Source: an uncultured Clostridia bacterium (GTDB lineage: Bacteria; Bacillota; Clostridia; Christensenellales; Aristaeellaceae). Taken from it: a stretch of DNA of 34,404 nucleotides. The position numbers and the translations under genes were made by a program. The notes beneath the pieces were generated by a model. The model was not told the DNA's origin and made no database searches. It saw only the letters and a program-made list of their open reading frames with translations. The DNA is taken from assembly GCA_946414315.1 (NCBI GenBank), contig CAMKNZ010000020.1:1-34404 (forward strand), read 5' to 3'. The stretch's first letter is position 1, and every line of letters begins with the position of its first letter. Of this stretch, positions 1 to 34,404 are shown piece by piece.

Positions 1-906
1 GACCGGATCCAGATCACGCCCGGCTACGGCCTGTGGACCGCGGGCATCGGCTTCCAGGCCGGCTGCGAAAAGCTGGGCGCCATGGCCATCCCCATGGGCC
101 CCGGCAACACAGACAAACAGCTCCAGATGATGATCGACCTGCAGTCCACCGTCATCTGCGCCACCTCTTCCTACGCCCTGCTGCTGGCGGAAGAGATCAA
201 CAAGCGGGGCCTGAAGGACCAGATCAAACTGAAAAAGGGCGTCATCGGCTCCGAGCGCTGGAGCGACACCAAGCGCAGGATCATCGCGGACTCCCTGGGC
301 ATCGAGCTGTATGACATCTACGGCCTCACCGAGATCTACGGCCCCGGCATCGGCATCAACTGCCCGGACCAGGTGGGCATGCACATCTTTGACGATTTCC
401 TCTACACCGAGATCATCGACCCGAAGACCGGCGAAGTGCTGCCGGACGGCGAGGAAGGCGAGATCGTCATCACCACCCTGGTGAAGGAAGGCGCGCCCCT
501 GATCCGCTTCCGCACCCACGACCTGTCCCATATCATCCCCGGCGAGTGCTCCTGCGGGCGCCGCTATCCGCGGCTGGACACCATCAAGGGCCGCAGCGAC
601 GACATGTTCAAGGTCCACGGCGTCAACATGTTCCCCAGCCAGGTGGAGGAAGTCCTGGGCATGGTGGACGGCGTTTCCAGCGAATACAAGATCGACATTG
701 CCCACGACGACGCCAACAACCGGGACATCATCATGGTCACCGTGGAAGCGGAAGGCCGCGTGGACTTCAGCGCCACCGGCGAGAAGATCAAGCAGCTCTT
801 CAAGTCCCGCCTGAACGTGACCCCCAAGGTCGCCGTGATTGCCCTGAATACCCTGCCCCGGTCCGAGAAGAAGACCCGCCGGGTCTTCGACCACCGGGAG
901 GAATAA
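1..906 (+). CDS. paaK: phenylacetate-CoA ligase, 3' part (5' end outside window)
   Basis: The open frame enters at base 1 and gives 301 residues before TAA. It matches the C-terminal two thirds of PaaK-type adenylate-forming ligases, which activate phenylacetate or related aryl acids to CoA thioesters using ATP in the cytoplasm. Visible landmarks are TPGYGLWTAG near the start, the family segment YDIYGLTEIYGPG (about residues 103-115), the hinge-like LIRFRTHDL, a GECSCGRRYPR segment, and the C-terminal GRSDDMFKVHGVNMFPSQVEE typical of this subfamily, ending in a lysine-bearing PRSEKKTRRVFD. In gut anaerobes these enzymes often pair with indolepyruvate oxidoreductase, but the upstream gene cannot be seen. 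A good terminator follows, so this is the last gene of its transcript. The family call is secure; the exact substrate is not. Confidence 0.93.
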   Translation, partial: DRIQITPGYGLWTAGIGFQAGCEKLGAMAIPMGPGNTDKQLQMMIDLQSTVICATSSYALLLAEEINKRGLKDQIKLKKGVIGSERWSDTKRRIIADSLGIELYDIYGLTEIYGPGIGINCPDQVGMHIFDDFLYTEIIDPKTGEVLPDGEEGEIVITTLVKEGAPLIRFRTHDLSHIIPGECSCGRRYPRLDTIKGRSDDMFKVHGVNMFPSQVEEVLGMVDGVSSEYKIDIAHDDANNRDIIMVTVEAEGRVDFSATGEKIKQLFKSRLNVTPKVAVIALNTLPRSEKKTRRVFDHREE

Positions 907-924
907 AACAGCCATTATTTTACA

Positions 925-949
925 GGCTTCCTGCGGGAAGCCTTTTTTT
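925..949 (+). terminator. intrinsic terminator after paaK
   Basis: A 7-bp stem (GGCTTCC 925-931, GGAAGCC 936-942) with loop TGCG is followed at once by seven T residues. It ends the paaK transcript. Its T-run sits where the -35 of the next promoter would be. Confidence 0.88.
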
Positions 950-971
950 ATAACCCCGGATGTGGTATGAT
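943..971 (+). promoter_or_regulatory. extended -10 promoter for the CARF nuclease cluster
   Basis: TGGTATGAT at 963-971 is a TGn-TATGAT extended -10. The -35 region is only the T-run of the preceding terminator, so the site relies on the extended -10. Transcription would start near 978. This argues against the ATG at 967, which lies inside the -10, and supports the ATG at 1012 as the true start of the next gene. Confidence 0.6.
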
Positions 972-1011
972 AAAGGGAGATAAAAAGAAGACCATACGAC
1001 GGAGCGTGCAG

Positions 1012-2190
1012 ATGGAAGTCACAACGCTGGTAGAGCTCTATGACGAGCGGCCTCTGGAAAATGTGCTGGGCGTGGAGATGTTCCGCCCCCGGCAGGTGAT
1101 CTACGTCTGCCCGCAGGCGGCCCCGAAAAGCGCGAAGAAGCAGCTGGCCGCCTATTTCGCCCACCGGGGCATCCCGGCGGAGCTGGATTTCCGCTATGTC
1201 GACACCTTCGACACCGGGGCGGTCCTGGCCCTTTTCAGGGAGATCCTGCAGGAGGCTCCGGACGCGGTGATCGACATCACCGGCGGCACGGACGACGTGC
1301 TTTTCGCCGCGGGCCTGGCCTGTTCCGAGGCGGAGATCCCCGTGGTCACCTACAGCCGCACCCGGAACAGCTTCTTCAGCATCCAGCACGCGCCGGACGC
1401 CCACGGCGTTCCCTGCAACATCACCTTCTCCGTGGAGGACTGCTTCCTCATGGCCGGCGGCTCCATGCGCAAAGGCCGGGTGGACAACAGCATCCTCTCC
1501 CGGTATATGGCGGATTTCGATCCCTTCTTCGCCGTTTTCCTGAAGCACCGCACCCGCTGGGACAAGATCGTCAGCTATATCCAGCGGATCTCCGCCGCCC
1601 GGGAGGACGGCACCTATTCCCTGAATGCCCAGGGCGGCTACACCGTCAAGGGCGAGCACGGCGCGGCCCTGAGCGCGCCGGAGGCGGCCCTGCGGGACCT
1701 GGAAAGAATCCGGATGATCTCCTGCCTGGAGATCCGGCCGGAGGAGAGCGTTTCCTTCACCTTCCGGGATCCTCAGGTCCGGGCCTGGCTGCGGGACGTG
1801 GGCAGCGTCCTGGAGCTGTATGTGTACAAGGCCTGCCTGGATTCCGGCCTCTTTGACGACGTCCGCTCCAGCGCCGTGGTGGACTGGAACGGGGACGAAA
1901 CCGACCACGCCGTGTCCAACGAGCTGGACGTCATGTGTACCCGCGGCATCACGCCGGTCTTCATTTCCTGCAAGACCTGCCTGATCCGCACCGAAGCCCT
2001 GAACGAGCTGGCTGTGCTCCGGGACCGCTTCGGCGGGGAGATCGCCCGGGCGGCCATCGTCACCGCCGAGCCGGCGGGGGCTTCCGCCCGCAACCGGGCG
2101 GCGGAGCTGAACATCCGCGTTATCGACCTGAACGACCTGGAGGACGGCTTGCTGGGCCAGGATATCCGGAGCCTGATGAACGCCCGTTAA
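1012..2190 (+). CDS. Card1/Can2-like CARF-domain nuclease (DUF1887 family), orphan
   Basis: This 392-residue protein has the size and layout of Card1/Can2. The N-terminal CARF-like Rossmann domain (about 1-150) carries DITGGTDD at 88-95, the ligand loop of the family. The C-terminal PD-(D/E)XK nuclease domain (about 255-392) shows LE at 267-268, NELDV with Asp306, and FISCK with Lys321. Known relatives bind cyclic tetra-adenylate made by Cas10 in type III CRISPR and then nick DNA or RNA. Here no cas gene or array is visible. Ser319 stands where the classical ExK glutamate is expected. The start at 1012 is chosen because GGAG (1001-1004) sits 7 nt upstream and the earlier in-frame ATG at 967 overlaps the promoter. 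The next gene follows after 23 nt, so co-transcription is likely. Activator and substrate are unknown. Confidence 0.85.
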   Translation: MEVTTLVELYDERPLENVLGVEMFRPRQVIYVCPQAAPKSAKKQLAAYFAHRGIPAELDFRYVDTFDTGAVLALFREILQEAPDAVIDITGGTDDVLFAAGLACSEAEIPVVTYSRTRNSFFSIQHAPDAHGVPCNITFSVEDCFLMAGGSMRKGRVDNSILSRYMADFDPFFAVFLKHRTRWDKIVSYIQRISAAREDGTYSLNAQGGYTVKGEHGAALSAPEAALRDLERIRMISCLEIRPEESVSFTFRDPQVRAWLRDVGSVLELYVYKACLDSGLFDDVRSSAVVDWNGDETDHAVSNELDVMCTRGITPVFISCKTCLIRTEALNELAVLRDRFGGEIARAAIVTAEPAGASARNRAAELNIRVIDLNDLEDGLLGQDIRSLMNAR

Positions 2191-2213
2191 GCAAAACCCC
2201 GGAGGGAGAAAAC

Positions 2214-3368
2214 ATGCACGGAGACTATTTCTTTTTCTATACGGAAGGGAACGTCGTCAGCATTGTGATCCTGCTGATCCTGCTGATCGACGACCGGCTG
2301 CACAACGCCCGGCAGGAGCGGCAGATCCGGTTCAACTGGACCATCGTCGCGCATATCGGCTATTTCGTTTCGGACATCTGCTGGGCGGCGGTGCTCAGCG
2401 GCAACCTGCCACGCACCCGCCTGCTGGTGGGCCTGTTCAACTTCACCAACCTGGTGATGATGCACCTGCTGGCCTACGAATGGTTCCTGTATATGGCCGC
2501 GTCGGAGAACCTGGACTTCCGCAAGAGCCGGAGAAGGCGGATCCAGTGCCGGACGCCGATGATCCTCTCCGTCCTGGCGATGGTGGTGGCCTATGTGATC
2601 GCACCGGAGTTCTGGATCAGCAAAACCGGGGAACTGAACAGCCTGTATTATATGATGCTGATCCTCATGCCCGTGCTCTATATGATCGCCGCCTTTGTTA
2701 TCTCCCTGCGCAACGCCCGGAAAACCCGGTCCCGGGAGGATAAGAAGCTGTACCTGCTCATCGGGATTTATCCGCTGGCCATCGTCGTTTCCGGCCTGAT
2801 CCAGACCATCTTCCTGGACGCGCCGCTGTTCTGCTTCGGCTGCACGATCATGATGATATTCTTCTATATCCAGCACCTGCAGACCCTGGTCTCCGTGGAT
2901 TCCCTGACCCGGCTGAACAACCGGGGGCAGATCAACCGGTACATGGACCAGGTCGTGTATAAGGACAGCGTCCGGAACACGGCCATGATGATCGACATCG
3001 ACCGCTTCAAGGAGATCAACGATACCTACGGCCACGGGGAGGGCGACCGGGCCCTGGTCCTGATGGCGCAGGCCCTCCGGCAGTCTGTCGCGGGGATCGA
3101 CGCGCCGGTGTTCATCGGCCGCTATGGCGGGGACGAGTTCACGGTCTTTGTCCAGCACGCGGAGGGGGACGGCCTGCCGGAGGAGATCATCTCGAGGATC
3201 CGCGCCCTCCTGGAGGAGAAACAGCAGCAGCACAGGCTGCCCTATGACCTGAAGATCAGCGCCGGATACGACGACCTGCAGGATAAAAACGACTCCATGG
3301 ACGCCTGCGTCATCCGGGCGGACGAGAAGCTGTATGAAGACAAGAAGAGCCGGAATATCAAACGATAG
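2214..3368 (+). CDS. membrane GGDEF-domain diguanylate cyclase
   Basis: The product has 384 residues. About seven hydrophobic segments (roughly 13-25, 42-61, 70-94, 115-131, 144-164, 178-199, 206-221) form a membrane sensor module. A GGDEF domain (about 225-384) follows with DSLTRLNNR, the metal-binding DIDRFKEIND and an intact RYGGDEF (303-309). An intact motif predicts synthesis of c-di-GMP from two GTP at the inner face of the membrane. No RxxD inhibitory site precedes the motif, so product inhibition is not expected. The start at 2214 follows GGAGGGAG at good spacing. It lies 23 nt after the CARF nuclease and 12 nt before the PPC gene, suggesting one transcript. The ligand sensed is unknown. 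Confidence 0.9.
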   Translation: MHGDYFFFYTEGNVVSIVILLILLIDDRLHNARQERQIRFNWTIVAHIGYFVSDICWAAVLSGNLPRTRLLVGLFNFTNLVMMHLLAYEWFLYMAASENLDFRKSRRRRIQCRTPMILSVLAMVVAYVIAPEFWISKTGELNSLYYMMLILMPVLYMIAAFVISLRNARKTRSREDKKLYLLIGIYPLAIVVSGLIQTIFLDAPLFCFGCTIMMIFFYIQHLQTLVSVDSLTRLNNRGQINRYMDQVVYKDSVRNTAMMIDIDRFKEINDTYGHGEGDRALVLMAQALRQSVAGIDAPVFIGRYGGDEFTVFVQHAEGDGLPEEIISRIRALLEEKQQQHRLPYDLKISAGYDDLQDKNDSMDACVIRADEKLYEDKKSRNIKR

Positions 3369-3380
3369 GAGACAGGAAAG

Positions 3381-3800
3381 ATGGATTACAGGAAGTTCGG
3401 CAGTACCTGGATGCTCCGGATCGACGTGGGCGAGGAGATCGTGGAGAGCCTGAAGGCGATGTGCGCCCGGGAGGGGATCCGCCTGGCCCAGGTCAGCGCC
3501 ATCGGGGCGGCGGACAAAGCCTCGGTGGGCGTCTACGACCTGGCGGAGAAGCGGTATCACCAGGAAGACCTGGAAGGCTTCATGGAGATCGCGAGCCTGT
3601 CCGGCAGCGTCACGGAGATGAACGGCGAGCCCTATACCCATCTCCACGGGACCCTGGCGGACCAGCGGAACGTCCTCCACGGCGGCCATGTGATCAGCCT
3701 GCGGGTGGGCGCCACCTGCGAGATGTTCGTCCGGGAACTGGAGGGCTCCGTCACCCGGGTGAAGGACGAAGGCCTGGGCATCAACCTGTGGACATTCTGA
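3381..3800 (+). CDS. PPC (DUF296) domain protein
   Basis: This is a 139-residue single-domain protein of the PPC/DUF296 family. It shows the family's N-terminal hydrophobic strand, the SAIGAADKASVGVYD core, and the metal-binding histidine cluster THLHG (His87, His89) with LHGGH (His100, His103) behind it. Bacterial stand-alone PPC proteins are small trimeric proteins that bind a metal through these histidines. They are often annotated as DNA-binding from their plant AT-hook relatives, but no AT-hook is present here. The gene has AGGAAAG just upstream, lies 12 nt after the GGDEF gene, and its end overlaps the GTG start of the following NlpC/P60 gene. Its role in this cluster is unknown. Confidence 0.88.
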   Translation: MDYRKFGSTWMLRIDVGEEIVESLKAMCAREGIRLAQVSAIGAADKASVGVYDLAEKRYHQEDLEGFMEIASLSGSVTEMNGEPYTHLHGTLADQRNVLHGGHVISLRVGATCEMFVRELEGSVTRVKDEGLGINLWTF

Positions 3801-4660
3801 AAAAGACGGCGGCCCTGCTGCTGGCCCTGCTGACAGCGGCCGCCTTTTGGCTGCCGTCCGCGGCCCGGGCGGACCGCTACCGGGTCCTGGACGCCGCCCT
3901 TTCCATGCTGGAGGAGGGCAATCCCTTCCTGGTCCGCTACAACGCGGAGAACCACGCGGACATCCAGGCCCGCTTCCCGCTGGGCTGCCCCTACTTCTGG
4001 GGCGGCCGCCGGGTGAACCGGATCCTGCAGAAAGCGAATCCCGAACAGAACTCGGATTATTACCATACAGACAGACAGTATCTTTACGGGCTGGACTGCG
4101 TCGGGCTGACCCGCTGGGCCTGCGAACAGGCGGGCTATGCGGAGCACGACGCCATCTCCGGCCTGCTGAACACGTCCAATTACAAGGAATATGCCAACTA
4201 CCGGGCCCGGAAGAATACCGGGCCGGAGCGGGCACGATACCTGCAGGCCGGCGACCTGGGGGCGATTCAGCACGCAGACGGCGGCTTCCATATTGTGATG
4301 TATATCGGAACCCTGGTGGATTACGGCTATACGCGGAAGAACCTGCCGGAGGAGCTGGTGCCGTACCTGACCTGGCCCCTGGTCATCCATTGCACCGGCA
4401 GCAGCGATTATTACACGCGCTACCGCGCCTGGCTGGAGGAAACCGGCGACGCGGAAACCCTGCCGCCCTTCGGCGGGGTCATCGTGAGCATCCTGGACGT
4501 CCCGGCGGAGGCCGCGCCCTCCTTTACGCCGGAGGTTCCGGAACTGCCGGAGCTGACAAAGCCCTGTTTCGACCTGGAGGGGTATCACCTGGAAATCCTG
4601 GATCTTTCCGCAGAAAAACGCCAGCGGTGGATCCGCTGGCGCAAACGCCCGGGAGAGTAA
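3788..4660 (+). CDS. secreted NlpC/P60-type peptidase
   Basis: From the GTG at 3788, which overlaps the end of the PPC gene and suggests translational coupling, the product is 290 residues. The N-terminus (KKT then a long Leu/Ala run, ending SAARA-D) is a signal peptide with cleavage near residue 28. The NlpC/P60 core is visible: GLDCVGLTRW with Cys104, GGFHIVMYIG with His168, and WPLVIHC with His201 as likely third residue. Such enzymes hydrolyse peptide bonds in peptidoglycan stems outside the membrane. No SH3 or LysM domain is attached, so wall targeting is unclear. A 306-residue paralogue with the same motifs lies convergent, with stops only 6 bp apart. GTG is preferred because no ATG exists before the signal peptide. 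The family call is strong and the exact start is moderate. Confidence 0.82.
   Translation: MDILKKTAALLLALLTAAAFWLPSAARADRYRVLDAALSMLEEGNPFLVRYNAENHADIQARFPLGCPYFWGGRRVNRILQKANPEQNSDYYHTDRQYLYGLDCVGLTRWACEQAGYAEHDAISGLLNTSNYKEYANYRARKNTGPERARYLQAGDLGAIQHADGGFHIVMYIGTLVDYGYTRKNLPEELVPYLTWPLVIHCTGSSDYYTRYRAWLEETGDAETLPPFGGVIVSILDVPAEAAPSFTPEVPELPELTKPCFDLEGYHLEILDLSAEKRQRWIRWRKRPGE
4614..4641 (-). terminator. minus-strand terminator inside the convergent gene's coding end
   Basis: A perfect 9-bp stem (CGCCAGCGG 4619-4627, CCGCTGGCG 4633-4641) with a 5-nt loop is followed, on the minus strand, by TTTTT (4618-4614). It lies 26 nt past the stop of the minus-strand NlpC/P60 gene and inside the last codons of the plus-strand one. 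Confidence 0.78.
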
Positions 4661-4666
4661 CAGGCC

Positions 4667-5587
4667 TTACGGCCGGTACCAGGCGTAGTATTTCACGTCC
4701 GTCAGGTTGATGAGCGTTAATTGGTATCCGCCGTCGTTCATCGTGAACCAGGCGTAGTCCGTGTTCTGCACATGCCCGTGCTCCGGGGCGTCCTCCGGCG
4801 CCGGGCCCAGCAGGGAGACGGCGACGCCGCCGTCGGTGGTGGTGGCGTAGCCGTATTTGTCTGGGTATTCGTCGATCAGCTTCTGGAACCGCTCCCCGTA
4901 GAGGGGGCTCAGCCCGCAGTGGATCACCAGGGGCCAGTCCAGCCAGGAAGCCAGTTCCGGCTCCTCTTCTTCCGTATAGCCGAAGGAGCGCAGCGTGCCG
5001 ATGTACATCATCACATGCCGGGACCTGGTATTCTCGTGCTTGATCACAAACAGGTCGCCGGTCTGCAGGGTATCCTTCAGCCGGTCAAAGGGCGGGGCTT
5101 CGTTTCCCTGCCGGCTGCTGTAGACGATGTGGTCCCGCAGGTCCCACCACTTGGTCATGATGTCCCCCAGGGAGGGATGGGACTTCAGCCCGCAGGCCTT
5201 GTATACGTGCCGGGTGAACCCCACGCAGTCCAGGCCGTAAAAATACAGTTTTCCGACGCGGAAATAACCGGAGCCCTGCTCACAGGTCTTGATGAAATAA
5301 TCCGGATACGCCAGGTAGAACCAGCCGTTTCCCTTGCCGCCGCTGAGCCCGCCGAAATAATAGGGCACGCCCCAGGGAAACAGCGGGGTGATTTCCTTGC
5401 CTGTCTGTTTTTCATACCGCCGGACGAAGGGGTTCCCTTCCTCCAGCAGCTCAAAGGCCGCCGCGATGAAGTCGGGGGCTTCCGTTCCTGCATCCGTTTC
5501 CGCCCGGCCGGGCCCGGGAAGCAGGCACAGCAGGAGCAGCGCCGCCAGCAGCGCGGCGCGGATCCGGAACGACGCCCTTTCCGCCAT
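4667..5587 (-). CDS. secreted NlpC/P60-type peptidase, paralogue of the convergent gene
   Basis: The product has 306 residues. The start ATG at 5587 has GGAGG at good spacing, and the next residues form a signal peptide (RIRAALLAALLLLCLLPGPGRA). The mature part shares the paralogue's layout: LLEEGNPF, a WGVPYYFGG segment, GLDCVGFTR with Cys121, HVMMYIG with His191 and WPLVIHC with His223. Predicted role is cleavage of peptidoglycan peptides outside the membrane. Compared with the neighbour it has a longer insertion before the catalytic Cys and a longer, more acidic middle. The pair probably arose by duplication and inversion, but the sequences have diverged. Its own terminator is embedded in the neighbour's coding end. 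Confidence 0.87.
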   Translation of the reverse strand: MAERASFRIRAALLAALLLLCLLPGPGRAETDAGTEAPDFIAAAFELLEEGNPFVRRYEKQTGKEITPLFPWGVPYYFGGLSGGKGNGWFYLAYPDYFIKTCEQGSGYFRVGKLYFYGLDCVGFTRHVYKACGLKSHPSLGDIMTKWWDLRDHIVYSSRQGNEAPPFDRLKDTLQTGDLFVIKHENTRSRHVMMYIGTLRSFGYTEEEEPELASWLDWPLVIHCGLSPLYGERFQKLIDEYPDKYGYATTTDGGVAVSLLGPAPEDAPEHGHVQNTDYAWFTMNDGGYQLTLINLTDVKYYAWYRP

Positions 5588-5621
5588 GGTTCTTTTCCTC
5601 CGTCCGTTGTTTGCTGAAGAA

Positions 5622-5654
5622 AGTATAGCACGAAACGGCGGAATATGGTATGAT
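5622..5654. promoter_or_regulatory. divergent extended -10 promoters
   Basis: On the minus strand TGCTATACT (5630-5622) is an extended -10 for the NlpC/P60 gene. On the plus strand TGGTATGAT (5646-5654) is an extended -10 for the small protein at 5781. Both -35 regions are weak. The two sites are close enough that polymerases could interfere. Confidence 0.5.
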
Positions 5655-5780
5655 GGTACCAGAAAAAGAAATGGATACGGAAAACGGGAAAACCGCTGCT
5701 CTCTTTTGGCTGCGGAACGTATATATATGCAGGGCGGGCATGACGCCGGCCGGACAAATTCAGCAAAGCGAGGGATCATC

Positions 5781-5969
5781 ATGAAGAATGCCAAGAACCT
5801 GGAGATCTACATCCAGAGCCCCCTGGGCGGAAACATCACCCCGGAGGCGATCCGGGCCCGGCTGCCGGAAGGCACGGAGTCCTGCTACGTCCGGGTGGAC
5901 CAGAACCTGATCTGGTGGGTCAGGGGCGACGAGACCGGCGCCATCGAGATCTGGTCTGACGACCGGTAA
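5781..5969 (+). CDS. small DUF6465-like protein
   Basis: This is a 62-residue acidic protein. The pattern (LEIYIQSPLGGNIT, then YVRVDQNLIWWVRGDE, then GAIEIW) resembles the DUF6465 family of Clostridia, which has no known function. I recognise it from memory of the strand pattern, so the family name is moderate. There is no signal peptide or membrane segment. The ATG at 5781 follows GAGGG at usable spacing. About 120 nt of leader lies between the predicted promoter and the start, with no clear structure seen. The next gene starts 15 nt after its stop, so the two are probably co-transcribed. No function can be assigned. Confidence 0.72.
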   Translation: MKNAKNLEIYIQSPLGGNITPEAIRARLPEGTESCYVRVDQNLIWWVRGDETGAIEIWSDDR

Positions 5970-5984
5970 AGGAGAATCGAACCC

Positions 5985-7499
5985 ATGAAAAAATATATCC
6001 TGCTGATCCTCTCCCTGCTGCTGGCGCTGTGCCTGTGCGCGGGCCAGGCTGCCGCGGAGGAAGAGGAAAGCTATGAAGACCCCCGGAAGACCGCCGTGGA
6101 AGTGACCAACGAATCCCGGGAGATCGACGGGGACATCGCCGTTGAAGGCAAGGACACCTATCTGACGGGCCTGCTGGTCAACGAGGACCAGGGCGAGGCC
6201 ATCGAGGTCACGCTCAACGGCTCCGTCACCGCCGCCGACGAAACGGACAGCCTGGACCATCAGGACTGCACGGCCGTTTCCGTCAACGCCGCCGGGGAGG
6301 GCAGCGAGGTCACCGCGGAGGTGAACGGGGACATCACCGCCACCAACGTGTGGACCGACGGCGAGAAGATGAACCTGGACAACGGGGGCCTCAGCGCCTG
6401 GGCCGGCGACGGCGGAAAAACGGACGTCACCGTCAACGGGGACATCACCGCGGACGCGAAGCTGCTGCCGGAAGGGGAGGACGGATACACCTGGTCCGCC
6501 GGCGTGGGCGCCTATACCGGCGGCACCGGCGCCGACGTGGCGGTCACCGTCAACGGCAATGTCACCGCTTCTGCGGACTGCTACAGCGTCGGCGTCAACG
6601 CGAACAACGAAGAGACCGGCACCGTCTCCGTGCAGGTCAACGGCGACGTGGAAGCCGGCTCCCTCGGCATCCGGGCCATCAACTGGAACGAGGAAAGCAA
6701 GATCGATATCGTCGTGGACGGTACGGTGAAGCAGAGCCAGGACGGCATCAGCCTGGAGGGCGACTGCACGGAGAACATTACCCTCACCGTCTGGCAGGCG
6801 GAGGAAACCACCCGGGGCAACATCATCTCCGTGGACGGCGAGATGCCGGCGGACAAGGCCGCGGAAGCGGAGAAAAACATCCAGTATATCATCCGCACAA
6901 ACGACCGTTCCGCCGGGTATGTCACCACCGACGCCCGGGAATACCGGGGCTACCAGGTGGCCAATGAGGACGAGACCGTGACGGTGCAGGTGGACGTGCC
7001 GGGCGGCTACCGCCTCAGCTCGATCCACGGCGGGAAGGGCACCCTGAAGAAGGACGCCCACGGAAACTGGGTCATGCAGATGCCCCGGGGCGGCGGCGTG
7101 GAGCTGTCCGTGGATTTTGAGCAGAAGCTCACCCTCTTCCGCTGGGACGATACCGCGGAGATCGCGGAGCTGAAGGCTGCCGCGGCGGAAGGCCTGCCGG
7201 CGGAAGCCCGGGCCCTGCTGCCCGAGGGGACGGCCCAGGCGCCTGAAACGCTGACCCTGAAGATGACCTGCCCCCGGACCTATGACGTCCATAAGGACAT
7301 GCCCATTTACCTCAAGGCGTCCCGCGCCTGGGGCGAAGGGGAGAAGGCGACGGTCCTGCTGGCCCTGCCGGCGGAGGGAAAAACGGAATGGCTGCTCCTG
7401 GAAGGCGTCGGCCTGGCCAACGGAAGCATCCAGGTCATGCTCTCCCCGGACCAGATCAAACTGCTGAACTATCAGGTTTTCCTCGTGATGATCCTGTAA
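5985..7499 (+). CDS. secreted beta-repeat protein of unknown function
   Basis: The product has 504 residues. The first 25 form a signal peptide (KKYILLILSLLLALCLCAGQAAA). From about residue 30 to 260 a degenerate repeat recurs with the core V-x-V-N-G-(D/N/S)-(I/V)-T-A: VTLNGSVTA, AEVNGDITA, VTVNGDITA, VTVNGNVTA, VQVNGDVEA, IVVDGTVKQ. The spacing is 20-45 residues, as in a right-handed parallel beta-helix. It is rich in Asp, Glu, Asn and Gly with few Cys. The C-terminal half has GYRLSSIHGGKGTLKK, like cell-surface beta-sandwich domains. No LPxTG, lipobox or SLH anchor is seen, so it is probably released or loosely bound. AAGGAG lies 11 nt before the ATG. Possible roles include adhesion or polysaccharide binding; none can be shown. 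Confidence 0.82.
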   Translation: MKKYILLILSLLLALCLCAGQAAAEEEESYEDPRKTAVEVTNESREIDGDIAVEGKDTYLTGLLVNEDQGEAIEVTLNGSVTAADETDSLDHQDCTAVSVNAAGEGSEVTAEVNGDITATNVWTDGEKMNLDNGGLSAWAGDGGKTDVTVNGDITADAKLLPEGEDGYTWSAGVGAYTGGTGADVAVTVNGNVTASADCYSVGVNANNEETGTVSVQVNGDVEAGSLGIRAINWNEESKIDIVVDGTVKQSQDGISLEGDCTENITLTVWQAEETTRGNIISVDGEMPADKAAEAEKNIQYIIRTNDRSAGYVTTDAREYRGYQVANEDETVTVQVDVPGGYRLSSIHGGKGTLKKDAHGNWVMQMPRGGGVELSVDFEQKLTLFRWDDTAEIAELKAAAAEGLPAEARALLPEGTAQAPETLTLKMTCPRTYDVHKDMPIYLKASRAWGEGEKATVLLALPAEGKTEWLLLEGVGLANGSIQVMLSPDQIKLLNYQVFLVMIL

Positions 7500-7515
7500 A
7501 AAGAGAATAAAAACC

Positions 7516-7543
7516 GGCCTCCGGTTCAACCCCGGAGGCCTTT
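7516..7543 (+). terminator. intrinsic terminator after the beta-repeat gene
   Basis: A perfect 9-bp stem (GGCCTCCGG 7516-7524, CCGGAGGCC 7532-7540) with a 7-nt loop is followed by TTTGCTTTG. It sits between two convergent genes. On the minus strand it is followed by only GGTTTTTATT, so it may also work weakly in reverse. Confidence 0.8.
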
Positions 7544-7557
7544 GCTTTGTGACGCTT

Positions 7558-8226
7558 TTATTTCCCTACGTACTGTTTCATGATATACCCGGTCTTGCCT
7601 TTGACCTTGACTTTGAACCAGCGGCCCGTGGAGCCGATCACCGTCACCTTCGTGCCCACCCGGTAGGAGCCGATGGTCTTGTATTTGGATCCGGGGCCTT
7701 TGCGCATGACCACGTTCTTGCCGCTGTCGTTTTTGATATACGCCGTCTTCCCGGCGGACTTCGTCTTGGCCACCTTGTCGGAGGACAGGTGCGTGTTCCG
7801 CACATAGCCCTTGCCCCGCGGGGTGGAGACATAGTCGAAGGCCGATCCGTGGGTCAGCACGGTGACCTTCGTGCCCTTGGCCAGTTTGCCCAGGCTCTTG
7901 AAGGACGTGGCCGGGCCTTTGTGCAGCACGGTGTCGTCCTTGCTGATGTAGGCGGTATAGCTGGAACAGGCCGTCAGGTACTTCGTCTGGACGTAAACCT
8001 GCGCCCCGCCCGGACGGAAGCGGACCCGGGCCCAGCCGTCCTTGCCCTTCCGCTCGATGGTAACGGCGAAATCCCGCCGGTAGCTGTCCACGACCTTCGC
8101 GTCGTACTGGGGTTTTTCATGGGCCTTGAGCCAGGTGGTGTTGACGCGGTAATAGGTCACCGCCATCGCGGCCGCCGGTGCCAGCAGCGCCAGCACAAGG
8201 ATCAGGGCGACAACTTTCTTGAACAT
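7558..8226 (-). CDS. secreted SH3-like repeat protein
   Basis: The product has 222 residues. The ATG at 8226 follows GGGAGGAAG and starts a signal peptide (FKKVVALILVLALLAPAAAMA). The mature protein is basic and made of three bacterial SH3-like units of about 60-65 residues. The last two are clearest: VLHKGPATSFKSLGKLAKGTKVTVL, then VMRKGPGSKYKTIGSYRVGTKVTVI ending GYIMKQYVGK. Such SH3b domains bind peptidoglycan or guide partner enzymes to the wall. No catalytic domain is attached, so it may be a wall-binding adaptor. The pI looks high, in contrast with the acidic beta-repeat protein next door. Confidence 0.86.
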   Translation of the reverse strand: MFKKVVALILVLALLAPAAAMAVTYYRVNTTWLKAHEKPQYDAKVVDSYRRDFAVTIERKGKDGWARVRFRPGGAQVYVQTKYLTACSSYTAYISKDDTVLHKGPATSFKSLGKLAKGTKVTVLTHGSAFDYVSTPRGKGYVRNTHLSSDKVAKTKSAGKTAYIKNDSGKNVVMRKGPGSKYKTIGSYRVGTKVTVIGSTGRWFKVKVKGKTGYIMKQYVGK

Positions 8227-8269
8227 TTTTCTTCCTCCCGGGCAGCTGTGCTGTTTTCCTCTTGCTTTC

Positions 8270-8298
8270 ATTATCTTCTAAACCCGCCTTTGCGTCAA
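8270..8298 (-). promoter_or_regulatory. promoter of the SH3-repeat gene
   Basis: Read on the minus strand, TTGACG (8298-8293), a 17-nt spacer and GATAAT (8275-8270) form a near-consensus vegetative promoter about 45 nt upstream of the ATG at 8226. Confidence 0.75.
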
Positions 8299-8309
8299 GT
8301 AAACGGTTT

Positions 8310-8338
8310 TTGCTTTTCTGTCAAAAGAAAGTTACAAT
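8310..8338 (+). promoter_or_regulatory. promoter of the putative structured RNA
   Basis: TTGCTT (8310-8315), a 17-nt spacer and TACAAT (8333-8338) form a good vegetative promoter, placing transcription start near 8345. There is no coding frame between this start and the terminator at 8447-8474. Confidence 0.65.
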
Positions 8339-8344
8339 TTTTTC

Positions 8345-8474
8345 CGGAATGTTGGCCTCTTTTGGCTTTGGGTTCGTCCAATCAGTGTTGAAAGGAGGGG
8401 CGCACCCCTCCCGGAATATGAGCCAGACGCTGCGAACCCAGTGGCTAAGAGAGGATAATAATCCTCTCTTTTTT
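8345..8474 (+). ncRNA. putative ~130-nt structured RNA (small RNA or riboswitch-like leader)
   Basis: The segment has its own promoter and an intrinsic terminator and no open frame. It folds by eye into one long stacked hairpin: TGGGTTCG (8369-8376) with CGAACCCA (8433-8440), then CAGTGT (8383-8388) with ACGCTG (8427-8432, one G-U), then GGAGGGG (8394-8400) with CCCCTCC (8405-8411). The two outer helices are contiguous on the 3' side. Unpaired purine-rich strands TGAAA and CGGAATATGAGCCAG face each other as a large internal loop. CCTCTTTT (8356-8363) could also pair with AAGAGAGG (8447-8454) of the terminator stem, giving an antiterminator. I do not recognise a named RNA family. It could be an independent small RNA or a leader controlling read-through into the HAD phosphatase gene. 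Confidence 0.6.
8447..8474 (+). terminator. intrinsic terminator of the structured RNA
   Basis: A perfect 10-bp stem (AAGAGAGGAT 8447-8456, ATCCTCTCTT 8461-8470) with loop AATA runs into a T-tract ending at 8474. Confidence 0.88.
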
Positions 8475-8488
8475 ACTGTATTACTTTA

Positions 8489-8497
8489 TGGTAAAAT
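8489..8497 (+). promoter_or_regulatory. extended -10 promoter directly abutting the HAD gene
   Basis: TGGTAAAAT (TG, one base, TAAAAT at 8492-8497). The usual start point, 6-7 nt downstream, falls on the A of the ATG at 8504, so this transcript would have no 5' leader. No ribosome binding site is visible between this -10 and the ATG. Confidence 0.55.
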
Positions 8498-8503
8498 ACT
8501 CCC

Positions 8504-9328
8504 ATGAAGAAGGATGTTTTGTATGTGTCGGACCTGGACGGCACCCTGATGCGCAGCGACGGGACCCTTTCCCCGGAAACCGCCCGGATGATCAACGCCC
8601 TGACGGAGCGCGGCGTCGCCTTCACCTACGCCACGGCCCGGTCCATCGAGAGCGCCCGGACCATCGCCGGCGGGTTGAACCTGCCCCTGCCGGCCATCAC
8701 CCGCAACGGCTGCGTCCTGGCGGACAACGCCACCGGGAAGCATCTGGAAAAAGCCCTCTTCACCGAGGAGGAAATCGCCCTCCTCAAAACCCTCCTGCCG
8801 GAGCTGCCGGAGTTCGGCTTCGTCTCCTGCTTCATCGGGGAGGAAATGGTCAAGACCTACCTTCCGGGAAAGCACACCCCGGGGTTTCAGAAATACGTGG
8901 ACTACTATGCGGACGACCCCCGCATGAAACCGGTTGATTCCTTTGAAGGCCTGTTTATCGGCCGGCCCGGCTACGTCACCCTCATCGACGAGAAGGAACG
9001 GATCCGGCCCCTTTATGAACGGGTCCGGCAGTATGACTGCTGGGAGACCCTTTTCCAGAAGGATACCTACTGGGACGAATACTGGGTGGAGATCTGCCCC
9101 CGGAACTGCACCAAGGCCAAGGCAATCCTGAAGATGAAGGAAGATTACGGCTTCAGGAAGCTGGTGGTCTTCGGGGATTCGGTCAACGACCTGAGCATGT
9201 TCCGGATTGCGGACGAAGCCTACGCCGTGGAGAAGGCCCTGGATGAACTGAAGGCCGCCGCCACGGAAGTGATCGGCAGCAATGATGACGACGCTGTGGC
9301 GAAGAAGATCATGGAGAAGGAAACATGA
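8504..9328 (+). CDS. Cof-type HAD-family phosphatase
   Basis: The product has 274 residues, the usual length for Cof/YbjI-type HAD IIB hydrolases, which remove phosphate from sugar phosphates or cofactors in the cytoplasm. Motif I is DLDGTL (nucleophile Asp10, acid Asp12). Motif II is the Thr in YATARS. The motif III lysine lies in NCTKAKAI, and motif IV is FGDSVNDLSMF. The middle, about residues 85-195, is the alpha/beta cap of type C2B that sets substrate choice. The gene has no ribosome binding site and lies right at a predicted -10, so it may be translated from a leaderless transcript. Its stop overlaps the next start by 4 nt (ATGA). Substrate unknown. Confidence 0.9.
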   Translation: MKKDVLYVSDLDGTLMRSDGTLSPETARMINALTERGVAFTYATARSIESARTIAGGLNLPLPAITRNGCVLADNATGKHLEKALFTEEEIALLKTLLPELPEFGFVSCFIGEEMVKTYLPGKHTPGFQKYVDYYADDPRMKPVDSFEGLFIGRPGYVTLIDEKERIRPLYERVRQYDCWETLFQKDTYWDEYWVEICPRNCTKAKAILKMKEDYGFRKLVVFGDSVNDLSMFRIADEAYAVEKALDELKAAATEVIGSNDDDAVAKKIMEKET

Positions 9329-9816
9329 CGGAGATCATCACATACCGCCTGAGCGAAACCGGGCGGTGGGGCTATGAGTTCTATGACGCCGGGCGGAACC
9401 GGATCGGTTCCGTCAACGCCGTCATTTCGACTTCTTCGCCCGTGCTGATCGAAGGCGGGGACATCTGCTGGTACAGCCAGTTCGGCATCGACAATATGAT
9501 CGTTCCCGGCACCAGCCGCCAGGTCAAGGACAACCAGACCGGCCTGGAGGTCTACCGCATCGTGTTCTGGCAGCCCGGCAAGTATGAGGTCCGGACCCGG
9601 GAGGCCTCCGACTACGCGGAAATCCGCAACGGCATCTATCTCTTCGGCCGGCCCCTGATGCCGGTCACCGCCATGACGGAGCGGATCACCGAGGCGGAAT
9701 GGATCCCGCCGAAAAACGCGGACGTGGAACCCTATTTCAAAACCACCTTCTATGAAGACGTGAACGAGGCCTATCGGATGATGGTGCTTTCCTTCCCGGC
9801 GCTGAGGTTTTACTGA
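9325..9816 (+). CDS. conserved hypothetical protein, beta-rich
   Basis: The product has 163 residues with no signal peptide or membrane segment. It is rich in predicted strands and aromatic residues (RWGYEFYD, DICWYSQFG, YRIVFWQPGKYEV). The alternation of strand and turn, and the sentence of short hairpins, recall a Tubby/LURP-like beta barrel, but I cannot confirm that family. Its start overlaps the HAD phosphatase stop by 4 nt and the next gene begins 1 nt after its stop, so it belongs to a tightly coupled three-gene unit. No active-site motif is visible and no function is assigned. Confidence 0.72.
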   Translation: MTEIITYRLSETGRWGYEFYDAGRNRIGSVNAVISTSSPVLIEGGDICWYSQFGIDNMIVPGTSRQVKDNQTGLEVYRIVFWQPGKYEVRTREASDYAEIRNGIYLFGRPLMPVTAMTERITEAEWIPPKNADVEPYFKTTFYEDVNEAYRMMVLSFPALRFY

Positions 9817-9817
9817 G

Positions 9818-10372
9818 ATGGAATATATCGTAATCCGCTCCAGGCGGAAGACGCTGTCCATGCAGGTGAAAGGGGACGGCCGGGTGGAGATCCGGGCGCC
9901 CCTGCGGACTTCGGACGCGGAGATCCGGCGCTTCCTGGAAACCCACCGCCGCTGGCTGGAAAAGCACCTGCAGAAGGCCCGGGCCCTGCAGCAGGCGAAG
10001 GCCGGCGTGCGGAAGCTGACAGGGGCGGAGATCGCGGAGCTGAAGAAGAAGGCGAAGCGGGTCCTCCCGGAGCGGGTGGCTTACTGGGCGCCGCAGATCG
10101 GGGTAAAGCCCGGGCGCATCGCCATCCGCTGCCAGAAGACCCGCTGGGGCAGCTGCTCCGCCAAGGGGAACCTGAATTTCAACTGCCTGCTGATGCTGGC
10201 CCCCGACGGGGTCATCGATTCCATCGTCGTGCACGAGCTGTGCCACCTGAAGCACATGAACCATTCAAAGCGCTTCTACGCCGAGATTGAAAAAGTGCTC
10301 CCGGATTACCGGCAGCACCAGCAGTGGCTGAAGGAAAACGGCGAATTCCTCCTGGCAAGGGTGGAAGAATGA
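9818..10372 (+). CDS. YgjP-type (DUF45) zinc metallopeptidase
   Basis: The product has 184 residues. It carries the zinc site VVHELCHLKHMNHSKRF: His139, Glu140 and His143, with His149 as the expected third ligand, as in YgjP/DUF45 (WLM/SprT-like) peptidases. The family signature CQKTRWGSCS (105-114) is present, and the N-terminal part is the usual small beta domain that starts IVIRSRRKTLSMQV. YgjP-like proteins are cytosolic, and their targets are poorly known. Gene length and layout are normal. It starts 1 nt after the preceding stop, with GCGCTGAGG a few bases upstream, and probably depends on coupling. Family is certain; substrate is unknown. Confidence 0.92.
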   Translation: MEYIVIRSRRKTLSMQVKGDGRVEIRAPLRTSDAEIRRFLETHRRWLEKHLQKARALQQAKAGVRKLTGAEIAELKKKAKRVLPERVAYWAPQIGVKPGRIAIRCQKTRWGSCSAKGNLNFNCLLMLAPDGVIDSIVVHELCHLKHMNHSKRFYAEIEKVLPDYRQHQQWLKENGEFLLARVEE

Positions 10373-10391
10373 GGCAAAAGGACTGACAGTT

Positions 10392-10637
10392 ATGATCAAG
10401 GATATTCTGAAAGTGCTCAGCGGATCCGTGGGGATGATCTTCAAGTTCATCTTCATCATCGGTTTCGCCTTCGGCGCGTTTTACTGCGTCTTCACCATGT
10501 TCATGTTCCCCTTCCTCTGGGAGGGGCTCAAGCGCCTGGCCATCGCCGGGGTCTGCGTGCTGGGCATCGTCGGCCTGCTGCGCATCGGCCGGGAGAAGGA
10601 CGACGACGTCGTCACCGAGGACGATTTCCGGCCCTGA
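10392..10637 (+). CDS. small two-segment membrane protein
   Basis: The product has 81 residues. Two hydrophobic stretches (about 15-39, FKFIFIIGFAFGAFYCVFTMFMF, and 46-65, LAIAGVCVLGIVGLL) predict a small inner-membrane hairpin. The C-terminus is charged and acidic (EKDDDVVTEDDFRP). The start at 10392 follows GAGGCAAAAGGAC with a weak ribosome binding site. It lies 19 nt after the YgjP gene and may share its transcript. Its stop codon abuts the stop of the convergent gene (TGATCA at 10635-10640). I do not recognise a family. Confidence 0.68.
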   Translation: MIKDILKVLSGSVGMIFKFIFIIGFAFGAFYCVFTMFMFPFLWEGLKRLAIAGVCVLGIVGLLRIGREKDDDVVTEDDFRP

Positions 10638-11180
10638 TCACTTCAGGCTCCGGACGTCGAAACTGCTGGCGTTGAAAACCTTCAGGCCGCGCTGCAGGGC
10701 ATATCTCACCGTATAGGCCGTGCCGGTGCGCGGTCGGTTGCAGTAACTGACGCAATAGGCGGACCCGTCTACCAGCTTCCGGTCCCGGAGCAGGTAGACG
10801 TTTTTTTCATATTCAGGTTTCACATACACAACCTTGTCGCAGGCCCGGAGGATCTTCTCCTGCCGCCACCGCAGTTCGTCCGTCCAGTCATCCGTTTCCC
10901 GCCAGGCGGGATAGGGGAGCACCGAGATGATCCGGATCTGGGGCGCCCGGTGGGCCTTCAGGTTGATCAGGTATTCCGCGGCCATCATGTCGAAGCCCAC
11001 TGCGCCGCCCACGCCGAAGTTCCGGACGTTCTTTTCCCAGATGAGCTTCTGCAGGATATACCGGGTCCGGGTGTAGACCTTCTGCTCTTCCCCCGGCGGA
11101 ATGATCCGGTGGCCCGTCAGGCAGCAGGTCTGCTGCTCCCGGGTCATGCCCTCAAACCGGTCCTCGTGAATATCCTTCAT
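10638..11180 (-). CDS. YpsA/DUF1273-type SLOG-domain protein
   Basis: The product has 180 residues. It begins with the DUF1273 landmark CCLTGHR after a short N-terminal extension, then shows the Rossmann-like pattern FGVGGAVGFDMMAAEYLI (family G-G-A-x-G-x-D), RIISVLPYP, and a C-terminal LVDGSAYCVSYCNRPRTGTAYTVRYA. These are SLOG-fold features, a nucleotide-sugar or nucleotide-binding fold related to LOG and DprA. Gram-positive YpsA proteins affect cell division, and other SLOG proteins serve in nucleotide-signalled defence. The ATG at 11180 follows GGGAG. TATAAT (11217-11212, minus) lies about 30 nt upstream as a promoter. Function here is inferred only at fold level. Confidence 0.85.
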   Translation of the reverse strand: MKDIHEDRFEGMTREQQTCCLTGHRIIPPGEEQKVYTRTRYILQKLIWEKNVRNFGVGGAVGFDMMAAEYLINLKAHRAPQIRIISVLPYPAWRETDDWTDELRWRQEKILRACDKVVYVKPEYEKNVYLLRDRKLVDGSAYCVSYCNRPRTGTAYTVRYALQRGLKVFNASSFDVRSLK

Positions 11181-11211
11181 CGCTGCTCCCGTCCTTTGTT
11201 TTTCCGGTTTT

Positions 11212-11217
11212 ATTATA
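11212..11217 (-). promoter_or_regulatory. -10 box of the YpsA-like gene
   Basis: TATAAT on the minus strand; the -35 is poor. It is about 32 nt upstream of the ATG at 11180. Confidence 0.5.
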
Positions 11218-11251
11218 CGGGAAGCCCCCGGGAAAGAAAAGGCGAACAAGC

Positions 11252-11389
11252 GGATTTGTCAGAATCTTTGATTCTGGGCGAACCTCTGACGACCGCCGGT
11301 GGCGGAAATCTCGTCAGAGGTGAGGTCAACCGAAGCAAGCGAGCTCCACAGTGTGGAGTCGCGCCGACTGAGGTTGCGGAAACAAATCC
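11252..11389. repeat. 138-bp palindromic, MITE-like element with terminal inverted repeats
   Basis: Perfect 8-bp ends GGATTTGT (11252-11259) and ACAAATCC (11382-11389) bound a segment made almost wholly of inverted repeats: CAGAATC/GATTCTG (11260-11276); ACCTCTGACGA/TCGTCAGAGGT (11282-11321) enclosing CCGCC/GGCGG (11293-11305); CTCCACA/TGTGGAG (11344-11358); GTCG/CGAC (11358-11368). There is no coding frame of note. No target duplication was obvious. It could be a non-autonomous transposon remnant, a REP/BIME-like element, or a structured RNA. Confidence 0.6.
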
Positions 11390-11422
11390 CCTCTTTTCGT
11401 TTCATTTTTTCAATAAATGCGG

Positions 11423-11428
11423 TATAAT
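11423..11428 (+). promoter_or_regulatory. -10 box of the thioesterase gene
   Basis: TATAAT at 11423-11428, about 34 nt upstream of the start. The -35 TTTCAT (11400-11405, 17-nt spacer) is weak. Confidence 0.55.
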
Positions 11429-11461
11429 CCGGTAAAAGACAGACGCGCGGAGGGAAATGAC

Positions 11462-11905
11462 ATGGCGGAGAAAACCACCACCGTACAGATCGTAATGCCC
11501 CAGCACTGCAACGGATATTCGAACCCCCGGCTTTTCGGCGGCCAGATCATGGCCTGGATCGACGTGGTCGGCGCGGTGGCGGCCCGCCGCTATACCGGCC
11601 AGGCGGTCACCACCGTGTGCATCGACAACCTGACCTTTCTCAAGCCGGCCTTCCTGAACGACACCGTCGTCCAGGAGGCGGTGGTCACCTGGACCGGGAA
11701 CACCTCCCTGGAGGTCCGGGTGGACAGCCTGGTGGAGCGCCTGGACGGCAGCCGGGAGCTGATCAACCGGGCCTATGTGGTCTTCGTCGCCATCGACGAC
11801 GAGGACAAGCCCGTCCGGATCCCGTCCTTCATTCCGGAAACCCTGGAGGAGAAACAGGAATACGCCGCGGCGGAAGAACGCCGCCGCATCCGCCTGAACC
11901 GGTGA
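11462..11905 (+). CDS. hotdog-fold acyl-CoA thioesterase
   Basis: The product has 147 residues, a single hotdog domain. It has the family's opening (PQHCNGYSNPRLFGGQIMAWIDVVGAVAA), where Asn and the FGGxxM-x-W-x-D stretch form the active site with Asp39. The central helix is followed by VTTVCIDNLTFLKPAF and the pattern VVTWTGNTSLEVRV. These enzymes hydrolyse acyl-CoA esters to free acid and CoA as YciA-like hexamers in the cytoplasm. The ATG at 11462 follows GGAGGG (11449-11454) at a 7-nt spacing. It is monocistronic, between its own promoter and a strong terminator. Chain-length preference cannot be read from sequence. Confidence 0.92.
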   Translation: MAEKTTTVQIVMPQHCNGYSNPRLFGGQIMAWIDVVGAVAARRYTGQAVTTVCIDNLTFLKPAFLNDTVVQEAVVTWTGNTSLEVRVDSLVERLDGSRELINRAYVVFVAIDDEDKPVRIPSFIPETLEEKQEYAAAEERRRIRLNR

Positions 11906-11913
11906 GGTAAGGC

Positions 11914-11946
11914 AAAAAAACGCGGGGAACCCCCGCGTTTCTTTTT
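11914..11946. terminator. bidirectional terminator between thioesterase and rhomboid genes
   Basis: Stem CGCGGGG (11921-11927) and CCCCGCG (11931-11937), loop AAC, flanked by A7 on the left and TTTCTTTTTT on the right, so it has a T-run in both directions. A second inverted repeat, GAAACGAA/TTCGTTTC (11951-11978), overlaps the rhomboid stop. Confidence 0.85.
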
Positions 11947-11976
11947 TCATGAAACGAAGGGACGTTCCTTTTCGTT

Positions 11977-12573
11977 TCAGAAGCGGTCTTTCTTTCCGGC
12001 TTTGCTCAGCAGGAAGCCCAGCACCGAGCCGATGGCCCCGCCGATGACGTGCGCCATCTGGGACACGTCGTCCTTCACGGTGACGCCGTCGTAGATCTCC
12101 CGGCCCAGGTACAGCAGCGCCACCAGGATGAAGGTCACCGGGATGGTGTTGTCCTCCCGCACCGTGACGGAGGAGATCAGGATAAAGGCGAAGACCACGC
12201 CGCTGGCGCCCAGCAGCGACACCCGGGGGAAGAAGGCCATGTTGATGATCCCCGTGATCACCGCCGTGGCCAGGATGACGATCAGGGTGTTCTTCGACCC
12301 GTAATGCTCCTCGACCATCGGCCCCAGGAGCAGGATGAACATCAGGTTGCCGATCAGGTGGTCCCAGCCCGCGTGGCCCAGCACATAGGTCACGCAGCGG
12401 ACCCAGGTCAGCGGGTCGTCCAGCGGCGCCCGGTATACGCTGAACACCGCCCGGACCGCGCTGTTTCCCTCCTGCCGGATGATCAGGCAGGCGATCACGC
12501 ACAGGGCAGAAAAGACCAGCGTCACCGGCGCGTTGAAGGAGAGGCGGAGGCCTTTTTTCCTGCTGCTGTACAT
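11977..12573 (-). CDS. rhomboid family intramembrane serine protease
   Basis: From ATG 12573 the product has 198 residues with about six membrane segments. The catalytic Ser is in LLGASGVVFA (Ser124) and the catalytic His in MAHVIGGAIG (His175). The HxxxN oxyanion element is GWDHLIGNLMF (His72, Asn76). Rhomboids cut membrane-anchored substrates within the bilayer. An upstream GTG at 12582 is also in frame, but AAGGAGG lies only 2 nt before it and 11 nt before the ATG, so the ATG is preferred. The gene starts just after the stop of the P-type ATPase and is very probably co-transcribed with it. Substrate unknown. Confidence 0.9.
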   Translation of the reverse strand: MYSSRKKGLRLSFNAPVTLVFSALCVIACLIIRQEGNSAVRAVFSVYRAPLDDPLTWVRCVTYVLGHAGWDHLIGNLMFILLLGPMVEEHYGSKNTLIVILATAVITGIINMAFFPRVSLLGASGVVFAFILISSVTVREDNTIPVTFILVALLYLGREIYDGVTVKDDVSQMAHVIGGAIGSVLGFLLSKAGKKDRF

Positions 12574-12578
12574 GGGGC

Positions 12579-15266
12579 TCACTGCCTCCTTCTGACGACC
12601 GCCTTGCGGAGCATGTCCGCGGGGATGACCAGGAAGGCCACCGCCAGGCAGGTCAGCCAGGTGGTGACGTTCAGGGGCGTCACGTGGAGCACGCTGCCGC
12701 CGAAGGTGACGAACACGAACTGGAGCAGGAAGATGGCGCCCATGACCAGGCGGAAGCTCCGGTTCTTTTCAATATGCCTGAGGATATTCATATGCTCGGT
12801 CCGGGCGTTGAACCCGTTGAAGGTGATCGCCATCATGAAGGTGGCGAAGACCGCGGAGTTCAGGTAGGTGCCCATGGCGGCCCGCTGGGGGTCATGCAGC
12901 CGGGTGCTGGCGGTATACAGGGCGCCCTGGCCGAAGAGGTTCAGAATGAAGGGCTGGACAAAGCGGATCACCAGGCAGGAGGCGGTGATCAGCCCCGCGG
13001 CCAGCAGGATCTTCACCAGCATCTGCCTGGTCACGATGCTTTCCTGCCGCGGGATGGGTTTGGCCTGCATGTATTCCTTCAGGGCGGGCTCGCTGCCGAA
13101 GGCGATGGCCGCCAGGGTGTCCATGGCCAGGTTCACCAGCAGCAGCTGGATCACGGTCATGATCATGTTCTCGCCCAGCAGCGCCGCCAGGAAGCAGGTG
13201 CACACCGCCGCCACGTTGACCGTCAGCTGGAAGATCAGGAACTTGCGGATGCTGCGGAACATGGTCCGACCGTAGAGGATCGCCTTCTCGATGGAGGAGA
13301 AGTTGTCGTCCAGGATCGTGATGTCCCCGGCCTCCTTGGCCACCTCCGTGCCGGAGCCCATGGCGAAGCCCACGTCCGCCTTCTTCAGGGCGGGGGAGTC
13401 GTTCACGCCGTCGCCGGTCATACCGACCACCATGTCCAGTTCCTGGCTTACCCGGACCAGGCGGCTCTTGTCCGTGGGCAGCGCCCTTGCCACCACCCGC
13501 AGCCGGGGCAGCACGGCCCTGAGCTCCTCGTCGCCCATGGCGGCCATCTCGGCGCTGGTCAGGGCCACGTCCTCCGGATCCTTCAGCAGGCCCGCCTCCG
13601 TGGCGATGGCCACGGCGGTCTCCTTCCGGTCCCCGGTGACCATGACCACCTGGATGCCGGCGCCCTGGACCTCTCGGATGGCGTCGGCGGCTTCCTTCCG
13701 GACGTTGTCCCGGATGGACAGCACGCACACCAGGGTCAGGCCTTCCGCGTCGGGATCCGCGCCGGCCACCCGGGCCACGGCCAGCATGCGCATGCTCCGC
13801 GCGGCCTGGCCGCTGATGTATTCCGTCAGGCCGCCGGCGCCGGAAAGGGGCCGGACCTGCCCGTTTTCATCCAGGTATGAGGTGCAGCGCTCCAGGATCT
13901 TTTCCGGGGCGCCCTTGATATAGGTCGCTTCCTTGCCGTCCTTCAGGACGGTGACGCTGGAACTCTTCCGTGTGGAATTGAAGGCCTCGAAATGCCGGAC
14001 CTCGGTTTCGGCGATCCTGTCCGTCACCCGGCAGTCCGCCATGAAGGCCATCAGGGCCCGGTCCGTGCTGTTGCCGCCGATGATGTTCCCGTCCGAGGCG
14101 GTGGCGCCGTTGTTCACGCCCACGCCGATCACCAGCTCGTCCATCAGCCCGGGGCCGATGTCCCCCAGCTGCAGCCGGCTCCAGGTCCGGCCGCCGCCGG
14201 TGGCGATCTCCACCACGGACAGCCGCCCTTCGGTGATCGTTCCCGTCTTGTCGCTGAAGAGGATGCTCAGGCTCCCGGCGGTCTCCAGGCCGTTGATCTT
14301 CCGCACCAGCACGTTGTCCTTCGCCATGCGCAGGCTCTGGTAGCTCAGCAGGATCGAGGTCAGCATGGGCAGGCCTTCCGGCACCGCGCACACGATGATC
14401 GTCACTGCCACGGTGACCGCGTTGATGACCAGTTCCATCCATTCGGCGAAGTTCTCCGGCGGGTCGCCGCCCAGGATCGTCCGCAGCATGACGCCCACGA
14501 TGATCGCCGCCGCGCCGAAATAACCGAAGGAGGAGATCTGGTTGGCCAGCTTCGCCAGCTTCACCTGCAGCGGCGTCTTGCGGGTGGTCTCCTGCACCTC
14601 CAGCGCCAGTTCGCCGAAGAGGGTCTTGTCGCCGACCTCGGCCACTTCCGCGTAGCCCTCGCCGCCGACCACCACCGTGCCGCGGTAAAGGTAATGTTTG
14701 TTCAGCAGGTCCCGGGGATCGTAGCCCGGCTGCCCGTCCGGCGGGATCTTGGTGGCTTCCTCGGTCTCGCCGTTGAGCGTGGCCTGGTCCACCTTCAGCC
14801 GGCCCTCGATCATCTCGCCGTCGGCGGCGATCTTGTCCCCGGCCTGGATATACAGGATGTCGCCCACCACCACGTCGTTCAGGTGGATCTCCTGCAGCGC
14901 GCCGTCCCGGACCACCTTGGCCGTTTCCTTGGCTTCCTCTTCCGCCTTCAGGGCGGAGGCCTTGCCCTCCTGCCGGCTTTCGGACACGGAGGCCACGCCG
15001 TTGGCGATCAGGATGGCGACCAGCACGCCCACGGGTTCATACCACTGCGCGTCCACGTCCGGCATCACGTTCAGGCAGTTCCGTCCCAGCACGAACAGAA
15101 TCACCTGGATCACCAGCGCCACGCACAGGATGGAGATCATCGGATCCTTAAACCCTTCCAGGATCCGCTTCCACAGCGGCGTAGGCGGGATCCGCGTCAG
15201 CGCGTTGGAACCGTACTTCCGCCGGCTCTCCTCCACGGCGCCCGCGGACAATCCCTGCAGATTCAT
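12579..15266 (-). CDS. calcium-type P-type ATPase (P2)
   Basis: The product has 895 residues, normal for a bacterial PMCA/SERCA-like pump that expels Ca2+ using ATP at the cytoplasmic membrane. The order is an N-terminal cation-ATPase domain, first membrane pair (about 45-100), actuator domain with LNGETEEATK in place of TGES, second pair with CAVPEGLPM (296-300, the P2 ion site), phosphorylation motif SDKTGTITEG (Asp339), nucleotide domain with KGAPEKIL, then TGDGVNDSPALKKADVGFAMG and six C-terminal segments. PEGLP points to Ca2+ rather than Cu or K. The start at 15266 has GAGG 11 nt upstream; an in-frame GTG at 15278 lies inside that site and is rejected. Ion choice is inferred from motif. 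Confidence 0.92.
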   Translation of the reverse strand: MNLQGLSAGAVEESRRKYGSNALTRIPPTPLWKRILEGFKDPMISILCVALVIQVILFVLGRNCLNVMPDVDAQWYEPVGVLVAILIANGVASVSESRQEGKASALKAEEEAKETAKVVRDGALQEIHLNDVVVGDILYIQAGDKIAADGEMIEGRLKVDQATLNGETEEATKIPPDGQPGYDPRDLLNKHYLYRGTVVVGGEGYAEVAEVGDKTLFGELALEVQETTRKTPLQVKLAKLANQISSFGYFGAAAIIVGVMLRTILGGDPPENFAEWMELVINAVTVAVTIIVCAVPEGLPMLTSILLSYQSLRMAKDNVLVRKINGLETAGSLSILFSDKTGTITEGRLSVVEIATGGGRTWSRLQLGDIGPGLMDELVIGVGVNNGATASDGNIIGGNSTDRALMAFMADCRVTDRIAETEVRHFEAFNSTRKSSSVTVLKDGKEATYIKGAPEKILERCTSYLDENGQVRPLSGAGGLTEYISGQAARSMRMLAVARVAGADPDAEGLTLVCVLSIRDNVRKEAADAIREVQGAGIQVVMVTGDRKETAVAIATEAGLLKDPEDVALTSAEMAAMGDEELRAVLPRLRVVARALPTDKSRLVRVSQELDMVVGMTGDGVNDSPALKKADVGFAMGSGTEVAKEAGDITILDDNFSSIEKAILYGRTMFRSIRKFLIFQLTVNVAAVCTCFLAALLGENMIMTVIQLLLVNLAMDTLAAIAFGSEPALKEYMQAKPIPRQESIVTRQMLVKILLAAGLITASCLVIRFVQPFILNLFGQGALYTASTRLHDPQRAAMGTYLNSAVFATFMMAITFNGFNARTEHMNILRHIEKNRSFRLVMGAIFLLQFVFVTFGGSVLHVTPLNVTTWLTCLAVAFLVIPADMLRKAVVRRRQ

Positions 15267-15350
15267 GGACACACGCACCTCTTTTGCTTTTTCGCTTTCC
15301 GCTGATCATCAATTTATCATATCGGGCGGCAAAAGTCCACTTTTTCCCGG

Positions 15351-15379
15351 TTGCCCTGCATGGGATTATATGGTAGAAT
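15351..15379 (+). promoter_or_regulatory. promoter of the solute-binding lipoprotein gene
   Basis: TTGCCC (15351-15356), a 17-nt spacer and TAGAAT (15374-15379) preceded by TGG, an extended -10. The ATG follows about 54 nt later. On the minus strand ATCATA (15316-15321) reads TATGAT and is a weaker -10 for the ATPase gene. Confidence 0.68.
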
Positions 15380-15432
15380 AATTTACACGACATAGAAAAA
15401 GGAACACACAGAACCACGGAAGGAGCGGCCGA

Positions 15433-17076
15433 ATGATCCGACGGCGTACCCGGTTGACGACCAGAGCACTGCTGCTGGCAGCGCTGCTTCTGTGCGCCTG
15501 CCTGCTCACTTCCTGCGCCGGGAAAAAAGCCGCTCCGGTCACGATGGAGCCGGTGTCGAACCGCTCCTGGTATCTGCGGGTGGTGGACGAGGAACCGGAC
15601 ACCGTGGACTTCCAGTGTACAAACATCCACTACGCCGTAGCCCTGAACGTCTTTGACCGCCTGGTGGAAACCCAGACCGACGGAAAGGGCAACACGAAGA
15701 TCGTGCCCTCCCTGGCGGAAAGCTGGACCGTTTCCGACGACGGGCTGAAGTATACCTTCCGCCTGCGGGATGGGGTCAAGTTCTCCAACGGGCAGCTGCT
15801 CACCGCCTCGGACGTGGAATACACCCTCATGCGCATGCTGACCCACCCCCGCAGCCGCTGCCGCGAGATCGCCGAAGGCATCGTCGGCGCGGACCTGCTG
15901 GAAAGCCGGCAGACCGACCGCCTGGCCGGCTTCACCGACCTGGGGGACCATACCTTCTCCATCACGCTGGAAGCGCCGTTCCCCGCCTTCCTGGCTTCCC
16001 TGTCCATGCCGCCGGCCTCCATCCTCAGCGAGAAGAGCGTCACCGCGGCGGGGGACGCCTTCGGAAAGGATCCGGCGAAGACCGTCGGCACGGGCCCCTT
16101 TATCCTGGACAGCTGGACCCCCGGCGAAGGCATGGTCCTGCGGGCGAATCCGGACTGCTGGCAGGGCGCCCCCGGTGTGGACGGCATCGAGCTGTATTAC
16201 GTCACCGACGAAGTGGAACAGCGCCTCATGTTTGAGCGGGGCGAGCTGGATATCCTGGACCTGAACAAGCTGGGGGACGAAGCGGAATACTTCGTCCACG
16301 GGGATCTCTACCGGAAACGGCTCCATACCGCCCTCCAGGTGGACATCTCCTACATCGCCCTGAACCAGGCCGCGGAGCCCCTGAACGACGTCCGGGTCCG
16401 CCGGGCCCTGCAGATGTCCCTGGACCGCCAGATGATCCTGGACGCCCTGTATGCCGGCCGGGGAACCGTGGAAAACGGCATCTTTCCCCACGCCCTGAAG
16501 GGCTACAACCCGGACCTGGAACCCATTGAATACGATCCCGCCGGCGCCGTGACGCTGCTGGCGGAGGCCGGCTATCCCAGCGGCTTTGATCTGGAAATCC
16601 AGGTGAACGCCTCCGCCGGCCGCACCGTCCGGGACCTGATGACCGTCGCCGCCTCCATGTGGAAAAAGATCGGCGTCAAGGCCACGATCAATGTCCTGCC
16701 GGAGAGCGAGTTCATGGAGAGGCGGACCACCGGCGCCGCCACCTGCTACACGGCCAACTGGTCCGCGGACTACAACGATCCGGACAATTTCATCTATACC
16801 TTCTTCGGCAGCGAGGACAACACCGCCTACCGGAGCCTGAACTATCCGGACAGGGAAGTCATCAAACGGGTGCAGGACGCCCGGGCCATCCTGGATGAGG
16901 AGGAGCGGATGAAGGAATACGCCGCCCTGGAGCGGAAGATCATCCGGGAGGACGCCTCCTGGATCCCGCTTTTCTCCCACACCCATCTCTATGTGACCTC
17001 GGAGCGGGTCGGCCATTTTGAAACCGCCTGGAACGGTTCCAGCCAGCCTGTTTTCAGGAAAATAACCCTGAAATAA
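15433..17076 (+). CDS. extracellular solute-binding lipoprotein (SBP_bac_5, peptide/nickel type)
   Basis: The product has 547 residues. It opens with a basic N-terminus, a hydrophobic stretch and the lipobox LTSC with Cys28, so it is lipid-anchored outside the membrane. The mature part has the cluster 5 binding-protein pattern: VPSLAESWTVSDDGLKYTFRLRDGVKFSNG, TGPFILDSW, and YIALNQAAEPLNDVRVRRALQMSLDR, followed by ANWSADYNDPDNF near the C-terminus. Such proteins deliver peptides, nickel or other ligands to an ABC permease. No permease or ATPase gene lies nearby; instead a dCache-HAMP-GGDEF sensor follows after 35 nt. AAGGAG lies 8 nt before the ATG. The ligand is unknown, and a role as a sensor partner is possible. 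Confidence 0.92.
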   Translation: MIRRRTRLTTRALLLAALLLCACLLTSCAGKKAAPVTMEPVSNRSWYLRVVDEEPDTVDFQCTNIHYAVALNVFDRLVETQTDGKGNTKIVPSLAESWTVSDDGLKYTFRLRDGVKFSNGQLLTASDVEYTLMRMLTHPRSRCREIAEGIVGADLLESRQTDRLAGFTDLGDHTFSITLEAPFPAFLASLSMPPASILSEKSVTAAGDAFGKDPAKTVGTGPFILDSWTPGEGMVLRANPDCWQGAPGVDGIELYYVTDEVEQRLMFERGELDILDLNKLGDEAEYFVHGDLYRKRLHTALQVDISYIALNQAAEPLNDVRVRRALQMSLDRQMILDALYAGRGTVENGIFPHALKGYNPDLEPIEYDPAGAVTLLAEAGYPSGFDLEIQVNASAGRTVRDLMTVAASMWKKIGVKATINVLPESEFMERRTTGAATCYTANWSADYNDPDNFIYTFFGSEDNTAYRSLNYPDREVIKRVQDARAILDEEERMKEYAALERKIIREDASWIPLFSHTHLYVTSERVGHFETAWNGSSQPVFRKITLK

Positions 17077-17111
17077 AAAACGCCCGCCGGGCGGACAGAG
17101 GAAACAGACGT

Positions 17112-18836
17112 ATGCATTCGATCAGAACGAGGATTGTCGCAATCACGGTGGCAGCCATCCTGGCCAGCGTGCTTGCTTCTGGTGCGGTCACCTATGTGTA
17201 CGTCAGGGACGAGAGCCGCCGCAGCTCCGCGGAGGAATTGAACCTGATCGCCCGGAACGTACAGGAGGAGCTGGACGAATACCTGGCCAGCGTCCGCCAG
17301 TCCGTGGAAATGGTGGCCCATTTCGCCACCGACCTGCTGGATCCGGTCACGCTGGTGGAATGCGGTGTGGCGGGTTCCGCCGCCGGGGAACCCCGCACCA
17401 GGGGCCAGACCGCCCGCATGGATACATACCTGGCCGGCCACTGCGACGATGTTCGGGAGGCCTTTTCCTCCGTCGCCAACCATACCAGCGGCGTTGTGAC
17501 CTATTACTACTGCATCGCCGCGGACGTCAGCGAAAAGGAACACGGCTTTTTCTGGTCCCGGTTCGGGGAGACCGGCTTCATGGAACAGACGCCCCTGGAC
17601 GCCCGGGACCTGGATCCGGAGGATACCGAACATAACAGCTGGTACTATACGCCCATCCGCCGGGGCAGCCCCACCTGGGTGGGACCCTGCAAGGCCCATT
17701 ACCTGGACGATGCCCTGACCGTATCCTATGTGGCCCCCGTCTACAAGGCCAACAAGCTCATCGGCGTGCTGGGCATGGATATCCTCTTTGAGGTTATGCA
17801 GGAGAAGGTCAGCGCGGTCAGGGTCTACGACACCGGCTACGCCGGCATCCTGTCGGAGGACGGCACCGTGCTGGCCCATCCCTATCAGAAGGCCGGCAAG
17901 AACCTGGGGAACCTTGTCTCTCCGGAACAGCAGGAGCTCCTCAAACGGGAGAATTCCGGCAGCGAGCTCATCGCCTTCCGGGATCCCACCGGCGCGGACA
18001 GAAAGTTCGCCTATTCCACCCTGTCCGACGGCATGAAGCTGATCGTCGTGGCCCCGGACAGCGAAATCAACGCTTCCTGGCGGGAGATCATGACCCGCAT
18101 CATCCTCATCGCCGTGGGCATCATGGCGGCCTTTGCCGTGTTTACCGCCCTGGTCGTTTCCCGCCTGACCAAGCCGCTCCGCCAGCTGTCCAAGGCCGCC
18201 GAGCACCTTTCCGCCGGGGAATACGACGTGAAGCTGGACTATAACAGGAAGGACGAGGTCGGCCAGCTGACCCGCTCCTTCCTGGAGATGCGGGACCATG
18301 TGAAGCTGTATATCAGCGACCTGAACAGCAAGGCTTACACCGACGCCCTGACCCGGGTCAAGAACAAGGCGGCCTTCGATATCTCCGCCGCCCGCATGGA
18401 CAAAACCATCCGGGAAGCGGAGACGGACAAAAAGCCGGTCTTCAGCCTCGTCATGTTCGACTGCAACGATCTCAAGGTCATCAACGACAAATACGGCCAC
18501 GAGTTCGGCGATATCTATCTGCAGAAAGCCTGCAGTATGATCTGCCGGGTCTTCGCCCACAGCCCGGTGTTCCGCCTGGGCGGCGACGAGTTTGCGGCCC
18601 TGCTCTCCGGCCACGATCATGAGAACCGGTATGACCTGCTCAAGGAATTCGACGTAAAGGTCGACGCCTATAACGCCATCGCGAAGAACCCCTGGGAAAA
18701 GATCTCCGTGGCCAAGGGCATCGCCGAATACAACCCGGCCGTGGACCGCACCGTGGACCATGTCCTCAGCCGCGCCGACCAGCAGATGTACGAGGAAAAG
18801 CGCAGACAAAAGGAAAAACGGAATATCAGGCGATAA
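17112..18836 (+). CDS. dCache-HAMP-GGDEF diguanylate cyclase
   Basis: The product has 574 residues: TM1 (about 8-30), a long extracellular dCache-like domain (35-325) with YTPIRRGSPTWVGP and VSYVAPVYKANKLIGVLGMDI, TM2 (328-350), a HAMP linker (351-403: RLTKPLRQLSKAAEHLSAGEYD), and a GGDEF domain (404-574). The motif is RLGGDEF (488-494), with the metal-binding FDCNDLKVINDKYGH before it. It is predicted to make c-di-GMP when the outer domain binds ligand. No RxxD inhibitory site is present. It lies 35 nt after the solute-binding lipoprotein gene, so the two are probably one operon and the lipoprotein may load this sensor. A terminator follows. Confidence 0.93.
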   Translation: MHSIRTRIVAITVAAILASVLASGAVTYVYVRDESRRSSAEELNLIARNVQEELDEYLASVRQSVEMVAHFATDLLDPVTLVECGVAGSAAGEPRTRGQTARMDTYLAGHCDDVREAFSSVANHTSGVVTYYYCIAADVSEKEHGFFWSRFGETGFMEQTPLDARDLDPEDTEHNSWYYTPIRRGSPTWVGPCKAHYLDDALTVSYVAPVYKANKLIGVLGMDILFEVMQEKVSAVRVYDTGYAGILSEDGTVLAHPYQKAGKNLGNLVSPEQQELLKRENSGSELIAFRDPTGADRKFAYSTLSDGMKLIVVAPDSEINASWREIMTRIILIAVGIMAAFAVFTALVVSRLTKPLRQLSKAAEHLSAGEYDVKLDYNRKDEVGQLTRSFLEMRDHVKLYISDLNSKAYTDALTRVKNKAAFDISAARMDKTIREAETDKKPVFSLVMFDCNDLKVINDKYGHEFGDIYLQKACSMICRVFAHSPVFRLGGDEFAALLSGHDHENRYDLLKEFDVKVDAYNAIAKNPWEKISVAKGIAEYNPAVDRTVDHVLSRADQQMYEEKRRQKEKRNIRR

Positions 18837-18853
18837 CAGAACCGAAATCAAAA

Positions 18854-18902
18854 CGGACCGGAGAGATGGCCCCAAAGAACCGTCTCCCCGGTCCGCTTTT
18901 TT
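18854..18902. terminator. terminator between GGDEF and aldo/keto reductase genes
   Basis: CGGACCGG (18854-18861) pairs with CCGGTCCG (18888-18895), and GAGA (18863-18866) with TCTC (18883-18886), in a long hairpin followed by CTTTTTTG. On the minus strand TTTTGATTT follows, so it probably serves both convergent genes. Confidence 0.83.
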
Positions 18903-18906
18903 GTTC

Positions 18907-20031
18907 TTATTTCTCCAGCGCCGCTTTGCACTCTCTCAGCAGGCTGATAATCTTCAGCCCCTGGGGGCACACCCGCTCGCACTGGCCGCAGGCAACGCAG
19001 TCGCCGGCCTTGCCCCGGCCCGCCGTCACGATGCCGTATTCCCGGATCGTCCGGAATTCCGGGCTGCCCTTCCGCCGGTTGATGACGTTGAAAATCTCCG
19101 GAATCGGGATCTCCATGGGACAGCCTTTCGTGCAGTAGTGGCAGGCGGTGCAGGGAATGGACTTGTCCGCGTCCAGGGCCTTCTGGGCCCGGTGGATCAG
19201 TTCCATTTCCCTGTCGTCCAGCGGCCGGAAATCCCGGAAGGTTTTCAGGTTGTCCTCCATCTGGGCCACGTTGCTCATGCCGCTGAGCACGGCGTGGATC
19301 CCTTCCAGCCCCGCCGCGAAGCGCAGGGCCCAGCTGGCGTAGCTGGCGTCCGCGCCGCAGGCGTCAAAGACCTCCCGCACCGCGGGGATGGGATCGGCCA
19401 GGATGCCGCCCTTCACCGGTTCCATGATCATCACCGGCTTGCCCCGCTCCCGGCAGATCTCCCAGTTGCGCCGGGAGGCGACTCCCGGGTTCTCCCAGTC
19501 CGCGTAGTTGATCTGCAGCTGCACAAACTCCGCGTCCGGGTGCTCGTCCAGCAGTTTCTCCAGCAGGTCCGGCGTGGCGTGGAAGCTGAAGCCCCAGTGT
19601 TTGATCAGGCCCTTTGCCTTCTGTTCCTTCACAAAGTCCCACAGGCCGTATTCGTCGTATTTCTGATACGTGGAGATCTGCATCGCGTGGAGCAGGTAAT
19701 AGTCGAAATACCCCGCGCCCGTCCGCTCCAGGCTGACGCGGAACTCGTCCTTGGCGCTCTTCTCATCCGTGGCGCCCATGGCCGCGTTCAGCTTCGTGGC
19801 CACGGTATAGGCCTCCCGGGGATACCGGTACGCTACCGCGGCTTTGAAGGCTTTTTCGCTGTCGCCCCCGTCATACACGTAGGCGGTGTCAAAATAGGTC
19901 CCGCCGGCGGCGATGAACCGGTCGGTCATCTCGCACACCTGGGGTATGTCAATGCTCCCGTCCGGGTTCTTCGGCAGGCGCATCAGGCCGAAGGCCAGGC
20001 GGAAAGGATTGGGCCGGAAAGCTTCAGACAT
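18907..20031 (-). CDS. aldo/keto reductase with C-terminal two-[4Fe-4S] domain
   Basis: The product has 374 residues. The AKR barrel (about 1-285) shows YFDTAYVYDGG (Asp, Tyr), VATKL (Lys) and DYYLLHAM (His), the four catalytic positions of the superfamily. The C-terminal 90 residues form a ferredoxin-like domain with CTACHYCTKGCP and CVACGQCERVCP, two sets of four Cys that predict two [4Fe-4S] clusters. This fused layout is widespread in anaerobic Clostridia and is thought to link carbonyl reduction to ferredoxin. AAGGAG lies just before the ATG at 20031, and TATAAT (20079-20074, minus) is upstream. Substrate unknown. Confidence 0.93.
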   Translation of the reverse strand: MSEAFRPNPFRLAFGLMRLPKNPDGSIDIPQVCEMTDRFIAAGGTYFDTAYVYDGGDSEKAFKAAVAYRYPREAYTVATKLNAAMGATDEKSAKDEFRVSLERTGAGYFDYYLLHAMQISTYQKYDEYGLWDFVKEQKAKGLIKHWGFSFHATPDLLEKLLDEHPDAEFVQLQINYADWENPGVASRRNWEICRERGKPVMIMEPVKGGILADPIPAVREVFDACGADASYASWALRFAAGLEGIHAVLSGMSNVAQMEDNLKTFRDFRPLDDREMELIHRAQKALDADKSIPCTACHYCTKGCPMEIPIPEIFNVINRRKGSPEFRTIREYGIVTAGRGKAGDCVACGQCERVCPQGLKIISLLRECKAALEK

Positions 20032-20073
20032 AGGCGGCTCCTTTCATATCAAAACGTTTTCTTCTGTTTTTCC

Positions 20074-20079
20074 ATTATA
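20074..20079 (-). promoter_or_regulatory. -10 box of the aldo/keto reductase gene
   Basis: TATAAT on the minus strand about 43 nt before the ATG; no good -35 is visible at 16-18 nt. Confidence 0.48.
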
Positions 20080-20110
20080 CCCCAATTCCCGGACAAATCC
20101 ACTGGTTTTT

Positions 20111-20539
20111 TTACCAGTTCTCCTCCTCGACCTCCGGCGCCGGGGTCAGGATATCCAGCGCCGTCCGGTGCCGCTCAAAGACCTGGGTCCGGCTCAGGTC
20201 CGTTTCTTCGATGATCTCCTCCCAGGACCACCGGTCCAGGTACCGCCTTTCCAGGATCCGGGCCATCTCTTCGCTGGGCAGCCGGGCGATGAGCCGGGCG
20301 CTGTCGCACAGGGCTTCCTGCAGCTTTTCCTCCAGCAGGGCGATCTCCCGTTCCTCGTCCGCGGCGTCGGCCAGGAAGCCCTGCATCCGGGTCGGGTCCG
20401 GGGTCTCCTGCACCCGCACGTCGTTCAGCTGCTTTCCGAAGCGCGCGGCCAGCCGCCGCAGCGTATCAATCCGCCCGTGCTTCCGCCGGATTTCCCGCGC
20501 GATGGCCTCCGGCCGCTCCAGGTATTCTTTTGCCGTCAT
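20111..20539 (-). CDS. phage-type sigma-like regulator (ArpU/DUF1492-like)
   Basis: The product has 142 residues. The N-terminal half is a long charged helical stretch (RPEAIAREIRRKHGRIDTLRRLAARFG, then DEEREIALLEEKLQEAL). The C-terminal half contains the sigma-4-like helix-turn-helix pattern ILERRYLDRWSWEEIIEETDLSRTQVFERHRTAL. This matches ArpU and DUF1492-type regulators of phage late genes in Firmicutes. It overlaps the preceding gene by 4 nt (ATGA), a typical phage arrangement. No late gene follows; the next gene is the convergent aldo/keto reductase. It is probably a remnant or a captured regulator. Confidence 0.8.
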   Translation of the reverse strand: MTAKEYLERPEAIAREIRRKHGRIDTLRRLAARFGKQLNDVRVQETPDPTRMQGFLADAADEEREIALLEEKLQEALCDSARLIARLPSEEMARILERRYLDRWSWEEIIEETDLSRTQVFERHRTALDILTPAPEVEEENW

Positions 20540-20778
20540 TTCCGTTCCGCCTCCTTCTGTATCCGCTTCAGGATCAATTCCCCGTCCGTCCCGGTGAGCC
20601 GCCGGAAATAATCCGACCGGAAGAACCCGGCCGCCTCCCGCATCCGCGCGGCCGCCCGCCGGTTTTTCCGCCTCCGGGCCGCAAAGAGATAATCCCGCGC
20701 CGCCTGCCGGACGATGGCCTCGATCAGGGAGATGCACCCGCTGTCATAGAAATCCGGGTCGATGCTTTTCGTTGTCAT
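20536..20778 (-). CDS. small phage-type protein preceding the ArpU-like gene
   Basis: The product has 80 residues, very basic (RRRKNRRAAARMR), and ends RLTGTDGELILKRIQKEAERK. The pattern FFRSDYFRRLTGTDGE is found in small phage proteins encoded next to ArpU/DUF1492-like regulators, though I know no function. AAGGAGG lies 8 nt before the ATG at 20778. It overlaps the ArpU-like gene by 4 nt. A second in-frame upstream stretch covers the repeat at 20833-21021 and is unlikely to be translated. Confidence 0.72.
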   Translation of the reverse strand: MTTKSIDPDFYDSGCISLIEAIVRQAARDYLFAARRRKNRRAAARMREAAGFFRSDYFRRLTGTDGELILKRIQKEAERK

Positions 20779-20832
20779 GGCGTTTCCTCCTTTGCTGCTC
20801 CCAGCGTACCGCACAAGGGGAGAAAACACCCG

Positions 20833-21021
20833 GACACGGCGTGTCTGTTTTGGGAAACCGCCGGCAAAACAGAAAAAGCCGGAAGCGTTGCAGATCAACG
20901 CTTCCGGCAATTCTTCCGAAACGGGGAAAACGGAAAAACCAGGGGCTGAAACCCGGGAGTCCTTGCGCCGCAAGGGTTTCCGGGACCGGACACGCCGTGT
21001 CACCCCCGGGCAAAATTTTTT
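20833..21021. repeat. dispersed repeat, copy A (left bracket)
   Basis: About 190 bp from GACACGGCGTGTC (20833-20845) to GACACGCCGTGTC (20989-21001) and a run AAAATTTTTTT. It shares spaced blocks with 25849-26040: TTTTGGG-AAA, CAGATCAACGC, ACCCGG-AG, CTTG-GC, then the closing hairpin and T-run. Interior: a perfect 13-bp hairpin GCCGGAAGCGTTG/CAACGCTTCCGGC (20878-20908). Confidence 0.65.
20873..20908 (-). terminator. minus-strand terminator in repeat copy A
   Basis: The 13-bp perfect hairpin 20878-20890/20896-20908 (loop CAGAT) is followed on the minus strand by TTTTTCTGTTTTG. It probably ends the SIMPL-protein transcript. Confidence 0.78.
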
Positions 21022-21719
21022 TATTTCACCCGGAAGGTCACGATCACGCCGGCGCTGACGCAGATCTTCGCGGCCTGCACCACCGTGGGCGAATCGGTTG
21101 CGGCTTCCTCCCCGGCAACCTTCCGGGAGAAGTTGTTCACGCCGCTGTCATAGCTGAATACGGAGCCTTCCTCGATGCTCACGATTTCGATTTCACCCAG
21201 CCCGGCGGCTTCCGCCAGGATGGCCGCCTTTCCCTTCGCGTCCTCCACCGCGGCCTTCAGGGCTTCCTTCCGGGCCTCGGTATCGTCCGTCACGGAGAAG
21301 CTGACCCCGTCCAGGGTGTTCGCCCCGGCGCCGAAGGCCATGTCGATGACCTCGCCAACCCGGCCCATGTCCGTCACCTTGATGGCCAGGCTGCTGTTCG
21401 CGTTGTAGGCGACGATCTCCTCCACATCCTTGGAATAGTCATACACGGCATACAGGTTGATATACCCGGTGCTGATGTCCTCTTCCTTCAGGCCGGCTTC
21501 GGTCAGCACCGTCCGGATGGAGGCGATGACTTCGTTGGCCGCGGCCTGGGCTTCCAGCGCGTCCTTTTTCCGCACGTTCACGCCCACGGACACCACCGCC
21601 GTATCGGCGGTCACCAGCGTTTCGCCGCTCCCGTTCACGGTGATCGTCTGCTCCGCCAGGGCGGAAGAGATCCCCAGGACCATAACCAGAACAAAAAACA
21701 GTGCAACAATCCTACGCAT
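21021..21719 (-). CDS. secreted SIMPL-domain (DUF541/YggE-like) protein
   Basis: The product has 232 residues. From the ATG at 21719 (AAAGGAG upstream) it has a signal peptide RRIVALFFVLVMVLGISSALA. The SIMPL domain follows: ITVNGSGETLVTADTAVVSVGV, EDISTGYINLYAVYDYS, and an alternating strand/helix body with AVEDAKGKAAILAEAAGL, ending CVSAGVIVTFRVK. YggE-like proteins are periplasmic or secreted and bundled in oligomers, with roles in stress tolerance that are not well defined. It lies between the repeat copy and the toxin-antitoxin genes, so it looks like a cargo gene of this segment, although the family is common in chromosomes. Confidence 0.9.
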   Translation of the reverse strand: MRRIVALFFVLVMVLGISSALAEQTITVNGSGETLVTADTAVVSVGVNVRKKDALEAQAAANEVIASIRTVLTEAGLKEEDISTGYINLYAVYDYSKDVEEIVAYNANSSLAIKVTDMGRVGEVIDMAFGAGANTLDGVSFSVTDDTEARKEALKAAVEDAKGKAAILAEAAGLGEIEIVSIEEGSVFSYDSGVNNFSRKVAGEEAATDSPTVVQAAKICVSAGVIVTFRVK

Positions 21720-21747
21720 AATGAAAACTCCTTTCAAATCTGTTTTC

Positions 21748-21777
21748 ATTATACAGGACGTTCGCACTGTCCAGCAA
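21748..21777 (-). promoter_or_regulatory. promoter of the SIMPL gene
   Basis: On the minus strand, TTGCTG (21777-21772), an 18-nt spacer and TATAAT (21753-21748); the ATG is about 29 nt further. Confidence 0.65.
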
Positions 21778-21793
21778 GTTCCATATGATTGAA

Positions 21794-22003
21794 TTATTTC
21801 CACGCCAGTTTTAATTCCCGCCTGTTTTTTGCGCAGTCCCCCAGATACAGGTTGATCAGCGTCTGATAGGGAATGCCGCTGCTGGCCGCCTGTTCCTTGA
21901 AATAATTGATCGTCTCCACATCCAGGTTGATTGTGATCTGGCTTTTCAGTTTTTTTGCATACGGGTTTGTCTTTGCGTTGGAGAAATCATATTCTTTTCT
22001 CAT
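21794..22003 (-). CDS. brnA: BrnA-like antitoxin
   Basis: The product has 69 residues. It matches the BrnA/CopG-type antitoxins: a charged N-terminus (KEYDFSNAKTNPYAKKLKSQ) and a ribbon-helix-helix (QITINLDVETINYFKEQAASSGIPYQTLINLYL). It lies 13 nt after the BrnT-like toxin gene, in the usual toxin-first order, and would neutralise BrnT and repress the operon. The ATG at 22003 follows AGAGGTGA. The pair is more A+T-rich than the surrounding genes. Confidence 0.9.
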   Translation of the reverse strand: MRKEYDFSNAKTNPYAKKLKSQITINLDVETINYFKEQAASSGIPYQTLINLYLGDCAKNRRELKLAWK

Positions 22004-22016
22004 TTTCTTTCACCTC

Positions 22017-22292
22017 TCAGCCATAGTAGGAGGATTCGGTCTTCGTTGCTTTTCGGGCGGAGATGATCCGGATGATGTTTTCCTCTGACCGGCAGCAGTG
22101 GCATACGATCAAAAGATTTGCCCTGATACTCATCCCAAGAATGATGAATCTTTCTTCTTCCAGAGAATGATCAGGATCATTGATCAAAAGAGCACGTTCA
22201 TCGTAAAATACGGTTTCAGCTTCTTCAAAAGAAATCTTATGTTTGGATTGGTTAATCCTGTTCTTATTCTCATCCCACTCAAAAGTCAGCAT
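22017..22292 (-). CDS. brnT: BrnT-like ribonuclease toxin
   Basis: The product has 91 residues. It has the BrnT landmarks FEWDENKNRINQSKHKISFEEAETVFYD at the start, and RFIILGMSI near the middle, ending IIRIISARKATKTE. BrnT is a RelE-like ribonuclease that slows translation under stress, held inactive by BrnA. The ATG at 22292 is preferred; a longer frame would need TTG at 22316. BrnA follows after 13 nt. Strong -35/-10 signals lie upstream in an A+T-rich stretch. Confidence 0.9.
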   Translation of the reverse strand: MLTFEWDENKNRINQSKHKISFEEAETVFYDERALLINDPDHSLEEERFIILGMSIRANLLIVCHCCRSEENIIRIISARKATKTESSYYG

Positions 22293-22320
22293 ACAATTCA
22301 CTTCTCTCGTGCTCAATTAT

Positions 22321-22349
22321 ATTATAATTATATAATAATTATAAGTCAA
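22321..22349 (-). promoter_or_regulatory. promoter and likely operator of brnTA
   Basis: On the minus strand TTGACT (22349-22344), a 17-nt spacer and TATAAT (22326-22321) form a strong promoter. The spacer and flanks are alternating TA-rich inverted repeats (TATAATTATTATATAAT), a plausible BrnA operator. Confidence 0.75.
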
Positions 22350-22371
22350 TCATCATTATGAATTATGAATT

Positions 22372-22400
22372 GGAATTACGATTCCTGTAATCGTAATTCC
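22372..22400 (-). terminator. 12-bp hairpin at the end of the ImmA/IrrE gene
   Basis: A perfect stem GGAATTACGATT (22372-22383)/AATCGTAATTCC (22389-22400) with a 5-nt loop spans the stop codon. The minus-strand downstream run is AATTCATAATTC rather than a strict T-tract, so termination may be weak. Confidence 0.48.
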
Positions 22401-24367
22401 GGATACCCCGCGCTCTTCAGGTATTCCTGCACTTCCGGGATCGTATCCATAAAGCAGCAGTCCAGGATCTCCCCGTAATGCCCCCGGGGCCCGTAGCTCT
22501 TCACCGAGAACCCGGCCTTGTCCAGCATCAGCCGGGACAGCCAGGGCGGCAGGTGCAGCGCGATGCAGATCGCCACCACGACGTCCGGTTCATACCGGGA
22601 GTTTTCGTTGTTCCGGTAGCGCTGGATCGTCCGGGTGGAGACCTGGGCCTGGGCGGCCAGGTCTTCCACCGAGATCCGGCTCTCGTCCCGGTTTTCCATC
22701 AGGTAGACCAGGGCGTCCGGGAAGGCGCAGGGCATGGAGGCCATCAGCCGGTTCCGCCGTGCCAGCCGCTCCCGGGCGGTCAGGCTCAGCCGCCGGTCCA
22801 GGAACCGGTCGTATTCCCGCACATAGTCCTCATTGCTGTTCAGCGTGCCGAACAGCCAGACGGATTCCTCGTTCTCCTTCAGCCAGACCTTTTCAAACCG
22901 CAGGCAGCAGGCGTCCGCGTGGGCGTTGGCCCAGGGGGTCAGCCGGGCCCCTTCCTTCGTACTCTTCAGGAACTGGGGATCCACCAGGCACACATGCCCG
23001 TCCGCGTAGACGAAATCCCCCCGGCTCATCAGCTGGCGGAACTCGCCGCTCCGGTGATAAAGGTCCGCCAGCGCCTTCCGCCCGATGACCAGCGTGGCCT
23101 GCCCTTCAGGGGAGTGCTCTTCCGTAAAGGCGAAGGGGGTGATATACCGCCCGTCGATAAAGTTCACCGCGCCCTTGGCGGCGGGATGCCCCAGCTGCAC
23201 CAGCCGGCGCCGCAGGGTCGTGCGGGGCACGCCGTATTCGTCCGCCAGGCGGCGGATCACCCGGTCCCACCGGAACCCGGGATGGTTCAGGTATCCGTTC
23301 ACGGAGGGGCTGGTGCTGGCCTTCTGGAACAGCCGCCAGGCCTTGGGCCGGATCTGGTTCTGGGGCAGCAGCAGGGCGATGCTCCCGCCCCGGGCCTGGT
23401 GCTCCATAAAGCGGAGGGGATCGGCGTTGGGCCGCCCGATGGTGTTCCGCACCGGGGTATAGCGGACCTCCTGGGCGCTGGTGCTCATCAGCTTCTGCAG
23501 CCGGTAGAACAGCAGGTGCCATTCATAGTGGATGCACTCGTGCAGGATGTCCAGGTCCCGGCATTCCGACCGGGCCGCCTTGTTGATGACGATCGTCTTC
23601 GCCGCCACCGGCCGGGACACCGGCAGGGGAAACTCCGTCTCCCCGGTGATCTTCTCCTCCTGCACAAACACGTTCCCGTCCCGGAAAAAGAGGATGCTCC
23701 GGGTATGGTTCTGGCAGTGCAGGTTCATCTCGCGCACCTCCAGCCCCAGCCGCTCCGCCAAGGCCCGGGCGGTCCGCTCTTTGATCTCCTTCACGTCCGG
23801 CAGCAGGTTCTCCCACATCCGTTCCGCCCCGGCCTCGATCTCGTCGTCCCGCAGGATCGGCACCAGGTGCCGGTCCAGCTTCCAGAAGCTCCGCTCCGGC
23901 CGGTCCTTGAGCAGGTGCAGCTCCTGCACCTCGAACTCAAACCCGTCCTCCGTGCAGAACCACAGCCCCAGGCAGAACCCGAACCGCCCGGAAACGTCCT
24001 TTCCCTTTTCCTCCACCGTCAGGCCCGCGGTCACGTCGATGTCCGCCAGGAAGTCCGTCCGGTTCACCCGCCAGCAGGAGATCCCCCCGATCTCCATCTC
24101 CCGGGCCGTGATCCGCTCCGACACCACGGCTTTGCCCAGCAGCAGGCTCAGTTCGCCCTCCACCAGCTTGTCGTTCATCACCTGCAGGATCCGGGTGTAG
24201 TACCGCTCCCGGATGCACCGGTCGATATCGTCCACCACCGGCATCAGCCAGGTCTGCACCGGGCTCCGGGCCTCGTCCGCCCGGGTCCGCAGCATCTCTT
24301 CCACCGGGTCCTTTCCAGGCTCTTCTTCCTCAATCCAGTCGCTGTATTCCCTTACCGCCTGTTCCAT
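22376..24367 (-). CDS. large ImmA/IrrE-type metallopeptidase with C-terminal HTH
   Basis: The product has 663 residues. The zinc motif HECIH (276-280, in DILHECIHYEWH) and the later EHQARGGSIALLLP (322-335) match the ImmA/IrrE family, whose members cut phage-type repressors. A winged-helix-like VPRTTLRRRLVQL (380-392) lies in the middle. The C-terminal third contains an XRE-like HTH, ISVEDLAAQAQVSTRTIQRYRNNE (565-588). The N-terminal 250 residues are of unknown fold. Peptidase plus HTH suggests a self-contained regulator. The ATG at 24367 follows AAGGAG. The promoter lies within the 3' end of the previous gene, with a perfect dyad over its -10. The region is G+C-rich, unlike brnTA. Confidence 0.82.
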   Translation of the reverse strand: MEQAVREYSDWIEEEEPGKDPVEEMLRTRADEARSPVQTWLMPVVDDIDRCIRERYYTRILQVMNDKLVEGELSLLLGKAVVSERITAREMEIGGISCWRVNRTDFLADIDVTAGLTVEEKGKDVSGRFGFCLGLWFCTEDGFEFEVQELHLLKDRPERSFWKLDRHLVPILRDDEIEAGAERMWENLLPDVKEIKERTARALAERLGLEVREMNLHCQNHTRSILFFRDGNVFVQEEKITGETEFPLPVSRPVAAKTIVINKAARSECRDLDILHECIHYEWHLLFYRLQKLMSTSAQEVRYTPVRNTIGRPNADPLRFMEHQARGGSIALLLPQNQIRPKAWRLFQKASTSPSVNGYLNHPGFRWDRVIRRLADEYGVPRTTLRRRLVQLGHPAAKGAVNFIDGRYITPFAFTEEHSPEGQATLVIGRKALADLYHRSGEFRQLMSRGDFVYADGHVCLVDPQFLKSTKEGARLTPWANAHADACCLRFEKVWLKENEESVWLFGTLNSNEDYVREYDRFLDRRLSLTARERLARRNRLMASMPCAFPDALVYLMENRDESRISVEDLAAQAQVSTRTIQRYRNNENSRYEPDVVVAICIALHLPPWLSRLMLDKAGFSVKSYGPRGHYGEILDCCFMDTIPEVQEYLKSAGYPELRLQES

Positions 24368-24424
24368 GGTTCTGCTCCTTCTTTTTCACTCAAAAACACT
24401 AAACAATTAACCTTTTCATCCTGC

Positions 24425-24463
24425 AAGCACAATTATATTGTGCTTTTATCCAAAAAGCAAGCC
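24425..24463 (-). promoter_or_regulatory. promoter with dyad operator for the ImmA/IrrE-HTH gene
   Basis: On the minus strand: TTGCTT, a 17-nt spacer and TATAAT. A perfect 9-bp inverted repeat AAGCACAAT-3-ATTGTGCTT (24425-24445) covers the -10. It also spans the TAA of the helicase-loader gene. A dimeric regulator bound here would block polymerase; the downstream HTH protein is the obvious candidate. Confidence 0.7.
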
Positions 24464-24975
24464 CCCTTTTCACTCTTTTTTCCTTCCTCCAGCAGCGGCG
24501 CCGCCGCCACGCCCAGGGCCTTCTCCAGCTCTTTCCGGGCCCGCCAGGACCGCCGGAAGGCGCTGGCGATCACCGTGTTCACCTCGCCCGCGTCCAGCAG
24601 GGCCCACTCGTGCAGCTGGGCGGGATGCCCCACGATCCGCTGCACTTCCGCCGGGAGCTTCGCGAATTCCTCCCCGCTGTTGTAGATCCCCCGGCTCACC
24701 GCCCTGAGCACCAGGATCCAGGCGTCGTTCTCCGTGAGCCCGCTCAGCTCCCTGGCCTGCATAATCCTTTCGTTGATCGCCCCCGGCACCGGCGGAAAGC
24801 CCTTCGTGTCCGTGGCGATGTAGGCCATCAGGGCCTGCTCCACCGCCGCGTAGGGCGTATGCTCGAAGATCTTCTGCCATACGGCGCCGGTCGCTTTAAT
24901 ATTCCGGTCCTTCCGGAAGGACGGGTACATCTCTGAAATAACCGACAGGATCTTCGCGGTTTCGTTCTCGTTCAT
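24433..24975 (-). CDS. phage-type helicase loader (G40P loader-like)
   Basis: The product has 180 residues. The N-terminal 100 residues are helical and match loader/inhibitor proteins of the SPP1 G40P helicase type: ILSVISEMYPSFRKD, AVEQALMAYIATDTKGFPPVPGAINERI, then a C-terminal helical region. Such proteins carry the replicative helicase to the origin-bound organiser. Its start overlaps the organiser gene by 4 nt (ATGA), so the two are translated together. Its last codons carry the promoter and dyad of the next gene. Family call from memory is good; no experiment supports this copy. Confidence 0.82.
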   Translation of the reverse strand: MNENETAKILSVISEMYPSFRKDRNIKATGAVWQKIFEHTPYAAVEQALMAYIATDTKGFPPVPGAINERIMQARELSGLTENDAWILVLRAVSRGIYNSGEEFAKLPAEVQRIVGHPAQLHEWALLDAGEVNTVIASAFRRSWRARKELEKALGVAAAPLLEEGKKSEKGACFLDKSTI

Positions 24976-25766
24976 AGCGCCAGATCTCCAAACGTTTTTT
25001 CTCCCCGGGCATAGGCCAGGAACGGGTTCTCCGGAACCTCCTGCCGCAGGGCGGCTTCCTGCTGGCTTTTCTTCAGCCAGCTGTTGATAAACGTCCGGAC
25101 CCCCTTCCTGGTTTTTCGCCGCGTGGGGTTGGCCAGGCACCAGCCCCGCATGTTCCGCAGTTCCTGCTCTACGTTGATGTCCGGGTACAGGGAAACATAC
25201 TCATCGATATCTTTCCGGTAGACCGGGTGTTCCTTGCCGCCCAGCAGCGGGATCCCAATGACAGGCAGTTCCGTGGCCGCCGGCGGCGGCACGGAACTGC
25301 TCCCCCCGTCGTCTCCTTTTCCCTCTGTTTCTTCTTCTTTTTCTGAATATCTGGTTTCTGTATTCTGATATTCTGTATTCTTATATTCTTTATTCTTACC
25401 GAACAGATCCGAACAAACCTGAACATCGCTGAACACTTGTTCAGTGGTGTCCGCGTCGTTGAACACATGCTGAACACTTTCCTTTTTTGTTGAACGCGCG
25501 CGCCTTGTTTCGCCGCTTTTCCTTCCGGCGGCGCTGCGTTTTTCCCGCAGCAGCTCTTTCTTCTCCGCTTTTTGCCTGTACTGGCTCAGATCCTCCCTCA
25601 GCGTCTGCCTGATCATACAAAAGACGAGGTCTCCCCGGTCGCCTGTTTTCTGTTCCTCTTCCGTTCCAATATACGTGAGCACCGCCCTCATCACCCTGCC
25701 GATCTCGTCATCCGAGAGCATCATCAACGGCTCTTCCCAGCTCATCCTGAACTTGAACCATTCCAT
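24972..25766 (-). CDS. phage replisome organiser (DnaD-like)
   Basis: The product has 264 residues. N-terminal residues 1-90 (EWFKFRMSWEEPLMMLSDDEIGRVMRAVLTYI) match the N-terminal domain of phage replisome organiser/DUF6291 proteins. A hydrophilic linker (about 105-160) follows, with repeats EYKNT, EYQNT, ETRYS. The C-terminal part has VEQELRNMRGWCLANPTRRKTRKGVRTFINSWLKK, the conserved phage replication motif. It would bind the origin and recruit the helicase through the loader encoded next. The linker-coding DNA carries iteron-like repeats. AAGGAA lies upstream of the ATG at 25766. The helicase gene itself is absent, so the host's would be used. Confidence 0.85.
   Translation of the reverse strand: MEWFKFRMSWEEPLMMLSDDEIGRVMRAVLTYIGTEEEQKTGDRGDLVFCMIRQTLREDLSQYRQKAEKKELLREKRSAAGRKSGETRRARSTKKESVQHVFNDADTTEQVFSDVQVCSDLFGKNKEYKNTEYQNTETRYSEKEEETEGKGDDGGSSSVPPPAATELPVIGIPLLGGKEHPVYRKDIDEYVSLYPDINVEQELRNMRGWCLANPTRRKTRKGVRTFINSWLKKSQQEAALRQEVPENPFLAYARGEKTFGDLAL
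25341..25498. other. candidate replication origin: GAACA iterons beside a TATTCT-rich tandem repeat
   Basis: GAACA occurs at 25401, 25411, 25421, 25431, 25461 and 25472 (GAACG at 25492), mostly at steps near 10 bp. A perfect inverted pair CTGAACA-CT-TGTTCAG lies at 25429-25444. To the left, TATTCT occurs at 25361, 25369, 25376, 25384 and 25391, a 15-bp tandem unit that is very A+T-rich. The 10-bp step does not follow the codon frame, so the repetition is at DNA level. Iterons beside an A+T-rich unwinding stretch inside a replisome-organiser gene are known from phage origins. Not proven here. Confidence 0.6.
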
Positions 25767-25848
25767 TTCCCATGCTTCCTTTCCGTGCCCCGGGCATCCG
25801 GGATGCTGTTTTCGGAAAGAGCATATCCGAACGGGAACCAAATGACCC

Positions 25849-26040
25849 GGACACGGCGTGTCCGGTTTTGGGGAAAATGCCGGAAACGGAAAAACGGTCC
25901 TGCGCCTTACAGATCAACGCCTGCATGAGTTATCCACAGACAGAAAATAATCCACAGCCGGCCTGTGGAAAACCCGGAAGCCCTTGAAGCAAAAGGGAAG
26001 AAGGACCCGGACACGGCGTGTCCGGGTCAGGGAAAATTTT
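25849..26040. repeat. dispersed repeat, copy B (right bracket)
   Basis: About 190 bp, same orientation as copy A at 20833-21021, opened by CCGGACAC-GGC-GTGTCCGG (25847-25865) and closed by GACCCGGACAC-GGC-GTGTCCGGGTC (26004-26028), then AAAATTTTTTT. Shared blocks include TTTTGGG, CAGATCAACGC and ACCCGG-AG. Copy B holds DnaA-box-like sites that copy A lacks. The 396-bp gap 25767-26162 contains this repeat, those sites and a terminator, with no gene. Confidence 0.65.
25930..25972. other. cluster of DnaA-box-like sites
   Basis: TTATCCACA (25930-25938) is a perfect consensus box. TAATCCACA (25948-25956) has one mismatch, and TGTGGAAAA (25964-25972) is TTTTCCACA on the other strand. Three sites within 43 bp, about 170 bp upstream of the replisome-organiser start. 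CCACAG/CTGTGG (25952-25957/25963-25968) also forms a hairpin. Confidence 0.62.
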
Positions 26041-26128
26041 TTTCCGCCGCTGCCGCATATTGACAGCCGCTCCGCATGGACAAAAAACGCCCTTCCAGCG
26101 AAACAAAAACCCCAAACACAACAAAAGC

Positions 26129-26151
26129 CCCGGCACGCCGTGCCGGGGCAA
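26129..26151 (-). terminator. terminator of the DUF3237-like gene
   Basis: Read on the minus strand, GCCCCGGCAC-GGC-GTGCCGGGGC is a 10-bp hairpin with a 3-nt loop followed by TTTTGTTGT. Its core is the same CACG[G/C]CGTG hairpin as in the dispersed repeats. Confidence 0.78.
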
Positions 26152-26162
26152 TCCGTTCCCGC

Positions 26163-26561
26163 TCAGTCTTTCAGATAAATCCGCACCATGACCCCGCCGG
26201 GGATCCCCTCAATGGTGGAAACCAGTTCCGCCTCCTCCCAGTGTTTCAGCACCGGGCTGTCCGTCACGATCCGGGGCACGAACCCTTCCTGCTCGTTTCC
26301 CTGGTTCTCGATAAAGATCCGGCAGGCGTTCCCTTCGCAGTCCTCGCCTTCCAGCATATACCGGGCGGACAAAAGGAAGCTGCCGTCCTTCCCGATCTTC
26401 TGGGTATCCACCCCGGTGCCCAGGGTCTTCCCGAAGAAGTAAGGCCCTTCGGACACCCCCGTAAAGGGGATCATAACAACGGACATCTGCCGGCCCTTCA
26501 CGGAAAGCGCTTCCCCGCAGGCCACCCGGATCTCAAGGAGGAGGGAAGATTGATCGTCCAT
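26163..26561 (-). CDS. DUF3237-like protein
   Basis: The product has 132 residues. It fits the DUF3237 beta-barrel pattern: start LLLEIRVACGEAL, then GVSEGPYFFGKTLGTGVDTQKIGKDGSFLLSARYMLEGEDCEG, then a C-terminal strand pair GIPGGVMVRIYLKD. Members are small cytosolic proteins of unknown function. No signal peptide or membrane segment is seen. AGAGGT lies before the ATG at 26561. It lies outside the copy B repeat and shares a divergent promoter region with the YkvA-like gene. Family call is moderate. Confidence 0.75.
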   Translation of the reverse strand: MDDQSSLLLEIRVACGEALSVKGRQMSVVMIPFTGVSEGPYFFGKTLGTGVDTQKIGKDGSFLLSARYMLEGEDCEGNACRIFIENQGNEQEGFVPRIVTDSPVLKHWEEAELVSTIEGIPGGVMVRIYLKD

Positions 26562-26593
26562 ATAAAAACCTCTTTCACTTATTCGCTCAGATG

Positions 26594-26612
26594 ATGTATA
26601 ATTCTACCATAC
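26594..26612. promoter_or_regulatory. overlapping divergent promoters
   Basis: Plus strand: TATAAT at 26596-26601 serves the gene at 26666. Minus strand: TGGTAGAAT (26611-26603) is an extended -10 serving the DUF3237-like gene. The two -10 elements are within a few bases, so expression may be mutually exclusive. Confidence 0.55.
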
Positions 26613-26665
26613 AACAGCGTGCAAAGACAAACAAATAAGCACAGACAAACAAAGGAGGCACAATA

Positions 26666-27073
26666 ATGGAAATGAACATGGAACAGGCCCGGGAACTGCT
26701 GGACAAAGGCGTGGAGGAAGCCGAAGAGGTGATCCAGAACCCCTCCAAGGTGGATGAAATCCTCCTCCAGCTGGAAGAGAAACTGAAGGAAGTACCGGCC
26801 ATCGGCAGCACCCTGGCGGACCTGCCCCTGATGATCTCCATGGTCAAGGCATGGATCCAGAAGGAGTATACGGAAGTATCCCCCAAGGTCATCGCCTGCC
26901 TGGTGGGCGCGGTCATCTACCTGCTCAAGAAGAAGGACCTGATCAGCGACTCCATCCCGATCGTCGGCATCGTGGATGACATTGCTGTCCTGGGCCTGGC
27001 CCTGAAACTCTCCGAGCCGGAACTGAAGGCCTATGCGGAATGGCGGGACGGGAAGGATACCGTGCAGGCGTAA
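26666..27073 (+). CDS. YkvA-like DUF1232 membrane-associated protein
   Basis: The product has 135 residues. The N-terminal half is an acidic amphipathic helix region (EQARELLDKGVEEAEEVIQNPSKVDEILLQLEEKLKEV). The second half holds the DUF1232 core SPKVIACLVGAVIYLLKKKDLISDSIPIVGIVDDIAVLGLAL, with the family's aspartates SDSIP and DD. YkvA-like proteins are found in many bacteria and have no settled role. AAGGAGG (about 8 nt) precedes the ATG at 26666. A clean terminator follows, so it is a single-gene unit. It sits just before the BREX locus and is probably a chromosomal gene at its edge. Confidence 0.9.
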   Translation: MEMNMEQARELLDKGVEEAEEVIQNPSKVDEILLQLEEKLKEVPAIGSTLADLPLMISMVKAWIQKEYTEVSPKVIACLVGAVIYLLKKKDLISDSIPIVGIVDDIAVLGLALKLSEPELKAYAEWRDGKDTVQA

Positions 27074-27102
27074 AAGAAAAAAAGGGAAAAGAAAGAGTGA
27101 CA

Positions 27103-27130
27103 GACTGCAGCCCGGAGGCTGCAGTCTTTT
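27103..27130 (+). terminator. terminator after the YkvA-like gene
   Basis: A perfect 10-bp stem GACTGCAGCC (27103-27112)/GGCTGCAGTC (27117-27126) with loop CGGA is followed by TTTT. Confidence 0.88.
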
Positions 27131-27193
27131 CTGTTGGAATTTACCATTTATTGACAGACCGTTACCCCTTCCGTTTTTGGCAGGAGTTTCCAG

Positions 27194-27223
27194 TAGACAG
27201 TTTTCAGGCGGGCATGATATAAT
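27194..27223 (+). promoter_or_regulatory. promoter of the WYL regulator and possibly of the BREX locus
   Basis: TAGACA (27194-27199), an 18-nt spacer and TATAAT (27218-27223) with TGA before it (extended -10). The flanking TGATATAATATATCGG is partly palindromic and could be an autoregulatory site. Confidence 0.65.
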
Positions 27224-27261
27224 ATATCGGTTTTCAGTTCGATGAAAGAGGAATATGCTTT

Positions 27262-28251
27262 ATGCCGATGAAAGACCGGCTCCTGGTGCTGTTAAAGACA
27301 CTGCAGGAGCGTTCAGATGACGAAACCTGGCTGACAACCGGGGATCTTCGCGCTGCGCTGGAGGCAGAGGGGCTGGACTGTTCCATCCGGACCCTGCGCA
27401 GGGATGTCCAGTCCCTGAATAACTGTGGTTATGACATTGCCGTCCAGGAAACGGAAGGCATGTTTACCAAGTATGCCTGGATGGGCCGGAAACTGTCCAT
27501 GCCGGACCTGCAGATCCTGGTGGATGCGGTGAGCGCCGCCCGGTTTATTCCGCAGAAACGGAGCGAGGAACTGGTTGCCGAGCTGTCAGCGATGGCGGGG
27601 CCTTCCCATGTGCAGGAACTGAAGCCCCAGATCCTGGTGTCGGAACATGTCAAGGCGAAAAATAAGAATATGATTTACGCCGTGCAGGAGATCCGCAGGG
27701 CGATAGACCGGAACCGGAAGATCCGGTTCCGGTACCTGGAATACAACACGGAGAAGGAACAGGTCGTGAAGCACAAGGGGACGGAAGAGGAATGGTATGT
27801 GGTCTCCCCCTATGCCACGGTCTGGAATGATGACCGGTATTACCTGGTAGGCTGGTCGGACAAACGTAATAAGATCACGGTCTTCCGGATCGACCGGATG
27901 GAGGTCCCCAGGCAGCTGCCGAACAAGCGGGTGCCGGAACCGGAAGGTTTCGATATCCGGGATTATACGGACAAGGTCTTCCGGATGTACGGCGGACAGG
28001 AAGAAAAGGTGACGCTGCGATGCAGCATGGAGATCCTGGACCAGGTCATCGACCGGTTCGGGGATGGAATCGAGATCAAACCCGGCAGGAAACATTTTAC
28101 CGTGACTGTGCCGGTATCTCTGAGCACGACGTTCTATGCCTGGGTGTTCCAGTATGTGGGGAAGATGAGCATCCTGGCACCGGAGTATGTGAGAGAGGCG
28201 TATGCCGGGTACCTGGAAGAAGCGTTGGATGATGTGCTGGGGGAAGACTGA
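27262..28251 (+). CDS. WYL-domain transcriptional regulator upstream of BREX
   Basis: The product has 329 residues. It has an N-terminal winged helix of the HTH_11 type (MKDRLLVLLKTLQERSDDETWLTTGDLRAAL ... SIRTLRRDVQSLNNCGYDI), a WYL domain (about 140-225: IRFRYLEYNTEKEQVVKHKG and VVSPYATVWNDDRYYLVGW), and a C-terminal WCX-like dimerisation part. BrxR-type WYL proteins repress BREX loci from this position; binding of a nucleic-acid ligand is thought to relieve repression. It is about 40 nt upstream of the BREX genes and same-strand. The start at 27262 or the next ATG (27268) cannot be separated; AGAGGA lies upstream. A new BREX-specific repressor is my inference. Confidence 0.85.
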   Translation: MPMKDRLLVLLKTLQERSDDETWLTTGDLRAALEAEGLDCSIRTLRRDVQSLNNCGYDIAVQETEGMFTKYAWMGRKLSMPDLQILVDAVSAARFIPQKRSEELVAELSAMAGPSHVQELKPQILVSEHVKAKNKNMIYAVQEIRRAIDRNRKIRFRYLEYNTEKEQVVKHKGTEEEWYVVSPYATVWNDDRYYLVGWSDKRNKITVFRIDRMEVPRQLPNKRVPEPEGFDIRDYTDKVFRMYGGQEEKVTLRCSMEILDQVIDRFGDGIEIKPGRKHFTVTVPVSLSTTFYAWVFQYVGKMSILAPEYVREAYAGYLEEALDDVLGED

Positions 28252-28292
28252 ATCAAGGCAGATTCTATGTTAAAAATGTAGGGGTGCTGTTA

Positions 28293-29216
28293 ATGAAGTT
28301 GGGTAAATTACAGGAAGTGGATATCCGAAAGATTTGGGCGCACGAACAATATGATTTTTCCAAGTGGCTTGCGTCTGAAAGCAATATACAGGAACTGGGG
28401 GATACGTTGGGGTTGAGCCTGACGGATATTGAAACAGAGAAATTCGTTGGTAATTATCGCTGTGATATTCTCTGCAAAGACGAGATCACCGGGAAAACCG
28501 TGCTGATCGAGAATCAGTTGGAGCAGACGAATCATGATCATCTGGGAAAACTGATCACTTACGCATCTGGTTTGGATGCGGCTGTAGTAGTCTGGATTGT
28601 TGCCGAAGCAAAGCAGGAACATGCCAGTGCAATTGAGTGGCTGAATCTGCATACGGATGATGCGCTTTCCTTCTTTCTTATTGAGATCCATGCTTATAAA
28701 ATCGGCGATTCTGATCCGGCACCTCAATTCCAGATTGTTCAGCAGCCGAATGATTTTGTAAAAACCGTAAAGAGTCTGGCTAAAAACGGGGATATGAACA
28801 AAACAGAAAGCAGTCGAGTGGAATTCTGGTCTCAGTTGAATGATTATATTGATCAGCACGGAAAACCATTTAATAAACATAAGGCAACCAAGGATCACTG
28901 GTATAATATTGCGGTAGGCTCATCTCAATGTTATGTTTCCATTGAACTGGTGAATATAAAGCATTTTATCCGAGTAGGATTATACATTCCGGATAATAAG
29001 GAATTGTATGATCATATTTATGAAAGTAAGGCTGATTTCGATGCGGCAGTCGGATATGAGCTGGAATGGCAGCGGCTGGATGACAAGAAGGCGGCCAGTA
29101 TTCATACCTGCATTCCGGGCCTGAATTTCAGTAAGCAGGATAATTACCCGTATTTGATGGAAGAGATCGTGAAGAGAGCGGTTGCAATCAGGAATGCGGT
29201 TCAGCAATATATCTGA
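28293..29216 (+). CDS. DUF4268 PD-(D/E)XK-type protein heading the BREX operon
   Basis: The product has 307 residues. The N-terminal nuclease-like part has GNYRCDILCKD (Asp58), then VLIENQLEQTNHDHLGKLITYASGL with Glu73 and Gln75, a D...ExQ variant of PD-(D/E)XK. The C-terminal 150 residues match the DUF4268 domain (SRVEFWSQLNDYIDQHGKPF ... NIAVGSSQCYVSIELVNIKHFIRVGLYIP). DUF4268 proteins occur in defence islands, often near restriction systems, but are not a core BREX component. ATG 28293 is preferred over GTG 28284 because AGGGGTG lies 6 nt before it. It is followed after 16 nt by brxA and shares its A+T-rich base composition. Nuclease activity is a prediction. Confidence 0.82.
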   Translation: MKLGKLQEVDIRKIWAHEQYDFSKWLASESNIQELGDTLGLSLTDIETEKFVGNYRCDILCKDEITGKTVLIENQLEQTNHDHLGKLITYASGLDAAVVVWIVAEAKQEHASAIEWLNLHTDDALSFFLIEIHAYKIGDSDPAPQFQIVQQPNDFVKTVKSLAKNGDMNKTESSRVEFWSQLNDYIDQHGKPFNKHKATKDHWYNIAVGSSQCYVSIELVNIKHFIRVGLYIPDNKELYDHIYESKADFDAAVGYELEWQRLDDKKAASIHTCIPGLNFSKQDNYPYLMEEIVKRAVAIRNAVQQYI

Positions 29217-29232
29217 TAACAGGAGTTTTAAG

Positions 29233-29844
29233 ATGGACACAAGACGAATTGATCATTACAGTGCTGGGATCATGAGTGAAAGCCCGTGGTTTTCGGAGTT
29301 CAGGAAACTGGTTCAGCTGTACCAAAGCGGATTATCCCCGAAAGAGGTACGGACTCGCTGCATTGAAGAGAATATATTCGGTATGAAGACGGAACGCCGG
29401 GTGATCAGCACTTTCCAGTATCTGAATCGCAGGTTCCAGAGTATGGATGATCAATTGGTTAATCTGTTTTGCAATTCGGATCTGGCGACACAGAAACTGA
29501 TCAATTTTATAGCAGTAGTATGCGGTGATCGCCTGTTCTTTGAATTCCTGAATGAGGTTTATCGGGAGAAATGCATCCTGGGCTTTGATGCGATTGAAGT
29601 ATCGGATATCAATGCTTTCTTCCGGAATAAATCGGTCGAATCAGAGGAACTGGCCGCATGGAAAGAAACGACATTCGATAAAGTCCGCGCAAGTTTCACC
29701 AATTTCATGCTGGATGCGAATCTGTTGCAGAAGGAAGGAAAGCGTTTCCTTCTGACGCCGCCGATTATGGATATCGCCCTGGAAAGATACCTTGAATATA
29801 ACGGAAAAGAAAGCCTGCTGAAGGCAGTAACGGGGGTGAGATGA
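29233..29844 (+). CDS. brxA: BREX protein BrxA
   Basis: The product has 203 residues. It matches BrxA (DUF1819) over its length: SESPWFSEFRKLVQLYQSGLSPKEVRTRCIEENIFG near the start, RRVISTFQYLNRRF, and the C-terminal FMLDANLLQKEGKRFLLTPPI. BrxA is a small DNA-binding winged-helix protein and part of the BREX core. AGGAG lies 9 nt before the ATG at 29233. The gene ends with an ATGA overlap with brxB, as in a normal BREX type 1 operon. Confidence 0.95.
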   Translation: MDTRRIDHYSAGIMSESPWFSEFRKLVQLYQSGLSPKEVRTRCIEENIFGMKTERRVISTFQYLNRRFQSMDDQLVNLFCNSDLATQKLINFIAVVCGDRLFFEFLNEVYREKCILGFDAIEVSDINAFFRNKSVESEELAAWKETTFDKVRASFTNFMLDANLLQKEGKRFLLTPPIMDIALERYLEYNGKESLLKAVTGVR

Positions 29845-30422
29845 CGATGACATTTGAAGAAAGACTGGATCAGGTCGAAGTCATGATCAAAAAGCCGTCT
29901 TTCCGCCAGAACAAAGGGTTGGGGAATGAGGTCGGTTATTATATCTTTGATTACCCTCCGGAAAAGGAAATGACGGTCAGGGAGCGGGTCAAATATCTGC
30001 AGGAGAAGTATGAATCCTCTCCGGACGGCTTCAAGGTTGTCGTTTATGATCTGTATGATATCATCATGGATACGCTTGAGGAAAAAGGTTATATTGAGAA
30101 AACGGTGGAGATGGAAAGCAAAAAAGGCTTTGATCGGGTGATTCGTGCTGTAGGCAATACGATGCGGATTACCGCGGAGGACAGTCTGATTGTTCATCAC
30201 ATCAAGGAGAATACGCCGCCTAATTCCGTGGTGTTCCTGATAGGCATCGGGAAATGTTATCCAATTCTGAGATCTCATACCGTGTTGAACAATTTGCACC
30301 AGGTATTCGATGAGGTTCCTGTGGTGATGTTCTTCCCCGGGAAATATGATGGCCAGGAACTGGTGCTCTTCGGGGAAATCAAAGACGATAATTACTACCG
30401 CGCCTTCAAACTGGTGGACTGA
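29841..30422 (+). CDS. brxB: BREX protein BrxB
   Basis: The product has 193 residues, the usual length. It matches BrxB (DUF1788): FEERLDQVEVMIKKPSF, GNEVGYYIFDYPPEKEM, then FLIGIGKCYPILRSHTVLNNLHQVF and the C-terminal ELVLFGEIKDDNYYRAFKLV. BrxB has no known enzyme activity; it is required for BREX and is thought to act with BrxC and PglX. It overlaps brxA by 4 nt at ATG 29841; ATG 29847 would also be possible. It is followed after 13 nt by brxC. Confidence 0.95.
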   Translation: MTMTFEERLDQVEVMIKKPSFRQNKGLGNEVGYYIFDYPPEKEMTVRERVKYLQEKYESSPDGFKVVVYDLYDIIMDTLEEKGYIEKTVEMESKKGFDRVIRAVGNTMRITAEDSLIVHHIKENTPPNSVVFLIGIGKCYPILRSHTVLNNLHQVFDEVPVVMFFPGKYDGQELVLFGEIKDDNYYRAFKLVD

Positions 30423-30435
30423 GGAGGAAAAGAAA

Positions 30436-33400
30436 ATGACGATTCAGGAGATATTTGTCAAATCCATTACCCGCGATGTGAAGGGTGTTATCAAAGTCGG
30501 TCAGGATGAGGACGCCAATGTAAAACAGGAACTGGAAGAATATGTTGTTACCCGGGAACTGCAGAAGCATATCGCCCGGTTCTTCGAAGCGTATAAGAAA
30601 GGCATCACCGGTAATACAGATAAAATGGGTGTCTGGATCAGCGGCTTCTTTGGCAGCGGTAAATCTCATTTTCTGAAGATTCTGTCTTACTTGCTCGAAA
30701 ACAGGGTGGTGGATGGAAAACGGGCGATTGATTATTTCAAAGAGGATCATAAGATTGATAACGGTATGGTCCTGGCCGATATGGAGCTGGCGGCGGATAC
30801 ATCGGCGGATGTGATTCTGTTCAACATCGATTCAAAAAGCGAGATGGCCGGTAAGCAGGATAAAGAGGCGATTCTCTCTGTCTTCCTGAAGGTTTTCAAT
30901 GAGATGCAGGGCTTTTATGGCACCAATCCGCATATTGCGGATCTGGAACGGAATCTGTATTATGACGGCCGGTATGATGAATTCAAACAAAAGTTTGAGG
31001 AAGCCAACGGCGATCCTTGGACCGAAGCCCGCAATGAATTTGATTACAGCCAGGATGATGTGGTGGATGTCCTGGTGGACATGGGCGTGATGTCAGAAGA
31101 AGCCGCCCGAAATCTATGTGAGAAAGCCTTCACGCCTTATCCTAAGAGCATCGAGGATTTTGCCCGCATGATCAAAAAATATGCGGAAAGTAAGGGCAAA
31201 AACCATCATGTGGTTTTCCTGGTCGATGAGATTGGTCAGTATATCGGTACGGATCCTGGCCTGATGCTGAACCTGCAGACTGTGACAGAGGATCTGGGCA
31301 CTGCCTGCCAGGGCAAAGCCTGGGTTATTGTTACCAGCCAGCAGGATATTGATTCTGTGATCAAGGTCAAGGGGAATGACTTTTCCAAGATCATGGGTCG
31401 TTTCGATACGCGTTTATCCCTATCTTCCGCCAATGTGGATGAAGTGATTAAAAAGAGAATCCTGGAAAAAACGCCTGTTGCCGCCCAGACGCTGGAAGTG
31501 TTGTATGAGGAAAAAGCAACCTCGCTGAAAAATCTGATTTCTTTCAATGACGGGATTGAGAAAAAACTGTATTCCAGTAAAGAGAATTTCGCGGAGGTTT
31601 ATCCCTTTGTGCCTTATCAGTTCAATCTCCTGGGCGACGTGCTGACGCAGATCCGGACCCATGGCGCTTCCGGGAAGAGCCTGGCCGACGGCGCCCGTTC
31701 CATGCTGGCTTTGTTTAAGGAATCCGCAGAAAGGATCATGGATAAACAGCCGGGGGCTTTGGTTCCGTTCCATTTCTTCTATGATGCCTTGGAACAGTTC
31801 ATTGAGCATAATCACCGGGATGTGATTACCCGGGCTCTGGCCAATGAGTATATCAATCCGGATCATGAAAAGGAGAATTTCGCGGTTAATGTTCTGAAGG
31901 TCCTCTTCATGATCAAATACGTCAAAACGATCAAAGCGAATAAGGAAAACATTGCAAGCCTCATGGTTTCCGATGTTGATGATGATCGCCTCGCGTTGAT
32001 CAGGAAAGTGGAGGAAGCCCTGGAAGTTCTGGAAAAGCAGTGCGTAATTCAGAAAAACGGCGAGATTTACATTTTCCTGACTAATGAGGAACAGGAAATC
32101 CAGCGCATGATTGAAGGCCAGAATGTCGAAATGGCTGAGATCAATGCGAAAATCGCCGAGCAGATCTTTGACGGTACCTTTACGGATAAGAAATACCGCT
32201 ATCCCGCGTTTAACGGCCGTTATGCTTTCCCCTTTAACCAGGTGGTGGATGACCGGCCGTACAAGGGAAGCACCGGCCATGATCTGACGCTGCGGATTAT
32301 CACTCCGAACTGCGGGGACAATACAGATGAGGCAACCATGCGCCTCACATCCGGTCAGAGCAATGTGGTCCTGGTTGTTCTGCCGGAAGACCGGGCATTT
32401 ATCAATGAGATTACAGCCAGTCTGCAGATTGAAAAATTCCTGCGCCTGGATGCGACCAATACTGTTGCCAAATATGAAGAAATCAAAGCAATCAAGAAAA
32501 TAGAAATGCGGGACCACAGCAATAATGCGCAGACGTTCCTGAAGGAAGCGCTTCGGAATGCGGATCTGTATGTGGGCGGCGACAGGCTGCAGTCCACCGC
32601 AAAGGAAATTACATCCAGGATCAATGAAGCCCTGGCGAAACTGGTTGACACTGTTTATCACAAGCTCAGCTATATCACTGCGGCAAAGAGCGAAGCGGAT
32701 GTCCGGACACTGATTCAGGGAACCGGCGCGCAGATTACTTTGGATCTGGGAAAAGCGGATACACAGAATCAGCTGGCGCTGAATGATATGCGGGACTATA
32801 TTGCCCAGAACACAGCGAAGCATATGAAGACATCCATGAAGACACTCATGGATCGCTTTACCAGATCACCGTACGGTTTCATTGAGGATGATGTGGAATG
32901 GCTTGTGGCTAAGCTGTTCCGGGATGGGGATATTGGACTGTTTATTAACAATGAAGCGGTCACAACCTTCTCAAAGAGCGTGGATGAGATCGTCCGGTTT
33001 ATTACCCGCAAGGAATATGTTGAGAAACTGATGACGGAGCAGCGGGAAAGGACTTCTGAACGGGCTCTCAAAGCTACAAGGGATATCATGAAGCGTTTGT
33101 TCAATGTCACTCCCAGCGCGAATAACGAAGATGATCTGATGAAGAGTTTCCTGGGCTATGCCAAAGGAATGAAGCAGGATCTGGAAAAAATCGAAATTCG
33201 TTATCAGAATCAGCCCAAATATCCGGGAAAGCAGGTTGTTTCAGACGGCAAGAAGCTTTTGAACAATGTACTGATGCTGGATTATTCGTCCGCGTTTTAT
33301 AAAAAGATCCTGGAAGACCAGGAGGATTATCTGGATTTCGCGGATGATTTCGAGCCGCTGGATACCTTCTTTAAGGGTGATCAGAAAACGATATTTGATA

Positions 33401-34014
33401 AATCCCTTAAGTATATGGCCATCTATGATGACAGTAAGACCTTTATTGTGGATAAAGAACTGGAGGCTGTCGTCAGGGATATAAAAGATATCCTGAAGAT
33501 GGATAAACCGTATGGGAATATCTTTAAGCTGCCGGGATTGAACAGCCAGTTTGAGGATCTTTACCATGACAAGCTGGAAGAGACTGCAGAACCGATTCGT
33601 GCATCGATCAAGCAGGCGAGAATACGAGTAATGGATGAGGTTGAAGGAAAGATGTGTGAGTCTTCCCTTAAACCTACATTTGCTCATTGGTTCGATGAAC
33701 TGGAGAATAAAGCGGAAAGCTGTAACAATATTGCAAACCTGCAGAGCATTAATGTGGAAGTGGATGCGCTGAAGACCCGCTGCCTGCAGGAGATTATTGA
33801 TCATGAGCCCAAGCCTGTACCTGTGGAACCTGTGGAACCTGATCAGCCGACTAAGCCGGCGAAGGTCAAAAAAGTGTACAGCTTTAAATCCATTAATTCG
33901 TCGACTGCATGGGAACTGGAAACGGCGGCCGATGTGGATAAGTATTTGCAGGATTTGAGGAGTAAGCTGATCAGCAAGCTGGATGACGATACGGTCGTGC
34001 ATATTGAGTTCTGA
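30436..34014 (+). CDS. brxC: BREX ATPase BrxC
   Basis: The product has 1192 residues, the normal size. The Walker A motif is GFFGSGKSHF (70-79) and Walker B is VVFLVDEIGQYIG (259-271); TSQQDID follows as a sensor-like segment. The N-terminus (TIQEIFVKSITRDVKGVIKV) and the AAA+ core are typical BrxC, and the long C-terminal part is coiled and charged, ending KLDDDTVVHIEF. BrxC is the large ATPase of BREX that likely uses ATP to drive the PglX complex on DNA. GGAGGAAAAG lies 8 nt before the ATG. The next gene follows after 1 nt. No break or frameshift was found. Confidence 0.95.
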   Translation: MTIQEIFVKSITRDVKGVIKVGQDEDANVKQELEEYVVTRELQKHIARFFEAYKKGITGNTDKMGVWISGFFGSGKSHFLKILSYLLENRVVDGKRAIDYFKEDHKIDNGMVLADMELAADTSADVILFNIDSKSEMAGKQDKEAILSVFLKVFNEMQGFYGTNPHIADLERNLYYDGRYDEFKQKFEEANGDPWTEARNEFDYSQDDVVDVLVDMGVMSEEAARNLCEKAFTPYPKSIEDFARMIKKYAESKGKNHHVVFLVDEIGQYIGTDPGLMLNLQTVTEDLGTACQGKAWVIVTSQQDIDSVIKVKGNDFSKIMGRFDTRLSLSSANVDEVIKKRILEKTPVAAQTLEVLYEEKATSLKNLISFNDGIEKKLYSSKENFAEVYPFVPYQFNLLGDVLTQIRTHGASGKSLADGARSMLALFKESAERIMDKQPGALVPFHFFYDALEQFIEHNHRDVITRALANEYINPDHEKENFAVNVLKVLFMIKYVKTIKANKENIASLMVSDVDDDRLALIRKVEEALEVLEKQCVIQKNGEIYIFLTNEEQEIQRMIEGQNVEMAEINAKIAEQIFDGTFTDKKYRYPAFNGRYAFPFNQVVDDRPYKGSTGHDLTLRIITPNCGDNTDEATMRLTSGQSNVVLVVLPEDRAFINEITASLQIEKFLRLDATNTVAKYEEIKAIKKIEMRDHSNNAQTFLKEALRNADLYVGGDRLQSTAKEITSRINEALAKLVDTVYHKLSYITAAKSEADVRTLIQGTGAQITLDLGKADTQNQLALNDMRDYIAQNTAKHMKTSMKTLMDRFTRSPYGFIEDDVEWLVAKLFRDGDIGLFINNEAVTTFSKSVDEIVRFITRKEYVEKLMTEQRERTSERALKATRDIMKRLFNVTPSANNEDDLMKSFLGYAKGMKQDLEKIEIRYQNQPKYPGKQVVSDGKKLLNNVLMLDYSSAFYKKILEDQEDYLDFADDFEPLDTFFKGDQKTIFDKSLKYMAIYDDSKTFIVDKELEAVVRDIKDILKMDKPYGNIFKLPGLNSQFEDLYHDKLEETAEPIRASIKQARIRVMDEVEGKMCESSLKPTFAHWFDELENKAESCNNIANLQSINVEVDALKTRCLQEIIDHEPKPVPVEPVEPDQPTKPAKVKKVYSFKSINSSTAWELETAADVDKYLQDLRSKLISKLDDDTVVHIEF

Positions 34015-34015
34015 A

Positions 34016-34309
34016 ATGATGAAAATAGAAGATCTGAATCGTGAGTTTCATTCCTGGTCGTTCAGAAAGCGAAATCCGAAGGATCATATCTGGTGGGTTG
34101 ATCAGGTAGAGGCAATGGGGCCTATGTATTTCAGCTTTGATCGGGAAATGATTTTCAATTATTGGCCGGATTATCCTGACAATCTGACGGCGGAGCAGAA
34201 AGAGATTTTCGACAAGGAGAATCCTTACTGGGCGGCATTTTACAGAGGCGAGGGCGAGGCTTATTTGGCCGAGTTCAGAAGAAAACAGAAGAGGAAAAAG
34301 AATCCATGA
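34016..34309 (+). CDS. small uncharacterised protein between brxC and pglX
   Basis: The product has 97 residues (from ATG 34016; 34019 also possible). It is rich in Trp, Tyr and charged residues: KDHIWWVDQVEAMGPMYFSFDREMIFNYWPDYPDNLT, then EQKEIFDKENPYWAAFYRGEGEAYLAEF. It has no signal or membrane segment. It looks like the small acidic proteins now called DUF7675, which I recall from Firmicutes; this is low confidence. It starts 1 nt after brxC and overlaps the pglX start by 4 nt (ATGA-type), so it is translated with the BREX genes. It is not among the six standard type 1 genes. Confidence 0.72.
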   Translation: MMKIEDLNREFHSWSFRKRNPKDHIWWVDQVEAMGPMYFSFDREMIFNYWPDYPDNLTAEQKEIFDKENPYWAAFYRGEGEAYLAEFRRKQKRKKNP

Positions 34310-34368
34310 ACAAGACAGCGATCAAGAATTTTGCGATCTGGGCCAGACGTATCGTCCAAAGCAGCTAA
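34306..34368 (+). pseudogene. pglX: 5' fragment of BREX methyltransferase gene, stopped after 20 codons
   Basis: The ATG at 34306 opens MNKTAIKNFAIWARR, which I recognise as the start of type 1 PglX, the N6-adenine methyltransferase that marks host DNA in BREX. After codon 15 the sequence leaves the expected frame and ends IVQSS-TAA at 34366-34368. The remaining 36 bases show nothing recognisable. The cause could be a phase-variable inversion, an insertion, a frameshift, or the edge of an assembled contig. Only 20 codons are visible, so the diagnosis rests on the N-terminal match. Confidence 0.7.
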
Positions 34369-34404
34369 ATAACATTTGCAACGGAGTATGGCTAGGCAGC
34401 TTCA

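Follow-up and report, generated by a model that had tools for sequence, protein, structure and literature searches.

A replication origin inside the gene of its own initiator is already known from the phages lambda, SPP1, TP901-1, and Tuc2009. According to passages of PMC6316719, SPP1 gp38 binds direct repeats of oriL, which is located within gene 38 and includes an A+T-rich unwinding element. Initiation requires gp38, the loader gp39, and the helicase gp40 (passages of PMC6316719). ORF13 of TP901-1 and Rep (orf16) of Tuc2009 bind direct repeats in their own genes, and these repeats serve as the origin (passages of PMC8965321).

Here, we describe a replication module in the genome of an uncultured Clostridia bacterium. 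The whole stretch of DNA that was analysed (the window, 34,404 nucleotides) is the entire contig C20 of this genome, which comprises 2.24 Mb and is 60% complete. From its sequence, we consider it very likely that the initiator gene of this phage-derived module contains an intragenic replication origin in the style of SPP1, lambda, and Tuc2009. The feature looks like an origin of the Tuc2009, lambda, and SPP1 kind, with another putative DNA-binding domain, DUF6291.

As in SPP1, a helicase loader is encoded in the window; it belongs to the Pfam family named for G39P. The helicase gp40 is needed in SPP1, whereas no phage helicase gene was found among the window ORFs scanned. The rep gene of the Lactococcus phage Tuc2009 is annotated 'contains origin of replication'. 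Its linker has four CAACCA units at 11-bp steps, which lie between the N- and C-terminal parts and are then followed by other short repeats. When repeat pairs are counted for each distance (lag), the 16 pairs at lag 15 outrank the 12 at lag 11, and lag 5 also has 12. In TP901-1 rep, lag 15 is the strongest between 5 and 35 (16 pairs; lag 11 has 2). Both differ from the window in having no DUF6291 profile match, in their motifs, and in belonging to complete phages. In phage lambda, gene O likewise contains four annotated iterons (39034, 39054, 39078, and 39101). However, these are 18-bp iterons placed 20-24 bp apart (lag peaks at 20 and 23), unlike the short units of the window at 10-11 bp, and O has no DUF6291 profile match. 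In the Ruminococcus phage phiRgIBDN1, gp42 is annotated as a replisome organizer, and its C-terminal part is 41% identical to the window protein. The linker of gp42 contains 11-bp TGTCAACC repeats, with lag 11 the strongest (17 pairs), but gp42 has no DUF6291 profile match either.

The initiator gene and its surroundings

Table 1. Positions of the features of the module within the window.
Feature	Position	Strand	Description
Gene downstream of the loader	22376-24367		663 aa; phrog_4031 (unknown function, E 1e-68); XRE-type helix-turn-helix
Helicase-loader gene (Inhibitor_G39P, PF11417)	24433..24975	minus	ATG overlaps the initiator stop codon (ATGA)
Initiator (replisome-organiser) gene	24972..25766	minus	264 aa from ATG
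C-terminal domain	24999..25286	minus	Common to other phage initiators and to same-genus relatives with another N-terminal part
A-rich repeated stretch, candidate DNA unwinding element	25341..25400	minus	73% A+T
Core of the array	25396..25435	minus	Four 10-bp units head to tail, TGTTC(A/G)G+NNN
Repeat (iteron) array	25401..25496	minus	TGTTC(A/G) on the coding strand (one CGTTC), 7 copies, 10-11 bp grid
DUF6291 domain (PF19808), proposed origin-binding domain	25506..25757	minus	Residues 4-87, helical
Upstream unit	25835..26045		Two GGACACGGCGTGTCC palindromes 160 bp apart around DnaA-box-like 9-mers

The features of the module are collected in Table 1. The ORF as listed has 289 amino acids and begins at a TTG upstream of the initiator's ATG. 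The initiator protein matches PF19808 (DUF6291) with 41.6 bits, above the curated cut-off of 27.2. It also matches, weakly, the PHROGs 'replisome organizer' (E 4e-4) and 'replication initiation protein' (E 9e-4). The DUF6291 domain is followed by a linker predicted to be disordered and then by a C-terminal domain that is also found in a phage replisome organiser. The gene after the initiator matches PF11417 with 33.4 bits (curated cut-off 22, E 7e-8), so that a G39P-family gene, the helicase loader looked for beside an intragenic phage origin, overlaps the initiator stop. Against solved structures, the best row for the loader was 1no1, which is not significant (E 0.19). The preliminary description of this DNA had named the gene a replisome organiser with the layout of phage and plasmid origins, and this is supported by the PHROG match, the identity to phiRgIBDN1 gp42, and the adjacent G39P-type loader.

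In the predicted structure of the initiator, the N-terminal domain is helical and confident (pLDDT 93-98 for residues 1-80). The pLDDT is below 50 across most of residues 99-178 and about 70 in the C-terminal domain. Since the array and the A-rich stretch encode approximately residues 91-142, they appear from the model to sit where the protein least needs a fixed sequence. Structure comparison returned no solved structure similar to the model, so it is position alone that suggests DNA binding by DUF6291. A literature search for DUF6291 found no paper.

The module is surrounded by bacterial genes, and a Pfam or PHROGs scan of 30 window ORFs, out of 135 listed, found no phage structural gene. 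Instead of a working origin, this copy may therefore be what is left of a phage or of some other mobile element. The 663-aa protein encoded downstream of the loader reads HECIHYEWH by eye, an HExxH motif, and may be an ImmA-like peptidase-regulator. A BrnT toxin and BrnA/CopG antitoxin pair (21794-22316) lies between the replication module and a SIMPL-domain gene. On the opposite strand beside the module is part of a BREX defence system (BrxA, BrxB, BrxC; 27262-34404). The BREX genes are preceded by a WYL-domain gene and a DUF4268 gene and run towards the contig end. Near the contig start, a Card1-like endonuclease domain (PF09002, E 3e-7) is found at 967-2190. Card1-like nucleases accompany type III CRISPR systems.

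Repeats and an A-rich stretch within the coding sequence

On the plus strand, GAACA occurs at 25401, 25411, 25421, 25431, 25461, and 25472, and GAACG at 25492. The preliminary description had read these copies as lying at steps of 10, 10, 10, 30, 11, and 20 bp with GAACG as the last, and all of its coordinates and steps are correct. In addition to the seven direct copies, an inverted copy (TGTTC on the plus strand) is present at 25438-25442. It had further been argued that protein coding does not explain the 10-bp period, and this holds. Taken in coding direction, from 25492 to 25401, the direct copies begin in frames 0, 2, 1, 1, 2, 0, and 1; since they are spread over all three frames, no peptide repeat explains the array. 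Synonymous recoding also rarely gives six copies. When the gene was resampled with its own codons (200,000 trials), the mean was 1.4 TGTTC and the probability of at least six was 4.5e-5. Identical 5-mers 10 or 11 bp apart number 10, compared with a resampled mean of 1.0 (P = 1.5e-4; 20,000 trials). The initiator's coding sequence thus contains direct repeats that coding leaves unexplained. Because the TGTTC motif was chosen post hoc, after the sequence had been seen, the lag test on other genes is the better test.

Adjoining the array is the A-rich stretch, a candidate melting element. Its A+T content compares with 42% for the window, and only 83 of the 34,345 60-bp windows reach that level. 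A 15-bp A+T-rich tandem repeat had been noticed beside the array. It is confirmed at 25356-25398, with a period of 15, 2.9 copies, and a 92% match. Relatives usually have the matching order, in which the DUF6291 domain is followed by the repeats, the A-rich stretch, and the C-terminal part. Both signals are present in 26 genomic and 22 viral genes; the 10/11-bp repeats come first, ahead of the 6/12-bp repeats, in 23 of the former and all of the latter. Within the 45-base segment of the linker with the highest A+T content, the coding strand has more A than T in 48/49 genomic and 26/27 viral genes. On average, A+T rises only modestly above the level of the whole gene, by at most 0.08 (genomic) and 0.11 (viral) per 15-codon bin.

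One site in the array, GAACACTTGTTC at 25431-25442, matches GAAC-N4-GTTC as the preliminary description had pointed out. We take this pattern to be the Gram-positive LexA consensus, and with it a LexA/SOS box might control the initiator gene. The palindrome fits the pattern, but it lies approximately 325 bp inside the coding region and not at a promoter. In addition, the genome has 53 GAAC-N4-GTTC sites against 21 for the reversed control pattern. No match to LexA_DNA_bind was found in the genome searched, which is 60% complete. The earlier suggestion of SOS control is thus not borne out; it is the weakest alternative, and we give it almost no credence. A simpler account of the palindrome is that a direct unit of the array stands beside an inverted one.

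The true origin could also be the upstream unit with its DnaA-box-like sites, the internal array serving only for stabilisation or regulation. Compared with the DnaA-box consensus, this unit has one exact and two near 9-mers (25930, 25948, 25964), all three within 43 bp and flanked by the two palindromes. The paralogue of the initiator gene is preceded by a similar unit (69% identical, one near match). However, the window has 17 DnaA-box-like sites where 10.6 are expected, a total that 5 of 100 shuffles attain, and of its three exact sites two lie outside the upstream unit. The unit's third copy (20.8 kb) lacks a DnaA-box-like site. An origin in the upstream unit is therefore very unlikely, and the array within the gene is preferred. 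As an observation in its own right, this intergenic unit of approximately 185 bp, bounded by palindromes resembling GGACACG(G/C)CGTGTCC, has three copies in the genome (window 20828-21022 and 25835-26045; paralogue locus L002 1280-1520). It lies upstream of both DUF6291 genes, and the third copy (20.8 kb) precedes minus-strand ORFs. In the other 44 genomes of the same genus, the search for it returned only short matches (22-37 bp).

Repeat spacing in the DUF6291 family

The lag test covered genomic and viral genes. Genomic DUF6291 genes were taken from the genome of the window and its taxonomic order (28 loci and 40 further stretches, some weak matches being left out). This set includes the window gene and its paralogue, as well as the first dozen or so genes from which the lag-10/11 idea came. 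The viral genes, from IMG/VR, were collected later, and the best 80 of 481 relatives were kept. Some of the viral search patterns (KPKKPDTD, NENENVNE) come from the linker, which may bias the set towards linkers of this kind. The 88 eligible genes (52 genomic, 36 viral) became 49 and 27 after removal of 3 and 9 redundant ones. The domain end was placed with our own DUF6291 profile, and identical 5-mers were counted per lag over 45 codons (-5 to +40). As control lags, 7+8, 13+14, and 16+17 were chosen, which, like 10 and 11, are not multiples of three.

At lags 10+11, the 49 genomic genes have 342 pairs, where synonymous permutation leads to an expectation of 154.5. The 27 viral genes have 268 pairs, with an expectation of 117.8. 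The control lags 7+8, 13+14, and 16+17 give 43, 22, and 33 pairs in the genomic set and 22, 13, and 27 in the viral set. In stretches of equal length, lag-10+11 pairs number 8 (genomic) and 7 (viral) inside the domain, and 17 and 9 at the C-terminal ends. Per gene, p<0.05 is reached against dinucleotide shuffles by 24/49 genomic and 18/27 viral genes, and against synonymous-codon permutation by 15/49 and 14/27. Much of the periodicity persists under this permutation because it is also present in the encoded peptide. Linkers with five or more lag-10/11 pairs after the DUF6291 domain make up 25/49 of the genomic and 19/27 of the viral set, compared with 7/998 and 3/1,119 neighbouring open-frame tiles. 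At least three pairs are present in 51 of the 76 linker-bearing DUF6291 genes. In the stretch tested, 20/49 genomic and 5/27 viral genes have no more than two pairs; some of these (L014, L019) show other spacings by eye, and others nothing clear.

The repeats might be neutral products of slippage, in a linker whose protein sequence is little constrained. In favour of this, disorder is predicted for the linker, many relatives have low-complexity peptide repeats in theirs, and counts are also raised at the in-frame lags 6, 12, and 18 (190, 153, and 113 pairs in the genomic set; 146, 153, and 84 in the viral set). We put these in-frame lags down to the A-rich stretch. In-frame slippage would be expected to favour multiples of three, but lags 10, 11, 20, and 22 are high in the linkers and 13-14 and 16-17 are low. 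The motifs differ between genes while the spacing is kept: AACCAAA, AGGAACAAA, ATACGAA, CCGGCAAA, and AGCAAATGC are among those of the 19 genes printed. Linkers of another kind are found in seven genes of the window's genus (L004-L010), which have the same C-terminal domain with another N-terminal part. With 26-52% A+T, they contain 0 to 4 lag-10/11 pairs each, which also argues against slippage, and we regard it as highly improbable. Beyond these seven, L011 has 1 such pair, and the more distant L012 and L013 have 6 and 19. For five of L004-L010, stretches with flanks (L240-L244) were examined, and all five have the gene with this C-terminal domain and another N-terminal part beside a G39P-type loader gene. 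These pairs of genes, with 0 to 4 lag-10/11 pairs and without the phrog_4031 or BREX genes of the window, are possibly a domesticated phage replication pair.

The closest relative found is the paralogue in the same genome (L002, contig C10), which is 42% identical. At the equivalent place, it has GAGCA/GGGCA units spaced 11, 9, and 10 bp apart (by eye), followed by AAGAATAAGAATATAGATAAAGATATAGATA. The preliminary description had made its reading depend on repeats in close relatives of the organiser. The comparison supports the reading: the paralogue, with another motif, has such repeats, and so do many members of the family, though not every one. No clear lag-10/11 excess (21 pairs versus 16 at 7+8 and 16 at 13+14) is seen in 26 DUF6291 genes that have two domains or are short, a few of them truncated by contig ends. 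L079, L082, L102, L100, L075, and others form a separate group with two tandem DUF6291 domains and without such a linker. These tandem two-domain proteins are probably not initiators.

Initiators with other N-terminal parts can be compared in the viral set. Of 98 viral loci, 59 are without DUF6291, and 57 of these have the FYESKGW-type C-terminal motif, which was itself one of the viral search patterns; 39 are non-redundant. These 39 have an excess at lag 11 (212 pairs versus a mean of 35 at matched lags), and three or more lag-10+11 pairs occur in 31 of them. Taken as sequence evidence, these results support the view that the origin layout reaches further than the preliminary description claimed and is carried by many related genes.

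The neighbours of the family bear on a further explanation, in which the array serves as a set of operators. Either the initiator or the XRE-domain regulator next to it would then bind the array to control its own operon, and replication would not start there. An XRE-domain gene does lie downstream, one site of the array is a full palindrome, and the module sits among bacterial genes. However, the array is located approximately 270-366 bp inside the coding region. It is also followed, in the usual order of the family, by the A-rich stretch, which repression would not need. Furthermore, helicase or loader genes are common neighbours. A next ORF was within reach for 73 of the 88 eligible genes, and 11 of these ORFs match DnaB_C, 8 Inhibitor_G39P, and 6 an IstB-type ATPase, counts that may overlap between families and that include redundant loci and the window's own loader. 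Operator sites are thus an unlikely explanation.

Proposed mechanism and its meaning

For an origin inside the initiator gene, the following steps can be proposed. The N-terminal DUF6291 domain would bind the TGTTC(A/G) repeats in its own gene. With one helical turn from unit to unit, bound subunits would be aligned on one face of the DNA and could oligomerise. From its position and composition, the adjoining A-rich stretch would be opened by this oligomer. The G39P-type loader from the overlapping next gene would then bring a DnaB-type helicase, presumably that of the host. By analogy with SPP1 gp38/gp39/gp40, helicase loading would probably occur via the C-terminal domain of the initiator.

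With moderate confidence, we extend this to the family. DUF6291 would be a widespread origin-binding domain of phages and prophages, followed in most linker-bearing genes by its own one-turn array and then by an A-rich melting stretch. Initiators sharing the C-terminal domain would swap the N-terminal domain and the array as one cassette.

The proposal offers a testable function for DUF6291, a phage protein family without an assigned function. The rule of 10-11 bp repeats after the first domain, then an A-rich stretch, could locate the origins of many uncultured phages and prophages. If it is true, the DNA specificity of an initiator would be readable directly from its gene. Since a DNA-binding domain and its target would then be encoded together, the family would also be a natural data set for their joint change.
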